Numbered from the stretch's first letter, positions 1 through 51,744 are shown. The stretch: DNA of 51,744 nt from Parcubacteria group bacterium Gr01-1014_29 (GCA_007376195.1 VMFT01000010.1:1-51744); one strand, 5' to 3'. Notes: a model not told the origin generated them from the sequence alone. A program made the numbers and translations.

Positions 1-1
1 A

Positions 2-301
2 GAAGGAAGGTGGTTTCAGTTATCACTGATGGAGCAGTTGGGCAACATTGGCAGTGAGGTGGGGAGAGCTGCTCGCGCAGAGGACAAAGATACACAGCGT
101 TTTGATAATGCAGTTGAGCGAGCGTTAGATCTTTTCGACTTAACACTGGAAGATAAACGCTGGAGAGGCCGCTTGCGGGAAATTAACCGCGCCCGCGAAG
201 TATTTTGCGACGCGGTGTATGGAGGAAAAGAATATGGTTCATCACTCGCTGATTTAGACAAGTATTTTATGCAATTTGCGTTTGCGGCGAGAAGTAAGTG
301 A
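2..301 (+). CDS. Small helical protein conserved in CPR bacteria, 5' truncated by the window edge
   Basis: The frame is open to the first bases of the window, so the true start lies outside. Upstream of the first in-window Met (base 29) the frame reads GRWFQLSL and continues MEQLGNIGSEVGRAAR, a block I recognise from small four-helix proteins widespread in CPR genomes. The C-terminal half (LTLEDKRWRGRLREINRAR, then YGSSLADLDKYF) fits the same family. The function is unknown; a helical-bundle RNA- or ribosome-associated role is sometimes suggested for similar folds, but nothing here shows it. It ends at base 301, just before a hairpin that terminates the opposing gene. Confidence 0.7.
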   Translation, partial: EGRWFQLSLMEQLGNIGSEVGRAARAEDKDTQRFDNAVERALDLFDLTLEDKRWRGRLREINRAREVFCDAVYGGKEYGSSLADLDKYFMQFAFAARSK

Positions 302-309
302 CCGTTAAA

Positions 310-341
310 ATGAAAAGAGACTCGTTGTGCTTACGAGTCTC
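310..341 (-). terminator. Intrinsic terminator of the sigma region-4 gene
   Basis: GAGACTCG (317-324) pairs with CGAGTCTC (334-341) around a 9-base loop. Read on the minus strand, the stem is followed by TTTTCATTTT. It ends the minus-strand gene at 376-615. Confidence 0.7.
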
Positions 342-375
342 AAATGAGGTTGGTGCGCATTGCTGCGCGGGGGTA

Positions 376-615
376 CTAGGAAGGTTTTGGTTTCTTGGAA
401 CGGCGTATAGACTTCAGGGCTTTTAGCTCGATCTCGCGGATACGCTTGCGGGTTGCCTCAAACCTTCGCCCTATCTCCTGCACGTCAACCTCCTCCTGGA
501 TGCCGAACCGCATCGCGAAAATTTCTTGTTCGCGTGGTGTTAGAGTTGCCAGAACCTTCTCGACGAGCTCCTCTAGTTCTTGGTCGGTTAAAGAGCCAAT
601 AGTTTTCTCTGCCAT
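376..615 (-). CDS. Stand-alone sigma-70 region 4 protein
   Basis: This 79-residue protein is essentially a free sigma-4 domain. LTPREQEIFAMRFGI (about residues 25-39) and the helix-turn-helix VQEIGRRFEATRKRIREIE (45-63) match RpoD region 4.2, which contacts the -35 element. There is no region 2, so it cannot melt promoters itself. The family suggests either a -35 recognition helper that works with core-bound sigma or a competitor for -35 elements. An AGGAGG ribosome binding site 5-6 bases upstream fixes the ATG at 615, and a terminator follows. A function as anti- or co-sigma is inference. Confidence 0.75.
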   Translation of the reverse strand: MAEKTIGSLTDQELEELVEKVLATLTPREQEIFAMRFGIQEEVDVQEIGRRFEATRKRIREIELKALKSIRRSKKPKPS

Positions 616-716
616 AAGACCTCCTTTCTTGCAACTTTACCTAAGAGCTTCACTTTTCCGCTAGAGAACCGGTGAGCATCTGTTCAACAGAAGCTACCTT
701 TATTTTTCGTTACAAT

Positions 717-1265
717 CTAGCGAGCATAAACGATCCATTTTCCTCTCTGGTGGTCGCTTCGTTCAGCAAAGGGGATGCATTGTAAACACATATTGAAGAG
801 TGGAACAAGACTGCGTGCCGTCTCCTCCCTCCCTTCGACTGCCAAGCCAATAAAGAACTCAAGTGAGTACGGAATCGCAAAGAAAACGTACTCGTGAGGA
901 ACCGTCTTCGCTATCGTGTACGCCAGCGGGCGCGTAAACGTATCCCAAAGAGGGGAGCGAATCTCTTTCTTATAGCGATTCGTGGTCGTATCGAGGAGTC
1001 GTTGATGATAAAGTTTCGCCCACAATTTCTCATCGAGGGTTGTCCGGGGTACTGTTCTATTCCAAGTGGGATCAACCACCTCAATCCCCCTGATCCCTGA
1101 TCCAAAAGCATACTGAATTGCAGTGTGAACCTCCTTTTTACTCACTTTGTTTGCAGTAACCAATGGGTATTCACCCATTGATATCCGGTTAAGAAAAGGT
1201 TGGATTGTCTCTAGCACCCAAATGAGTCTAGAGGGCGGCAACTTCGCTTCAAGGAACTTCTTCAT
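717..1265 (-). CDS. Hypothetical protein, 182 aa
   Basis: I do not recognise a family. The protein is mixed, with basic and aromatic segments (for example PLWDTFTRPLAYTIAKTVP near residue 105) and a more hydrophobic patch HEYVFFAIPYSLEFFIGLA around 124-142 that is too polar for a confident membrane span. The C-terminal region has two cysteines (MCLQC). The ATG at 1265 follows an AGGAGGG ribosome binding site, which is good support for expression. The neighbours are unrelated, and the gene seems to be its own transcription unit with an AT-rich upstream region (1270-1460) shared with the divergent TrmB-like regulator. Confidence 0.6.
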   Translation of the reverse strand: MKKFLEAKLPPSRLIWVLETIQPFLNRISMGEYPLVTANKVSKKEVHTAIQYAFGSGIRGIEVVDPTWNRTVPRTTLDEKLWAKLYHQRLLDTTTNRYKKEIRSPLWDTFTRPLAYTIAKTVPHEYVFFAIPYSLEFFIGLAVEGREETARSLVPLFNMCLQCIPFAERSDHQRGKWIVYAR

Positions 1266-1470
1266 TTATCCCTCCTGTATTCCAACGAAGTTTAACCATC
1301 TTTTTTCTCCTTTTGTTGTTAAATTGCGCTCTTTTTATCTCGCACGCATTATACAAGAAATTTATAAAGTTGTCAAATATACACATATCTTTAAATATAT
1401 TGTTTATAAAAAGTAATTGTATTATAGTTATTAATATGATATATAAGATATATATCATTTAGTGTACACC

Positions 1471-2208
1471 ATGGAAATTAAGGATGAATTAAAGAAAGTG
1501 GGCTTAACAGGACAAGAGATAGCTGTTTATCTTTATCTATTAGAACAGGGAGTTTCGAGTCCTCCGCAAATTGCAAAAGGCACCGGTATTTTGCGGCCAA
1601 ATACATATGGCACTATTCGTGATCTGGAAGATAAGGGTTTGGTGGAGCATCAAGAGAAGGGCAGGCGTCTTCTCTACATGGCGAGGGATCCTTCAGCCAT
1701 CCTTGCCAATTTAGAAACGCGGCGTGATGTAATTTCCCGGATTCTCCCGGATTTGCGGTCGTTATACAAGGCAACAAAAAACAAACCGACGATACGGTTT
1801 TACTATGGTCTTGAGGAGATTAAAAGTATTTTTGGCAGGATTGAAGGAGCGAAAGACCTGCTTTTTGTCATATCTACTGATAAACTTTTCGAGGCATACC
1901 CAACCTTCTTCGAACGTTTCCGGCGATCCATCGTCAGCCAGCAGATTTTTGTGCGAGATGTTCTTACGCAGCGCTCTAGCGTGACTGTCGCGAGAAAAAC
2001 GAAAGAAGTCATGAAAGGATATTATGATTTTCGGCTTTTCCCAAAAAAGTATGAAGACTTACCAACTACTATTCGCATGTGGAATGATAACGTGGCTTTT
2101 GTTATTCTGGATGATCCGGAGCTCGGTATTGTAATCACCAGCAAGGCGCTGGGGGCTACCTTCCGGGTAATGTTTGAGGCTATGTGGGAGGCCGGAGAGA
2201 AAGTTTAA
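1471..2208 (+). CDS. TrmB-family transcriptional regulator
   Basis: The N-terminus has the TrmB-type winged helix: ELKKVGLTGQEIAVYLYLLEQG then RPNTYGTIRDLEDKGLVEH, where the recognition helix and wing are expected (residues 4-60). A short coiled linker leads to a C-terminal sensing-like domain (about 95-245) ending VTSKALGATFRVMFEAMWE, close to other CPR TrmB relatives. TrmB proteins sense sugars in archaea; ligands of the CPR versions are unknown. A GTG at 1462 is an alternative in-frame start. Neither start has a clear Shine-Dalgarno, and the upstream DNA is very AT-rich, so a leaderless or short-leader mRNA is plausible. It is followed by a NUDIX-like remnant. Confidence 0.7.
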   Translation: MEIKDELKKVGLTGQEIAVYLYLLEQGVSSPPQIAKGTGILRPNTYGTIRDLEDKGLVEHQEKGRRLLYMARDPSAILANLETRRDVISRILPDLRSLYKATKNKPTIRFYYGLEEIKSIFGRIEGAKDLLFVISTDKLFEAYPTFFERFRRSIVSQQIFVRDVLTQRSSVTVARKTKEVMKGYYDFRLFPKKYEDLPTTIRMWNDNVAFVILDDPELGIVITSKALGATFRVMFEAMWEAGEKV

Positions 2209-2214
2209 TGTAAT

Positions 2215-2313
2215 ATGAATGACGAAAAACACCTTATTGCTGATATGCCGCAGAAAACTATCATTGTTGTAGGGGGAAAAATTCTTCTTGTTCGCAATAA
2301 GGCACTTGCATAG
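2215..2313 (+). pseudogene. Truncated NUDIX-like N-terminus (32 codons)
   Basis: A short frame begins 6 bases after the TrmB stop and encodes PQKTIIVVGGKILLVRN before stopping. That pattern (beta strand, GGKILLVR) matches the first strands of NUDIX hydrolases, but the NUDIX box itself is missing. It is most simply the 5' remnant of a deleted hydrolase gene. It could also be a chance short frame; 32 codons is little to judge by. Confidence 0.35.
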
Positions 2314-2340
2314 ATTATAATAATATTATAATATACCGAC

Positions 2341-2544
2341 ATGACTCAAAAGCTGTTACAAATAGGCTCGTCCGCGGGAGTTACTATTCCAAAGAAGTAT
2401 CTTAAGGAGTACGGTCTTAAAGTTGGGGATGAAGTAGAGATTTCTATTAAACCCGCCCGCAAGGTTAAAAAGGAGTTGCTCGATTGGACTGACGAATTTA
2501 TAAAGAAGTACCGCCCCGCACTGGAGGCATTAGCAAAAAAGTAA
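2341..2544 (+). CDS. AbrB/SpoVT-type antitoxin (swapped-hairpin DNA binding)
   Basis: The 67-residue protein has the classic AbrB/MazE N-terminal motif: LLQIGSSAGVTIPKKYLKEYGLKVGDEVEI (about 5-34), a swapped-hairpin beta-barrel that binds the operator. The C-terminal helix (KELLDWTDEFIKKYRPALEAL) would be the toxin-neutralising tail. It lies 10 bases upstream of a Doc-type toxin, the usual antitoxin-first order with likely autorepression. A TATAAT-rich stretch just upstream (2316-2336) probably holds the promoter, leaving little or no leader. Confidence 0.85.
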   Translation: MTQKLLQIGSSAGVTIPKKYLKEYGLKVGDEVEISIKPARKVKKELLDWTDEFIKKYRPALEALAKK

Positions 2545-2554
2545 CATAGATTCC

Positions 2555-2944
2555 GTGAAGTATCTTGAAGCGGAAGACATTTTAGTTATTCACGCTCGAA
2601 TTATTGACGCGACAGGCGGATCTCATGGCGTACGCGATATAAATGGCGTCAAGTCCATTGCAGAGCGGCCTCGTATGAAATTCGGCGGCAAGGATTTGTA
2701 TCCAACAATTTTTCACAAAGCAGCAGCATATTTTGAATCTACTGCCTTTTTTCACCTATTTATAGATGGAAATAAACGTACTGCAATTACACTCGCAGCC
2801 CGCTTTCTCTATTTGAATGGTTATGTGCTCGATGTTCCAAATTCTGCGATGGAAAAATTTGTTTTAGATGCCGTTGTGGAAAAATATGAATTGAAGAAAG
2901 TTGCCGATTGGTTCAAAAAAAATTCAAAGAAATCAAAAAAATAA
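2555..2944 (+). CDS. doc: Doc-type Fic-domain toxin
   Basis: The Fic core HLFIDGNKRTA (67-77) matches the Doc form HxFx(D/N)xNKR rather than the AMPylating HPFxxGNGR. Doc enzymes phosphorylate EF-Tu and stop translation. The rest is also typical: the N-terminal SHGVRDINGVKSIAERPRM segment and the C-terminal helices. At 129 aa the length is normal. Translation appears to begin at GTG 2555 (VKYLEAEDILVIHARII). The partner antitoxin is AbrB-type, as in several phd/doc-like modules. All key residues are present, so the toxin should be active. Confidence 0.88.
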   Translation: MKYLEAEDILVIHARIIDATGGSHGVRDINGVKSIAERPRMKFGGKDLYPTIFHKAAAYFESTAFFHLFIDGNKRTAITLAARFLYLNGYVLDVPNSAMEKFVLDAVVEKYELKKVADWFKKNSKKSKK

Positions 2945-2945
2945 T

Positions 2946-2976
2946 CCCCAACGATGTGCACTCGTTGGGGTTCTTA
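2946..2976. terminator. Bidirectional intrinsic terminator between doc and relE-type genes
   Basis: CCCCAACGA (2946-2954) pairs with TCGTTGGGG (2962-2970). On plus it is followed by TTCTTAT; on minus by ATTATTTTTTTG. It separates two convergent toxin-antitoxin modules. The same CCCCAACGATGTG half-stem recurs at 3576. Confidence 0.75.
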
Positions 2977-2995
2977 TGGAAACGGGTGCACGGAG

Positions 2996-3280
2996 TTACT
3001 GAAATAAGCGACGGAGCTTATCATAGAAATTTTCGCGCGTATGTCCGAAGTGGACGATAACGAGCTTTTGGTTTTGTTCAACGGTGTAGGCAAGTCGATA
3101 ATCCACATTACCTGATTTGAAATGGAATGAGTAGAGGAAATGCAAAGAACCGGAAAGTTTTTCTCCCGCATAAGGATTCATTTCCAGAACGGAGGCCGCT
3201 TTAAGGAGATCTTTTCGAACTCCGTATGGTAATTTCTTGAGAGAACGCTTACCAGAAGGAGTAACAACCAGCTTATACAT
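2996..3280 (-). CDS. RelE/ParE-superfamily toxin
   Basis: The 94 residues follow the RelE/ParE fold. They start with a YKLVVTPSGKRSLKKLPYGVRKDLL helix pair, and continue with MNPYAGEKLSGSLHFLYSFHFKSGNVDYRLAYTVEQ and the final strand KLVIVHFGHTRENFY. In the family this acts as a ribosome-dependent mRNase or a gyrase poison; the FGHTRENFYD ending is closer to RelE/YafQ types. The upstream gene, 5 bases away, is the probable antitoxin. No obvious defect is visible. Confidence 0.8.
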   Translation of the reverse strand: MYKLVVTPSGKRSLKKLPYGVRKDLLKAASVLEMNPYAGEKLSGSLHFLYSFHFKSGNVDYRLAYTVEQNQKLVIVHFGHTRENFYDKLRRLFQ

Positions 3281-3285
3281 GCGGC

Positions 3286-3516
3286 TTATTTTAGGATCTT
3301 ATTGAGCGGTTCCAGTTTTCCTCTTACTGCTTCATCCAGACTTTGCGCGAGGTGGTCCATGAGATGTTTATCCATGAGAATGCTTAGTGTTTCTTCGTCC
3401 GCAGGCGATAGTAATGGCTGAAGAGTCTTTAACTTGATTACGGCATTACGCGCCTCCTCAAATGTTTTAAGCTCCGCGCCAAAAGTTTTTTGTTTTATTG
3501 GAGATTTTATCGTCAT
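3286..3516 (-). CDS. Probable antitoxin partner of the RelE-type toxin
   Basis: A short protein beginning MTIKSPIKQKTFGAELKTF sits immediately upstream of the toxin on the same strand. The frame is open further upstream (TTG at 3546, ATG at 3534), but ATG 3516 gives the most natural protein (76 aa). The C-terminal half (DKHLMDHLAQSLDEAVRGKLEPL) is helical and could wrap the toxin. No named DNA-binding domain is evident, so the antitoxin role rests on size, position and strand. No Shine-Dalgarno precedes the start. Confidence 0.6.
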   Translation of the reverse strand: MTIKSPIKQKTFGAELKTFEEARNAVIKLKTLQPLLSPADEETLSILMDKHLMDHLAQSLDEAVRGKLEPLNKILK

Positions 3517-3569
3517 ATATAAACAAAGTAGCATGCTTGGACGCAAAAGACAAGTTTAGAAAACAAAAT

Positions 3570-3634
3570 AAAAACCCCCAACGATGTGTTCACCCCGTAG
3601 CGTGCTGTGCTCTGGTACGGGGCAATCGTTGGGG
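3570..3634 (-). terminator. Large branched intrinsic terminator
   Basis: The outer stem is CCCCAACGAT (3576-3585) with ATCGTTGGGG (3625-3634); the inner stem is CCCCGTA (3593-3599) with TACGGGG (3616-3622). On minus it is followed by GTTTTTATTTTG, so it ends the 3687-3911 gene. Its outer arm nearly repeats the stem at 2946. Confidence 0.7.
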
Positions 3635-3686
3635 TTCCTGCATAAGTGTTTTGCAGGGTTTGTAGGAAGTTTGACTTCCCAAGGTG

Positions 3687-3911
3687 CTATGCGGGTTTTT
3701 TCATGCCGTCCCGCTTCGGCTTTGGAGGAGGGTTCTCCCACTCATCAATGCGCTTTTTCCAGTAGGGAAGATCGAGGTCTTCCCAAGCAACCAAGGTTGC
3801 GCTGTCAAAACACATTTCCCGAAGCGCCCTGTCGGACGGGAAATATGTGTACCATGTATGTCCTCTTCTTCCATCTCTTTCCCAAAGAACCAATACTTTG
3901 TCTTGTTTCAT
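3687..3911 (-). CDS. Small hypothetical protein, 74 aa
   Basis: MKQDKVLVLWERDGRRG opens a compact protein rich in Trp and Tyr (LVAWEDLDLPYWKKRIDEWE in the middle) with a proline/lysine tail. I do not recognise it. A strong ribosome binding site (AAAGGAGGAG) lies just before ATG 3911, and a terminator follows, so it is probably a real monocistronic gene. Upstream there is a perfect inverted repeat GTCGAGTCtGACTCGAC (3936-3952) that could be an operator or part of the leader. Confidence 0.6.
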   Translation of the reverse strand: MKQDKVLVLWERDGRRGHTWYTYFPSDRALREMCFDSATLVAWEDLDLPYWKKRIDEWENPPPKPKRDGMKKPA

Positions 3912-3935
3912 TTTCTCCTCCTTTGCCTCGCCATA

Positions 3936-3952
3936 GTCGAGTCTGACTCGAC
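3936..3952. promoter_or_regulatory. 17-bp perfect inverted repeat upstream of the 74-aa gene
   Basis: GTCGAGTC and GACTCGAC flank a single T, about 25 bases upstream of the minus-strand start codon at 3911. It may be a dimeric operator or a small leader hairpin. The rest of 3953-4186 is AT-rich with no other gene seen. Confidence 0.4.
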
Positions 3953-4186
3953 GTCGGCGGGCTGTTATTTTGTTTTCAATTCTGCCATAAGTATAGCATA
4001 GAAATACTATATTGTCAATATATATTGATGATGAAAGTATGATAATATATTGCTATAAAATAAGCTGATTTTATATAAATATCAAAAATGTTTGACGACT
4101 CATGTTATACACAGGAAAAAGAGTTTCGCTGTTGACTGGTTAAACATGAAATTTTAAGCTAAAAGCAAATATAATTTTTATACTAT

Positions 4187-4780
4187 ATGATAAAAAAACT
4201 AAATTTGATATTAGTGCAAAAAACCCTTATTGAAAAGGGATTTTCCGTATTCACCCCGCAGGAATTTATAAGGCTTTTTGATGTGTCTCCCTATGCTGCA
4301 CAAAAGTTTATCCATACGTATACAGAGAAGAATTTTTTCACGAAACTCCGCAATGGTCTTTATGCGTTGGAAGGGAAACGACCACCTGTCTTTTTTATTG
4401 CCAATAAACTATACCGACCAAGTTACATATCGCTTGAGACAGCGCTTTCTCATTACAGTATTATTCCAGAAGTTGTATATAGTATAACGTCTGTAACCCC
4501 AAAACCTACGCAGGAATTCAGCGCGCTCGACAAGTCATATACGTATACCCGTATTAAGCAATCCGCATTCCAAGGGTATACTGCAAAAAAAGAGAGCGAT
4601 CATACATATCTTATTGCCGAGCCAGAAAAAGCACTTGCTGATTATCTGTATCTTGTCTCTTTGGGGAAAAAGTCATGGAACGATCGTTTTTATACCAAAG
4701 ATATTTCGAAAGAAAAAATACATGCGTACGGCACATTATTTCAAAGGAAGAATTTACAAGAACTTATTGACCGTCTATGA
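4187..4780 (+). CDS. AbiEi-type antitoxin / transcriptional regulator
   Basis: This 197-residue protein has a winged-helix N-terminus (VFTPQEFIRLFDVSPYAAQKFI, then LRNGLYAL as the wing). The AbiEi-like middle reads YRPSYISLETALSHYSIIPE and is followed by EPEKALADYLY. In type IV AbiE modules this protein represses the operon and counteracts the nucleotidyltransferase. It overlaps the next gene by 4 bases (ATGA). A TATAAT (4170-4175) sits 11 bases before the ATG and no Shine-Dalgarno is visible, so the mRNA is probably nearly leaderless. Confidence 0.8.
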   Translation: MIKKLNLILVQKTLIEKGFSVFTPQEFIRLFDVSPYAAQKFIHTYTEKNFFTKLRNGLYALEGKRPPVFFIANKLYRPSYISLETALSHYSIIPEVVYSITSVTPKPTQEFSALDKSYTYTRIKQSAFQGYTAKKESDHTYLIAEPEKALADYLYLVSLGKKSWNDRFYTKDISKEKIHAYGTLFQRKNLQELIDRL

Positions 4781-5496
4781 TTTCACGAACAACCATTCAA
4801 CAATTAACACAGCGCTTTCAAACAGATGAGAATACAATCATGCGGGAGTATTTTCAACATATCTTTTTGTCATATTTCTACCAAACAAAAGAAGCGGCGG
4901 ACATTTATTTTAAAGGCGGCACGGCGCTTCGTCTTATTTACCAAAGCCCGCGTTTTTCGGAGGATTTAGATTTTAGCGCAACGATGCACACCATCACGCC
5001 TATTGAGAGTGCTATTCTTGCGACCATTGAACAGTTGAACAAGAATGGAATTACAACCGAGATAGAAGAGTCCACGCCCACAATCGGCGGATACATTGGC
5101 ATAATGAGGCTTGGCGCTTATGAGACAATCATAGTAATGCATCTTGAAGTTTCATTACGTAAGGGAAAGAAAATAGGAGAACCGGTAATTGTCGCCAACG
5201 ACTACATTCCGTCTTATTCTGTTGTACAGCTTAATGAGGAAGAGTTGATCAAAGAAAAAATTACCGCGCTTCTCACGCGCAAAAAACCACGAGACTTCTA
5301 TGATTTTTATTTTTTCCTGCGCCATAATATGATTCATGATAAAAATCGCGAAATGTTTGAAACGGTACTCCACACGCTTGAAAAAACAGATATTCGTTTT
5401 GATAGTGAACTAAAAGCATATTTACCCAAAAGCCATTGGATGATTATCCGCGACTTTAAACAAACCCTTGAGCGAGAGATTAAGCGGTATTTGTGA
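4777..5496 (+). CDS. AbiEii/AbiGii-family nucleotidyltransferase toxin
   Basis: The hallmark motif is complete: FKGGTALRLIYQSPRFSEDLDF (about residues 45-66), giving GG(T/S) and the DxD-like SEDLDF. Downstream come EELIKEKITALLTR and the RDFYDFYFF segment typical of AbiEii. The family transfers nucleotides to RNA (tRNA in characterised relatives) and causes abortive infection or growth arrest. Its start overlaps the AbiEi stop, and its own stop overlaps the next GTG, so three proteins are translationally coupled. Confidence 0.85.
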   Translation: MISRTTIQQLTQRFQTDENTIMREYFQHIFLSYFYQTKEAADIYFKGGTALRLIYQSPRFSEDLDFSATMHTITPIESAILATIEQLNKNGITTEIEESTPTIGGYIGIMRLGAYETIIVMHLEVSLRKGKKIGEPVIVANDYIPSYSVVQLNEEELIKEKITALLTRKKPRDFYDFYFFLRHNMIHDKNREMFETVLHTLEKTDIRFDSELKAYLPKSHWMIIRDFKQTLEREIKRYL

Positions 5497-6236
5497 ATAA
5501 AGAAATATTACAAAATCTTGAAATACTCGGCCTCTCCGAAAAGGAAGCGGCAGTGTACGTATCTTTGTTGCGGCAAGGCGAGGTGGGGAGTTCAAAGATT
5601 ATTAAAGAGACGGAGTTGCATGGGCAGTATGTGTATCAGGCGCTGGGGAGTTTGGAGGAAAAGGGCTTGGTACAGCATGCGATAAGGCGAGGGCGTAAAA
5701 AATTCAGTGCCAAAAGCCCGCAGGTTTTAACGCGGCTTATTGATCAGCAAAAAGTCATTGCCGATTCGGTGGCTATAAAACTTCAGGAAATGATGATTTT
5801 GCCGCCAGACCAGCGCTTTGAAGTATTTCAGGGAAGAGAATCATATGTTGCCCATGAGTTTGAGCTTTTGGAACAGCAGCAGGATGGATCAGAACTTCTG
5901 GTGATAGGCGGCGCCGGAGATAAGTTTAACGAGATGATGGGCGAACGTTTGCAGGAGTATGCTTTGCTGCAAGTAAAAAAGAATATTTCCATTCGCTATA
6001 TCGGCTCCGAAGGCCAACGAGCTGGTATGCCGGAGATGCATGGGCACCGAAAATTATTTGAATCCCGATATTTACCGGGACTCTTCACGGGACAGGTGAA
6101 TACAAATGTATGGCTGGATTGCCTCGGCTTCAACATTTTCGGCGAACCCGTAACGCGATTCACGATTTGGAGTCCGGTGGTTGCCGGCAGCTACCGGCAA
6201 TTTTTTGAGACATTGTGGAAATTGGCGAAACCATGA
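5493..6236 (+). CDS. TrmB-family regulator coupled to the AbiE module
   Basis: LEILGLSEKEAAVYVSLLRQGEV and YVYQALGSLEEKGLVQHAIRRGRKKF form the TrmB winged helix (residues 8-66). The C-terminal half, FEVFQGRESYVAHEFELLEQ through FTIWSPVVAGSYRQFFETLW, is the ligand-domain-like part seen in CPR relatives. Translation starts at GTG 5493, overlapping the toxin stop codon (GTGA). A third coupled regulator is not part of classical AbiE; it may control the operon or simply ride in it. Confidence 0.7.
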   Translation: MNKEILQNLEILGLSEKEAAVYVSLLRQGEVGSSKIIKETELHGQYVYQALGSLEEKGLVQHAIRRGRKKFSAKSPQVLTRLIDQQKVIADSVAIKLQEMMILPPDQRFEVFQGRESYVAHEFELLEQQQDGSELLVIGGAGDKFNEMMGERLQEYALLQVKKNISIRYIGSEGQRAGMPEMHGHRKLFESRYLPGLFTGQVNTNVWLDCLGFNIFGEPVTRFTIWSPVVAGSYRQFFETLWKLAKP

Positions 6237-6338
6237 ATTGTGCAAAGTCGGACATTGCACACAAATAAAAAGCCCGTGAACGGAGCTTGCGATGCGGATG
6301 CGGGTGTGTGCGGGTTCTTTTTTTGCTACTATGGAAGC

Positions 6339-7135
6339 ATGATACTTTTTCCCATTGCGGCGGCAGTGTTGCAGGCCGTTTCGTTTACGCTCGATAAGGT
6401 TGTTTTATCGCTCAAGCTCTTGTATTATTTTTTGCATTCCGCCCGCTTATCCCGGAAGGTGTTTTCGCAGGGTATTATGGCTGGCTGTTGTTGAGCGCTA
6501 TCGCCATAGGATTTCTTATGAACATTCTTTTTTACCGCGCGCTTGATCACGACAAACTGGGGGAAATCGAAACACTCGGCTTACTAAATACCGTTCCGAT
6601 TATTATCGTATCGGGCATGATTTTTACCGACGAGCGAAACTTTACCGTGCTCGTGCCCGCGCTTGTCGCATCAGCCGCGATTGTGTGGTCGCATTGGGAG
6701 CGGCATCACATAAAAATCGCGCGCGACACGCTGCCCTATTTGATATGCTCGCTTATTATTGCCCCTGTCTCCGCTGTTATCTCAAAGGAGCTTCTTACTG
6801 TCTGGAACCCGATAGCATTGGAGATGGTGCGCACGGGGGCGCTTGCGGCCGCGTTCATTTTTGTGTTCCGTGACGCTATTGCAAAAGTTCCCGCACATGC
6901 CTTGCGTCTCCTTATTCTTACCAACATTCTCACTACCGTTGCATGGGTGTTGTTTTACTTTGGATACCAGCGGTTGGGGATTGTGCACACGCTTCTTCTC
7001 TTTTCGCTCCAGCCGTTTCTTGTATATATGTCGTCCGTTTTTATATTAAAGGAGCATCCTTCATGGAAGCGCACGGTCGGGTTTGTGATAGTGCTTGTTT
7101 CCATTGGCGTTGCGGAGTGGATTAATTACATGTAA
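6339..7135 (+). pseudogene. EamA/DMT-family transporter with a frameshift in a T run
   Basis: ATG 6339 opens MILFPIAAAVLQAVSFTLDK, a first transmembrane span. The frame is lost after 6 T residues at 6428-6433 and resumes as FRPLIPEGVFAGYYGWLLL in the next frame, continuing intact to 7135 with about eight further spans. One extra T would restore a protein of about 265 residues with the usual 10-helix drug/metabolite transporter layout. Either the gene is a recent pseudogene, the run is phase-variable, or the base was lost in sequencing. A weak stem (AGCCCG/CGGGTT, 6270-6320) with seven T lies just upstream and may terminate the preceding operon. Confidence 0.75.
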
Positions 7136-7137
7136 AC

Positions 7138-7434
7138 ATGAACGCGGTTTTTGTATTTTTGATTGATGTGTGGGCGCGGTTTGACTGGACTATCGCGTTT
7201 TCGGTGTTTCTTGCATATGCGATTATAGACGCGTTCTACGCGAAGTACACGCTTTCCGTAGCGCGGCTGAATCCTTTTTCCGCCGCAACCATTGGAGCAG
7301 TTATGCACTTTCTCCTCGCGTTCGGGGTTCTCAACTATGTGCAAAATTATCTCTATGTTGTGCCGCTTGCCATTGGTAGCTGGCTCGGCACCTACTGGGT
7401 AGTTCAAAGGGAAAAGAGTAGAATATCTCTATGA
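7138..7434 (+). CDS. Small integral membrane protein conserved in CPR
   Basis: There are three hydrophobic segments: TIAFSVFLAYAIIDAFYA, SAATIGAVMHFLLAFGVL and YLYVVPLAIGSWLGTYWV (98 aa). The pattern AIIDAFYAKYTLSV followed by GAVMHFLLA.GVLNYVQNYLYVVPLAIGSWLGTY resembles a small membrane protein I recall from other Parcubacteria; the function is unknown. ATG 7138 lies 2 bases after the transporter stop and its own stop overlaps the next ATG by 4 bases, so it belongs to one coupled unit with the transporter and the 505-residue protein. Confidence 0.65.
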   Translation: MNAVFVFLIDVWARFDWTIAFSVFLAYAIIDAFYAKYTLSVARLNPFSAATIGAVMHFLLAFGVLNYVQNYLYVVPLAIGSWLGTYWVVQREKSRISL

Positions 7435-8948
7435 AAGAAGGAGTACCACAGCAGGAAGTGCCTATATCTCTCCACGAAACTGCTCCGGATCAGAACTATT
7501 TTACACATCTTCGTGATCAGGCGGTGGAGCAAGGCAAAAAACAAGAGACAAATTCGTCTCTTCATGATTTTAATATCGCGAAAGATGCCAGGGCAATCGA
7601 TCTTCCGGATGGTAGGATGTTTGTAATCCCCAGACATAAAGGCGGAATCGTTGAATTAGAGAAGAGGATGGCTGATTTTTATGACAAGCGTGCAAAACTT
7701 TATCATGTTAGCGAGGTTGATCTAAATCGAAAAAGCAAAGAGCTTGACGAACAAAGCAAACAACTACTTCAAGATACGTTCAGAGACGATGAACTTGCTA
7801 TTGAAGACCTTGCCATCATACGTCGTGATAAAACACCAGAAGAACATGCCAGAAACGAAGAAGACATGCGCGATTACCGTGTTCTCATGTCTAAATCTAT
7901 GCGAGAAACCATCCAAAATGAGTTTAATTTTAAACTTCCTGATCTATCACTTAAGGAGCAGTTTTATTTTTTGCAGTTTCTCAAACACAATAAATCGACT
8001 GAAAGCGAATCCATTAAAAAATTTATAAGGGAATTCAAAATATCCGGCATTAAAACTCTTGTATCGCTCGATTACGATCCGGAAATAGGCGTAAAGATTA
8101 TAGAGCTTGCCAAAGATAGTAATCGTGCGGAAGTACGGCGCATATTCTACGAGTTTGGAGATATTGTGAGTCGGGCAGAATGGTTTACGGACAAATTAAA
8201 ACAATTTCTTTCGCTGCAATCCTCACACATATCAGAAGACGTGCGCGGTGACTTCTCCGGCTATTTATATGAAGCAATTGTCCGCCGCTCAAAAGATTTG
8301 CTGGTGGCTGCGCAGGAAATAGTTACGCAGGAGGAAAAAGGAGAAAGTGATCTTACACTGCATGATGTTACAATAGCACTACGGGGAATAAAAACATTTC
8401 TTACAATAGCCAATCTGCGCCCCAGTTTTTGGAAAAGCGAAGTGCTGCCAAATACCGACGAAGGAGATAAAAACACGCGGATACAGATTCGGCGTCCGGA
8501 CGGCGTTGAATATATGCTTAAAATGTTTGTCCGCCCTGAAGAGGAAAAAGGCGCACAGGCGCGAGTAAATTTTGAACTTATATTTGATACCGCGCATCCC
8601 GACGAGGAATTACAAAAAGCATTCCTTCAACAAACGGCATATGCCCGGGGCAAACAAAAGACAGAGAGCGTCTTGAGAATTGCCATAGACCGTGACACAG
8701 CTCAAAACGGGACGCTTGTATCGCTTGATATGGGTAGGAATAGATATTGGGCAGACGATAACAAGTTTATCCGTACGGGAGACGTGGTTGGCCGACTCCT
8801 CCAAGCTTCTTCAGAAGAGGGTCATCACACAACAAACTCATTCCCACCGGAATATGCTGGTCCAGAAGTTTTTAAGGAACTGACCACTGGTTTAAAAGAG
8901 TTTATTGAAGCTAAGGCTCGAATAGCTACGACCGATCAATACCAGTAG
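7431..8948 (+). CDS. Large CPR protein of unknown function, 505 aa
   Basis: This is a soluble, charged protein. The central part, LSLKEQFYFLQFLK then FKISGIKTLVSLDYDPEIGVKIIELAKD and RRIFYEFGDIVSRAE (about residues 180-265), resembles a region found in many large Parcubacteria proteins of unknown role. N- and C-terminal segments (for example KNTRIQIRRPDGVEYMLKMF around 350) look globular but unfamiliar. No signal peptide or membrane span is visible. The start overlaps the membrane protein stop (ATGA). Its 3' end overlaps a convergent regulator remnant by 23 bases. The function cannot be deduced. Confidence 0.6.
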   Translation: MKEGVPQQEVPISLHETAPDQNYFTHLRDQAVEQGKKQETNSSLHDFNIAKDARAIDLPDGRMFVIPRHKGGIVELEKRMADFYDKRAKLYHVSEVDLNRKSKELDEQSKQLLQDTFRDDELAIEDLAIIRRDKTPEEHARNEEDMRDYRVLMSKSMRETIQNEFNFKLPDLSLKEQFYFLQFLKHNKSTESESIKKFIREFKISGIKTLVSLDYDPEIGVKIIELAKDSNRAEVRRIFYEFGDIVSRAEWFTDKLKQFLSLQSSHISEDVRGDFSGYLYEAIVRRSKDLLVAAQEIVTQEEKGESDLTLHDVTIALRGIKTFLTIANLRPSFWKSEVLPNTDEGDKNTRIQIRRPDGVEYMLKMFVRPEEEKGAQARVNFELIFDTAHPDEELQKAFLQQTAYARGKQKTESVLRIAIDRDTAQNGTLVSLDMGRNRYWADDNKFIRTGDVVGRLLQASSEEGHHTTNSFPPEYAGPEVFKELTTGLKEFIEAKARIATTDQYQ

Positions 8949-9178
8949 TGTTCTCAAAATTCTCTTCATGCGGACTTTCTGTGTCCTCGTTTTGTAGGTA
9001 CTCTTTTACCGGAGACGGCGTTATTGTGGTCGTCTCAAGTGAACCCCACACTTTCTCAAATATTTTGCGCAATGAGTTGGCGATCGCGGCATTTTCGATA
9101 ATAGTACCGATAAGCTTATTTTCAAACGAAATAATAGCTACTTTGTCGTCGTAGATATCTATTTCAGCAGGAGTTTTG
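8926..9178 (-). pseudogene. C-terminal fragment of a TrmB-family regulator
   Basis: On the minus strand an open frame encodes IDIYDDKVAIISFENKLIG then TIIENAAIANSLRKIFEKVWG, the standard C-terminus of CPR TrmB-type regulators, followed by a longer acidic tail. Upstream it runs into a TGA and no start codon or winged helix is found, so only the last third survives. The tail overlaps the 3' end of the 505-residue gene. It is a degraded third member of the family seen intact at 1471 and 5493. Confidence 0.6.
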
Positions 9179-9273
9179 AGTCACTTCGATACGTCCGTTC
9201 TCAACGACATGAGAGAACAAAAACCTACCCTTTCTACCGCCTCGCTCTTTTTTGAAAAGGGCTGGGCTGAGAG

Positions 9274-9292
9274 AGTTCATTGAAAATTGAAT
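9274..9292 (+). promoter_or_regulatory. boxA-like motif, cassette A
   Basis: AGTTCATTGAAAATTGAAT resembles the boxA/spacer sequences of rRNA operons in Gram-positive bacteria (GTTCTTTGAAAAC and variants), where NusB/NusE load to prevent termination. Related cores occur at 10898, 11959 and 12679, each next to a folded leader. The assignment is by resemblance only. Confidence 0.35.
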
Positions 9293-9333
9293 AATTAAGA
9301 AAAGCTACGGTAGACACCTTTTTTCTTTGCGTG

Positions 9334-9470
9334 CCCCGTACTAATTTCTGCAAAAGAAGTATATGTATTTTCAGATGTTCAGTGTTCTGAATCAAATCCT
9401 ACTTATACCGAAAACTTCTCTGTCAGAAATTAGTGCGGGGTGAGGCGAGAGAAAAACCCCGCAAGGAGGA
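9334..9470 (+). promoter_or_regulatory. Folded leader with two mutually exclusive hairpins before the 39-aa gene
   Basis: CCCCGTACTAATTTCTG (9334-9350) pairs over 17 positions with CAGAAATTAGTGCGGGG (9424-9440), one pair being G-U. The last six bases of the right arm, GCGGGG (9435-9440), can instead pair with CCCCGC (9457-9462), which directly abuts the AAGGAGG ribosome binding site (9463-9469). The two pairings cannot coexist, so the layout resembles an RNA switch acting on translation of the small gene. No known riboswitch class was recognised. Confidence 0.5.
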
Positions 9471-9474
9471 AAAA

Positions 9475-9594
9475 ATGAAAAAAGAGAAGCAGAAGAAAGT
9501 AACTCCACCCCCGCCTCCGCCGGCATGCGGTGGCGGGATGATAATTTGCTGGATGGGGATCTGCCCCATCTGTCATGGTAAGGATTTGCCGTAG
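9475..9594 (+). CDS. 39-aa cysteine-containing small protein
   Basis: ATG 9475 follows AAGGAGG with ideal spacing. The peptide has a lysine-rich start (MKKEKQKK), six consecutive prolines, and then Cys at 17, 25, 30 and 33, ending CPICHGKD. Four Cys with a CPxC pair suggest metal binding or a redox site, possibly as part of a complex, but this is inference. A terminator follows 18 bases after the stop. The strong ribosome site, terminator and structured leader argue that this is a real gene despite its size. Confidence 0.55.
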   Translation: MKKEKQKKVTPPPPPPACGGGMIICWMGICPICHGKDLP

Positions 9595-9611
9595 TTTTTC
9601 CGCAGACGCTT

Positions 9612-9648
9612 GGAGGACACTGCGTCAACAAATGTCCTCCTCTTTTTT
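9612..9648 (+). terminator. Intrinsic terminator of the 39-aa gene
   Basis: GGAGGACA (9612-9619) pairs with TGTCCTCC (9633-9640) and is followed by TCTTTTTT. It faces the convergent hicAB module. Confidence 0.8.
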
Positions 9649-9654
9649 AATCTG

Positions 9655-9888
9655 TTATTTCTTGCGAAGCGATGTGAATTCTTGCGGTGAAATATTAATG
9701 TCACGGAGGATGCTGCGCAGAGTTCCGCGAGGAATATCTTTTCCATAGTGGCGAGCAACGACAGTTCGTCTGCCGTCCGGATGCGAAAAAACCAAATGAG
9801 AAGTTCCTCGCTCTGGATGCTCTAAAAATCCGAGTTTCTTTAAAGCCCGGATGAGATCGCGAACTTTTGTTGGAGGAAGTTTAGGCAT
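9655..9888 (-). CDS. hicA: HicA toxin (mRNA interferase)
   Basis: The 77 residues follow HicA exactly. They start with LPPTKVRDLIRALKKLGFLEH and carry the catalytic His in GTSHLVFSHPDG (His31). The end has the family pattern VVARHYGKDIPRGTLRSILRDI. HicA is a small dsRBD-like RNase that cleaves mRNA and tmRNA. ATG 9888 overlaps the end of hicB by 8 bases. The frame is open further upstream, but that part is in hicB and unrelated. Antitoxin-first order suggests hicB is translated ahead of the toxin. Confidence 0.92.
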   Translation of the reverse strand: MPKLPPTKVRDLIRALKKLGFLEHPERGTSHLVFSHPDGRRTVVARHYGKDIPRGTLRSILRDINISPQEFTSLRKK

Positions 9889-10138
9889 GCACGGCGTGCG
9901 GTGTTTTATGTTCAGGAAAGGAATACATCTCCACCACCTCAATGCCTTTATCTTGTGGAATATCATCGCCATCTGCAAGAAGACTGCGGATATATACATC
10001 AAGAGCGTCTCGAATGTTCTTGCGAGCTTCCTCAAGGCTGTTCCCAAATGTATGGCATCCCGGCAATGCGGGAACATACGCATGATATGTATGCCTTTCG
10101 TCGGGTTCAATAATGACGCGATAGGAATAGGTTTTCAT
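9881..10138 (-). CDS. hicB: HicB antitoxin
   Basis: MKTYSYRVIIEPDERHTYHAYV opens the HicB degenerate RNase H fold. It is followed by the signature PALPGCHTFGNSLEEARKNIRDALDVYI (about 24-51). At 85 aa it is the short form with no obvious C-terminal DNA-binding domain, so it may neutralise HicA without being a strong repressor. ATG 10138 is preferred over an upstream start because it begins the conserved strand. It is translationally coupled to hicA. Confidence 0.9.
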   Translation of the reverse strand: MKTYSYRVIIEPDERHTYHAYVPALPGCHTFGNSLEEARKNIRDALDVYIRSLLADGDDIPQDKGIEVVEMYSFPEHKTPHAVHA

Positions 10139-10194
10139 GCTTTTACAGTAGCACACGCATAAAAAATTTCAATAGTATTAGTTTAAAAATAGCC

Positions 10195-10377
10195 CGCCAT
10201 AGGGCTGCAAGTCATGTTTGTGGGCGTTGGGGAGTGGTGCACACTTCTCTCTCCGCGCCGCTCCGTATCGTTTTCGCAAACGTGCTTGCAGCTCTGGGGC
10301 GACGATAACAACATGTGCAATGACTGTCTTTGCACATTTGCACAAGTATGAGAAAACTCGGCATCACGCCGGGTTTT
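10195..10377 (+). ncRNA. Candidate structured small RNA of about 180 nt
   Basis: GGCTGCAAG plus CATGTTTGTG (10203-10222) pairs with CGCAAACGTG plus CTTGCAGC (10275-10292) through about 18 pairs, some G-U. A second hairpin is ATGTGCAA/TTTGCACAT (10313-10337). An intrinsic terminator closes the element at 10353-10377. No convincing ORF lies inside. The long imperfect stem and terminal terminator look like a stand-alone regulatory RNA; a 6S-like shape is possible but not shown. The boundaries are approximate. Confidence 0.4.
10353..10377 (+). terminator. Intrinsic terminator of the candidate sRNA
   Basis: AAAACtCGGC pairs with GCCGgGTTTT around ATCAC. The final T residues form the tail. It lies 93 bases upstream of the next gene. 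Confidence 0.6.
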
Positions 10378-10469
10378 GGCATACTTTGTTTCAATCAGCG
10401 TTGCCGAATTCTTGGGAGATATATAAGGAGCGCGTTGGTACGAATGAACGAGCTGTGTATACTTACCAT

Positions 10470-10790
10470 ATGCATTGGATTATTCCACTCGCAATTCTTA
10501 TATTTTTTGAACTTATTGCCGATATTCTCGCCAAAAAATGGTCGGTAGAAAACTATCCGACATGGCTTGCCGTAGGGTCTTTGCTTGCGTATCTCCTTGC
10601 GAATACGTCGTGGCTTTATGCGCTAAAACAAGGATCGGGGCTTGCGCGAGGTGCGGTTGTTTTTTCCGTTGCCTCCGCGATACTTGCGACAGGAATTGGC
10701 CTTTTGTTGTATCGCGAAGAAGTTACCATAACGCAGCTATCCGGAATTGTAATCGGCATTGTCGCTATCGGCCTTATTTTTTGGGAATAG
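10470..10790 (+). CDS. Small EamA/SMR-like membrane transporter
   Basis: There are 106 residues and four predicted spans: the N-terminal WIIPLAILIFFELIADILA, then WLAVGSLLAYLLANTSWLYAL, VVFSVASAILATGIGLLLY and LSGIVIGIVAIGLIFW. The size and ending (YREEVTITQLSGIVIGIVAIGLIF) match half-size drug/metabolite transporters of the EmrE/EamA type, which dimerise. The Glu in the first span (FFELIADILAKKW) sits where EmrE-like proteins keep their proton-coupling Glu. The substrate is unknown. ATG 10470 is chosen because it opens the first span. A terminator follows. Confidence 0.75.
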   Translation: MHWIIPLAILIFFELIADILAKKWSVENYPTWLAVGSLLAYLLANTSWLYALKQGSGLARGAVVFSVASAILATGIGLLLYREEVTITQLSGIVIGIVAIGLIFWE

Positions 10791-10802
10791 AACTTATCTT
10801 CG

Positions 10803-10832
10803 AAAAACCCTTAAAAAATAAGGGTTTTTTCG
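10803..10832 (+). terminator. Intrinsic terminator after the small transporter
   Basis: AAAAACCCTT and AAGGGTTTTTT form the stem and tail. It is a strong rho-independent terminator. Confidence 0.85.
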
Positions 10833-10847
10833 TTTTTCGTTCCGTCT

Positions 10848-10910
10848 CGGCTTCACTTGAAGCCGCTGTCAAACACTAAGTGTTTGACAGCGTGAAAAAG
10901 TTCTTTGAAT
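10848..10910 (+). promoter_or_regulatory. Two perfect hairpins and a boxA-like motif, cassette B
   Basis: CGGCTTCA/TGAAGCCG (10848-10865) and GCTGTCAAACAC/GTGTTTGACAGC (10865-10891, a perfect 12-bp stem) are followed at once by AAGTTCTTTGAAT (10898-10910), resembling boxA of rRNA leaders. It marks the left edge of the folded region before the 116-residue gene. Confidence 0.35.
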
Positions 10911-10962
10911 GAAAATATACATTATCTAACGAAAATCTTTTGGTTCGCACCTTTTGAGGGCG

Positions 10963-11038
10963 GCGCTTAGAGAATCTATATTGTCATCCCGTGCCACGAC
11001 ACGGGATCCAGTACCGATGAAATGGATTTTCTAAGCGC
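10963..11038. repeat. Long nested hairpin with the dispersed TCATCCCG/CGGGAT core
   Basis: The outer arm GCGCTTAG (10963-10970) pairs with CTAAGCGC (11031-11038) and the inner arm ATCCCGTG (10986-10993) pairs with CACGGGAT (11000-11007). The core TGTCATCCCGTG...CACGGGATCCAG is the kind of palindrome that recurs as a dispersed repeat in many bacterial genomes. It lies in the leader of cassette B. Confidence 0.5.
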
Positions 11039-11208
11039 TGCCTTTGAGGGTTGTTCCAAAAAGGTTGCGCCGAGGGTGTGTGAGTATACCTCGCTGGCTA
11101 CAAGTAAGCAGTAGTCTTCCGATGAATAGTCGGAATCAGTCATTGAGACGGGTTCTCGATGATTAGCTGATGATGGAATCCCGCCAAATCAGACACCCGG
11201 AGGAAAAG

Positions 11209-11559
11209 ATGGGAAATCTTTTTTCTGAATTGTTGGGGGCAGTGGTTGTGAAGCCGCCATCCAAACCCCGCCGGCGAGCATGCTGGTGCCACCACGCCGG
11301 CAAGACTACAGAATTCTTAACGGACAGGGTGATAGCGGACAGCTGCTCTCATCCTAGCCCGTGCGATTGCGGGGAAAATTATCTGTGCGGCCATTGCGGC
11401 CGCTTCCTCAAGGATGGGGAGTGTCGCACGTTCTGTGCGACATTGATAATTCGTTGTGGAGAATGCGGCCATCTCCACATAGAGGAACGCCCGTGTTCAG
11501 GGGAATTCGTCAGCGGTTCGCTGGATTGCCCCTGTCAGCGTGCTGTCCCCGCGGTGTAG
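11209..11559 (+). CDS. 116-aa cysteine-rich, probable zinc-binding small protein
   Basis: ATG 11209 follows GGAGG at good spacing; an in-frame ATG at 11170 lacks one and is less likely. The protein has 14 Cys and several His in paired patterns: CWCHH (25-29), CDCGENYLCGHCGRF (52-66), CRTFC (72-76), CGECGHLH (83-90) and CPC (107-109). CxxC pairs spaced like this suggest two or three structural zinc sites (zinc ribbon or knuckle). The hydrophobic start (LFSELLGAVVV) is short. I do not recognise the family. A long structured leader (10898-11208) and strong ribosome site support expression. A function in nucleic-acid binding is only a guess. Confidence 0.55.
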   Translation: MGNLFSELLGAVVVKPPSKPRRRACWCHHAGKTTEFLTDRVIADSCSHPSPCDCGENYLCGHCGRFLKDGECRTFCATLIIRCGECGHLHIEERPCSGEFVSGSLDCPCQRAVPAV

Positions 11560-11746
11560 TTTTCCCAAAAACACTCGAATCAATCCTCACAACAGAGGTT
11601 CACCCGGCGGGTTTGAAGGTTCTACCGGGATGAGATTCGAGCGCAGAGTGGGTCCTTCAAAGTTTTGAAGGAGGACTGCCCAAGCGGGGGCTAGCCACTG
11701 CGTTAGGTGATACCGCATCTTTACAATCTTACGAGGTTGTAGAGAG
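11560..11746 (+). other. Folded non-coding stretch downstream of the cysteine-rich gene
   Basis: CTCGAATC (11574-11581) pairs with GATTCGAG (11634-11641), enclosing a CCCGG/CCGGG hairpin. Then CCTTCAAA/TTTGAAGG lies at about 11653-11671. No terminator or known RNA family was recognised. It may be a structured 3' region or part of a longer RNA. Confidence 0.35.
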
Positions 11747-11896
11747 ATGGCCGATTCTCCGGTCATTGCAAAAGCCAAGACCACTTTCATGGTTACACTA
11801 ATAAAAGAGATTCGTAGGAAAATTATCCAACCTACGGTAAAATATGGATTTTATGGGAGCTCTGTATGTGAGCAACGCATACATCTCCCTCCCTAA
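11747..11896 (+). CDS. Possible 49-aa small protein
   Basis: The frame from ATG 11747 encodes MADSPVIAKAKTTFMVTLI and a basic middle (KEIRRKIIQPTVKYGFY). The upstream GAGAGAG is only a weak ribosome binding site. The region also contains a CGTAGG/CCTACG hairpin (about 11813-11836), so the frame may be accidental within a structured RNA. It is listed because it fills an otherwise empty gap; the evidence is thin. Confidence 0.25.
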   Translation: MADSPVIAKAKTTFMVTLIKEIRRKIIQPTVKYGFYGSSVCEQRIHLPP

Positions 11897-11932
11897 ACCG
11901 AGGTTTCGAGTGAAAACTGGAAATCTCAAATA

Positions 11933-11967
11933 GGGAACATAAAAATTCCCAAAAGAAAGTTCTTTGA
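11933..11967. repeat. 35-bp direct repeat, copy 1 (left of vapBC)
   Basis: The unit starts GGGAACATAAAAATTCCC, a small hairpin, and ends GAAAGTTCTTTGA, a boxA-like core. A second copy with one base deleted is at 12654-12687. The vapBC module lies exactly between the two. The TA genes may have inserted into, or been duplicated with, this element. Confidence 0.6.
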
Positions 11968-11973
11968 GTAACG

Positions 11974-12348
11974 CTATACCTTCAGTAATTTCAGGTCGGG
12001 GATGTTTTTGAAATCGCGAATGTTGTGAGTTAGAAGTGGAACATGTAACACAAGTGCTGTAGCTGCGATTAAAAGATCTGGCTTACCGCGTTTGCGGGTA
12101 CGAGCAAGTATGCCCGCTTGCTTCGCGATGGATGCATCAATGGAAATAATATCAAGGTGCCGTATTGCTTCGTCTATTCGTTTCTCTTCATCAGCCGACA
12201 TTCCAGCAAGCGCGTATAGTTCCATAACAGTGACCACGGAAATAGCATAGCGGCGAAACGCAAATTCTTCTACAGGTATATCTCCATTGAGAATACCAAT
12301 AATGTAGTTAGAGTCTAATAATACTGTTTCTGCGGCTGTTTCTTCCAT
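11974..12348 (-). CDS. vapC: VapC-type PIN-domain ribonuclease toxin
   Basis: The PIN layout is complete. It has the first acidic residue in VLLDSNYIIGIL (Asp12), the second in VVTVMELYALAG (Glu), and the third in RGKPDLLIAATALVLHVPLLTHNIRDF (Asp plus the terminal N/D). VapC toxins cut tRNA or rRNA sites. The 124-residue length is typical. The start overlaps the antitoxin gene by 34 bases, so translation is coupled. All catalytic residues are present. Confidence 0.85.
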   Translation of the reverse strand: MEETAAETVLLDSNYIIGILNGDIPVEEFAFRRYAISVVTVMELYALAGMSADEEKRIDEAIRHLDIISIDASIAKQAGILARTRKRGKPDLLIAATALVLHVPLLTHNIRDFKNIPDLKLLKV

Positions 12349-12545
12349 ATCCGTTTACGGGCCATAGAAAGATCACGCTTTGTACGCGGTTGCTTTGCCC
12401 ATAATCCGGCAAGCATGTGCAAACCCTTTGAAGTATTGCGTACAGTTTGTTTTCTGTCGGCAAGAGGAGCTACAACAAGCGCTTCTACGCGCTTCATGCG
12501 TTTTTCCAAGCGTTGCATTTTTTGTTCAAGAATTTGTTGAATCAT
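12315..12545 (-). CDS. VapB-like antitoxin partner
   Basis: This 76-residue protein opens with MIQQILEQKMQRLEKRMKRVEAL, a long amphipathic helix. It ends RTKRDLSMARKRIWKKQ, basic as in VapB toxin-wrapping tails. I cannot match a standard DNA-binding domain (no AbrB or RHH pattern), so the antitoxin call depends on overlap with vapC and on size. It is probably the promoter-proximal gene of a two-gene operon. Confidence 0.6.
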   Translation of the reverse strand: MIQQILEQKMQRLEKRMKRVEALVVAPLADRKQTVRNTSKGLHMLAGLWAKQPRTKRDLSMARKRIWKKQPQKQYY

Positions 12546-12596
12546 AATGCAATTCTACGCATAATATCAAATGAAGTCAATATGAAGTTTTGCGTC

Positions 12597-12653
12597 GAGA
12601 TGAGGCGACCAAGTCTGACTTGGCCTCTCATCTCGGCTCAAAAGTGGAGCCGA
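12597..12653. repeat. Perfect nested hairpin upstream of cassette D
   Basis: CGAGATGAGG pairs with CCTCTCATCTCG with one bulged base, around CCAAGTC/GACTTGG (about 12597-12635). GGCTC/GAGCC follows. It stands between vapB and the second copy of the 35-bp repeat. Confidence 0.5.
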
Positions 12654-12687
12654 GGGAACATAAAAATTCCCAAAGAAAGTTCTTTGA
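12654..12687. repeat. 34-bp direct repeat, copy 2 (right of vapBC)
   Basis: Same as 11933-11967 but with three instead of four A after TTCCC. The end, AAGTTCTTTGAAT, is again boxA-like and here leads into a structured leader and the 54-residue gene. Confidence 0.6.
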
Positions 12688-12853
12688 ATTAAAGTTTCAA
12701 ATTTTCTCCCATTGTTTCCGTTGCGGAAAATGGAGCGTGTATGTTACATTCTTCGCTTTCCGCAACAGGTACGGTACCCGACGACTCGTAGTCGTCGGGG
12801 AGTAATCCTCTGTCGCATAAGGCTGTGGAGGACAAAGCAAGAAGGAGGAAAGT
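12688..12853 (+). promoter_or_regulatory. Structured leader of the 54-aa gene
   Basis: Stems are GTTGCGGAAA/TTTCCGCAAC (12720-12766), CCCGACGACT/AGTCGTCGGG (about 12778-12799) and CCTC/GAGG (12807-12831). TCCTC (12806-12810) can pair with GAGGA at 12828-12832 or with GAGGA of the ribosome binding site (12845-12849), so competition with the start site is possible. Confidence 0.4.
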
Positions 12854-13018
12854 ATGAGGGTCGCAATTACCGAAGAGCAGGCAAAAAAGATCATCGCCTA
12901 TAACTCAAAAAAATGGGGCTTGCTGAAAGCCCCAAAGGAGGTGATGGTATACCGTGATCAGGACGGGGCATACTTGAACCCCGCCCCAAACTCCTTCCCA
13001 GAGCCGGCATACGAGTAG
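12854..13018 (+). CDS. 54-aa small protein of unknown function
   Basis: ATG 12854 follows AAGGAGGAAAGT, an excellent ribosome binding site. The protein begins MRVAITEEQAKKIIAYNSKK, a likely helix, and ends with a proline-rich stretch (NPAPNSFPEPAYE). It has no cysteine, unlike the other two small proteins of this region. The family is not recognised. The cassette form (boxA-like motif, folded leader, strong ribosome site) is shared with 9475 and 11209. Confidence 0.55.
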   Translation: MRVAITEEQAKKIIAYNSKKWGLLKAPKEVMVYRDQDGAYLNPAPNSFPEPAYE

Positions 13019-13431
13019 TCGGTCTCCTCCCTCTCTACTCGTGAGGCATGCGAGCGGGGAGGTGGCAAGACAACATGCCTCTAAATAATCTCGCTGTGGC
13101 GAGAAAATGAAGTCGGTACGACTTCGAACGGTTCCAAGGGTACCGTGATTTGCACAAATCGAAACCCTTTCTTCAACTGCGTCTTCGAATTGTCAAAGGC
13201 GTTGAGAGGATTGTAGTGAGTATGAAAACCTGATCATCACAGAAACGGTTGGAATGGACAATCATAACTTGGTGGTTTCACCGCCAGGTGGCGGAGAAAC
13301 CGCTCAACGTGAAAATCGGACTGAGAAGTTCTTTTCAAAAGGCCGTATGGGAGATGGTTTGCAAGGCGGCGTTCGCGCCGCTCTCTCCTCAATATGCAAG
13401 CTAGCTTCGCATGCGGCCTTTTGAAAAGAAT
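13019..13431 (+). ncRNA. Highly structured non-coding region, candidate RNA
   Basis: Successive stems are AGGCATG/CATGCCT (about 13046-13082), CTCGC/GCGAG, GAAGTCG/CGACTTC, GATTTG/CAAATC nested in AAGGGT/ACCCTT, GGTGGTTTCACCGCC, and a long closing stem TTCTTTTCAAAAGGCCG with CGGCCTTTTGAAAAGAA (about 13331-13430). An intrinsic terminator follows. It may be the 3' part of the 54-aa transcript or a separate RNA. No known RNA family was recognised. Confidence 0.35.
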
Positions 13432-13463
13432 ACAAAACCCCTGCAAAGAGGGGTTTTGTATTT
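13432..13463. terminator. Bidirectional intrinsic terminator
   Basis: ACAAAACCCC (13432-13441) pairs with GGGGTTTTGT (13450-13459). T-rich tails occur on both strands. It ends the structured region on plus and the HU gene on minus. Confidence 0.8.
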
Positions 13464-13485
13464 GTTTCCAGAAACAATATGTGAG

Positions 13486-13758
13486 TTATTTTACCGCGTC
13501 TTTAAGGCCTTTGCCGGCGCGGAATTTCGGAACCGTTGTTGCGGGCACATGCACTTTTTCACCCGTGCGCGGGTTACGCGCTTCGCGCGCGGCACGCTTT
13601 TTTGCAAGAAATGTGCCGAAGCCGGCAACGCTCACCTCGCCCCCTGTTTTAAGGGAACCAGCGATAGTGTCAAAAACCGTATCAACTGCGTCTTCAGCCG
13701 CCTTTTTCGTTCCTCCGATTTTGCTAAACACCGCGTCTGCGAGATCTCCTTTATTCAT
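13486..13758 (-). CDS. hup: HU family DNA-binding protein
   Basis: The 90-residue length is standard. MNKGDLADAVFSKIGGTKKAA is the first helix pair. GGEVSVAGFGTFLAKKRAAREARNPRTGEKVHVPA contains the signature GFGTF and the beta-arm RNPRTGE with its conserved proline. FRAGKGLKDAVK closes the protein. It bends and compacts DNA as a dimer. A promoter (TTGTTG-16-TATACT) lies 80-110 bases upstream and a terminator follows, so it is monocistronic. Confidence 0.95.
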   Translation of the reverse strand: MNKGDLADAVFSKIGGTKKAAEDAVDTVFDTIAGSLKTGGEVSVAGFGTFLAKKRAAREARNPRTGEKVHVPATTVPKFRAGKGLKDAVK

Positions 13759-13840
13759 AATGTGTGGCTCGGTTACTTTTTGTAATAACGGATAATAGGG
13801 AAGTCAACCTCCCCATAGGCTCTCGACCAAGCCTACACCC

Positions 13841-13868
13841 AGTATACTATACCCTTATTATTCAACAA
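13841..13868 (-). promoter_or_regulatory. Sigma-70-type promoter of the HU gene
   Basis: Minus strand: -35 TTGTTG (13863-13868), 16-bp spacer, -10 TATACT (13841-13846). The predicted leader is about 75 nt. Confidence 0.5.
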
Positions 13869-13905
13869 TGTGTGGCAGTAAAGGTGTGGAAAAAGTTTAC
13901 CACAT

Positions 13906-15462
13906 TTACCGGGCGTACTCAATAGCCCTCATTTCGCGGATGATGTTAACTTTAATCTCTCCGGGATATTTCAATTCTTGCTCCACGCGGTTTGCGATAT
14001 CACGCGCCATTTTCTTTGCATCAAGGTCAGAAATAGTATCTGGTGTTACGAATACACGGATCTCGCGGCCTGCCTGAATGGCGTATGATTTTTCAACGCC
14101 CGGAAAAGAGTTTGCAATGTTTTCAAGGTCGCTCAAGCGTTTGAGGTAGTTTTCAACTGAATCACGACGCGCGCCCGGGCGGCCTGCAGAAATTGCGTCT
14201 GCAACCTGCACAATGACCGATTCGAGTGTTTCATATGGATATTCTTCATGGTGCGACTGCATGGCTTGTATTATACGATTGTCCGCGTTGAATTTCTGGA
14301 GAATCCGACGGCCGATTTCGACATGCGTGCCTTGTACTTCATGGTCAACCGCTTTTCCTATGTCGTGTAAAAGCGCGCCTTTTTTCGCGATGTTGACATC
14401 ACCTCCCAATTCGGAGGCAAGCATGCCCGCAAGATGTGCCATTTCTATAGAATGTTGGAGCACGTTTTGGCCATAGCTTGTACGAAACTTTAGCCGACCG
14501 AGCAAATGAAGCAGGCGCGCGTCGATATCAAACACACCAATTTCATACGCAGCGCTCTCGCCGGCTTCTTTGATAATTTTGTCTATTTCTAGTTTTGCTT
14601 TCTCAACTACTTCCTCAATGCGTGCTGGTTGGATACGGCCATCAGCAAGTAAGTTTTCAAGCGCCATTTTTGCCACATGACGCCGTACGGGGTCAAAACC
14701 AGAAATGATAACGGTGCCAGGTGTATCATCTACAATTATTTCTACGCCGGCCGCGCGTTCAAGCGCACGGATGTTGCGGCCTTCACGCCCGATGATTTTT
14801 CCCTTTATTTCTTCATTTGGGATAGTGACCGTTGTCGTGGTAAATTCAGAAGCGGCCGAAGACCCCAAGCGGTGCACGATGGAGGCAAGAATATCTTTCG
14901 CTTTGCGCTCAAAAGCTTCGTTGCCGGTGCGCTCCAGTTTTTGGATGCGTGCGAGGATGTCTTCTTCATACTTTTTCTCCAGGTTTTTCAGAAGCTCTTC
15001 CCGAGCTGTTTCCATTGATAACCCCGCGACTCGTTCGAGCTCTTTTTGTTTTTCCGCCTCCACTGCCGCTATGCGCTCTTTTGCTTCGCGCACTTTCTCC
15101 GTTTTTTCTTTCAGTTCGGCTGATTCCTTCTCGATATCCGTATATTTCCTGTCAATCATTTCTTCCCGGCGTGCTACGCGTTCTTCAAGTTTGCGGATTT
15201 GCTCTTCTTGCCGTTTAGCCTCGGTCGTCGCTTCCTCAAGCGATCTCACTGCCTTATCTTTTGCGGCCAAAAGCAGTTCTTTTGCCTCCGTTTTTGCGTT
15301 CAACAATAACTGCTGAACCCTCAGTTCAATGGAGTTCTTGCGCTGTTGCACGAGAAGCTGGCGGACAACATATCCAATACCGCCTCCCACAACCAGCGCG
15401 CCAAACCCAATCAGCGCTACAATTTCCATGCTCATATATGTTTGCCCGGTTTCCGGAAACAT
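13906..15462 (-). CDS. rny: Ribonuclease Y
   Basis: This is the membrane-anchored endoribonuclease that starts mRNA decay. The order is typical: a single N-terminal span (VALIGFGALVVGGGIGYVV), a long coiled coil (about 40-190), a KH domain with GKIIGREGRNIR, and an HD domain with HSIEMAHLAG and LLHDIGKAVDHE carrying the metal-binding His/Asp. At 518 aa the length matches the family. Start choice is uncertain: ATG 15462 or a nearby ATG giving MSMEIVAL or MEIVAL; none has a Shine-Dalgarno. The gene runs towards hup without an evident terminator in between. Confidence 0.95.
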   Translation of the reverse strand: MFPETGQTYMSMEIVALIGFGALVVGGGIGYVVRQLLVQQRKNSIELRVQQLLLNAKTEAKELLLAAKDKAVRSLEEATTEAKRQEEQIRKLEERVARREEMIDRKYTDIEKESAELKEKTEKVREAKERIAAVEAEKQKELERVAGLSMETAREELLKNLEKKYEEDILARIQKLERTGNEAFERKAKDILASIVHRLGSSAASEFTTTTVTIPNEEIKGKIIGREGRNIRALERAAGVEIIVDDTPGTVIISGFDPVRRHVAKMALENLLADGRIQPARIEEVVEKAKLEIDKIIKEAGESAAYEIGVFDIDARLLHLLGRLKFRTSYGQNVLQHSIEMAHLAGMLASELGGDVNIAKKGALLHDIGKAVDHEVQGTHVEIGRRILQKFNADNRIIQAMQSHHEEYPYETLESVIVQVADAISAGRPGARRDSVENYLKRLSDLENIANSFPGVEKSYAIQAGREIRVFVTPDTISDLDAKKMARDIANRVEQELKYPGEIKVNIIREMRAIEYAR

Positions 15463-15689
15463 ATCGGTACTATTCAGGCAGTACTCATAGCAGAAAACCC
15501 CCGTTTATTATGGAGTTACTTGGCAATTCTTATGCCGCGCGTATAGAAAATAGATACATAGTGAATACACTTGGAATAAGATTGAGTACGGTACTTCCTT
15601 GAACGACACCTGCTGTCCGGAAACCTAGGTATTATATTCATTAATAATATAAACGAATGTAGGCGTATTGTAGCAAAAAGAAATTTTTA

Positions 15690-15723
15690 TGTCAAATAAA
15701 ACAATCCCCGCACGGGGGCGGGG
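15690..15723 (-). terminator. Intrinsic terminator after the sigma-factor operon
   Basis: CCCCGc and gCGGGG pair across a GC-rich loop (15705-15723). On minus they are followed by ATTGTTTTATTTG. The remaining 15463-15690 holds no gene that I can support. Confidence 0.6.
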
Positions 15724-15757
15724 AATTAGAAATCTAGTATTATGACCTTTCCTACGC

Positions 15758-16111
15758 TTATATAACGCGGGAAAGGGGCGAAAAGTTGCGGATCGTGCGA
15801 AGCGCGTCGCGGGCAATGAATGTGCCGACAACAAGGGATGCCAGAATAAACAGCTGCACCAGAGTTTCCGTATTGAGAAACGCGCGGAAGAAAAATTCAA
15901 TTATCATAACAGGTGATCTGCTAAATGTGTGCACTACGGCGTTTTGGAGCACGTTGTTTACAAATACATGTTCTGCTATATTTTGCACCGCAAACCACAC
16001 CGCCGTTGTTTCCAAAAGAAGTAGCGGTAGCACGCGCCGGATAAACCAGATCATTTTTATGCGGCGCATAACGGTTTGTTTCACGTAAGGTGATATAAAT
16101 AGAGTTTCCAT
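15758..16111 (-). CDS. Membrane protein coupled to an ECF sigma factor
   Basis: The 117-residue protein has two or three hydrophobic segments (VLPLLLLETTAVWFAVQNI, PVMIIEFFFRAFL, LVQLFILASLVVGTFIA). Its ATG follows the sigma factor stop by one base (TAATATG), so it is translationally coupled. Genes in this position are often membrane anti-sigma factors, but no zinc-binding HxxxCxxC motif is visible. An anti-sigma or envelope-sensing role is therefore inferred from position only. Confidence 0.55.
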   Translation of the reverse strand: METLFISPYVKQTVMRRIKMIWFIRRVLPLLLLETTAVWFAVQNIAEHVFVNNVLQNAVVHTFSRSPVMIIEFFFRAFLNTETLVQLFILASLVVGTFIARDALRTIRNFSPLSRVI

Positions 16112-16112
16112 A

Positions 16113-16664
16113 TTATAGTAAGTTTTTTAATAATTTCTTTGCGCGAAATAGTCTCATTTTAAGCGTTGATAAGGGAATACCCTCCGCGGTTGCGATTGCT
16201 TTGTAGGGCGTTCCTTCCATGTAATGCGCTTCCACAACGCGGCGAAGATCTTCCGGTAGCTCACCCAGGAGTTCATCAGTGAATATGCGGCGCTCGGCGT
16301 CTTTAGCAAAGTCTTCATCGCCGGCAAGATTATCGTATATCTCGGGGTCGAGCGGAGCGAAACGCTCGCGCGCTCGCTTGAGCTTGCGGTAATGCGAGAT
16401 AGCTGTATTGATAACAATGCGGTACGCCCAGCTTTTAAATGATGCATGGGCTTGTTTCTCGAACTTGCCGCCATGGAGATACATGTTTGTAAAAGCTTCC
16501 TGCACGATATCTTCTGCCTCTTCTTTTTGCCGTACCACGCTATAGGCGGCTCGGAAAAAGGCTTCTTGATAGCGGTCTATCAGCAGGCCGAATGTGTCCG
16601 GATTTGAAAGGGAACTCGTAAGAATATGCTCATCGGAAAGGTTTATTGGTGTCATGCTTTTCAT
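16113..16664 (-). CDS. ECF-type RNA polymerase sigma factor
   Basis: Region 2 reads FGLLIDRYQEAFFRAAYSVVRQKEEAEDIVQEAFTNMY (about 25-63), with the -10 binding part after it (FKSWAYRIVINTAISHYRK). Region 4 reads LPEDLRRVVEAHYMEGTPYKAIA and GIPLSTLKMRLFRAKKLL, the -35 helix-turn-helix. Regions 1 and 3 are absent, as in ECF sigmas. The 183-aa length is normal. The next gene is a coupled membrane protein and probably modulates it. Confidence 0.92.
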   Translation of the reverse strand: MKSMTPINLSDEHILTSSLSNPDTFGLLIDRYQEAFFRAAYSVVRQKEEAEDIVQEAFTNMYLHGGKFEKQAHASFKSWAYRIVINTAISHYRKLKRARERFAPLDPEIYDNLAGDEDFAKDAERRIFTDELLGELPEDLRRVVEAHYMEGTPYKAIATAEGIPLSTLKMRLFRAKKLLKNLL

Positions 16665-16694
16665 TATATATTACGCACAAAAAAAAGAAAAGGT

Positions 16695-16725
16695 CACATA
16701 AAAATACCCGGCCTAGGCTGGGTAT
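16695..16725 (-). terminator. Intrinsic terminator of the three-gene small operon
   Basis: ATACCC plus GCCTAGGC plus GGGTAT form a near-perfect palindrome, followed on minus by TTTTTATG. The stop codon of the 34-residue gene falls inside the stem. Confidence 0.75.
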
Positions 16726-16817
16726 GGTCTTTGTTTTACTCCCCCATTCTTACAGAAGAACTGCACAAAGAGAATCACACAGGTTGCTACAGTGAAACCG
16801 AGAAGAATTGCGCGCAT
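16713..16817 (-). CDS. 34-aa single-span membrane peptide
   Basis: The frame starts at ATG 16817, one base after the stop of the preceding gene (TAATATG, the same junction seen at 16113/16111). The peptide is a hydrophobic helix, AILLGFTVATCVILFVQFF, with a short charged tail (KNGGVKQRPY). There is no Shine-Dalgarno, so expression would depend on coupling. The stop lies inside the terminator hairpin. It is a small but plausible last gene of the operon. Confidence 0.45.
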   Translation of the reverse strand: MRAILLGFTVATCVILFVQFFCKNGGVKQRPYPA

Positions 16818-16818
16818 A

Positions 16819-17127
16819 TTAAGGAGGCATAGTTGCGTTTTGGTAGATTTCAGCTTTGTAACCTGCTTTTTGGAGCGCGGTCAGTTGGTCTGTTACACAC
16901 AAAGATCGGTAAGCGCCACATACGCGTATTGTTTTGTTACGCGGCAGGTTGGTGGGGATTACCATTTGGTTGCCACGAACTTCAACATATGTTTCCTCGC
17001 GTTTTATTTTTTCAATTTCTTGATACACACGATGTGTGCGCGGAACAAGCTTTATGTGAACAAGTACATATATGTACGGGCTTGGGTTTTTCGAAACTAC
17101 CGCGAGCCATCGGAGACAGTCATGCAT
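16819..17127 (-). CDS. 102-aa hypothetical protein
   Basis: ATG 17127 follows AGGAGG, good evidence for translation. The protein opens MHDCLRWLAVVSKNPSPYIY and ends RVCGAYRSLCVTDQLTALQKAGYKAEIY, a helix-strand arrangement as in small alpha/beta folds. Three cysteines are spread out (4, 70, 77). The middle is basic (EIEKIKREETYVEV). I do not recognise the family. It is the second gene of an operon with a zinc-motif protein before it and a membrane peptide after it. Confidence 0.55.
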   Translation of the reverse strand: MHDCLRWLAVVSKNPSPYIYVLVHIKLVPRTHRVYQEIEKIKREETYVEVRGNQMVIPTNLPRNKTIRVCGAYRSLCVTDQLTALQKAGYKAEIYQNATMPP

Positions 17128-17142
17128 AGCAACCTCCTACCG

Positions 17143-17409
17143 TTAGTTCATGAAGCGCGCTTTTTCTCCGTCTCGGAACAGGAGCGATATCGTTTCTGGC
17201 ATATTGAGAGTACGGAGAAAATATTCATGGTTAATCCAGCTTTGGTGGGTCTTGCAGAAGCTATTTCGTTTGTCCCGCGTAATGCCGGTGGTTATGTACA
17301 TGCCTTCACAATGTAGCAGAGAGCCAAGTGAAAGCAGGAGTTGCTGGTCGTGCGGATGTTGCTTTAGTTTTTCAAGAAGCTCCTTGCGTTCACATATCGG
17401 GCATTTCAT
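17143..17409 (-). CDS. 88-aa hypothetical protein with a CPxC motif
   Basis: The start follows GGAGGTGAT, almost a full complement of the 16S 3' end, and is preceded by a near-consensus promoter. The protein begins MKCPICERKELLEKLKQHPHDQQ. It carries further Cys/His at HCEG (33-34) and FCKTH (51-55), which suggests one zinc site made of CPIC and the later pair. The function is unknown. The operon then continues with the 102- and 34-residue genes. Confidence 0.6.
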   Translation of the reverse strand: MKCPICERKELLEKLKQHPHDQQLLLSLGSLLHCEGMYITTGITRDKRNSFCKTHQSWINHEYFLRTLNMPETISLLFRDGEKARFMN

Positions 17410-17450
17410 GTTTTATCACCTCCATTTTATACGCGCAACGATTTGAGTGT

Positions 17451-17479
17451 TTTATAGCAAAAATGAGCACCTGTGGCAA
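17451..17479 (-). promoter_or_regulatory. Sigma-70-type promoter of the small-gene operon
   Basis: Minus strand: -35 TTGCCA (17474-17479), exactly 17 bp, -10 TATAAA (17451-17456). It is divergent from the promoter at 17486-17515, so the two may be co-regulated. Confidence 0.65.
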
Positions 17480-17485
17480 TTTACA

Positions 17486-17515
17486 TCTACAAATTTCTCA
17501 ATAGTATGCTATACT
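17486..17515 (+). promoter_or_regulatory. Promoter of the 182-aa gene with extended -10
   Basis: TCTACA (17486-17491), 18 bp, TATACT (17510-17515) with TG one base before the -10 hexamer. The leader is about 25 nt. Confidence 0.5.
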
Positions 17516-17547
17516 AGAAAAAGACTGCCACAATGGAGGACACCATA

Positions 17548-18096
17548 ATGTCAGCAACATTTGATAAAACAGTGCGGGCATACAGAGAAGAAATTAGGAA
17601 ACAAAACGGTGGAAACCTTTTTAATGACGATCCAGACGCGTATAATTTATGCAAACTGGTGTATTACGGCTGGTTGAAACCAGAAAAACACGGCCCGAAA
17701 GGTTTTTATAACCTGTTTTTAAAAACAAAACATATATCCGACCCCGAATATCGGGCGTTCGTAATAGCAGAGCGTGTTGTGCGTCCGTGGTCTTTTGATC
17801 AATTCTATATATTATTTTTTAGCATCCTTGACAAAACTTCCGGTCGTGGCGGTAACACAAGCGGACGTTCGCTTAATGACAACGAGATGCCGAATCTTAT
17901 ACGGGAGCTGGAGAAATGCATGCAGGATGCAGGACTTTCGTGGTACACACCATATCTTGCAGAATCCTTGCTACAAATAAAAAAAGCACGGCTCTCGTTT
18001 CAGGCAGAGTGCGATCTTGTCGATGAAGCGGAGCGGCGCATTGACGATATGCTCCGTACGGAAAAAGTAACGCCGACACCAGGTTTTTTTATTTGA
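17548..18096 (+). CDS. 182-aa hypothetical protein
   Basis: ATG 17548 is preferred over ATG 17533 because GGAGG (17535-17539) sits 8 bases before it. The protein begins MSATFDKTVRAYREEI and is soluble and helical, with a middle rich in aromatic residues (KLVYYGWLKPEKHGPKGFYN) and a Gly/Ser loop (TSGRGGNTSGRS). No known motif was found. A clear promoter and terminator frame it as a monocistronic gene. It is divergent from the three-gene operon at 17409. Confidence 0.6.
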   Translation: MSATFDKTVRAYREEIRKQNGGNLFNDDPDAYNLCKLVYYGWLKPEKHGPKGFYNLFLKTKHISDPEYRAFVIAERVVRPWSFDQFYILFFSILDKTSGRGGNTSGRSLNDNEMPNLIRELEKCMQDAGLSWYTPYLAESLLQIKKARLSFQAECDLVDEAERRIDDMLRTEKVTPTPGFFI

Positions 18097-18102
18097 AATC
18101 AG

Positions 18103-18131
18103 AGAGACTGCACGTCGCAGTCTCTTTTTTA
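18103..18131 (+). terminator. Intrinsic terminator of the 182-aa gene
   Basis: AGAGACTGC and GCAGTCTCT flank ACGTC and are followed by TTTTTTAT. Confidence 0.85.
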
Positions 18132-18244
18132 TATCTTGAGATAGGTAGAGTTAAAGAAAGAAAATAGTTGCTGATTTTGCTACAATAAGGCTCTATTAAA
18201 GGTTAAATCATCAAAAAGAGAATCCTGAAAACTAATGCGGACTT

Positions 18245-18287
18245 GGCAGGGCGAAACAATTGACTGGGGATATGGATTCGCCCTGCC
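18245..18287. repeat. 11-bp inverted repeat in the gap before the metallopeptidase gene
   Basis: GGCAGGGCGAA (18245-18255) pairs with TTCGCCCTGCC (18277-18287). The rest of 18132-18399 has GC-rich runs but no gene that I can support. Confidence 0.5.
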
Positions 18288-18399
18288 TCGGCTCCTGTCC
18301 CGTCCGCAGGAGGGGTTGGGGAGGAATGCGGGCGGGTTTCGGAACATTTTCTTTTTCGCCGCCGTCATTCACGTCAGCAAAGCTGGCACGCCGGATTTC

Positions 18400-19581
18400 T
18401 TACAGTTTAATATCTGGAAAATTATCAGTCAAAAATTGGTCAATTTTTGGAAAGTTTGTTTTCAGATAATCAGGCGTGGTTGTTTTCAATCGGACTGCTT
18501 CAGTAAAAAATTCATTATATTTCAATTTGTGTTCAGCATACGATTTTGCATAAGCTGTTATCGTCTGAGTTCTATCAACAAGCTCCCTCCATTGTGTTCG
18601 CTTGTCAGCGTCTATTAAATAATCATAAACGTGATGAGCAACTTCGTGAGTTATTGTTCCTAATTTATACTGTCTCATTTTTTGTTCCGCCGAAATATGA
18701 GAAAGATAATCTAGTTGTTCCGGTTGCTCACCATGAAAACTGTAAAAATGAACTGGCGTAGGGATGAATTTTTTACTGAAGTTTGGATCGGTATTCCAAA
18801 GCACAAAAGATTCGGCGCGGAATTTTCTATTTTTTACTTCTGGCATAACTTTTTCCCATTCTGCATAAACGTCAACTGGCAACATATAGTCCGCTCCATT
18901 AATTTGGACATTGGCTCTATCGGGCGCGTATTTTACTTTGGAGATTAAACATTTCTGCAATAATTCCGCACCGAATACTCGGTACACAAATTCTTTCGCG
19001 TCTGGAATATCGGGGTCATTTTCAAAACCGGAAAAATCAATTTCCACAACCTTATTTTGTTCTACTGCTTCGTCATAACTTTGTGCTTTCAAAACCGCTT
19101 CCAAAAGCGCACGCACTTTTGTCTGTTCATTTCCCTCGCCAGCAAGTAAGGCTTCATAATCAAAATTTGCTCGTTTCAGAAGCGCAACAATTTGTTCATC
19201 TCTGTTTCCTTCGGTGAAAGCGATAATCTTATCAATAAGCTCATCAGAAACATTTGGTAAAACTTCGTTTTCAAATTTTTCTCGGTTTTCACCGATTACA
19301 TTTAGCAAGGCGACAGTATCGGGGTCAAAGGCCGTATATTCCTCATAGTGTTCTTGAGCGTATTGTAAAAGGCGTTCTGTTTGAACCTTGCTCTCTTCCT
19401 TTGCGGTAAATGTTTCCTGTTTTAATCTTTTTGCTTCATGGTATTCCTCGGTCAATTTTGCGTTCGCAAAAATTTCTCGCCTTTTTTCTTTATCAGGCTC
19501 TTGGCGAATTTCTTTCGCTAAGGTATCCCTATATTTTTGAAATTCAAAAATTTCCATTTCTTTTTTAGCCGAATTTCGCAA
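18400..19581 (-). CDS. Putative zinc metallopeptidase, 393 aa
   Basis: The C-terminal part carries GTITHEVAHHVYDYL (about residues 310-324), an HExxH motif that binds zinc. A downstream Glu in YNEFFTEAVRLK could be the third ligand in gluzincin style. The N-terminal two-thirds is highly charged and helical (EFQKYRDTLAKEIRQEPDKE, YHEAKRLKQETFTAKEE). No signal peptide is seen, so it probably acts in the cytoplasm. The substrate is unknown. The start near residue 9 (MEIFEFQKY, about 19557) is an alternative. The peptidase role is based on the motif alone. Confidence 0.6.
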   Translation of the reverse strand: MRNSAKKEMEIFEFQKYRDTLAKEIRQEPDKEKRREIFANAKLTEEYHEAKRLKQETFTAKEESKVQTERLLQYAQEHYEEYTAFDPDTVALLNVIGENREKFENEVLPNVSDELIDKIIAFTEGNRDEQIVALLKRANFDYEALLAGEGNEQTKVRALLEAVLKAQSYDEAVEQNKVVEIDFSGFENDPDIPDAKEFVYRVFGAELLQKCLISKVKYAPDRANVQINGADYMLPVDVYAEWEKVMPEVKNRKFRAESFVLWNTDPNFSKKFIPTPVHFYSFHGEQPEQLDYLSHISAEQKMRQYKLGTITHEVAHHVYDYLIDADKRTQWRELVDRTQTITAYAKSYAEHKLKYNEFFTEAVRLKTTTPDYLKTNFPKIDQFLTDNFPDIKL

Positions 19582-19626
19582 AGTTTTTACATCGGGGTCT
19601 GATAACGGGGTCTGGAGCGGTTATTC

Positions 19627-20145
19627 CTACGAAAGTGCACTGATCATAGTGCGGCAAAACGCAGGAAGATCTTCTGGTTTTCGGGAAGTAATGATGTTTC
19701 CGTTCCGTACGACTTCCTCGTCTACCCAGTTTGCCCCCGCGTGTACCATATCGTCTTTGATGGCGAAAAAACTGGTAATGCGTTTTCCTTTGACAATGTC
19801 CGCGGAAGCAAGCATCCAGCCCGCATGGCAAATAGCCGCAATAATTTTATTGTTCTTGTCCATATCACGCACGAGCTCTATCATTTTCTTATTTCTCCGC
19901 ATATAGTCGGGCGCATATCCCCCAGGGATTACTATTGCATCGAGATCAATTGCGGCAATTTCGTCTATGCTTTTTTCAGACATCGCCGGATACCCAAATT
20001 TCCCATGATACTCTTTGCCTTTTTCTGGCGCTACAAGCCACACCTCTGCTCCTTCTTCCTTTAGACGGTAATATGGATACCACACCTCAAGTTCTTGGTA
20101 TTGGTTCTCCAGCAATATCGCGATTGTTTTATTTGTTAGTGTCAT
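19627..20145 (-). CDS. DJ-1/PfpI family protein
   Basis: The nucleophile elbow AICHAGWML (Cys106, His107) and IVIPGGYAPDYMR (72-84), plus an acidic residue in YQELE (about 19), are the DJ-1/PfpI hallmarks. Members act as deglycases, chaperones or proteases of the PfpI type; the exact activity is open. At 172 aa it has the normal length. The sequence TSFFAIKDDMVHAGANWVDEEVV follows PfpI closely. It is 11 bases from the end of the next gene upstream, likely as one operon. Confidence 0.9.
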   Translation of the reverse strand: MTLTNKTIAILLENQYQELEVWYPYYRLKEEGAEVWLVAPEKGKEYHGKFGYPAMSEKSIDEIAAIDLDAIVIPGGYAPDYMRRNKKMIELVRDMDKNNKIIAAICHAGWMLASADIVKGKRITSFFAIKDDMVHAGANWVDEEVVRNGNIITSRKPEDLPAFCRTMISALS

Positions 20146-20156
20146 TTTTTATTGTA

Positions 20157-20921
20157 TTATTCAAATTCCAAATAAAGAGGAGTATGGTCAGAAACTTCGT
20201 CAGCCAACACTTTGAAATCTTTTATGATAATTTCTTTACTTATCAAAGCGTAATCGGCAAATTTTTCCGCTTTGGTATAAAAACTCGTGCGCGTTGAAGT
20301 AATGTCATACTCTTTTATGAGGTTACGGAGTCCAAAATCTTCAAATTTTTTGATACTTTGAGTGTCGGGCAAAAGATTAAAGTCGCCACACATAACATAC
20401 GCATTGGACAAACTTTTCATAAACTGAATAATCCTATCCGATTGCAGTAATCTATCCTCACTATCACTCTTTCCACCGCCATTCCAAAGACCATGAAAAT
20501 TCAAAATGGATCGGTTGCCGTTTTTAGTTGCAATCGTGGCGAACTGTACATTTCGCGCATGGAAACCGACATCCCCCTCGGGGATATGACCTCTATCTTT
20601 GTAAACAAAAACATCGCCTTCCGAAATCACATCTAAATCTTTTCTGACCAACATCATTAGGCCATAATTGTCCAAATGGTGCGGTTTAAAATACGCTGTG
20701 TGGCTATCAAGTAAAGCCGAAATTTCTTGCATTCCGTAGACCATGATATTTGAGTGATCAATGCTAAGTCCTCCAGCAGAATGACCCTCCAAATGTTCAT
20801 ACGGCGCAGACCAAATTTCCTGCAAGCAGAAAACATCTACATCCTTACGGGCTTCAAAAAATGCAAGGAGTTTATCCTTTCCAGCGCGACCACCCCATGT
20901 ATTTAGCGATATCAATTTCAT
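20157..20921 (-). CDS. Endonuclease/exonuclease/phosphatase (EEP) family protein
   Basis: The catalytic motifs appear in order: SLNTWGG (5-11), DVFCLQEIW with the metal-binding Glu (about 29-37), NFHGLWNGG, CGDFNLLPD (around 178-186), and the final SDHTPLYLEF. These match the EEP fold (DNase I, exonuclease III, sphingomyelinase-like phosphatases). No signal peptide is present, so the substrate is probably intracellular nucleic acid or a phospho-compound. The length of 254 aa is normal for the family. It lies directly upstream of the DJ-1/PfpI gene. Confidence 0.85.
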   Translation of the reverse strand: MKLISLNTWGGRAGKDKLLAFFEARKDVDVFCLQEIWSAPYEHLEGHSAGGLSIDHSNIMVYGMQEISALLDSHTAYFKPHHLDNYGLMMLVRKDLDVISEGDVFVYKDRGHIPEGDVGFHARNVQFATIATKNGNRSILNFHGLWNGGGKSDSEDRLLQSDRIIQFMKSLSNAYVMCGDFNLLPDTQSIKKFEDFGLRNLIKEYDITSTRTSFYTKAEKFADYALISKEIIIKDFKVLADEVSDHTPLYLEFE

Positions 20922-21050
20922 TGTGATTCATTTTAGCATTTTTTCTGAAAAAGGAAAGGGTGTTTTTTCTTTCGGGGTTGCCGCCGAGTCCGCGAGGCGG
21001 TGGGGCGTTCATTCCTCCGCTTTCTTTTGGAAATAGGCGCGATGTTTTTG

Positions 21051-21121
21051 TGGACCTACCGAGAGTCGAACTCGGACTTAATCCATGCCATGGATTCGTC
21101 ATGCCGCTAGACCATAGGCCC
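21051..21121 (-). tRNA. tRNA-Ala (GGC)
   Basis: On minus the cloverleaf starts GGGCCTA and closes with TAGGTCC plus discriminator A. The anticodon loop ATGGCAT gives GGC. The acceptor has the G3-U70 wobble that identifies alanine tRNA. The T arm is CCGAG TTCGACT CTCGG. CCA is not encoded. It is 71 nt long. The ORF6N gene ends 12 bases upstream on the same strand. Confidence 0.93.
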
Positions 21122-21132
21122 TTGTTTTTTCC

Positions 21133-21687
21133 TTATTTACGAAATCCTATTTGTTTTGATTCCGGCAACTCATCTTTTTCCATTAACTTGTAAATTACTT
21201 TGAATACGACGCGGAAATTTTTATCATACTTTTTCTCAAGCGCTACAATTTTTTCTGCTAAATCTTTGTGCGTAGCGAGCAGTTCGCGGAGTTTCACGAA
21301 TGTGCGCATGATGGCAATATTAACTTGAATAGCGCGTTTGCTGTTTAGCACAGAAGAGAGCATGGCAACACCTTGCTCCGTGAAAACGTAAGGAAGATAT
21401 CTACGACCGCCTCGTTCTTTTGAGGTGCCAAATTGGAACCTCAAATTCGATAGTATGGTTTGAGACTTCAAGGTTTCGATATTTTCCTTAGTGAGCTGGA
21501 ACATGAAGTCGTTCGGAAAACGATCGGTATTTCTCTTTACTGCTCTGTTGAGTACTTTCGTCTCAACATTATAGAGATCGGCTAAGTCGCTATCAAGCAT
21601 AACCTTATGCCCACGCACAACATAAATGCGCCGTTCCACGGCGGATGCAAGAGTTGCTTGAAATAATTTAGGGACCTGTTTTGCCAT
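21133..21687 (-). CDS. ORF6N-domain DNA-binding protein
   Basis: The N-terminal ORF6N/KilA-N-like domain is clear: ERRIYVVRGHKVMLDSDLADLYNVETKVLNRAVKRN and RFPNDFMFQLTKEN (about 18-68). Then come YLPYVFTEQGVAMLSSVLNS and the helical tail KLRELLATHKDLAEKIVALEKKYDKNF. Such proteins are common in phages and in CPR genomes as free regulators. It sits between tRNA-Ala and the VKOR gene with no other phage genes around, so it is probably a domesticated or recently acquired gene. The tail likely dimerises. Confidence 0.85.
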   Translation of the reverse strand: MAKQVPKLFQATLASAVERRIYVVRGHKVMLDSDLADLYNVETKVLNRAVKRNTDRFPNDFMFQLTKENIETLKSQTILSNLRFQFGTSKERGGRRYLPYVFTEQGVAMLSSVLNSKRAIQVNIAIMRTFVKLRELLATHKDLAEKIVALEKKYDKNFRVVFKVIYKLMEKDELPESKQIGFRK

Positions 21688-21693
21688 TTTGTT

Positions 21694-22164
21694 CTACCGC
21701 ATAAGTACCGGCATATTTTCTATGATATTGCTTTGTTTGAGTTTTCTCAAAATTACGATCCCAAGAATAAACAACAACGTGGATGTTAGCGCGGAAGCGA
21801 TGCAATACAAGCACAATGCCCGGATAACAAAAAGCTGAAGGGCCATAAGTCCGGCTGATGCAAGAAGCCCTACCCAGGTAAAGTATGCGGCGGTTTTTAA
21901 AACAAAAACATTCTTCGAATCAATATATGCAATAGTGAGAATAAAGAGAGCCAGATAATACACTGCTCCCACCAGTGAAATCGGTACGCTCCCTATCGTA
22001 GCATAGGGGCTGGTAAGCACGGTTTCACATCCGCTTACCAGTGAGCAAGGTGGTATGGCGTTTGTATAATGCTTGAGTGTAAGATACGCGGCATCAGCAA
22101 AGCCGATAAGCGCAAGGAGCAAAAAACCGCCAATGAGCGTGTTAGAGATTGACTTGGGGTGCAT
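21694..22164 (-). CDS. VKOR-family membrane disulfide oxidoreductase
   Basis: The protein has four or five spans. Active-site pairs are Cys40 and Cys46 in the first loop (IPPCSLVSGCETVL) and CLYC (118-121) in the last membrane helix, the quinone-side redox pair. VKOR replaces DsbB: it reoxidises a DsbA-like partner with quinone. The partner is the gene just upstream, whose end it overlaps by 23 bases. At 156 aa the length is normal for a stand-alone bacterial VKOR. Confidence 0.92.
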   Translation of the reverse strand: MHPKSISNTLIGGFLLLALIGFADAAYLTLKHYTNAIPPCSLVSGCETVLTSPYATIGSVPISLVGAVYYLALFILTIAYIDSKNVFVLKTAAYFTWVGLLASAGLMALQLFVIRALCLYCIASALTSTLLFILGIVILRKLKQSNIIENMPVLMR

Positions 22165-23026
22165 TGGCGTTCGTATCGTTAGGTTCTACGGACGTTTCGG
22201 GTGTCTTTGCATCTCCTGCGCTCCCAGTATTTTCTAATGGGGGTGCTGCGGCAATTGCTTGGGTGAGCATGTTGCGGAATTCATCAAGCGAGCGCGGGTT
22301 GTCTATTTTCGCGCCGTTAATAAAGAATGTGGGTGTGGAATTTACACCGGAAGCGGTGCCGCCGTTGAGCTGTGTCTTGATTTTTTCTTCGATCGCATCA
22401 AGTTCCATGTCGTTTTCAAACTGGTCTGTAGTAAGGCCGAGTTCTTGCGCGTAGGCAACGAATGCCGTGCGCGGGTTGGGCTTTTTTGACCAATCGTTCT
22501 GGCGTTCAAAGAGGATAGTACGCATTTCCCAGAATTTTCCTTGCAGGCCCGCAGCTTCCGCGGCCGCGGCGGCCGCTTCGGCGTTGGGGTGTATGCGCGC
22601 GAGAGGGAAGTGCCGGAATACAAACCGAACCTGTGCTCCGAGTTCTTCTTCAAGCTTTTTTATAATCGGGTGGTATTGGCCGCATGCCGGGCACTGGAAG
22701 TCGGCGTATTCCACGAGTGTTACCGCAGCGTCCGGATTTCCCCCAACCCAGTCTTCGGATGAAACGGCGTCGCGAAGCCCCGATCCGTTTTGATTGTTTT
22801 CTACAGGTTTTGCGGTTTTGGCAAGGTAAAAAACACCCGCCAGAGACCCTCCGACAAGCAGAATAGCAATAAGCCATAGCATAAGACGCCGGAACGACTT
22901 TGACTTTTGTTCACGGGTTCCTGCAGCCTTTCGTTCTTCACGCCGGAGCTCCCGGCGTTCTTTTTTGCTTATAGAGTGTTCTGACGCTGTTTCTTGCTGC
23001 TGTTGGGGTTGTGTATCTTCTTCCAT
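22142..23026 (-). CDS. DsbA-like thiol oxidoreductase (membrane-anchored)
   Basis: A charged N-terminus is followed by one span (LMLWLIAILLVGGSLAGVFYLA, about 48-69), so the catalytic domain lies outside. The thioredoxin-fold DsbA domain has CPAC (112-115) in YADFQCPACGQYHP and the cis-proline loop NSTPTFFINGAKI (about 231-243). It introduces disulfides into exported proteins and is reoxidised by the overlapping VKOR gene. The tail after 270 is low-complexity and hydrophilic (Thr/Asn/Pro-rich). The 294-residue length fits CPR thioredoxin-domain proteins. Confidence 0.92.
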   Translation of the reverse strand: MEEDTQPQQQQETASEHSISKKERRELRREERKAAGTREQKSKSFRRLMLWLIAILLVGGSLAGVFYLAKTAKPVENNQNGSGLRDAVSSEDWVGGNPDAAVTLVEYADFQCPACGQYHPIIKKLEEELGAQVRFVFRHFPLARIHPNAEAAAAAAEAAGLQGKFWEMRTILFERQNDWSKKPNPRTAFVAYAQELGLTTDQFENDMELDAIEEKIKTQLNGGTASGVNSTPTFFINGAKIDNPRSLDEFRNMLTQAIAAAPPLENTGSAGDAKTPETSVEPNDTNANAPQVNL

Positions 23027-23099
23027 AAGATGTTTCTTACATAGGTTATTTTATCTCTCAAGGTCAAAGACGTGATGAATTAAATCCCCTTAAGCCGGG

Positions 23100-23993
23100 C
23101 TACTTTAAGTCCATATTTCGTACCACAGTCGCATCAATCGTCGTCCCGTCTGCTGCTCCGTAGACCCTTATGTGCTGGCTCGCTTTGAAATCCGATAGAT
23201 TGGCCGGTGCCCAGTTTTTGTTTATTACAGCGGTGTCAACACTGATATTCACGGTGTAATCAAGCTTCCCAAAAATTACCACCATTGAGGTTGGTTTTGT
23301 CGCCCCAGGCAAAGTCTTTAATCTCCCGTTCTCAAACGTCCTTCGATTCTCCGTATGCACCTTGATCTCTTTCGCCAACAAGGTGTTTGCGACTCGATCC
23401 CATATTCCTTTAGCGCCTACCCTGTCACCTACTTTGAGCGCGGCAAAAGTTGTGGTGGCCTTCCCTTTCAAGATACCTGTTGCGTCCGAAACTAAGACAG
23501 TTATGATACCCAGTTTTTTTTCGTCGGTCTCCACGAGGAAGCTTTTGGCAGAAGGATTAACACTCTTAATAACCCCAAAGCTGTTAATTTCTTCCTTCTC
23601 AACCGACCAATTCCGCACTACGTCAGCGCGAACCGTGGGGGTTGAGGCCGGCACGAGCCAGCCGGAGAAGCTAATGATGTGTCCGATCGCAAATTCGGAG
23701 AGAGCCCCATTTCCGCCATTGCGTCTGGTGTATTCGGTCGAGCCGTCGGTGATAATGACCCAGGGAATGCTCGCCCCGCCCTCCCATGTCAACGCCGCGT
23801 TGATGGTGCTTGTGGCAATTGAGGTGACTTTTGGGCCGCGAACCAGCACCCGACCGTTATCTCTAATCTCTATGTGAAGTTTAATCGGCCCACCAGGATC
23901 GGGCTGAGGCGTCTGGGCAAGCGCAGACACTGCCATACCGCCGAGTAAAGCAAGCGCTGATACTCCGTAAATTAAAACACATTTTTTCATCAT
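23100..23993 (-). CDS. Secreted protein with DUF5666-like repeats
   Basis: A signal peptide is clear: CVLIYGVSALALLGGMAVSALAQ, with cleavage likely after ALA-Q. The mature part is built from short beta modules. One reads FGVIKSVNPSAKSFLVETDEKKLGIITVLVSDATGIL and another HIRVYGAADGTTIDATVVRN; these resemble the OB-like DUF5666 units. No enzyme motif is seen. It may be a structural or binding protein on the cell surface. Two adjacent Met codons make the start 23993 or 23990. The next gene upstream on minus is far away (24.2 kb). Confidence 0.7.
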   Translation of the reverse strand: MMKKCVLIYGVSALALLGGMAVSALAQTPQPDPGGPIKLHIEIRDNGRVLVRGPKVTSIATSTINAALTWEGGASIPWVIITDGSTEYTRRNGGNGALSEFAIGHIISFSGWLVPASTPTVRADVVRNWSVEKEEINSFGVIKSVNPSAKSFLVETDEKKLGIITVLVSDATGILKGKATTTFAALKVGDRVGAKGIWDRVANTLLAKEIKVHTENRRTFENGRLKTLPGATKPTSMVVIFGKLDYTVNISVDTAVINKNWAPANLSDFKASQHIRVYGAADGTTIDATVVRNMDLK

Positions 23994-24194
23994 ACTTGTG
24001 CGAGTTAAAAATTAAATTAAATCAAATCTCTTACTTGACCTTTACTTTACATTTTATAATTTTTTACCTCTCTTCTGACAAGCGCCGCGCTGATGCCTGC
24101 CAACCGAAGCCTTGGCGTAGGTTGGACAATTTTCCACTGATACTGAGCCCAGGTTTTCCGTTGCTGCTTCCTGGTTTTGGAATATAGGCCGTCG

Positions 24195-27100
24195 TCATGG
24201 TTTCACGGTGTAGCCACGGCTGGTACTGTTATCACCAATAGAATCGTTAACCTCATCTACAGATCCGGGATCGCCGTCATCCACTACTACCCAGGCGGTT
24301 TTAGTTCCCGTGGAACCAGCGGTAAACTGGAATGTTACTGTGGCTTCTCCGTTGGCATCAAGTGTCACTGTCTTATCAGCTACGGGCGAGGCGGTATTGA
24401 AGTCAGGAGCTATGGTAAGTTCCGGATGGAAACGAACACGCACCTTTACACCCTCTGCACCACCTGCACTGACATTATGTATATCTATTTCTGCAGATTC
24501 CTTTACCCCGGTTTTTACTTGTCCATCCGCATCGCCAAGGGAGTTAAAGAATACTTGAAGATTTGGAAGCACTTTGGGAATTACTTCATAGGTAAAGGAA
24601 GTAAGGTTATCCTGGAGGGTATCGTCTATTTCATCAACTGTACCGGGATCTCCATCATCAATGCGTACATAAGCGGTTTGCATGCCAAGAGTGGGTGGAG
24701 TAAATTTGAAGGTCACGTTTTCTCCGTTAGCAGGCGCGAGATTTATGGTTTTAGCAGGAATCGGCGAGACCGTGGAGAAATTAGGCGGAAAAGAGAGCGA
24801 AGGGAAGAAGTACACTTTGACGTTGCCCGAGGAAGCTGTTCCGTTATTGGCTACGGTCATGGTAAGTTCAACTGGCGTGTCTTTTTGCACCTTCGTACCC
24901 TTAGGAACACTGAAAATATGGAGATTGGGTGTTTGCTTTGAACTATTCCACACGATAACTTTCTTTGGTTCCGATTCCCCTGCCACCCCTCTATAGGATG
25001 CGCGCACCTTGATACTATGAGTGCCGTCAGGTATCGCCTTAGTGTCCCAATCAATAAAGGCGTAGGGATTATTGCCGTCGGTTGCCGTGTTGGTAGAAGC
25101 TACCACGACATTGTCAACTAGAAGTTCCTGGCGGTCGCTGAAGGGAGGATTAGATATAAGTGCTCGAATGGTCACTTTACCAGATGCTGGTTTGAGATGA
25201 GGTTCAATTTGAGGGTTACTGAAGGAAAAAGTCACCGATGGAGCTTGAGGAATAACACCTGCCTTTACGTTCAAAGCTAATCTTTCGGTTAGCGAAGCGA
25301 GGGAAGTTGCATCTTGCGCGGCAAAGCTAATAAAATACGTTCCTTCCGCAACGTTTTTGTCTGCTTTAATCCGCATTTCTATGTCCTGCTCAGAGCCTGC
25401 CGTAATTGTTGGAGAACCGGGAGAAAATGTTGCCGTAACGCCACTGGTTCCGGAAACAAAATATCTCATAGTAAATGGTTTTGAGGCGCAACTCCGCATG
25501 TCTGCATTGTATATGTTGAACCTAACTAAGCTTTCTCCTCCCGGAGCTACTTCCACTTTATTTGACCCAGTCATAAAAATCCGTGGAGGCGCTTTAGAAC
25601 AGGGTACGGGTCCGAATTTTACTTCAACCGTGGCTGTTGTTAGCGTATGATTTAATTGTTTAATGGTAATATTATCCACATCATCGTAGAAGCTTTGTCC
25701 GTCAGCCAACGCCGTCATACCAACATTAACAGTACCAAGGTTATTACGGTCAGTCTCATCTACTCTATATAAAGCATGGGTGGAAGAAAGACCTTCAGAG
25801 CCTGCTAACGGGATGCGGGCTAGGCGGATATTCACTCCTTGAGTAAACTTCGGGTCGTCACCTAAAAGCTCGTCAAAGCCAATCGGCTGACGATACTCAA
25901 TGGAATAGTAGCTTTCTTGCACTGAACCTGTTTTTTCAATACTTTCATAAAAGTTGGGCTTTCTAATACGAAGGGCCATGGGTCCAGTAGGCGGAAGTTC
26001 GGATACCGAGATAGTGTTAATCGTATACACACCATCTTTGGTAACTTCAGGGAATCGATCAGACGGAAGGTAACCAAAATAACTTTTCTCTGGAGCACTG
26101 TGGTTAGTACCATCAGGCCATGAACGTCCCAAAATATCGTGTTCGTCAGCAATGTCATAGCTAAGATGGTCACAGTATTTTTCCTTATCAATCGGACGCC
26201 CAGGGAAACAATTTATGGTACTCGCGTGACCGATATGGGTAGTATCATGAAATTCAGTATGGATTGGTCCGCTATTACTTGTAAGGGTTGCAAGATCCAT
26301 GCCTTCATTTCCAAAGGCAAATGGACACTTGCTGTTGATAAAAGTGCTTGGCACAAAAAACTTCACGCCAAAAAGATCGGGGTCAAGTCCATCATTTTTA
26401 ATCAATTGCTTGCCTTCGTTCACAACTGCATTAAAATAATCGCTACACTTTCCCGCGCCGGCACTTATAAGATCAGACGCATTTTTCTCAATAAGATAAG
26501 GACCAATAATTTTTCCCGCAACCCAGCGCTGGTTAAAGGAAATCATTCTCAAGAAGGCATCGAATGACTGCGTAGGGTGACGGTAAATTCTTTCAACTTG
26601 AGACTGCGGAACCGCAGGTATATCAAGAAAATATACTTGCGCAATATATGCTTTATCTCCACCGTACCATTTTTCTTTATTGAATCGGGAAGTGCCGTTC
26701 CCAAAATACGTCTCGTGTGCCAGAGCGCCTTGCGGGGTGTTGCCCACAAATGCCCGTGCTTTAACCACCCGTACTCTCAACGGATCGTTGAATTTGCCAA
26801 GTCTTGGTCGGTTAAGGTCAAGAGTAAAAGAGCTCGTATAGAGAGTGCTGTTTTGAGGATCAGGAGTCCTGCCATCGGTTGTGTAGTAAATCTTGGCTCC
26901 GGCTATAGAGGTTTGCATAGTAATGGTTACCTTATCAGAAGTAAGTTCTGCCTTACCGCCTCCTTTGGGCGTAATCATTACCGCCTCTTCTTCCGGGACA
27001 GAGAAAGCAATAACAAATGATGCTTTCGCTATGCCACTTGATTTATTATTCAAGAGCGCCATCGCTTTTATGACGGTACTATCGGTAAGAGTGAAGGGAC

Positions 27101-28052
27101 CGCTATAAAGAAGTGAATTGGTAGTGGGGTCAGTGTTATCGTTGGTGTAATAAATAGTGGCGCCGACTGTATCTGTCTCGAGAGTAACCGTTACGGTATC
27201 AACGAAGTTACCCCCGGAAGGGGTAATGGTGGGAGTAGACACTACTACATCTTCTTTGAGAATCTGGAGGGTTTCTTGCAGCAAACTTGTTGCTTTTATG
27301 TAATCTCCTGCTTCAAATGCTTTTTGGGCTTCGGCAAATTTTGCATCAAATTGGTTGAGAATGGAAGATGGGCTACCTTTGCTTACCGCTTGTTTTCTTG
27401 CTTGTGTCGCTTTTTGTATTAATTTCTGCAGAGCTTTATAATCAATGGCTTCCTGTGCGGATTTTGCTGCTTCTTTTGTCTCGGGATAGTATCCGTTGGT
27501 GTAATGTCCTTTGGCCTGGTTCAAAAGATCAAGAGAGGTTTGCTTGGCAAAGGCGGGAATTATAAAGTTTTCTCGGGCAGCTGCTTTTACTGTTTTCTCC
27601 CGAAATGATTCGGCACTCGAGACAGCTTTGGATGCCCCCGGATAATCAAAGCTTTCTTTGGCCTCGTTAGCAAGTAGTATAGTCTTACCGAAATCCTTAT
27701 TGATTAATTCGCTTTTGGCTTGTGTTAAAAGATTATTAAATCTGTCTTGAGCAACAGCGGGAATAGTAAAATTCGCTTTTTTTGCCTTTTGCAATATCTT
27801 TCCCCCGAATTTCCCAACTTGAGCAATCGTCTGAATTGCTTTGCTCTCTTTGGGTGTTACAGCTTCAATTCTTTCAATCTCGAGGCTCCTATTAGCAATG
27901 AAGATAGTGGTCGCAATTATTCCCACCGCGACACCAATAATTAACCACGCATGCCAGGATTTAACATGAGTTTTACCGACCACAACATATTCTTTTTTAA
28001 GCGCGTTAAGCGCGCGTTCGACTAGATGATTTGTTGGTTTGTCATTGTTCAT
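24195..28052 (-). CDS. 1285-aa surface protein with chitobiase-like and CARDB-type repeats
   Basis: The N-terminus is cytoplasmic with one span (WHAWLIIGVAVGIIATTIFIA, about 34-54), so the rest should lie outside. A helical linker (60-260) leads to two chitobiase-like beta-sandwich modules (ATIYYTNDNTDPTTNS near 300 and AKIYYTTDGRTPDPQNS near 395). A unique middle follows (470-800), with Cys and His in CPFAFGNEG and HTEFHDTTHIGHAS. The C-terminus has repeated CARDB-like units, such as the one ending GTKTAWVVVDDGDPGSVDEVNDS. It is probably an adhesin or surface scaffold. It is coupled to the CBS gene by an ATGA overlap. Confidence 0.7.
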   Translation of the reverse strand: MNNDKPTNHLVERALNALKKEYVVVGKTHVKSWHAWLIIGVAVGIIATTIFIANRSLEIERIEAVTPKESKAIQTIAQVGKFGGKILQKAKKANFTIPAVAQDRFNNLLTQAKSELINKDFGKTILLANEAKESFDYPGASKAVSSAESFREKTVKAAARENFIIPAFAKQTSLDLLNQAKGHYTNGYYPETKEAAKSAQEAIDYKALQKLIQKATQARKQAVSKGSPSSILNQFDAKFAEAQKAFEAGDYIKATSLLQETLQILKEDVVVSTPTITPSGGNFVDTVTVTLETDTVGATIYYTNDNTDPTTNSLLYSGPFTLTDSTVIKAMALLNNKSSGIAKASFVIAFSVPEEEAVMITPKGGGKAELTSDKVTITMQTSIAGAKIYYTTDGRTPDPQNSTLYTSSFTLDLNRPRLGKFNDPLRVRVVKARAFVGNTPQGALAHETYFGNGTSRFNKEKWYGGDKAYIAQVYFLDIPAVPQSQVERIYRHPTQSFDAFLRMISFNQRWVAGKIIGPYLIEKNASDLISAGAGKCSDYFNAVVNEGKQLIKNDGLDPDLFGVKFFVPSTFINSKCPFAFGNEGMDLATLTSNSGPIHTEFHDTTHIGHASTINCFPGRPIDKEKYCDHLSYDIADEHDILGRSWPDGTNHSAPEKSYFGYLPSDRFPEVTKDGVYTINTISVSELPPTGPMALRIRKPNFYESIEKTGSVQESYYSIEYRQPIGFDELLGDDPKFTQGVNIRLARIPLAGSEGLSSTHALYRVDETDRNNLGTVNVGMTALADGQSFYDDVDNITIKQLNHTLTTATVEVKFGPVPCSKAPPRIFMTGSNKVEVAPGGESLVRFNIYNADMRSCASKPFTMRYFVSGTSGVTATFSPGSPTITAGSEQDIEMRIKADKNVAEGTYFISFAAQDATSLASLTERLALNVKAGVIPQAPSVTFSFSNPQIEPHLKPASGKVTIRALISNPPFSDRQELLVDNVVVASTNTATDGNNPYAFIDWDTKAIPDGTHSIKVRASYRGVAGESEPKKVIVWNSSKQTPNLHIFSVPKGTKVQKDTPVELTMTVANNGTASSGNVKVYFFPSLSFPPNFSTVSPIPAKTINLAPANGENVTFKFTPPTLGMQTAYVRIDDGDPGTVDEIDDTLQDNLTSFTYEVIPKVLPNLQVFFNSLGDADGQVKTGVKESAEIDIHNVSAGGAEGVKVRVRFHPELTIAPDFNTASPVADKTVTLDANGEATVTFQFTAGSTGTKTAWVVVDDGDPGSVDEVNDSIGDNSTSRGYTVKP

Positions 28053-28525
28053 GTTTTTAATAAATGTAAGGGTTTTAATACGTCAAATCGGCTGACCACG
28101 CCGATGACTTTGTTTTCTTTATTAATGATCGGGATAGGATTGACCCGGTGGTGGTCGCGAAAAACCGCCACCGTCTCTTCAAAAGTGGCTCCCTCCGGAA
28201 GCGTCAACGGATCGTTATTCATAACGTCTTTAACTTTGAGCGAGGAAATATCTTCAAATTCTTTTTGGAACTGTGATTTATCTTTTCTAAACACTTGCAG
28301 ATTTTGCAAGATGGTTTGGAAAGTAGGTAAGTGAAGAGCCGATCCCTTGCTCACTAAGTCATATTCAGTAAGAATGCCGACCAGTTTATTGTCTTTATCA
28401 ACCACAGGGACTCCATCAAAATTTTGCTCTAAAAGGATTTTGGCAGCTTCAGAAATCGGCATGTCCGGCGAAACCGTCACTACCTCTTTGGTCATTATGT
28501 CTTTTACCTTAAGATCCTCTTCCAT
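28049..28525 (-). CDS. CBS-domain pair protein
   Basis: Two CBS motifs are visible. The first begins VKDIMTKEVVTVSPDMPISEAAKILLEQNFDGVPVVDKDNKLVGILTEYDLVSK (6-60). The second is VKDVMNNDPLTLPEGATFEETVAVFRDHHRVNPIPIINKENKVIGVVSRFDVLK (98-152). CBS pairs bind adenosine nucleotides. With 158 residues and no other domain it is a stand-alone sensor. It is the upstream, translationally coupled partner of the 1285-residue surface protein, an odd pairing. Confidence 0.92.
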   Translation of the reverse strand: MEEDLKVKDIMTKEVVTVSPDMPISEAAKILLEQNFDGVPVVDKDNKLVGILTEYDLVSKGSALHLPTFQTILQNLQVFRKDKSQFQKEFEDISSLKVKDVMNNDPLTLPEGATFEETVAVFRDHHRVNPIPIINKENKVIGVVSRFDVLKPLHLLKT

Positions 28526-28643
28526 GATAAAACAAAACTAGATAGGCTCTAGTAAGATCAGCTTTCTTAATAGTAGCAAATTCAAAATACAAGACAAGTA
28601 AATCGTAGTGTACAATCCGACGTTATGTCGGAGCGAGGAATTC

Positions 28644-28672
28644 CCTCCGCCTGCGTAGCCGTAAGCGAAGGA
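28644..28672. repeat. Hairpin CCTCCGC/GCGAAGGAGG in the gap
   Basis: CCTCCGC pairs with GCGaAGGAGG around a short loop. It belongs to the family of GGAGG/CCTCC palindromes that also occurs inside the 99-bp repeat next to it. Confidence 0.45.
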
Positions 28673-28686
28673 GGAACGAAGGTGGA

Positions 28687-28784
28687 TGACAATTTTCCGC
28701 CGTCGCCCTGCGGGCTGTGGTGGACAAGCAAGTTTTTCTTTGCTCTGCCCTCCGTAGCTTTATGCGAAGGAGGGGCGGCAAATT
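28687..28784. repeat. About 99-bp dispersed repeat, copy 1
   Basis: It begins TGACAATTTTCCGCCG, continues through GGGCTGTGGTGGACAAGC, and ends CGAAGGAGGGGCGGCAAATT. A copy with about five differences lies at 29796-29895 in the same orientation. Each copy follows the end of a different gene set, so it looks like a mobile intergenic repeat (REP/MITE-like). It has no ORF of its own. Confidence 0.75.
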
Positions 28785-28806
28785 TTCTCACTCTTAAAGC
28801 CCAATT

Positions 28807-29094
28807 TCATATTTTAACCAATGTCAGTAAAAATGAAATCAGGCCAGTGCCAACAACAAGTAAGACGCCGCACCACTGTTTATGTTTTATAAATTTAATT
28901 AACCAGAACAGGTGCAAAGCAAAAAGTATTGGTAAAAGTATAAATACTGTGAAAATCGCCGGCCCAAGATCCTTTTTCAAGTTTAGAGCGTTAAAAAGAA
29001 AAGAGTTTGGCGAACCTAAAGCTATTATCAGGAAATTGATGAAAAATAATAGCACTAGCGATGTTACGATTGAAACTTTGCTATATGGAGTCAT
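28807..29094 (-). CDS. Small membrane protein, 95 aa
   Basis: There are three hydrophobic segments: VSIVTSLVLLFFINFLIIAL, LGPAIFTVFILLPILFALHLFWLI and WCGVLLVVGTGLISFLLTLV. No family is recognised. No Shine-Dalgarno is seen before ATG 29094. It is flanked by the repeat element and the RelBE module. The length and regular spans suggest a real gene, but no role can be given. Confidence 0.5.
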   Translation of the reverse strand: MTPYSKVSIVTSLVLLFFINFLIIALGSPNSFLFNALNLKKDLGPAIFTVFILLPILFALHLFWLIKFIKHKQWCGVLLVVGTGLISFLLTLVKI

Positions 29095-29136
29095 AAATTT
29101 TCTTCCCCCAAAATTAAAATATGGTGATCGGGTCCG

Positions 29137-29397
29137 CTATCCGTATAAATTACTGTGCGTATTGATGTCAAGAAATATAACGGCATCTTCGTCACGCCAA
29201 ATATAAATTGCTCTCCAATCCCCGGTAACGTTGATACTCCACTGGCCTTTTCTGTTACCGGTTAAGGGGTGATTATTCAGAAGTGGGTAGAAGGGGCTCT
29301 TTTCAAAAATAAAAAGCCGTTCGTTAAATTGGCGACGTATATTTATCGGCGCCTTTTTATAGCGCTTCTTGAACCATCTGTGAAACTCGATTCTCAT
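29137..29397 (-). CDS. RelE/YafQ-type toxin
   Basis: MRIEFHRWFKKRYKKAPINIRRQFNERL is the N-terminal helix pair. FEKSPFYPLLNNHPLTGNRKGQWSINVTGDWRAIYIW has the RelE/YafQ core, including the conserved LTG and the G(D/N)WR strand. FLDINTHSNLYG closes with the His expected near the C-terminus of YafQ-like RNases. At 86 aa the length is standard. It overlaps the antitoxin stop by one base, so translation is coupled. Confidence 0.85.
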   Translation of the reverse strand: MRIEFHRWFKKRYKKAPINIRRQFNERLFIFEKSPFYPLLNNHPLTGNRKGQWSINVTGDWRAIYIWRDEDAVIFLDINTHSNLYG

Positions 29398-29672
29398 TAC
29401 GAGTTGAGATAACGAACTGCCTTCTCATAACTGTCAAAAACATGGGAAATGTTTTTGCCCGTCAGGGCCTCTTCATGGAGACGATCTAGATGCTTTTTAA
29501 CTTCGGGTTTAAGTTTCCCTTCCACGGAAAAGTGTACCTCTTTAGTGCGAATAAATTGTTTTAAGTAGGCGTTAATCACAGTGGAAAGAGGCATGCCGAG
29601 TTCTCGGGCTGTTCTCTGAGCCCGTTTTTTAACTTCTACGTCAGCTTTTATATTGAGGGTAGTTTTAGCCAT
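29397..29672 (-). CDS. RelB/DinJ-type antitoxin
   Basis: ATG 29672 opens AKTTLNIKADVEVKKRAQRTARELGMPLSTVINAYLKQF, a ribbon-helix-helix DNA-binding domain as in DinJ/RelB. The C-terminal part (HLDRLHEEALTGKNISHVFDSYEKAVRYL) would cover the toxin. It represses its own operon as a dimer in the family. The frame is open upstream of 29672, but that part lies in repeat-like DNA and was not included. It ends at the toxin start. Confidence 0.85.
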   Translation of the reverse strand: MAKTTLNIKADVEVKKRAQRTARELGMPLSTVINAYLKQFIRTKEVHFSVEGKLKPEVKKHLDRLHEEALTGKNISHVFDSYEKAVRYLNS

Positions 29673-29775
29673 ATGCCTATAGTATATACAACGGACATGC
29701 ATCCTGTCAAATACTCCCCGCGAAAATTCGAAAAGGCGGCGGCCTGTGCTGAGTGAAATCGAAGTGAGCCGCACC

Positions 29776-29795
29776 GCCTGCCTGCGCAGGCAGGC
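29776..29795. repeat. 20-bp perfect palindrome
   Basis: GCCTGCCTGCGCAGGCAGGC is its own reverse complement. It abuts the second copy of the 99-bp repeat. Confidence 0.85.
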
Positions 29796-29895
29796 TGACA
29801 ATTTTCCCGCCGTCGCCCTACGGGCTGTGGTGGACAAGCAAGTTTTTCTTTGCTTTGCCCTTCCGTAGCTTTATGCGAAGGAGGGGCGGCAAATT
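29796..29895. repeat. About 99-bp dispersed repeat, copy 2
   Basis: Near-identical to 28687-28784, with about five differences, including one extra C early (TTTTCCCGCCG) and one extra T near CCCTTCCGTAG. It lies between relB and the methyltransferase gene. Confidence 0.75.
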
Positions 29896-29902
29896 CTTAA
29901 AA

Positions 29903-30661
29903 TCATAATTTTTCTGCAACAATCACAATTCTATGTCGTTTCAATTCTATCCCATTCGATACGTTAAATTTTTCAGAATAGGAGCGCAGATTTTCTCTAT
30001 CTTTTTCTTGGTCAAAATCTTTAAATATAGGGACGCTTTGCAGAAAAAGATTTAAGTTTTCAATATCAGGATAAATTTCAGAGTAAAAATAATCATGAAC
30101 AAAAACAACTTTAAAACCTTTGACTACCAAATTATCGCTTTTTGTTTTTGCTACAGAAATATTCCAGTCACCAAATCCTTGTCCTCTCCCGAAAACTTCT
30201 TTAAGTTCTTTTCCGTCTTTCTCGCCGATACAAATTTCAAGATAATACCCACTCGACTTTATGATTCTACCGATTTCAGCATAAGGAGATGGGCCTCTAC
30301 GACTGTAAATCAAATCAAAATATTTATCTTGAAATGGAAGTTTTTCTGCCTCGGCTTTTTGCAAAATAGCATTAGAAATATTCTGTTCTTCTTGAAACTG
30401 CTTGGCCTTAGCGAGCATTTCAGAAGATATGTCAATCCCAAAAATTTTATAAAATTTTTCTGCTATTTTAAGCGTAAATCTTCCGTCGGCACAACCGATG
30501 TCAAGAACTGTTTTGTCTTTACCACTGTATTTAATAAGTTGCTCAAGGAAAATTTCTTCCGGGTTCCCACTGGGAAAATGGTTTTCGTGAATTGCTTCGG
30601 ACTTATATCCACCGAATTTTTTAGCAACTTTGTCATAAAATTTTTGGTCAGAAATACTCAT
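29903..30661 (-). CDS. SAM-dependent methyltransferase
   Basis: Motif I is VLDIGCADGRFTLKIA (about 52-67), with the acidic motif II in KIFGIDISSEML and motif IV-like region in FQDKYFDLIYSRRGPSPYAEI. This is a class I Rossmann methyltransferase. The order and size (252 aa) fit small-molecule or lipid methyltransferases of the type 11/25 kind. The substrate is unknown. The segment VKGFKVVFVHDYFYSEIYPD follows the catalytic domain as an unassigned insert. No operon partner is obvious. Confidence 0.85.
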   Translation of the reverse strand: MSISDQKFYDKVAKKFGGYKSEAIHENHFPSGNPEEIFLEQLIKYSGKDKTVLDIGCADGRFTLKIAEKFYKIFGIDISSEMLAKAKQFQEEQNISNAILQKAEAEKLPFQDKYFDLIYSRRGPSPYAEIGRIIKSSGYYLEICIGEKDGKELKEVFGRGQGFGDWNISVAKTKSDNLVVKGFKVVFVHDYFYSEIYPDIENLNLFLQSVPIFKDFDQEKDRENLRSYSEKFNVSNGIELKRHRIVIVAEKL

Positions 30662-30792
30662 GCGATTAAAAATTTTCTTCCCCCAAAATTTCAGCCAGGG
30701 GCTGATCCGCCTCTGGCGGAAAAATATGGTTCGAGCCGATGTTTTTCTTTGGATTCTTTAGCGACTTCTCCTGCTTGCGCTTTTCTAAAGTG

Positions 30793-30864
30793 TCCCCCCG
30801 CGAGGAATCGAACCTCGATCAGCGGCTTAGAAGTCCGCAGTTTTGTCCATTAAACTACAGGGGG
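30793..30864 (-). tRNA. tRNA-Arg (TCT)
   Basis: Minus strand: acceptor CCCCCTG with CGGGGGG (one T-G wobble) and discriminator A. The anticodon stem-loop TGCGG ACTTCTA AGCCGC gives TCT. The T arm is CGAGG TTCGATT CCTCG. CCA is not encoded. It is 72 nt long. A tRNA 5' fragment lies 17 bases upstream. Confidence 0.92.
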
Positions 30865-30880
30865 ATAGCGTAGGCAGGCG

Positions 30881-30917
30881 GGGAAGAGCGTTGCTTTATC
30901 CGTTAAGCTACAGGGAG
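30881..30917 (-). pseudogene. 5' fragment of a tRNA
   Basis: On minus the fragment reads CTCCCTGTAGCTTAACGG then ATAAAGC, typical of an acceptor 5' strand followed by a D arm, and breaks off in the anticodon stem (AACGCTCTTC). It resembles the adjacent tRNA-Arg (CCCCCTGTAGTTTAATGG) but lacks the T arm and 3' acceptor half. It could be a leftover of a tandem tRNA duplication or of integration at the tRNA. The remaining 30662-31029 holds no other gene. Confidence 0.5.
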
Positions 30918-31029
30918 AAATGTCTAACGGGGCAAGTAAGGTTGCAGAAAGCATGCCTTGTCCTTCGAAGCTCGGTTACTAAAGACGAGCGAAGAAGGAA
31001 GTTACGGGGAGATGAGAAAACGCTGTGAG

Positions 31030-31380
31030 TTACGGTGATACGTTGGGGGAGCCGAAAACGTTTTCTACACTAACACCATTTTTTGCTTCGTCAAATCGTT
31101 GGTGCCGCCTTTCAAGCAGCATAAGAGCTGCTTCCAGTGATTCGCGTTCCAATTTGAGCTCAGCCTCATCGCTGCCAGTGTACCCCTGATCAAAAGTTAG
31201 GACAAGCTGCCAGAATATAATAGCATCGATAAGCAGCAGCGCGACAAGTAAGACAGCAAAAAACAGGAGGGTTGCTTTCCAGTAGCGGATCGGCGCATAT
31301 AAAAATGCTCTCCACGTCTCCGCGACAAGCCGCTTTATGCGCCAGAGTTTCGGAAGGAAATTTTGAACTGATATATTCAT
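31030..31380 (-). CDS. Small membrane protein at the end of the type IV pilus operon
   Basis: One strong span (TLLFFAVLLVALLLIDAIIFW, about 38-58) follows a basic N-terminus, and a charged outer part ends ERRHQRFDEAKNGVSVENVFG. It overlaps pilO by 4 bases. The position after pilMNO suggests an alignment-complex component comparable to PilP, but no lipobox or PilP motif is seen. The role is inferred from order only. Confidence 0.6.
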   Translation of the reverse strand: MNISVQNFLPKLWRIKRLVAETWRAFLYAPIRYWKATLLFFAVLLVALLLIDAIIFWQLVLTFDQGYTGSDEAELKLERESLEAALMLLERRHQRFDEAKNGVSVENVFGSPNVSP

Positions 31381-31898
31381 AAAGTAAGAACTTCTAGCGC
31401 TAATGTTGCCGATGGTTGACCGCTTTGCGTGGAGATGGTGAGCGAAGAAATTTCAGTAAAATACGGTACGTTTTCCACCAGTGTTACAAACTGCACAATA
31501 CTTTGCAGTGATCCAATAAGTGAAATGGTAAAGGAGGATTTTTGCGCCTCTAGTCCCTGGTCTGAATTATTAATAGTTGCAGTATTGATAGTAATGGTAG
31601 TACCGCTGCTTTTTGCAATGGTTTCCAGAAGCGTTACAAACACAACGATGTTATCTGTATGTAAAAATGCGGCATCAAGACGGTTTATGTCGTTGCTGCG
31701 AGTGTTAACTTCACGGGCGAGAGACCTGAGTGAGGATTCTTTCTTTTCCAGAGTAGCCAGCGTTTGTTCCGCGTTTTTTAGTCCTCTATAGGATGGGCGT
31801 ATAAAAAAAACATGAAAAGAAATAGCGATGCCAGCCAAGAGAAGATTGCTGCCAAGCCCCAAAAGAAGTATACGAAGAAATTTCTGTTTTTCGTTCAT
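31377..31898 (-). CDS. pilO: PilO-like inner-membrane alignment protein
   Basis: The N-terminal span (LRILLLGLGSNLLLAGIAISFHVFFI) is followed by a coiled coil (YRGLKNAEQTLATLEKKESSLRSLA). Then comes a ferredoxin-like domain with the typical ALLETIAKSSGTTITIN and VTLVENVPYFTEISSLTIS pattern. In the family PilO pairs with PilN across the membrane. The gene overlaps both its neighbours by 4 bases. At 173 aa it is a little shorter than typical PilO. Confidence 0.8.
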   Translation of the reverse strand: MNEKQKFLRILLLGLGSNLLLAGIAISFHVFFIRPSYRGLKNAEQTLATLEKKESSLRSLAREVNTRSNDINRLDAAFLHTDNIVVFVTLLETIAKSSGTTITINTATINNSDQGLEAQKSSFTISLIGSLQSIVQFVTLVENVPYFTEISSLTISTQSGQPSATLALEVLTL

Positions 31899-32473
31899 AG
31901 TGCGCGTTTTCTTTCACTAACAGTGAAAGAGATGGTAAAGAGGATATCGCGTTCTTTGAGGATATTGGTAACGGGTGATTCAACATGCGAGAAGTCCTGG
32001 TGCGCGCGGAGTTTGTTGATAAACGTTAAAAGGTCTTCGCGCGTTGCTGCGTTGCCCTGGAGCGTTATAGCGCCTGTTTGTTGTTCGTATGCAAATGAAA
32101 GAAGTGTAATTGTCGGTGGCACGCGCGTAATAACGTCTTGCAAGTACTGGGTAACGGGAGAAGCTGCAAGGGCGTGTTGGGCGGCAAGGCGTTGTAGTTT
32201 TGTATTTGTTCCTTTGATAAGCAGTTCGGTCTTCTGGGTTTGTTCGGAGTCGGCGTTTAGTTGTGCGGCGGCTAACTGGTCGGCGATGCTACGGTATTGA
32301 AAAAACAAGAAAAAGTATGTGGGCAGAAGAAGGGTGGCGCCCATGACAAGGAATGCCGCCGTAAAGCTATAGACGACGGTAAGATAGCGCCACAAACGCT
32401 CGCGGCCGATGCGCTTCCGGTCTTCTTCTGGAAGCAGATTGAGCGATTGAGGAAGCGTTGGTGTTGATTTCAT
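31895..32473 (-). CDS. pilN: PilN-like inner-membrane alignment protein
   Basis: The PilN N-terminal motif SLNLLPEEDRK (about 10-20) is clear; it binds PilM in characterised systems. One span (SFTAAFLVMGATLLLPTYFFLFF) follows, then coiled coil and a globular end with QYLQDVITRVPPTITLLSFAYE. The 192-residue length is normal. It lies between pilM and pilO as usual. Three T-rich bases precede ATG 32473 and no Shine-Dalgarno is evident, so coupling to pilM is likely. Confidence 0.88.
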   Translation of the reverse strand: MKSTPTLPQSLNLLPEEDRKRIGRERLWRYLTVVYSFTAAFLVMGATLLLPTYFFLFFQYRSIADQLAAAQLNADSEQTQKTELLIKGTNTKLQRLAAQHALAASPVTQYLQDVITRVPPTITLLSFAYEQQTGAITLQGNAATREDLLTFINKLRAHQDFSHVESPVTNILKERDILFTISFTVSERKRAL

Positions 32474-32503
32474 ATTTTTATTATATATGCGGGTTTACTC
32501 ATA

Positions 32504-33595
32504 TCAGTAGGCTAGTCGCGCGCCAAGCGCCAAGCCGATACTTGTTGCGTATCCGAGCGAGTCGCGAAATTCTATTTCCGGTATGTAGGAAGGGTCTTCA
32601 ATGACGTTTGACCAGACGTTCGCAAGCGATACGGGTACGTTGAGTTCCACAGAAAGATGCCGCGCGAGACCTGTGAGATTTGCTTCCCGTCCGCATAAGT
32701 ATACGCGCCCTACGCGCGCCTTGTTGCGGTTGCCTTGATAATCGCGCCGGTGTTCTTCTTGCCAGAATTCCGTACGCCGTAACACTTCTTCCACAAGGGT
32801 TTTCATAAGCGGTATCAAGGCGTCAAACACCGGCTTTGCGTCTTTTGAGTTTGAGAGGCCGTGTTCTTTTTTGAGCCGTTCTGCCTCCGGTTCCTGTACC
32901 TGAAGGGCTTTCATAATAGCTTCATGGAATGATTTGCCGCCCAGCGGCATGGTTGACGTAAGATGTGTTAGGCCGTACTGCGCGAAAAGAAAGCTCGTGC
33001 GTGTAAGACCAATGTCTATCACAAGTACTATCTCCGGCTGTTCTTGCGGAGGGATGATTGCGCGCGCGATCGCTTGCGACTCAATTTCCAGAGAGACGGG
33101 GATAAGGTCAGCTTGTTTAATAGTGTCTATGTAGGTGGAAAGAAGCATGCGGGGGAACGCGGTAATGAGAACGTCCATGGTTTCAGGCGAGTGATCCGGG
33201 ATTGCCTGATACGCGAACGATATTTCTTCCAGAGGGAGGGGGATGTATTCTTCCAGCTGTAGTGAAATGGCTTCATGCAGCTCTTCAGGTTCTACGCGGG
33301 GCATGCGAATAGTGCGCACGAATCCTTTTTCTTCCGGCAACGCAAGCGCAACAAACCGGTATGGTTTTTTGGCGAAATGCGCGCGCAGTATCTGCGCGAG
33401 CGCGCCGGTATCGGTAATTAGGCCAGAATCAACAAGGCCGACTGGCAAGGGTTCTATGCCGAAGTCATCGACATGCAAATTGCGCGGCGTTTCTTTAAAT
33501 TTCATGTACTTAAACGCTCGGTCGGATATATCCAAACCGAAGATGGGGAGTTTGAGGTATGTCGGCGGTTGTAAAAGGCGAGAGAAGAAGGACAT
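32504..33595 (-). CDS. pilM: PilM actin-like pilus assembly ATPase
   Basis: The actin-like fold is visible: FGLDISDRAFKYMKF (phosphate 1), EIVLVIDIGLTRTSFLFA (phosphate 2), and GRVYLCGREANLTGLARHLSVELNVPVSLANVW (adenosine region). It binds the PilN N-terminus and polymerises with PilB input in characterised systems. At 363 aa it is of normal length. The DIGLTRTSF segment keeps the DxGxxxT pattern. It is separated from pilC by about 110 bases of AT-rich DNA. Confidence 0.92.
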   Translation of the reverse strand: MSFFSRLLQPPTYLKLPIFGLDISDRAFKYMKFKETPRNLHVDDFGIEPLPVGLVDSGLITDTGALAQILRAHFAKKPYRFVALALPEEKGFVRTIRMPRVEPEELHEAISLQLEEYIPLPLEEISFAYQAIPDHSPETMDVLITAFPRMLLSTYIDTIKQADLIPVSLEIESQAIARAIIPPQEQPEIVLVIDIGLTRTSFLFAQYGLTHLTSTMPLGGKSFHEAIMKALQVQEPEAERLKKEHGLSNSKDAKPVFDALIPLMKTLVEEVLRRTEFWQEEHRRDYQGNRNKARVGRVYLCGREANLTGLARHLSVELNVPVSLANVWSNVIEDPSYIPEIEFRDSLGYATSIGLALGARLAY

Positions 33596-33705
33596 ATACT
33601 AAATGTAAAGTGTAAATATCAAAATGTAAAATTTTGGAAGGAACTCGCGGCGAAGCCGGAATTCCCACATTTATTTTGCACTTTGATTTTTGAATTTTGC
33701 ATTTG

Positions 33706-34944
33706 TTAGAACCCGACAGCTATCGAAGTGTAGAGCGGCTGTATCATGGAAACGGCGAATAACCCAACTACGGCGCCGATGATTACCATGAGGAACGGCT
33801 CTATGATGCTGGAGAGATCTTTTGTGGCGGCCGCGATTTCACCTTCGTAAAATTCCGCGAGACGCTCTAGCATTGCCGCCGTTTTTCCGGTTTCTTCGCC
33901 TACCGCTATCATCTCGCTCACGAGAACAGGATAGAGATCATCGTGTTTTTTGAAAGTTTCGGTCATGGTTTCGCCTTTTTGGATGCTTTCGCGCGCCTCA
34001 TCAAGGATGTTTTTGAAAAGATGATTTTGAAGAACATCGTGGGTGATAGTAAGGGTTTGAAGGATGGAAACCCCGGAACTTATGAGAGAACTCATGGTAC
34101 GGCATGTACGCGCGGCGTTTAGCTGTTTTGAGAGTTTGCCAATGATAGGGAGATGAACGATGATTCTATCTAATATGTGTTTTATTGTTTGCGTGCGCAT
34201 AGCAAACAAAGCTCCTACAATAAACACAATCGCCGTTACGAGCGAAACTATGCCGTGAGTAGTGAGGAAGGTGCTTATGGCGATAACAGCTTTAGTAGAC
34301 ATCGGCAGTTCAACTTTAAGCTCTGCGAATGTTGAGGTAAGTGTCGGCACTACATAGATAAGCATAAGGACACCAATGAGAATCATGACGCAAAAGATTA
34401 CGGCGGGGTAGATAAGCGCGCCGCGCACTTTGCGCCGGAGTTCGTAATCGTCTTTCAGCTGGGCCGCGAGTAAATTAAGAGAGCTATCGAGTGTGCCGGA
34501 TGCTTCTCCGGCCGATACCATTGCCACAAACAAGGTAGAAAATACGTTCGGGTGTTTGGCAAGGCTGTCAGTAAATGCCTCACCTTTCCGAATGCGGGAT
34601 GATATGTCGTTGATAATGCTCTTGAAGGCGGCTGATCTTGTCTGGCGTTCAAGCGTATCGAGCGCGCGCGTAAGCGACAGACCCGCGCCGATCATTACGC
34701 TTAAGTTTCGCGCGAACATAAGTTTTTCTTGCAAAGAAACGCGTCCAAAGAGACGTCCAAGGCCGGGAATGGCAGGCATTGTGAGGCGCCCACCAGTGTT
34801 TCCGAGATCGTTTTTTTCCGACGCGGCGATAAGCGTAAATCCTTCTTGGCGGAGCGCACGGGCGAGATCCCGCTTTTGCGCCGCTTCGCGCTCGCCATTT
34901 ATTTCTTCACCGGAAAGTTTTTTTGCTTTGAATGTGTATAACAT
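33706..34944 (-). CDS. pilC: PilC/GspF-type pilus platform protein
   Basis: Two T2SSF domains are found: the first with LMFARNLSVMIGAGLSLTRALDTL and ISSRIRKGEAFTDSLAKHPNVFSTLFVAMVSAGEASGTLD, and the second with CRTMSSLISSGVSILQTLTITHDV and EMIAVGEETGKTAAMLERLAEFYEGEI. Spans are at about 170-190, 220-245 and 385-410. The protein anchors the assembly ATPase at the membrane. The 412-residue length is normal. It is preceded by a repeat-rich gap of 87 bases after pilB. Confidence 0.95.
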   Translation of the reverse strand: MLYTFKAKKLSGEEINGEREAAQKRDLARALRQEGFTLIAASEKNDLGNTGGRLTMPAIPGLGRLFGRVSLQEKLMFARNLSVMIGAGLSLTRALDTLERQTRSAAFKSIINDISSRIRKGEAFTDSLAKHPNVFSTLFVAMVSAGEASGTLDSSLNLLAAQLKDDYELRRKVRGALIYPAVIFCVMILIGVLMLIYVVPTLTSTFAELKVELPMSTKAVIAISTFLTTHGIVSLVTAIVFIVGALFAMRTQTIKHILDRIIVHLPIIGKLSKQLNAARTCRTMSSLISSGVSILQTLTITHDVLQNHLFKNILDEARESIQKGETMTETFKKHDDLYPVLVSEMIAVGEETGKTAAMLERLAEFYEGEIAAATKDLSSIIEPFLMVIIGAVVGLFAVSMIQPLYTSIAVGF

Positions 34945-35030
34945 GAAACCTGAAACCTAAAACCTGAAGTCTGAAACCTGAAGCCTGAATCATATTTTTA
35001 CGTTTAGGCTTCAAGTTTCAAGTTTTAGGA
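34945..35030. repeat. ACCTGAA-type tandem and inverted repeat between pilB and pilC
   Basis: The heptamer-like units CCTGAA/ACCTGAA repeat five or six times (34946-34990). A complementary stretch TTTAGGCTTCAAGTTTCAAG (35006-35025) faces them, forming an imperfect hairpin. It probably acts as an mRNA stem or a slippage-generated filler. Confidence 0.6.
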
Positions 35031-35031
35031 T

Positions 35032-36789
35032 TTACTCTCTTGTAACACGCAGTACTTCTTCAATGGAAGTGAACCCTTGCACCGCTTTGAATATGCCATC
35101 TTCAAGCATGGTCATCATACCTTCTGTTTTTCCCTGCTTTTCAATCTGGTCCGCAGTGGCGTTTTGTATCACGAGCTGCTTGATCGTTTCATTCATGGCG
35201 AGCGTTTCGTGGATGCCAATGCGGCTGTGGTAGCCATCAGGGCAGTCAGGACTCGGTTTGGGTTTAAAAAATTGAATATCTTTCCACGCAGCGCCTTTTT
35301 TAATGATATGTTCCTCTTCGAGGCATGTACGCACACGCTCAAGATCAACCTCCTTTTCCAAAGCGGCTAGCTCCTCTTTTGTCAGGATGTAGGGTGTTTT
35401 GTCCTGGCATAGTGTCCGTACGAGCCGCTGGGCGATAATAGTGTTTACGGTGGAGGCTATAAGAAAAGGCTCGACTTTCATATCAAGAAGCCGGGGAAGA
35501 GCGCCGGCGGCAGAATTGGTATGCAAGGTAGAAAATACGAGGTGTCCCGTGAGAGCGGCGTTTATCGCGAGCGACGCCGTTTCGTTGTCGCGTATCTCGC
35601 CTACCATTATAATGTCGGGGTCTTGCCGCAGAAGCGACCGGAGGCCGTTTGCGAATGTATAGCCGATATCCGGCTGAACTTGACTTTGGTTTATGCGCGG
35701 CATGCGGTATTCTACCGGGTCCTCAATGGTGGAGATATTCACCTCTGGCGTGTTGAGAATATCAAGTACCGTATAGAGGGTGGTTGTTTTTCCAGAACCG
35801 GTCGGGCCGGTGGCGAGAACCATGCCGGTAGGGCGTTTGATGGTTCTATGAATATCTTCAAGCGCTTTTCCGTGAAAGCCGAGTTTTTCGAGCGTAAATC
35901 CTTTGCTGTTTTCCGGCAGAAGGCGCATGACGACTTTTTCGCCTTCTGTTATCGGCAAAATGGACACGCGGAACGAAACTTTGTAATCTTCCGACTCCGC
36001 CTTAAATCGGCCGTCTTGGGGAAGACGGTGTTCATCGAGCTTCAGGTTTGACAACACTTTTACGCGCGCGACGATGCCGGCTGCGACGCTTTTGGGCAGT
36101 ACCATGGCGTTTCGCAAGATGCCGTCAATGCGATAGCGCACAATAACCTCTTTCTCCAGTGGTTCGATATGAATGTCGGATGCTTTTTGGAGAATGGCAT
36201 GCCGGAGCAGCGTGTCTACGATTTTTATAATCGGGAGATCTTCCGCTATTTTTTTCAAATCCTCGCCATTGTTGTCTACGTCGAGCGCATCGGATGATGT
36301 GGCAAGCGAAGCGGTTTCTTTTTGGATGATTTCTCCGAACTCTACCTCCAGGCTTTTCTGGTATTGCTGGAGAACTTGTTTAATGGAAGCCGGGCTTGTG
36401 AGGCGCGGAATAATACGGAGATCAGACTGTTTTTTGATGAAATCAATCGTGCCGAGATCTTCCGGATCGAGCATGGCGACTTCAAGGACTTTTCCTGTTT
36501 TTTTAAATGCGACAATATTGTGCTTGCGCGCGATGGGTTCGGGAATGATGCGCAGAGTTTCAGGGTCAATTTTTTCTTTCTCAAGGTTGATAAATGGTAC
36601 GCCTAGGATATACGCTTGCAGGCGCAGCAGGTCTTCTTCCTTGATAATTCCTTGTGAGACCAAAATATCGCCGAGCCGCTGGCCTGATTTTTCAGCTTCT
36701 TTTTCGGCTTTCTCGATTTGTGCGGCCGAAACCAGCTCGGAGTCTATCAAAAAAGCCTTTAATTGTTGAGGTTCTACTCGAAATGGCAT
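35032..36789 (-). CDS. pilB: PilB/GspE-type pilus assembly ATPase
   Basis: The N-terminal MshEN-like domain (LIDSELVSAAQIEKAEKEAEKSGQRLGDILV) and the ATPase core are intact. Walker A is TGPTGSGKTTTLY (about 323-335). The Asp box reads NISTIEDPVEYR. Walker B and the His box read LRSLLRQDPDIIMVGEIRDNETA and GHLVFSTLHTNSAAGALPRLLDM. This is the motor for pilus extension. The zinc-type CxxC insert of many PilB proteins is reduced to LCQDKTPY and PDCPDGYH. At 585 aa it is of normal length. PilT is not in the window. Confidence 0.96.
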   Translation of the reverse strand: MPFRVEPQQLKAFLIDSELVSAAQIEKAEKEAEKSGQRLGDILVSQGIIKEEDLLRLQAYILGVPFINLEKEKIDPETLRIIPEPIARKHNIVAFKKTGKVLEVAMLDPEDLGTIDFIKKQSDLRIIPRLTSPASIKQVLQQYQKSLEVEFGEIIQKETASLATSSDALDVDNNGEDLKKIAEDLPIIKIVDTLLRHAILQKASDIHIEPLEKEVIVRYRIDGILRNAMVLPKSVAAGIVARVKVLSNLKLDEHRLPQDGRFKAESEDYKVSFRVSILPITEGEKVVMRLLPENSKGFTLEKLGFHGKALEDIHRTIKRPTGMVLATGPTGSGKTTTLYTVLDILNTPEVNISTIEDPVEYRMPRINQSQVQPDIGYTFANGLRSLLRQDPDIIMVGEIRDNETASLAINAALTGHLVFSTLHTNSAAGALPRLLDMKVEPFLIASTVNTIIAQRLVRTLCQDKTPYILTKEELAALEKEVDLERVRTCLEEEHIIKKGAAWKDIQFFKPKPSPDCPDGYHSRIGIHETLAMNETIKQLVIQNATADQIEKQGKTEGMMTMLEDGIFKAVQGFTSIEEVLRVTRE

Positions 36790-36804
36790 AAATAACGCAA
36801 AAAC

Positions 36805-37176
36805 CTATTCCCCGATCACTTGTTTTATCTTTGTGAGAACTTCTTCAAGCGAGTAGTGCGCTTTTACGAGGTATGTGCTCGCTCCGAGACTCAAGGCCTT
36901 TTCCACTTCTTCAGGACTCTCGAGATTGGTAAGGACAATTACCGGGATATTTTTTAACTCCGGATCGTCGTGGATGGCCGAGAGAACCTCAAATCCGTCT
37001 TTTTGCGGAAGAACAAGATCCAAGAGAATAAGGTCCGGATGTTCGCTTTTTGCCATGCGAAGCCCATCATCGCCGTTGAGCGCTTGCTGTACCGTATAGC
37101 CGTTTGAACGTACGGCGTCGCCCAATGCCCGCTGCAGAGCGCTTTCATCTTCAATGAATAATATGTTTTTCTTCAT
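36805..37176 (-). CDS. Single-domain response regulator (CheY-like)
   Basis: There are 123 residues of receiver domain only. FIEDESALQRAL carries the acidic pair, LILLDLVLPQKDGFEVL the phosphoacceptor Asp (about 54), VIVLTNLESPEEVEKALSLGA the switch Thr, and YLVKAHYSL the conserved Lys. With no output domain it acts by protein contact. It overlaps the histidine kinase by 4 bases and precedes pilB by 15, so pilus control is likely. Confidence 0.93.
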   Translation of the reverse strand: MKKNILFIEDESALQRALGDAVRSNGYTVQQALNGDDGLRMAKSEHPDLILLDLVLPQKDGFEVLSAIHDDPELKNIPVIVLTNLESPEEVEKALSLGASTYLVKAHYSLEEVLTKIKQVIGE

Positions 37177-38129
37177 GTTTTTATATTAGGGGATAATTGT
37201 TTTACTTTTGTGCGTGGGAGCGTAAACCAAAATTTTGTCTCGCCCGATTGTTTTGAAGAAAACTCAATGGTGCCGCCGGATCCTTCCACTACCGCTTTTG
37301 CTATAAATAGACCGAGCCCCGAGCCTTCAGTGCGCTTGCGAATGGATGATTCCGCGCGGAAGAATTTCTTAAAAATATGCCGCATGTCAGACGTGGATAT
37401 AGGCAGGCCTTGATTTGTGATTTGCCAAAGTACGTCCAAGCCTTTTTTTGCGACGGTAATACCGATGGTGGAACGCGGATTGCTGTAGCGAATGGCGTTT
37501 CCAACAAGGTTTTCCACGGCCCAGCGGATATGCGTTTCGTCCGCAAACACCAGTGATATATCCTTATGTGCGCGCACGTCCAGCGTAATGTTGGAAGCCC
37601 GCGCAAAAAGCATGTTGTCTTGCACAACCTTATGGGTCATGTCAACGAGCGAGAACGCGGCGGGTGTCAGTACCAAGCGGTTGCTTTCTATGCGGTTTAC
37701 GGTCAAAAGGTCGTTTACCAGCTTTGTCATGCGATTGTTGTACTCATTGATGCCTTCGACGTATGAGCGGGTTTTTTGGTCTAAGGCGCTATCGCGCATC
37801 AGTACTTCCAACTGCCACCGGATGGACGAGAGGGGGTTACGCAGTTGGTGCGAAACAATACTGATAAATTCTGCGCGCGCGCGGGAAGCCTGCGCAATGC
37901 GCTCAAATGACTGCACAATGATGTGGCTTATGACAAAGAGAATCGACGTTACGGATATAACGACAAGAGCGGCAAGTTCGGGGTCCGCATAATAGCGGGC
38001 AATAATATTGGTGCCTATCATGGCGGCAATTGTTACCCCGCCCATAATAATAAACAGAAAATGCGGGCATTCCCAGAGCCGTACTTTCAGGTAGTCGCAT
38101 TGTTCTTTTATATTAAGCTCGTTGAGCAT
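37173..38129 (-). CDS. Membrane histidine kinase, first gene of the pilus operon
   Basis: Two spans (FLFIIMGGVTIAAMIGTNIIA and LAALVVISVTSILFVISHIIV) are followed by the H box FISIVSHQLRNPLSSIRW with the phosphoacceptor His. The ATPase follows, with N box WAVENLVGNAIRYS and G box EGSGLGLFIAKAVVEGSGG. The input domain is nearly absent, so the sensing part may be the membrane helices. ATG 38129 is chosen because an extended -10 (TGGTATACT, 38140-38148) lies only 10 bases upstream, giving a nearly leaderless mRNA. Longer frames upstream are unlikely. Confidence 0.9.
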   Translation of the reverse strand: MLNELNIKEQCDYLKVRLWECPHFLFIIMGGVTIAAMIGTNIIARYYADPELAALVVISVTSILFVISHIIVQSFERIAQASRARAEFISIVSHQLRNPLSSIRWQLEVLMRDSALDQKTRSYVEGINEYNNRMTKLVNDLLTVNRIESNRLVLTPAAFSLVDMTHKVVQDNMLFARASNITLDVRAHKDISLVFADETHIRWAVENLVGNAIRYSNPRSTIGITVAKKGLDVLWQITNQGLPISTSDMRHIFKKFFRAESSIRKRTEGSGLGLFIAKAVVEGSGGTIEFSSKQSGETKFWFTLPRTKVKQLSPNIKT

Positions 38130-38139
38130 AGCTACGCAT

Positions 38140-38148
38140 AGTATACCA
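38140..38148 (-). promoter_or_regulatory. Extended -10 promoter of the kinase-pilus operon
   Basis: Minus strand TGG-TATACT, with the likely start site about 4 bases before ATG 38129. A matching -35 is not clear. Confidence 0.5.
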
Positions 38149-38196
38149 CAAAAAAGTTGTCCACACCCCAAAAATAACCTATTGCTTTGAATTATG

Positions 38197-38276
38197 AAAT
38201 CCCTCCTAACCTCCCTTTTCCAAAGGGAGGAGCGCATATCCCACCTTTGGAAAAGGGGGATGAAGGGGGATTTTTA
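38197..38276. repeat. Long inverted repeat (CCTCCCTTTTCCAAAGGGAGG type)
   Basis: AAATCCCTCCTAACCTCCC plus TTTTCCAAAGGG (38197-38227) pairs with CCTTTGGAAAAGGGGGATG plus AAGGGGGATTT (38244-38274). Elements of this kind recur as dispersed palindromes in many bacterial genomes. It lies between the divergent kinase and nusA promoters. Confidence 0.75.
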
Positions 38277-38292
38277 TATGTATGCGCACCTG

Positions 38293-38322
38293 TTGACAAC
38301 ACGATATTGCATTTGCTATGCT
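38293..38322 (+). promoter_or_regulatory. Promoter of nusA
   Basis: TTGACA (38293-38298), 18 bp, TATGCT (38317-38322). The start site would be near 38329, about 15 bases before a strong terminator. Confidence 0.65.
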
Positions 38323-38343
38323 TTGGATATTCAGAAGTGTCAG

Positions 38344-38376
38344 AAAAGGTTCGCCCGGCAACGGCGAACCTTTTTA
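38344..38376 (+). terminator. Leader terminator (attenuator) ahead of nusA
   Basis: AAAAGGTTCGCC (38344-38355) pairs with GGCGAACC and TTTTT (38363-38375). It lies between the nusA promoter and its start codon (38442), so most transcripts would stop unless read through. NusA itself affects hairpin-dependent termination, which makes autogenous control likely. Confidence 0.75.
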
Positions 38377-38441
38377 CTAAAAATCACTGTATTGCATTTT
38401 ATATTTGTATATTCGTATTTTATTCGTTATTCGTAGATTCT

Positions 38442-39704
38442 ATGATGGACCTAAAAACAATTCACTCCGCCCTCGAGCAGCTTGCGGAAGAAAAAAACAT
38501 TTCGCGCGAGAAGATTATGGATACGATAGAAATGGCGCTTGCGGCTGCATATAAGAAAGAATACGGGAAAAAGGGGCAAATCGTGAAGGCTGCTTTCAAT
38601 CCGGAGACGGGTGACGTTTCTTTCTTGCAGATGAAAATCATTGTAGATGAGACTATGATAAAATCTGAGGAGGAAATTGCGGCTGAAGAAGCGCTCCGGC
38701 AAGCAGCGGAGCAAGGTGAACGACATCAACCACGCCGTGGCGATGATGATGATGAGGATCGCGTGGCTGAAGATGGTGAGACGCCGCGCAAAGTGCGGTT
38801 TAACCCGGAGCGGCATCTTATGCTGAACGAGGCGCGTAAAATCAAAAAAGACGCCGAGCTGGGGGAGGAGATGACCTTTCTTTTGGAGACGCACGATGAT
38901 TTCGGCCGCATTGCGGCGCAAACCGCAAAACAGGTTATTATTCAGCGGATACGCGAAGCGGAACGGGAAGCTGTGTTTGAAGAATATCATGATCGTGAGG
39001 GGGAAATTGTTTCGGGTTTGGTGCAACGCGTGGAAGGGCGCAATGTATTTGTTGATTTGGGACGTTCCACAGCGCTTCTGCCGCCCGAAGAGCAGGTAAC
39101 ATTCGAGCGCTATCGCATAGGAGAACGCATAAAAGCCCTCCTTCTTTCGGTGGAAAAAAGCGCGCGTGGACCGGTGTTGTGTTTGTCGCGCTCGCACCCG
39201 CGGTTTGTCTCAAAGCTGTTTGAGTTGGAAGTGCCGGAGATTGCATCAGGAGCGGTGGAAATACGGTCTATCGCGCGCGAGGCTGGCTCTCGGTCTAAAA
39301 TTGCCGTTTTTTCCAATGAAGAAGGTATTGATCCGGTGGGGTCGTGTGTGGGTCAGAAAGGCGTGCGGGTAAGTACGGTTATAGGTGAACTGAGTGGGGA
39401 GAAGATTGATATTATTGAGTGGGATGAAGATCAGGCGCGGTTTATCTCAAACGCGCTTTCTCCCGCGCGTGTGATTGGTGTTGAAATACATGCTGATACA
39501 AAAGAGGCACGCGTGATGGTTATAGATGAGCAGCTCTCGCTTGCAATTGGCAAAGGTGGCCAAAATGTGCGGCTTGCTGCAAAGTTGACCGGCTGGCGGA
39601 TAGATGTACGGGGCCGGGGAGAAGCACCGTCGGCGGAGGAACAAGGACAGGATGGCGAAGGGGAAAAGGAAATCAGTGGGGCTGAAAACAAATCTAGTGA
39701 TTAA
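38442..39704 (+). CDS. nusA: Transcription factor NusA
   Basis: The NusA N-terminal domain starts MMDLKTIHSALEQLAEEKNISREKIMDTIEMALAAAYKK. After an acidic linker (DDDDEDRVAEDGE near 105) come the S1 domain (GEIVSGLVQRVEGRNVFVDLGRSTALLP), KH1 (GIDPVGSCVGQKGVRVSTV) and KH2 (LAIGKGGQNVRLAAKLTGWRIDV). At 420 aa it lacks the C-terminal repeats of E. coli NusA, as in most bacteria. ATG 38442 or 38445 is the start. It controls pausing, termination and antitermination; an attenuator precedes it. Confidence 0.96.
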   Translation: MMDLKTIHSALEQLAEEKNISREKIMDTIEMALAAAYKKEYGKKGQIVKAAFNPETGDVSFLQMKIIVDETMIKSEEEIAAEEALRQAAEQGERHQPRRGDDDDEDRVAEDGETPRKVRFNPERHLMLNEARKIKKDAELGEEMTFLLETHDDFGRIAAQTAKQVIIQRIREAEREAVFEEYHDREGEIVSGLVQRVEGRNVFVDLGRSTALLPPEEQVTFERYRIGERIKALLLSVEKSARGPVLCLSRSHPRFVSKLFELEVPEIASGAVEIRSIAREAGSRSKIAVFSNEEGIDPVGSCVGQKGVRVSTVIGELSGEKIDIIEWDEDQARFISNALSPARVIGVEIHADTKEARVMVIDEQLSLAIGKGGQNVRLAAKLTGWRIDVRGRGEAPSAEEQGQDGEGEKEISGAENKSSD

Positions 39705-39717
39705 CTAATTTATTTTT

Positions 39718-41703
39718 ATGATAGAAACTCTCGCAATTATTGTATCTCTCATCGCTATCTTGTACGCATTTTGGCTCATGTGGTCTATCCGCAAATCATC
39801 TGCCGGAACGGATGAGATGCAGGACATCTCACGCGCCATTGAAGAAGGGTCACGCGCGTATCTCAAGCGCCAATACCGGGTTGTCGCCGCTGTTGCCGTG
39901 GTAATCGCTGTGTTTCTTGCGCTTGTGCCATCTTTAGGACGGGAAGTGGCTGGCGGATTTTTGCTGGGAGCATGTGCCTCGGCGCTTGCCGGGTATATCG
40001 GCATGATGACGGCGGTGAGGGCTAACGTACGTACGGCCGAAGCCGCGCGGTCGGGTCTTGCAAAAGCGTTTGGTCTTGCGTTCAAGGGAGGCGCGGTTAC
40101 AGGGTTTTTGGTGGTAGGTCTTGGGCTTCTTGTTGTAGCGGGCCTTTGGAAAGCGACAGGTGATATATCTGTGCTCATCGGTTTGGGATTTGGCGGGTCG
40201 CTCATTTCCGTATTCGCACGGCTCGGCGGCGGCATTTTCACCAAAGGAGCTGACGTGGGCGCGGATCTTGTGGGCAAGCTGGAAGCGGGCATTCCGGAAG
40301 ATGATCCTCGAAACCCTGCGGTTATCGCGGATAATGTGGGGGATAATGTGGGGGATTGCGCTGGTATGGCGGCCGATCTCTTTGAAACGTATGTGGTTAC
40401 CATGGTTGCCGCGATGATATTGGGTTTTGCGATTTTCAGCGGTATTGAAGCTGTAATGAGTTTGCCGCTGTTATTGGGCGCGATATCTTTACTTTCATCG
40501 CTCGCAGGATCGTTTGCGGCGCGGATGTCCGGAAATGGATCCATCATGGGTACACTCTACAAAGTATTGGGCGTCTCGGTGGGTGTGAGCGGTGTGTTAT
40601 TTATTCCGGCGATACGCGAGCTTACTGTTATGCCAGGGAGTGCCGCAGGGGGAGTTTTTGATACTATGGTGAAGATCCCAGCTTCCTGGGTGAGTTTGTA
40701 CGGAGCCGCGTTGGTTGGGCTTGCTGTTACGGTTCTCATGGTGCTTATCACCGAATATTATACTTCAAAACGGTTCCGGCCGGTGCGTTCCATAGCTAAT
40801 GCGTCCGCGCAAAGCCCAGGCACCAATATTATTATGGGTCTTTCAGTCGGCATGGAAGCGACCATAGCGCCGGTGGTTGTGATAGCGCTCGGGATGCTTT
40901 TTGCGTTTAACTTGTTTGGCTTGTATGGTGTTGCTATCGCAAGCGTTGCCATGGTGTCACTTACGGGTATTATTGTCGCGATTGACGCGTTTGGACCCAT
41001 TACGGACAATGCGGGCGGTATTGCCGAGATGGCGGGGCTTCCGGTTGAAGTGCGCAGAATAACGGATGCGTTGGATGCCGTGGGTAATACAACCAAGGCG
41101 GTTACCAAAGGATACGCCATCGCGTCTGCCGGGCTTGCAGCACTCGTGCTGTTTGCGTCATATACACAAGAGCTCGCGGCGGCGGGAGCGCGAGTAGTAT
41201 TTGATCTCGCGGATCCTCTGGTTATTGTTGGTATCTTTTTGGGTGCTGCACTCCCCTACCTTTTTGGCTCGCTTGCGATGCGCGCGGTAGGCAAGGCGGC
41301 TGGAAGCGTTGTAGATGAGGTACGGCGGCAATTTAGGGAAATTCCCGGCATTATGGAACGCACCGCAAAGCCGGATTATGCCCGCGCGGTTGATATTGTT
41401 ACCAAAGCAGCGCTCCGGCAAATGATATTTGGCGCCTCAAGTTTGGCCGGGCTTCTCATCGGTGTTATTACATCGGGTCTCTTTCTTGCGCTCTCAATGA
41501 CATCAGGGGGTGCCGCATGGGATAACACCAAGAAATTTATTGAAGAAGGAAATCTCGGTGGCAAGGGTTCCCCCGCGCATGCCGCGGCCGTTATCGGCGA
41601 TACGGTCGGCGATCCCTACAAAGACACGGCCGGTCCCGCGATAAACCCCATGATAAAGGTGGTGAACATTGTGGCATTACTTTTGGTGCGGTTTTTGGTA
41701 TAA
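39718..41703 (+). CDS. hppA: Membrane-bound proton pyrophosphatase (K+-independent type)
   Basis: This is a multi-span protein (661 aa, about 16 helices). The catalytic signature is present: [32 protein letters not shown] and the C-terminal [15 protein letters not shown]. It hydrolyses pyrophosphate to pump H+ (or Na+) out of the cytoplasm. The motif [13 protein letters not shown] has Lys at the site where K+-dependent enzymes have Ala, so it should be the K+-independent form. It starts 13 bases after nusA. This gives a fermentative CPR cell a route to a membrane potential. Confidence 0.95.
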
Positions 41704-41743
41704 CGGGCCGGGGTATTTATGGCAAATAAAAATCCGTACAACA

Positions 41744-43336
41744 ATGACCTATAAACCGGTAGTTCTCGTAGTGCTTGATGGCGTTGGTGTGCCGCCCAGA
41801 GGCGGCGATCACCCTTTTGCCGAGGCGCGGCTGCCGACATTCCGCGAATTTGAACAGTTTTATCCGTTTACAACGTTGAGCGCGTCGGGCGTTGCGGTTG
41901 GTTTGCCATGGGGAGAGGAAGGAAACAGCGAGGTGGGGCATCTTACCATGGGCGCGGGGCGTGTTATATACAATCATCTCCCGCGCATCATTACGGCAAT
42001 TAGCGACGGATCATTTTTTGAAAACACAGCGCTCAAAAACGCATCAGCACATGTGAAAAAAAACAACTCCGCGTTGCATTTGATGGGGCTTTTTTCGAGC
42101 GGGTCTGCGCATGCGTATATGAGCCATGTCTATGCCTTGCTTGATTTTGCGGAGCGCGAAGGACTCGAGCATGTGTATATTCATCCATTTACCGATGGCC
42201 GCGACGCGCCTATCGACGAGGGTGCGCGTGATATAGCCGAGCTTGCGAATAAAATTGCCGCATCGTATTCTCACGTCGCGATCGGCAGTGTGATGGGGCG
42301 ATTTTTTTCCATGAACCGCGACGGAAACTGGGATCGCACCGAACGCGCCTATAAGCTTTTGGTAGAGGGTGAGGGCGCATCGTTTACGGATACGGCGGCC
42401 TATGTTGGCACGGCGTATCAAAAAGGGCAGACGGATGAATTTATAGAACCGGCATACCATGTAGGCGAGAACGGCGCTCCCGTGCGACTCATACAAGACG
42501 GAGATGCGGTGGTGTACTGGGATTTTCGCGAGGACAGCGCGCGCCAGCTTACGTCTGCGTTTGTGAGTGATGATTTTTCTTATTTTACGCGCAAAAAACT
42601 TGAGAATCTTTTTTTTGTGACAATGACCGAATACGACCCAAAGTTTTCTGCGGCGGTGGCGTTTTCGCCCGTGGAAATTGAGTGGCCGCTCGCGCGCGTG
42701 TTTTCTCAAGCATCCAAAATACAGTTGCATGTCGCCGAGTCCGAGAAATACGCGCACGTGACCTATTTTTTTAATGGAGGGCGCGAGGATCCGTTTCCGG
42801 GCGAGGAGCGTGTGTTGGTGCCCTCACCGCCCGCGGTAAATTTCAAAGACCAGCCGGAAATGGCGGCCACGGGCGTCACTGAAGCCGTGTTGGGCGGTAT
42901 GCCAACCTATGACTTTATTCTCGCCAACTACGCGAATGGGGATATGGTGGGGCACACCGGCGATTTTGAAGCTACCGTAAAGGCGCTTGAAATTCTTGAT
43001 AGGGAATTGTCAAAAATAAAAAACGCCGTACTTGGCGCCGGCGGGGTTTTATTGGTAACGGCAGACCATGGCAACGCCGAAGAGAAACGGTATCGCGGGT
43101 CAGGCGAGCCGCGCACAAAACATACCACTAATCCCATACCATTTTTTCTTGTTGCGGACGCATACCGGCGGCTCGAACCGAGAACTGATGCCGCGATAGG
43201 GGGTCAATATCATGATCAGGGCGGCGTATTGACGGATGTTGCGCCGACAGTTTTGGAACTGGCAGGCATAGAAAAACCCGGCGAGATGACAGGGATAAGT
43301 TTGCTAGGGCACCTTACTTCCCGTTCTTCCGTTTGA
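41744..43336 (+). CDS. gpmI: 2,3-bisphosphoglycerate-independent phosphoglycerate mutase
   Basis: This is the binuclear-metal enzyme of lower glycolysis, interconverting 3- and 2-phosphoglycerate. The catalytic Ser62 lies in [16 protein letters not shown]. The metal sites are VVLDGVG near the N-terminus, HPFTDGRD in the middle, and TADHGNAEE plus the final QYHDQGG. At 530 aa it is of normal length. ATG 41744 is the natural start ([15 protein letters not shown]). Its last 23 bases overlap the end of the convergent clpP gene. Confidence 0.95.
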
Positions 43337-43904
43337 TGATTTCGTCTATGAGGCCATATTTTTTTGCTTCCTCCGGGTCCATGTGATAGTTGCGGTCGGT
43401 ATCGCGCTGTACTTCAGTGAGTGATTTTCCGGTATGACGCGAAAGAATCTGGTCGAGCTTGGCGCGTAGGCGCATGATATGCTTTGCTGAGATTTCAATA
43501 TCGGTGGCCTGTCCCTCGATGCCGCCCGCCATTACTTGGTGAATCATAATCTCGGCGTTTGGCAGGGAATATCGTTTGCCTTTGGCGCCGGCGGCCAAGA
43601 GCAATGCTCCGCCGGAAGCAGCCATGCCTACGCAAATCGTGGAAACTAATGGTTTTATATACTGCATAGTGTCATAGATAGCAAGCGCTGAGGAAACCGA
43701 TCCACCGGGGGAGTTGATGTAGAGCTGGATGTCTTTTTTGGGATCCTGTGATTCCAAAAACAAAAGCTGAGCGATAACAGTGTTTGCCAGCGGGTCATTG
43801 ATGACGCCGCCCAAAAACACTATGCGTTCCTTGAGAAGGCGCGAGTAGATATCGTAGGCGCGTTCGCCATACGTTGTTTTTTCTATGACGGTGGGAATAA
43901 GCAT
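43314..43904 (-). CDS. clpP: ClpP protease subunit with an S-H-N triad
   Basis: ATG 43904 gives a normal-length ClpP (196 aa, [32 protein letters not shown]). A longer TTG start at 43958 would overlap tig and was rejected. Catalytic Ser97 ([11 protein letters not shown]) and His122 (AEIMIHQVM) are present. In the third motif the protein reads RDTDRNYHM, where E. coli has RDTERDRF: the catalytic Asp171 position is Asn (172 here). The usual Met after the catalytic Ser (SMGA) is also Gly. An Asn at this site is known from Listeria ClpP1. It lies 25 bases downstream of tig, as in many genomes. Confidence 0.92.
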
Positions 43905-43929
43905 AGTAGTAATGGCTAATACTGATTCG

Positions 43930-44952
43930 TTATTCGTTGATTCTTTCCAAAAACTCAAATACTTTTATGTTCCGTAACACACCATAAGCATACTCTTTTA
44001 CGCGCACGAGGTCAATGTTCTTTTTCTCGCTCTCGTCTCGACTCGCAAGGTAATTATATACCCACGCGTTGAGTTCATCGTCGGACGGCTCGATATGTTC
44101 ATTTTTCGCTATCTCTCGGAGTATCAGCGCGCTTGCCGCACGTTTTTCGGCGTCTTTTTGCCATTCTGTATTCAGGTCGTCTTGTGTTTTTTTTATGTGA
44201 GAGAGATATGCCTCCCACGTCATGCCAATGGATTCCACGCCGTTTTTTAACTCTAAACCCATCTTTTCTTTTTCTGATTCAACAAGAATATCGGGCAGTT
44301 CAATCGTTGTTTTTTCCGCGACGGCGCCTAAAAGTTCCATACGTCGTTCATCGCGCGCTTTTTGTTCTTTTTCAAACTTCATGTTCTCGCGGATCGAGTT
44401 TTTCAAATCGTCCACAGTGTTATACGCGCCGAGCGATTGCGCGAACTCATTGGTAAGTTCCGTTGTTTCTCCATTTTTTGCTGCCCGCGATTTTTGGAGC
44501 CAGTCGATTGTTTTGTTTAATTCCTCATCGGTTATGATGATTTCTTTTTTCTGTTCCGCGTTTTTCTTCGTTGCCATGTCTTTATAGTCGGGCAATGTAA
44601 TTTCCGGAAGTACGGCAATTTCTGCCTCAAACTCAAGCGGATTCCCGCGCGCGAGTTTTGTAATGCGTACGTGCGGGTGGCCGATAGCGTCAATATGGTG
44701 TTCTTTCAATATGGTAGGGTACACCTTGTTCAATGCTTCGCTTGCAGCTTCTTCCAAAAGCGTTGCTTCTCCTATTTTTTCTACCACCATTTTTTCGGGC
44801 GCCTTGCCCTTGCGAAACCCCGGGAGCTCGGCTTTGGCGACAGCCTGTTGGGTTACCTGTTGTATATGTATGGTAAACTCTTCTGCAGAAAGCGACGCTT
44901 TGACGGTAACGGTTGATTTTGGTTTTTTCAGTAGTGCTACCTGCATTGGCAT
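43930..44952 (-). CDS. tig: Trigger factor lacking the PPIase domain
   Basis: The ribosome-binding domain has the signature [14 protein letters not shown] (about 46-59). After [15 protein letters not shown], where the FKBP-like PPIase domain would begin, the sequence passes directly into the C-terminal substrate-cradling domain ([21 protein letters not shown] then [24 protein letters not shown]). At 340 aa it is about 90 residues short of E. coli Tig, matching loss of the PPIase. It should still act as a ribosome-docked chaperone. It is first in an operon with clpP. Confidence 0.92.
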
Positions 44953-44986
44953 AGAATACCATGGAATATGCGTATTTTCAATGGCA

Positions 44987-44995
44987 TGATATAAT
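44987..44995 (+). promoter_or_regulatory. Extended -10 with no leader before the 172-aa gene
   Basis: TGa-TATAAT ends 7 bases before ATG 45002, so the transcript is predicted to be leaderless. It faces the divergent tig start. Confidence 0.5.
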
Positions 44996-45001
44996 TATTA
45001 T

Positions 45002-45520
45002 ATGAACGAAAAGGAACCAAACACGCCGTCTTCCGAGCCGTCTATTACTGCCGAAAGCACGTCCGATACTGAACAAGACATTCACGCAGCGATAGATGCT
45101 GCCCTGGAGACAGCAGTAACGCCTCAATCGCTTGATTCGCTCCTGAAGAACATGGAAAAAATAAAGACAATACCATTGGAAGAGGCACAACGTTTTATGA
45201 GCCGATTTGAAACGAATATCGTGCCCCAGCTGCGGGAAGATAAGTCACTTCATGAGGGTATGCGACATCGCGAACGTTTGGAACGGTTTGTATCCGAGGT
45301 GGACCGGAGGAGAAAAATTGTGAATGAAGAACGCGCGCGTATCAAAGCGCAGGAAGAGAAGTTGCAGCAAGCGCGACTGGATGCCCATACAGCGTATAAA
45401 AAACCAGACGATGCTCACATACCCGCAACATTTGTTGCTCCCGGAAGAGGCGTCCAAAGCGTCCCAAAAGAAAAACGCGGATTCTTTTCAAAAATATCTG
45501 AATTTTTTCGCGGCACATAA
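45002..45520 (+). CDS. Coiled-coil hypothetical protein, 172 aa
   Basis: This is an acidic, Ser/Thr-rich N-terminus (NTPSSEPSITAESTSDTEQD) followed by long helices (LKNMEKIKTIPLEEAQRFMSRF and HRERLERFVSEVDRRRKIVNEERARIKAQEEKLQQARLDAH). It ends with a basic amphipathic stretch (KRGFFSKISEFFRG) that may touch membrane or nucleic acid. No family is recognised. It lies between tig and tRNA-Ser. Confidence 0.6.
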   Translation: MNEKEPNTPSSEPSITAESTSDTEQDIHAAIDAALETAVTPQSLDSLLKNMEKIKTIPLEEAQRFMSRFETNIVPQLREDKSLHEGMRHRERLERFVSEVDRRRKIVNEERARIKAQEEKLQQARLDAHTAYKKPDDAHIPATFVAPGRGVQSVPKEKRGFFSKISEFFRGT

Positions 45521-45528
45521 CGCATTGT

Positions 45529-45618
45529 GGAGGAGTGGCCGAGTGGTTGAAGGCGCGGCTCTCGAAAAGCCGTATACGGGAAACCGTATCGTGAGTTCGA
45601 ATCTCACCTCCTCCGCCA
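45529..45618 (+). tRNA. tRNA-Ser (CGA)
   Basis: Acceptor GGAGGAG with CTCCTCC, discriminator G and an encoded CCA (45616-45618). The anticodon loop CTCGAAA gives CGA. A long variable arm (TATACGGGAAACCGTAT) is typical of serine. 90 nt. The restriction-modification unit begins 50 bases later. Confidence 0.95.
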
Positions 45619-45669
45619 GATTACCAAGTTTGAACCGAAGTAGAATAAGGATTCTTGGACAACAGCAAT

Positions 45670-46371
45670 ATGCAAAAACGAACATTACCCCAAATTAAGA
45701 AAGCACTTCAAGAACTTTCGAAAAAAGGTTGGATTAAATCTAATCGGAGCCACAATACCGGAATAGGTAAAACTTTAGAGGACTATCTTGGCATTACGGA
45801 AAACAATATTGCTCTGCCAGACTTTGGAGTAATGGAATTGAAATCTCAAAGACTGAACACTCTTTCGATGATGACTTTGTTTACGAAAAGTCCTGAGGGT
45901 ATTACAAATGCTGAAATAAGAAAACGCTTTGGTTACCCTGATCCTGAATTTCCTAAGATTAAAATTCTTCATCAAACAATTTTTGATGGCAAAAAGAATA
46001 GAATGGGTTTCCAAGCTACTATTGATGAGAAACAAGGAAAACTTCTTATTCTAAAAAATGGTAAACTATTAGGCTATTATAGTTTAGCGTTTTTGAGACA
46101 AAAAGCTGTAGAGAAAATAGGAAACGGACTCATATTAGTTCGTGCGGTGACAAAGAAAATTCGTGGACACGAGTATTTCCATTATAGAGATGCTTATATT
46201 CTGAAAGAAATTGATCCTACTAAATTTGTTACTCACTCAAAATACGATATTCGCTTAGGTGTATATCATAGCGGTAAAAATACTGGCAAACCACATGATC
46301 ATGGTTCTGCCTTTCGTCTTACAGAGAAAGCTCTACCGCTTTTGTTTAAAGTTCACAAAAAGATTCTTTAG
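45670..46371 (+). CDS. MvaI/BcnI-family restriction endonuclease
   Basis: GIGKTLEDYLGITENNIALPDFGVMELKSQR (about 31-61) is the signature of the MvaI/BcnI family, with the active-site residues Asp51, Glu56 and Lys58 as a D..ExK set. The rest matches as well: FGYPDPEFPKIKILHQTIF and a final HDHGSAFRLTEKALPLLF. The family cuts CC(W/S)GG-type sites as a monomer. ATG 45670 is preferred over TTG 45655. It converges on the methyltransferase gene with a 4-base tail overlap and sits 50 bases after tRNA-Ser. Base composition is clearly AT-rich compared with the neighbours, suggesting transfer. Confidence 0.88.
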   Translation: MQKRTLPQIKKALQELSKKGWIKSNRSHNTGIGKTLEDYLGITENNIALPDFGVMELKSQRLNTLSMMTLFTKSPEGITNAEIRKRFGYPDPEFPKIKILHQTIFDGKKNRMGFQATIDEKQGKLLILKNGKLLGYYSLAFLRQKAVEKIGNGLILVRAVTKKIRGHEYFHYRDAYILKEIDPTKFVTHSKYDIRLGVYHSGKNTGKPHDHGSAFRLTEKALPLLFKVHKKIL

Positions 46372-48233
46372 TTTTTTCTCAAAATAATAATACTCTCTTT
46401 ATTCATTGTTTCCTCTAAGGCGCCAACAATATTTGTTGGAGAGTTTTTGATTGGCATTCTCTTGCCGGGGATATTTCGGACTATTATATCTTCGCAAGTA
46501 AATCCTATTTTTTCTGCCAATTCAGCAATAATAAAGTCAGTGGGAATTCGTACTTGTTTAACTAGTCTGTTTCCAACAACAAGACAAAAATACTTTCCTG
46601 GTTTAAGTGTTCTGTGTGCTTGTTTTAAACATTCATTTAGCCCGATATTGAAACTCAATACATCTCTTGCTCTTGCCTCATCTTGTTTAGCAATTTTGTC
46701 CAGTGACTCCTTGAGGTAATCCGATGAAAGTACGTGAGTCAAGTTCTTGCTGGCTCTACCACCAAGTAGCTCATTATCTACGCCGGAAGCATCATTTGGA
46801 TCATCGAAAACATCAATCCACTGAGCTGAAAGGCGGCAAAACTGGCCGTAGGCTACTGTGGTTCGACTATCGCCATATGGAGGTGAAGTGATAATACAAT
46901 CAATAGAATTCGCCTTTATGCCGTTATCTTTTGATGAGTCACCATAAATTATTTTTGTCCACGAATCTTTATCGGCATCTTTATAAAAATCACTCATTCC
47001 GGCAATATTCTTCTCTGTGTTTTTTCTGAATATCCCCATGACATCAGGATCATGTTTTTCTAGTTTTTCTCCCTTAACCCGCACCAGTTTAAATTCACCA
47101 GTTTTTGTATTTGAGGAATACCGGACTGTCTCACTAAAAGCAACCATCAAAAAATTCTGAATGGTCTCGTCTTTTATTTCTCGCATAGCTTTCTTTAGTT
47201 TTGCAAGTTTAACTATGACCTTATCCTTAAACCAAAAATAAATATTCTTAAAATCTGGTCTTTGTATTTCGTTATCTTTAATCTTCTCTACTCTATTAAG
47301 TAAGGCTATGTATTCTTTTGTTAATTTTTGAGGATTGATTGGAGTTGTTTTTGCTTTCGCAAGGAAAATAGCTAAAGGATTAAGATCAATACCATAGGCA
47401 TTTCTCCCTATCAATTTACTTTCGACCAAAGCCGAACCTGAGCCACAGAAAATATCACAGATCGTATCACCCTCTTTACTATAAGTTTCTAACAATCTTC
47501 GCCCGACTTGCGGAATAAACATTGCTGGATAGGTATGTATTCCATGCGTATACGATTTTGTCTTTTCTCCTCTATAGTCCCACGAATAGTCTATTTTTCG
47601 GACATATTTCTCATCTCTTGATTGCCCTTGATCCAGTTGTGATTCGAGGTTTCGAATAATCTTTACGACAATGCCCCTTACCTCAACTTCATCACGATAG
47701 ATTGGGAACAATGTCGGATTTGCTGGTTGAAGTCTAAACTTGCCATTTTCACGGTACAGCTTTTTCAATGTTGCTTCATTATCATCGATGATTGCCACAA
47801 CTGTCTGGCCGTTCTCCGCAACCTCTTGTTTACGAATTACAACAATATCGCCATCGAAAATACCTTCATCAATCATACTGCTACCCTGAACACGCAGAGC
47901 GTAATGTTTTCCTTGCTTACTAATTTCGTCCTTTGCTATCGTGATAGTCTCATCGGAAATTTCTATAGCCTCAATGGGCTGACCCGCAGCGATCGCTCCT
48001 AGAATAGGAATTTCTATCATTTGCTTTGCCCCGACTGTCGAAACTGCACGGGGCTGATTGTGTTCTTTATTCAAAAAACCAGCATCTTGTAACTTGCTAA
48101 TGTAATAGTGAGATGTAGAAACAGAGGCAAGCTTAAATTTCTGCTTGATCTCCTCAAGGGATGGGGCGTAGCTGTGCTTTGCCATATAAACCTTTATAAA
48201 ATCTAGGACTTGAGTTTGCTTTTTTGTAAGCAT
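46368..48233 (-). CDS. LexA-like repressor fused to a DNA methyltransferase
   Basis: Residues 1-60 are the LexA winged helix (LTKKQTQVLDFIKVYMAKHSYAPSLEEIKQKF...YISKLQDAGFL). Residues 70-195 are the S24 self-cleaving peptidase: scissile Ala83-Gly84 in ILGAIAAGQP, Ser119 in RVQGSSMIDEGIFDGD, and the catalytic Lys at about 157 in ATLKKLY. From about 205 to 621 it is a DNA methyltransferase, with motif I DIFCGSGSALVESKLIGRNAYGIDLNP and motif IV TSPPYGDSR (450-453), the form typical of N4-cytosine enzymes such as M.MvaI. No stop or frameshift separates the parts. Its likely partner is the convergent endonuclease. The promoter is leaderless. Low G+C suggests transfer. Confidence 0.9.
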   Translation of the reverse strand: MLTKKQTQVLDFIKVYMAKHSYAPSLEEIKQKFKLASVSTSHYYISKLQDAGFLNKEHNQPRAVSTVGAKQMIEIPILGAIAAGQPIEAIEISDETITIAKDEISKQGKHYALRVQGSSMIDEGIFDGDIVVIRKQEVAENGQTVVAIIDDNEATLKKLYRENGKFRLQPANPTLFPIYRDEVEVRGIVVKIIRNLESQLDQGQSRDEKYVRKIDYSWDYRGEKTKSYTHGIHTYPAMFIPQVGRRLLETYSKEGDTICDIFCGSGSALVESKLIGRNAYGIDLNPLAIFLAKAKTTPINPQKLTKEYIALLNRVEKIKDNEIQRPDFKNIYFWFKDKVIVKLAKLKKAMREIKDETIQNFLMVAFSETVRYSSNTKTGEFKLVRVKGEKLEKHDPDVMGIFRKNTEKNIAGMSDFYKDADKDSWTKIIYGDSSKDNGIKANSIDCIITSPPYGDSRTTVAYGQFCRLSAQWIDVFDDPNDASGVDNELLGGRASKNLTHVLSSDYLKESLDKIAKQDEARARDVLSFNIGLNECLKQAHRTLKPGKYFCLVVGNRLVKQVRIPTDFIIAELAEKIGFTCEDIIVRNIPGKRMPIKNSPTNIVGALEETMNKESIIILRKN

Positions 48234-48239
48234 AATAAT

Positions 48240-48268
48240 ATTATAGAAAATAAATAGAATATATACAA
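48240..48268 (-). promoter_or_regulatory. Leaderless promoter of the LexA-methyltransferase gene
   Basis: Minus strand: -35 TTGTAT (48263-48268), exactly 17 bp, -10 TATAAT (48240-48245). The -10 ends 7 bases before the A of ATG 48233, so the transcript should begin at the start codon. The 10-bp palindrome ATAATATTAT (48235-48244) overlaps the -10 and may be an operator for the protein itself. Confidence 0.7.
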
Positions 48269-48402
48269 GTTAGTTTATCCCCATTTTGCCCTTTATCAGA
48301 CTTCGATTTCGGCACCTCAAACCATTCAGGATGTACTTTGTAGATAGCCCTTAATTCCTGTATAATTTTATCAATATCTTCGAATTTGAGGCATTTTTTA
48401 GT
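48246..48402 (-). pseudogene. Coding-like fragment upstream of the LexA fusion
   Basis: The minus-strand frame after TGA at 48403 reads LKFEDIDKIIQELRAIYKVHPEWFEVPKSKSDKG and runs to a stop at 48241 inside the promoter. It looks protein-like (helix and then PEWFEVP) but has no start codon or ribosome site. It may be a leftover of a gene disrupted when the restriction unit arrived, or chance. No family was recognised. Confidence 0.3.
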
Positions 48403-48486
48403 TCAAAGTTCCGGCAATCGCCACCACTAGATTACTAACCTTAAACCAAAGCAAGGTCGGAATAATTAACTGCGGGAAAAAACATA

Positions 48487-48527
48487 ACGACAATTGATTG
48501 TCGTCCGGATATTTTGTATCGTACAAT
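48487..48527 (+). promoter_or_regulatory. Promoter with a palindromic operator over the -35
   Basis: ACGACAATtgATTGTCGT (48487-48504) is a perfect 18-bp inverted repeat. It overlaps the -35 TTGTCG (48498-48503); an 18-bp spacer leads to -10 TACAAT (48522-48527). A dimeric repressor binding here would block the promoter of the 134-aa gene. Confidence 0.55.
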
Positions 48528-48553
48528 AGAAATACTTTAGGGAAGGAGCAGTT

Positions 48554-48958
48554 ATGCCAATAAGTGACATTGATATGTGGGAACTTCTTACAGTAACCAC
48601 AGAGGATAATTTGCGGGCGGACAATCAGAGGCTTAGATTTCGTATTTCCCAGCAAGCAATCGAGTTGTGCCAGGCAGCAGCCGTTTGTGACGAGCTGAAG
48701 ATAGAATTGGAACGATTGCGCAATCTTATAATAGAACACGATAGAAAAGGAGGACACAATCGGTGCTGGGAAAATTGTCGGGAACTGTCTAAAAAAGCGC
48801 TCGGGGCTGACGCGTCGCTGTGTTATGACCGTGAGTCAACACCGTTTGCCGAGATACTTCTCTGTTGTCTAGATTACCAAGCAAAACAGCGTGATCTTAC
48901 GCTGGATGACGAAACATTGGTAAAAAAGTTACTTGAGGTAGTGAAAAGTTATTTGTAG
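48554..48958 (+). CDS. 134-aa hypothetical protein
   Basis: ATG 48554 follows GGAAGGAG with good spacing. The protein opens MPISDIDMWELLTVTTEDN, with a coiled region (NQRLRFRISQQAIELCQAAAVCDELKIELERLRNLIIEHDRK) and then a Cys/Arg-rich stretch (HNRCWENCRELSKKA). It contains six Cys in total, not paired like a zinc ribbon. No family is recognised. It has its own operator-bearing promoter and a terminator. Confidence 0.6.
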   Translation: MPISDIDMWELLTVTTEDNLRADNQRLRFRISQQAIELCQAAAVCDELKIELERLRNLIIEHDRKGGHNRCWENCRELSKKALGADASLCYDRESTPFAEILLCCLDYQAKQRDLTLDDETLVKKLLEVVKSYL

Positions 48959-48971
48959 AAACAAAGTTAGC

Positions 48972-48998
48972 GCGGTGTTGCCAGAACACCGCTTTTTG
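48972..48998 (+). terminator. Intrinsic terminator of the 134-aa gene
   Basis: GCGGTGTT (48972-48979) pairs with AACACCGC (48985-48992), followed by TTTTTGC. Confidence 0.85.
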
Positions 48999-49051
48999 CT
49001 TGTTGGGGCGTAATCTGTTATACTTCTACATGTTATTATACACTCCATGAA

Positions 49052-49154
49052 CCCCGTTAGATAATTTTAAATATCTTTCGGGATAAGGGGGAGGTCTTAT
49101 TAATGGCATAATCGTACAAAAAAATACGCTATGAATTTTTTGTATCTAACGGGG
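49052..49154 (+). promoter_or_regulatory. 12-bp inverted repeat reaching the DUF4446 start codon
   Basis: CCCCGTTAGATA (49052-49063) pairs with TATCTAACGGGG (49143-49154) over about 80 bases. The last G is the first base of the GTG start, so the stem could hide the start codon or act as a boundary. A shorter CTAACGGGG copy occurs at 30934. Confidence 0.5.
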
Positions 49155-49624
49155 TGAACGGTTCGCCAGAGACAATTCTCATCGCTTCCTCGGTTGTTCT
49201 TTTTCTTGGCGTTGTTGTTCTTGGTGCGTGGCTTTGGAAGATTGAGCGGCGGCTCGGCGTGTTTCTCCAGGGAAAGGAGGCAAAAAGTCTGGAAGATGTG
49301 TTGGTGCTGCTTCGGAAAGAAACAATGGAAGCGCGCCGATCGCTTCAAGACTTGGACAGCCGCATGGAAGAGGCGCGTGACAGGCTTCGCGATAGTGTGC
49401 AACATGTTGGTATTGTGCGGTTTAACCCGTTTCGTGATGCCGGCGGCGACCAGAGTTTTTGCATAGCGCTCCTTGACGAAGTCCGCAACGGAGTAGTTAT
49501 ATCAAGCTTGTATGCCAGAGACGGCGTACGGGTATATGGAAAGCCTGTTGTTAAAGGAAAATCTACCTACCAGCTTTCCAAGGAAGAGGGGGAAGCGATA
49601 CAAAAAGCAATACAGAAGTCATGA
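49154..49624 (+). CDS. DUF4446 family protein
   Basis: One N-terminal span (TILIASSVVLFLGVVVLGAWLWKI) is followed by a coiled coil (LRKETMEARRSLQDLDSRMEEARDRLRDSV). The conserved end is VGIVRFNPFRDAGGDQSFCIALLDEVRNGVVISSLYARDGVRVYGKPV, the DUF4446 signature seen in Firmicutes and CPR. The function is unknown, with a possible link to cell envelope or translation. Translation begins at GTG 49154 right after an inverted repeat. It precedes infB by 30 bases. Confidence 0.85.
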   Translation: MNGSPETILIASSVVLFLGVVVLGAWLWKIERRLGVFLQGKEAKSLEDVLVLLRKETMEARRSLQDLDSRMEEARDRLRDSVQHVGIVRFNPFRDAGGDQSFCIALLDEVRNGVVISSLYARDGVRVYGKPVVKGKSTYQLSKEEGEAIQKAIQKS

Positions 49625-49653
49625 ATGAGGGAGATACTGTTTTTTCCTGAATT

Positions 49654-51213
49654 ATGAATCAGGAATTTTATTTTATGGATTCGAAAGAAAAACAAAAAAC
49701 AGACGAAATACCCCGTCCTCCAGTAGTGGTTGTCATGGGCCATATTGATCATGGAAAAACTACGCTTTTGGATTTTATCCGTTCGTCTAACGTCGCCGCT
49801 GGAGAAGCAGGAAGCATCACGCAGCATATCGGCGCGTACGAGGTGGAACACAACGGCACGCATATTACATTTCTTGATACGCCGGGACATGAGTCGTTTT
49901 CACGCATGCGCGCGCGCGGAGCGCTGGTGGCTGATGTCGCGGTGTTGGTTGTTGCGGCGGATGATGGTGTAAAACCGCAGACACTCGAAGCTCTGCGGGC
50001 GGCAAAAGATGCGCATATTCCGTTTGTTGTTGCAATCAGCAAAATAGATACGTCTGAAGCGGATAGTAACCGCGTGAAAGGGGAGCTTGCTGGCGAGGGA
50101 GTGCTTTTGGAGGGATGGGGCGGTACGGTGCCGGTTGCTGAAATATCCGCGCGAACGGGGCAGGGCATACCGGAGCTCCTGGACCTTGTTTTACTTGTCT
50201 CGGAGATGGAGGAGTTGACAGCATCGCGCGAGCATCAAGGCGGGGGTATTGTGATTGAGTCGCATCTTGACCGCCAGCGCGGTGCGGTGGCAACTATCAT
50301 TATTAAAGACGGTGTGCTGCGGCAGGGTGACTGGATGCAATGCGGGGGCGAAGTTGGTTCCATCCGCATAATGGAAAACAGCAGAGGCGAGAGTGTGAAA
50401 GAGGCCTCGTTTTCAAGCCCCGTGCGCGTTCTTGGCTTTGCTTTTCCGCCAGCCGTTGGAGATACCTGCAGCGTGTATGCCGCAAAGCAAGAGGCCGAAG
50501 AAGCGGCACTTGGCTATATCAAAAAGGAAAAGGTACCTGCCGGAGAAAACGAAATACCAGCGCCTCCAGCTCAAGAACTAACAGAGGGCGTTGCAATGGT
50601 TCCGCTTGTTATCAAAACGGATGTTGCCGGCTCGCGCGAAGCGTTGGAATGGGAAGTTGCGCGGTTGAGCGATTCTTTGCTGGATATTCGCATTCTTCGG
50701 AGCGGCGTCGGGGATATTTCCGATGACGACGTAAAGTTAGTCTCCGGAACAGAGCAGGCAATTATAATCGGGTTTAAGGTAAAAGTTTCCTCATCGTCGG
50801 CATCGCTTGCCGAGAGGTACGGTGTTACTATCTACACAGCAGACATTATCTACGAACTTCTCGATTGGCTTCGGGCTGAACTTGAGAAACGCATGCCACC
50901 CGAAATTTCTCGCGCCGAAGAAGGTGCGCTTCGGGTGCTAAAAGTGTTTAAAAAGAATGGCGCGTCCGCGGTGTTTGGCGGGAGTGTGACGCGCGGGGTT
51001 ATTCGCAACGGCGCAAAGTTTGAAATTATGCGCGGGAACGATCGCATGGGAACAGGAACTATAACCAACACGCAGAGAAATAAGGTAGACGTGAAAGAAG
51101 TTTCAGGCGGTTTTGAGTGCGGCCTCGCTGCTACGGTGGAGGGGCAGCTCGAAGAAAAAGATACTATCATCACGTTTACCGAGACGGTAACGCAAAAGAA
51201 GCTTGGGAGATAA
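49654..51213 (+). CDS. infB: Translation initiation factor IF-2 (short form)
   Basis: The G domain is complete: G1 GHIDHGKTT (about 29-37), G2 GSITQHIGAYEV, G3 DTPGHESF and G5 SARTG. The G4 motif reads AISKID instead of AINKID. Domains II-IV follow (GIVIESHLDRQRGAVATIIIKDG; VPLVIKTDVAGSREAL; the C-terminal KVFKKNGASAVFGGSVTRGVIRNGAKFE, which binds fMet-tRNA). At 519 aa it lacks the long N-terminal extension. ATG 49678 is an alternative start. It is followed by rbfA after 3 bases. Confidence 0.95.
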   Translation: MNQEFYFMDSKEKQKTDEIPRPPVVVVMGHIDHGKTTLLDFIRSSNVAAGEAGSITQHIGAYEVEHNGTHITFLDTPGHESFSRMRARGALVADVAVLVVAADDGVKPQTLEALRAAKDAHIPFVVAISKIDTSEADSNRVKGELAGEGVLLEGWGGTVPVAEISARTGQGIPELLDLVLLVSEMEELTASREHQGGGIVIESHLDRQRGAVATIIIKDGVLRQGDWMQCGGEVGSIRIMENSRGESVKEASFSSPVRVLGFAFPPAVGDTCSVYAAKQEAEEAALGYIKKEKVPAGENEIPAPPAQELTEGVAMVPLVIKTDVAGSREALEWEVARLSDSLLDIRILRSGVGDISDDDVKLVSGTEQAIIIGFKVKVSSSSASLAERYGVTIYTADIIYELLDWLRAELEKRMPPEISRAEEGALRVLKVFKKNGASAVFGGSVTRGVIRNGAKFEIMRGNDRMGTGTITNTQRNKVDVKEVSGGFECGLAATVEGQLEEKDTIITFTETVTQKKLGR

Positions 51214-51216
51214 TGC

Positions 51217-51552
51217 ATGGAGCGTAAGGACGAAAAACTTACATCTATTATTCGCGATGAAGCTGCCACGTTCATAGAAACGCACGCGGATATCCCTCCC
51301 GGCGTTTTTCTTACGGCAACGCATGTTATGCTCTCGCCCGATCATCACTTTGCGGATGTTTTCATTTCCATTTACCCGACAGGCCGTATCGGTATTTTTC
51401 TCAACAAATTTCGCACGTGGCAGCATGCCTTTAACGTTTATGCGAGAGAAACACTTCGGCTAAAGAACATACCCGCGGTGCGTTTTAAGCTGGATGATAC
51501 GGAGTTAAAACAGGAACGGATTGAGAACCTGTTGGAAGGAGGTGGAAAATGA
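51217..51552 (+). CDS. rbfA: Ribosome-binding factor A
   Basis: This is a small KH-like protein (111 aa) that helps mature the 16S rRNA 5' end. The family core is seen in IRDEAATFIETHADIPPGVFLTATHVMLSPDHHFADVFISIYPTG and VRFKLDDTELKQERIENLL. It follows infB as in many genomes, with a 3-base gap, so the two are co-translated. The start ATG 51217 lies just after the infB stop. Confidence 0.9.
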   Translation: MERKDEKLTSIIRDEAATFIETHADIPPGVFLTATHVMLSPDHHFADVFISIYPTGRIGIFLNKFRTWQHAFNVYARETLRLKNIPAVRFKLDDTELKQERIENLLEGGGK

Positions 51553-51570
51553 CGTATATTTGGAGAGGAT

Positions 51571-51642
51571 GGCGTGGTAGCCAAGTGGCAAGGCATGAGT
51601 CTGCAAAACTCATATACAGGGGTTCGATTCCCCTCCACGCCT
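51571..51642 (+). tRNA. tRNA-Cys (GCA)
   Basis: Acceptor GGCGTGG with CCACGCC, discriminator T. The anticodon loop CTGCAAA gives GCA. The T arm is AGGGG TTCGATT CCCCT. CCA is not encoded (CAA follows). 72 nt. Confidence 0.94.
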
Positions 51643-51659
51643 CAAAAATAAAAAAATAA

Positions 51660-51744
51660 GGGCGAGTGGCGTAATTGGCAGCCGCGCACGACTTAAGATC
51701 GTGTGCCGAAAGGCGTGAGGGTTCGACTCCCTCCTCGCCCACCA
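51660..51744 (+). tRNA. tRNA-Leu (TAA)
   Basis: Acceptor GGGCGAG with CTCGCCC, discriminator A and an encoded CCA as the last bases of the window. The anticodon loop CTTAAGA gives TAA. A long variable arm (TGCCGAAAGGCGT) fits leucine. 85 nt. Confidence 0.94.

Follow-up and report, generated by a model that had tools for sequence, protein, structure and literature searches.

Why would a DNA methyltransferase carry an entire LexA repressor as its N-terminal part? The question is raised by a locus of Parcubacteria group bacterium Gr01-1014_29 (GCA_007376195.1, contig VMFT01000010.1, positions 1-51744), a stretch of 51,744 nucleotides that we call the window and whose coordinates are counted from its first letter. 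A preliminary description of this stretch, made without database searches, had proposed that a single 621-residue protein joins a full LexA (winged helix, Ala83-Gly84 cleavage site, Ser119, a Lys near 157) to a methyltransferase, and that the convergent gene encodes an MvaI/BcnI-type endonuclease with its D..E.K residues. Both claims held, the former with domain models and the latter with Pfam PF15515 and the alignment to the structures 2OA9 and 2ODH. The features of the unit are as follows:

45529-45618, plus strand: tRNA-Ser(CGA), directly upstream of the endonuclease gene
45670-46371, plus strand: MvaI/BcnI-family restriction endonuclease gene, 233 aa (Pfam PF15515, 155 bits for a gathering score of 25)
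46368-48233, minus strand: LexA-methyltransferase fusion gene, one ORF of 621 aa without internal stop
46374-47591, minus strand: DNA methyltransferase domain, residues 215-620 (motif I FCGSG, motif IV TSPPY)
47592-47648, minus strand: inter-domain linker, residues 196-214 (pLDDT below 50 at residues 196-207 of the structure model)
47655-48020, minus strand: S24 self-cleavage domain, residues 72-193 (Pfam PF00717, 103 bits)
47987-47982, minus strand: Ala83-Gly84 site, with Ser119 and Lys157 in the S24 domain
48036-48233, minus strand: LexA winged-helix DNA-binding domain, residues 1-66 (Pfam PF01726, 46 bits)

A complete LexA joined to a Type II methyltransferase

Positions 46368-48233 encode a complete LexA joined to a Type II methyltransferase. 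Residues 2-196 match the full LexA model (TIGR00498, 176 bits for a cut-off of 111), and both Pfam LexA_DNA_bind and Peptidase_S24 exceed their gathering scores. The best structural relatives of this part are the LexA of T. maritima (3K2Z) and that of E. coli, and its fold matches 3K2Z and 3JSO. It resembles these proteins in its whole-length match, its Ala-Gly site, and its Ser/Lys pair, whereas it differs from stand-alone repressors of about 200 residues in having a methyltransferase of about 420 residues attached to it. The C-terminal part, residues 215-620, is a Type II DNA methyltransferase (PADLOC MTase_II PDLC03322, 431 bits) that also matches Pfam N6_N4_Mtase (76 bits) and carries amino-methyltransferase motifs, with motif I (FCGSG, 262-266) preceding motif IV (TSPPY, 449-453). 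The TSPPY motif favours an N4 product. The N4-cytosine chemistry and the CC(W/S)GG specificity put forward in the preliminary description are still unproven, and so is self-cleavage. The AlphaFold model of the fusion has a mean pLDDT of 82 and a confident methyltransferase part; its low-confidence segments are residues 83-92, at Ala83-Gly84, and 196-207, at the junction between LexA and methyltransferase. The model was usable with an input of 97 sequences (pLDDT 82) and poor with 9 (pLDDT 50).

The endonuclease and fusion genes are convergent and their stop codons overlap by 4 bp. The endonuclease aligns with the crystal structures of R.MvaI (2OA9, E 2e-28) and R.BcnI (2ODH) through D...E-x-K and HDHG, and is a clear member of the family of MvaI/BcnI systems, from which the unit differs by its LexA-fused methyltransferase. 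The mechanical ORF begins at TTG 45655, and the start likely lies at ATG 45670, as had been suggested before. The observed/expected ratio of CCWGG is 0.61 in 104 kb of DNA of the same genome; several other palindromes are similarly depleted, so this is weak evidence. No recognisable operator was found at the endonuclease promoter in the window, and therefore any effect of the fusion on the endonuclease would be indirect. The unit shares with C-protein Type II systems a unit-encoded DNA-binding regulator that is expected to control expression, but differs from them in lacking a separate XRE controller gene, for which the 51-bp gap between the end of the tRNA (45618) and the start of the endonuclease (45670) leaves no room. 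On the other side of the unit, the stretch of about 920 bp that separates the fusion from a DUF4446 gene contains a 134-aa ORF (48554-48958, plus strand) matching no family above the cut-off. A RecA gene was found in the genome of the window.

The family of fusions and its partner genes

The preliminary description had treated the fusion as a single oddity, which was too narrow, as the architecture is family-wide. In a sample of 384 genomes from the class to which the window belongs, searches with the LexA model and with the methyltransferase part identified at least 87 LexA-methyltransferase fusions, spread over at least 69 genomes by a count made by hand. In the LexA-model search many of the strongest matches lie in frames of 447-655 codons, and the search with the methyltransferase part revealed eight further close fusions, from different families and with 71-84% identity, as well as a ninth that is truncated at the end of its contig. 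When named genomes were scanned with an alignment of the window type, around 50 full-length fused homologues were added, at 61-95% identity. The two objections that had been raised beforehand, an assembly join or the lack of any homologue, thus fail: the same architecture recurs in these 87 proteins and 50 or so named homologues.

The named homologues include Vogel-, Levy-, Staskawicz-, Wolfe-, Yonath-, Kerfeld-, Nomura-, Taylor-, Azam-, and Giovannonibacteria, together with Jackson-, Lipton-, Gribaldo-, Komeili-, Falkow-, Nealson-, Berkel-, Sung-, and Roizmanbacteria, among others. Full fusions were also found in MAGs labelled Omnitrophota, Deltaproteobacteria, and WOR-3, and a truncated one on an Armatimonadetes contig; we give these labels as they stand, their binning being unconfirmed. 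In the other classes of the phylum LexA mostly stands alone, in frames of 200-260 codons, and long frames account for about a dozen of the approximately 150 matches listed. Viral contigs yielded LexA relatives, none of which matched the methyltransferase part. Two IMG/VR contigs of 7.7 and 8.8 kb (L258 and L261) carry stand-alone LexA relatives in which Cys-Gly (IACGQP) replaces Ala-Gly, and in each case the next gene is a conserved one of about 270 aa. We found no description of LexA-methyltransferase fusions in the open-access literature that was searched, which did not cover a 2017 study of the SOS network in Patescibacteria (Sanchez-Osuna, Barbe, Erill 2017, doi 10.1111/1462-2920.13826) that deals with the same bacterial group and with LexA regulation.

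The S24 domain is present in 87 of the 87 fusions and the LexA DNA-binding domain in 85. The C-terminal parts form eight clusters (BLAST clustering): 54 have N6/N4 motifs, 11 are m5C methyltransferases (GFPCQ), 9 are of the window type, 6 are D12-like, 4 have NPPY (Eco57I-like), and 3 are singletons. Ala83, Gly84, Ser119, and Lys157 are invariant in the 86 fusions that were aligned, whereas the DNA-recognition helix is variable, and the held-out domains of the named-genome set retain all four wherever they are complete at these positions. This makes the fusion a candidate for a RecA-triggered self-cleaving switch, an inference that awaits any demonstration of self-cleavage; the conserved residues might also persist for folding or dimerisation. 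In one genome (G284, locus L131, 3261-5103) the LexA winged helix and the S24-methyltransferase occupy two consecutive ORFs of 64 and 547 aa. This arrangement resembles a pre-cleaved version; it may reflect a genuine split or an error in the sequence.

The downstream gene is convergent in 75 of 84 cases, with overlaps of 4 bp (28 cases) or 9 bp (19 cases). Many of these neighbours are restriction endonucleases according to Pfam and PADLOC: 11 TaqI, 6 MvaI/BcnI, 5 BsaWI, 3 Bsp6I, 2 BglII, and 2 PvuII, with further matches to the MamI, NgoFVII, MutH-like, and EndoVII/HNH nuclease families. A large minority has no family match. Gene calls were simple longest-ORF picks and some neighbours are perhaps mis-called. 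In one genome (G110) two different LexA-methyltransferase units, separated by some 2.3 kb, have a BglII-type and a BsaWI-like endonuclease, respectively. The methyltransferase type of the window is itself paired elsewhere with a BsaWI-like endonuclease (L042 and L046); a PspGI-like identity was considered for this alternative partner and rejected, as there was no PDB match and Pfam BsaWI matched instead. Among the window-type units, only one has a separate XRE controller (L047, 436-657). No endonuclease was found in G034, where the contig ends 16 bp past the last sense codon of the fusion.

LexA and methyltransferase genes are also associated without being fused. Four stand-alone LexA genes that we examined, which belong to a separate lineage (contig C36 of the window's genome, G001, G042, and G034), have a methyltransferase gene directly downstream, and LexA control of restriction-modification units is thus inferred to occur in both fused and operonic forms. 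The copy on C36 belongs to a second restriction-modification unit of the window's genome (G000:C36, L050, 380-3033), where the LexA gene lies about 45 bp from the methyltransferase gene, a MamI-family endonuclease is convergent, and there is a small XRE gene too. Two other LexA genes, nested in the fused clade (L160 and L147), have a nuclease-like gene behind them where a methyltransferase would be expected; they may be break-ups of fusions or forms that control an endonuclease. Outside Patescibacteria, at loci L236-L241 and L251, the same methyltransferase family is found behind other N-terminal HTH heads without S24, as judged by eye. These heads are excisionase/MerR-like in Nitrospirae and Poribacteria and of another kind in Clostridiales, and the convergent partners, also judged from sequence by eye, are MvaI- or BsaWI-like endonucleases.

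The putative operator and its possible recognition code

If the LexA part acts as a repressor, a binding site is expected, and a candidate lies immediately upstream of the fusion gene:

48240-48245, minus strand: TATAAT -10 box, overlapping the second half-site of the putative operator, 6 nt before the ATG
48243-48260, minus strand: putative LexA operator ATTCTAT-ttat-TTTCTAT, a direct repeat with an 11-bp period, 9 bp from its end to the ATG
48263-48268, minus strand: weak -35 box TTGTAT (3/6 match; a strict promoter scan made no call)
48275-48283, minus strand: TGGGGATAA, one mismatch from TGTGGATAA

With the -10 box this close to the start codon, the transcript of the fusion is possibly leaderless. 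The operator is the only match in the window (0.15 expected), and the repeat recurs across the family: a direct repeat at lag 11 with at least 6 of 7 matches is found upstream of 82 of 86 fusions, compared with about 18 in shuffled sequences, and is missing from the remaining 4. Perfect repeats (7/7) occur at this lag in 58 upstream regions and in 0-7 at all other lags tested. The strict operator NTTC[TG][AG]N-N4-NTTC[TG][AG]N is present in 71 of the 86 upstream regions, against 46 occurrences in 819 kb elsewhere on both strands, a background of 0.0095 per 170 bp. A palindromic operator was also sought and discarded, as no palindrome other than AT ones was enriched. The direct repeat with its 11-bp period has a precedent in the alphaproteobacterial LexA box GTTCN7GTTC (PMC3091678).

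The half-sites are of two main types, TTCTA and TTCGG, and they follow residue 43 of LexA. Gln or Glu goes with GG in 30 of 30 cases and Phe, Tyr, or His with TA in 39 of 39 (69/69 altogether); the fusion of the window has Tyr, matching its TA-type half-sites. In the held-out named set the rule was obeyed in 25/25 and 7/7 cases (32/32), many of which are close relatives. On a tree of LexA, built from its C-terminal part with the trait columns excluded, the operator type switches 15 times or more, and the five supported independent pairs are all concordant. Few branches of this tree have good support (15 of 88 are starred), and five concordant pairs alone cannot reach p<0.05. Because the repeat is recurrent and covaries with residue 43, both on the tree and in the held-out set, each fused LexA probably has the repeat of its own promoter as recognition site. 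The sequence evidence is strong, but it is of that kind only, with no binding data.

The operator has four matches in the 1.08-Mb genome, and a clear promoter context is seen only for the one at the fusion gene. The 17-bp operator core has a second exact copy (G000:C41:21201-21217), which is intergenic and without a clear gene downstream. The operator is nearly private in this genome, which therefore suggests a local circuit rather than a regulon, and an SOS regulon under the control of the fusion was rejected on these grounds. As for the last element of the list, the sequence TGTGGATAA(C) equals a strong DnaA box and lies just upstream of 64 of the 86 fusion genes. However, TTATCCACA occurs 45 times in the window's genome (9 for the reversed control), also near other promoters, and we do not claim a DnaA regulation specific to fusion genes. 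The element might be a general promoter element or a link with DnaA.

Proposed mechanism, rival explanations, and known systems

Our best reading is that the locus is a Type II restriction-modification system in which the methylase acts as a repressor of its own gene and as a candidate RecA-triggered self-cleaving switch, which would link DNA damage, self-inflicted or other, to methylase supply. We give it a probability of roughly 0.62. It rests on sequence-based observations, namely the architecture, the invariant cleavage chemistry, the recurrent operator with its covariation, the convergent partner, and the presence of RecA. In this reading, the LexA winged helix would bind the direct repeat of 11-bp period over the fusion promoter, and the fusion would limit its own synthesis. 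RecA filaments would arise from general damage or from cuts by the partner endonuclease at under-methylated chromosomal sites. They would lead the S24 domain to cut Ala83-Gly84, upon which the DNA-binding head would leave the S24-methyltransferase part, repression would be relieved, and new methylase would be made. The convergent overlap would let induced transcription run into the endonuclease gene, and endonuclease output may be lowered for this reason. The predicted outcome is a feedback set-point driven by the damage sensor of the cell, comparable to restriction alleviation; it could respond to RecA because the head of the methylase is a complete LexA with an S24 domain of the self-cleaving type.

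The repression, the cleavage, the direction of the response, the antisense effect, and the sequence specificity are inferred from sequence alone. The conditional mechanism of the preliminary description (LexA as repressor, possible RecA-stimulated cleavage, a shift in balance) fits everything we found, and as an inference it is supported by the invariant residues, the operator on the fusion's own promoter, the covariation of operator and helix, and the RecA gene of this genome. The main open point is the direction of the response, which hinges on the stability of the S24-methyltransferase fragment. The cleavage fragments of LexA are degraded in E. coli. If the S24-methyltransferase fragment were likewise unstable, damage would lower methylation rather than raise it.

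The most serious alternative is that the LexA part is merely a DNA-binding and dimerisation head, the methyltransferase autorepressing by concentration like M.Ecl18kI and self-cleavage having no role. This remains possible: autorepression through an N-terminal HTH is a known mode (PMC3874152), and the related methyltransferases outside Patescibacteria carry HTH heads that lack S24. Yet, a mere head would leave unexplained the Ala-Gly/Ser/Lys residues kept in all 86 aligned fusions despite widely diverged recognition helices and methyltransferases, as well as the S24 domain retained throughout the 87. One could also imagine the opposite physiological outcome, where cleavage upon damage or infection entails the loss of the methyltransferase and tips the unit towards restriction as an altruistic or anti-invader device instead of a protective one. 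The proteolysis of LexA fragments in E. coli and the pairing of most switches with a recognisable or possible nuclease gene speak for it. We regard it as unlikely, since cleavage would also derepress the methylase gene, and the operator lies on the methylase promoter while none was found at the endonuclease gene.

A DNA-binding head could in principle recruit the methyltransferase to particular promoters and make it a targeted epigenetic regulator. No specific evidence for this was found, and it is very improbable given that the operator is nearly private, with a clear promoter context at a single one of its genomic matches, and that the type of methyltransferase changes while the LexA head is kept. 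As for an assembly chimera or a gene-calling join, the assembly from which the window comes is fragmented (52 contigs), but no positive evidence of an artefact was found, and the possibility is all but excluded by the dozens of contigs in which independent, diverged homologues show the same junction.

Known systems offer parallels to the self-cleaving switch that we favour. Type II systems induce the SOS response when the balance of restriction and modification fails (PMC3874152). A LexA-headed methylase would join this induction to HTH autorepression, because RecA filaments would trigger cleavage of the head and derepression. The fusions resemble the HTH-autorepressing methyltransferases of the Ecl18kI group in their N-terminal DNA-binding domain and in the operator over their own promoter (PMC3874152; for the fusions, by sequence only). 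In contrast with that group (m5C, simple HTH, divergent R gene), the window fusion has a LexA head, amino motifs, and a convergent R gene, and many methyltransferase families use the LexA head. Compared with the LexA family, the fusion is distinguished by its C-terminal methyltransferase, its nearly private operator, and a restriction endonuclease as partner instead of a repair regulon. The proposed purpose, the protection of self-DNA when unmodified sites appear, is shared with Type I restriction alleviation (ClpXP/HsdR; PMC4231737, PMC11109961), which relies on proteolysis of the restriction subunit, whereas the route proposed here is self-cleavage of the LexA head on the methylase.

How restriction-modification systems spare their hosts after damage, or upon entering a new host, is a long-standing question, and the known Type II safeguards are C proteins, HTH methylases, and antisense RNA. 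If our reading is true, a methylase on a RecA-responsive switch would be a direct link from damage to modification. A bolder reading, for which we see as many reasons to doubt as to believe, is that LexA was recruited on a large scale across Patescibacteria as the regulatory head of many Type II methyltransferases. These would form a separate control class that senses chromosome breakage through RecA, including that caused by its own endonuclease, and resets methylase supply, each head having a co-evolving direct-repeat operator. In the window's class, this use of LexA would rival or exceed stand-alone LexA among strong matches. Were this so, the LexA head would be modular across unrelated methyltransferases, the pairs of heads and operators would constitute a natural series from which a recognition code of LexA becomes available (residue 43 with GG or TA half-sites), and the use of LexA in a major group of mostly uncultured bacteria would be revealed. 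The fusion proteins are of moderate size and testable in E. coli.

A last observation concerns the contigs of this assembly. One sequence, CCCGCATGAGGCGGGATTGTTAGGCGCGG...TTATCCACAG, is found about 60-75 bp from several contig ends, at the starts of G000:C6 and C14 (L171 and L175) and probably in C17, C26, and C32. It is a dispersed repeat of unidentified kind and probably a cause of the breaks in the assembly.
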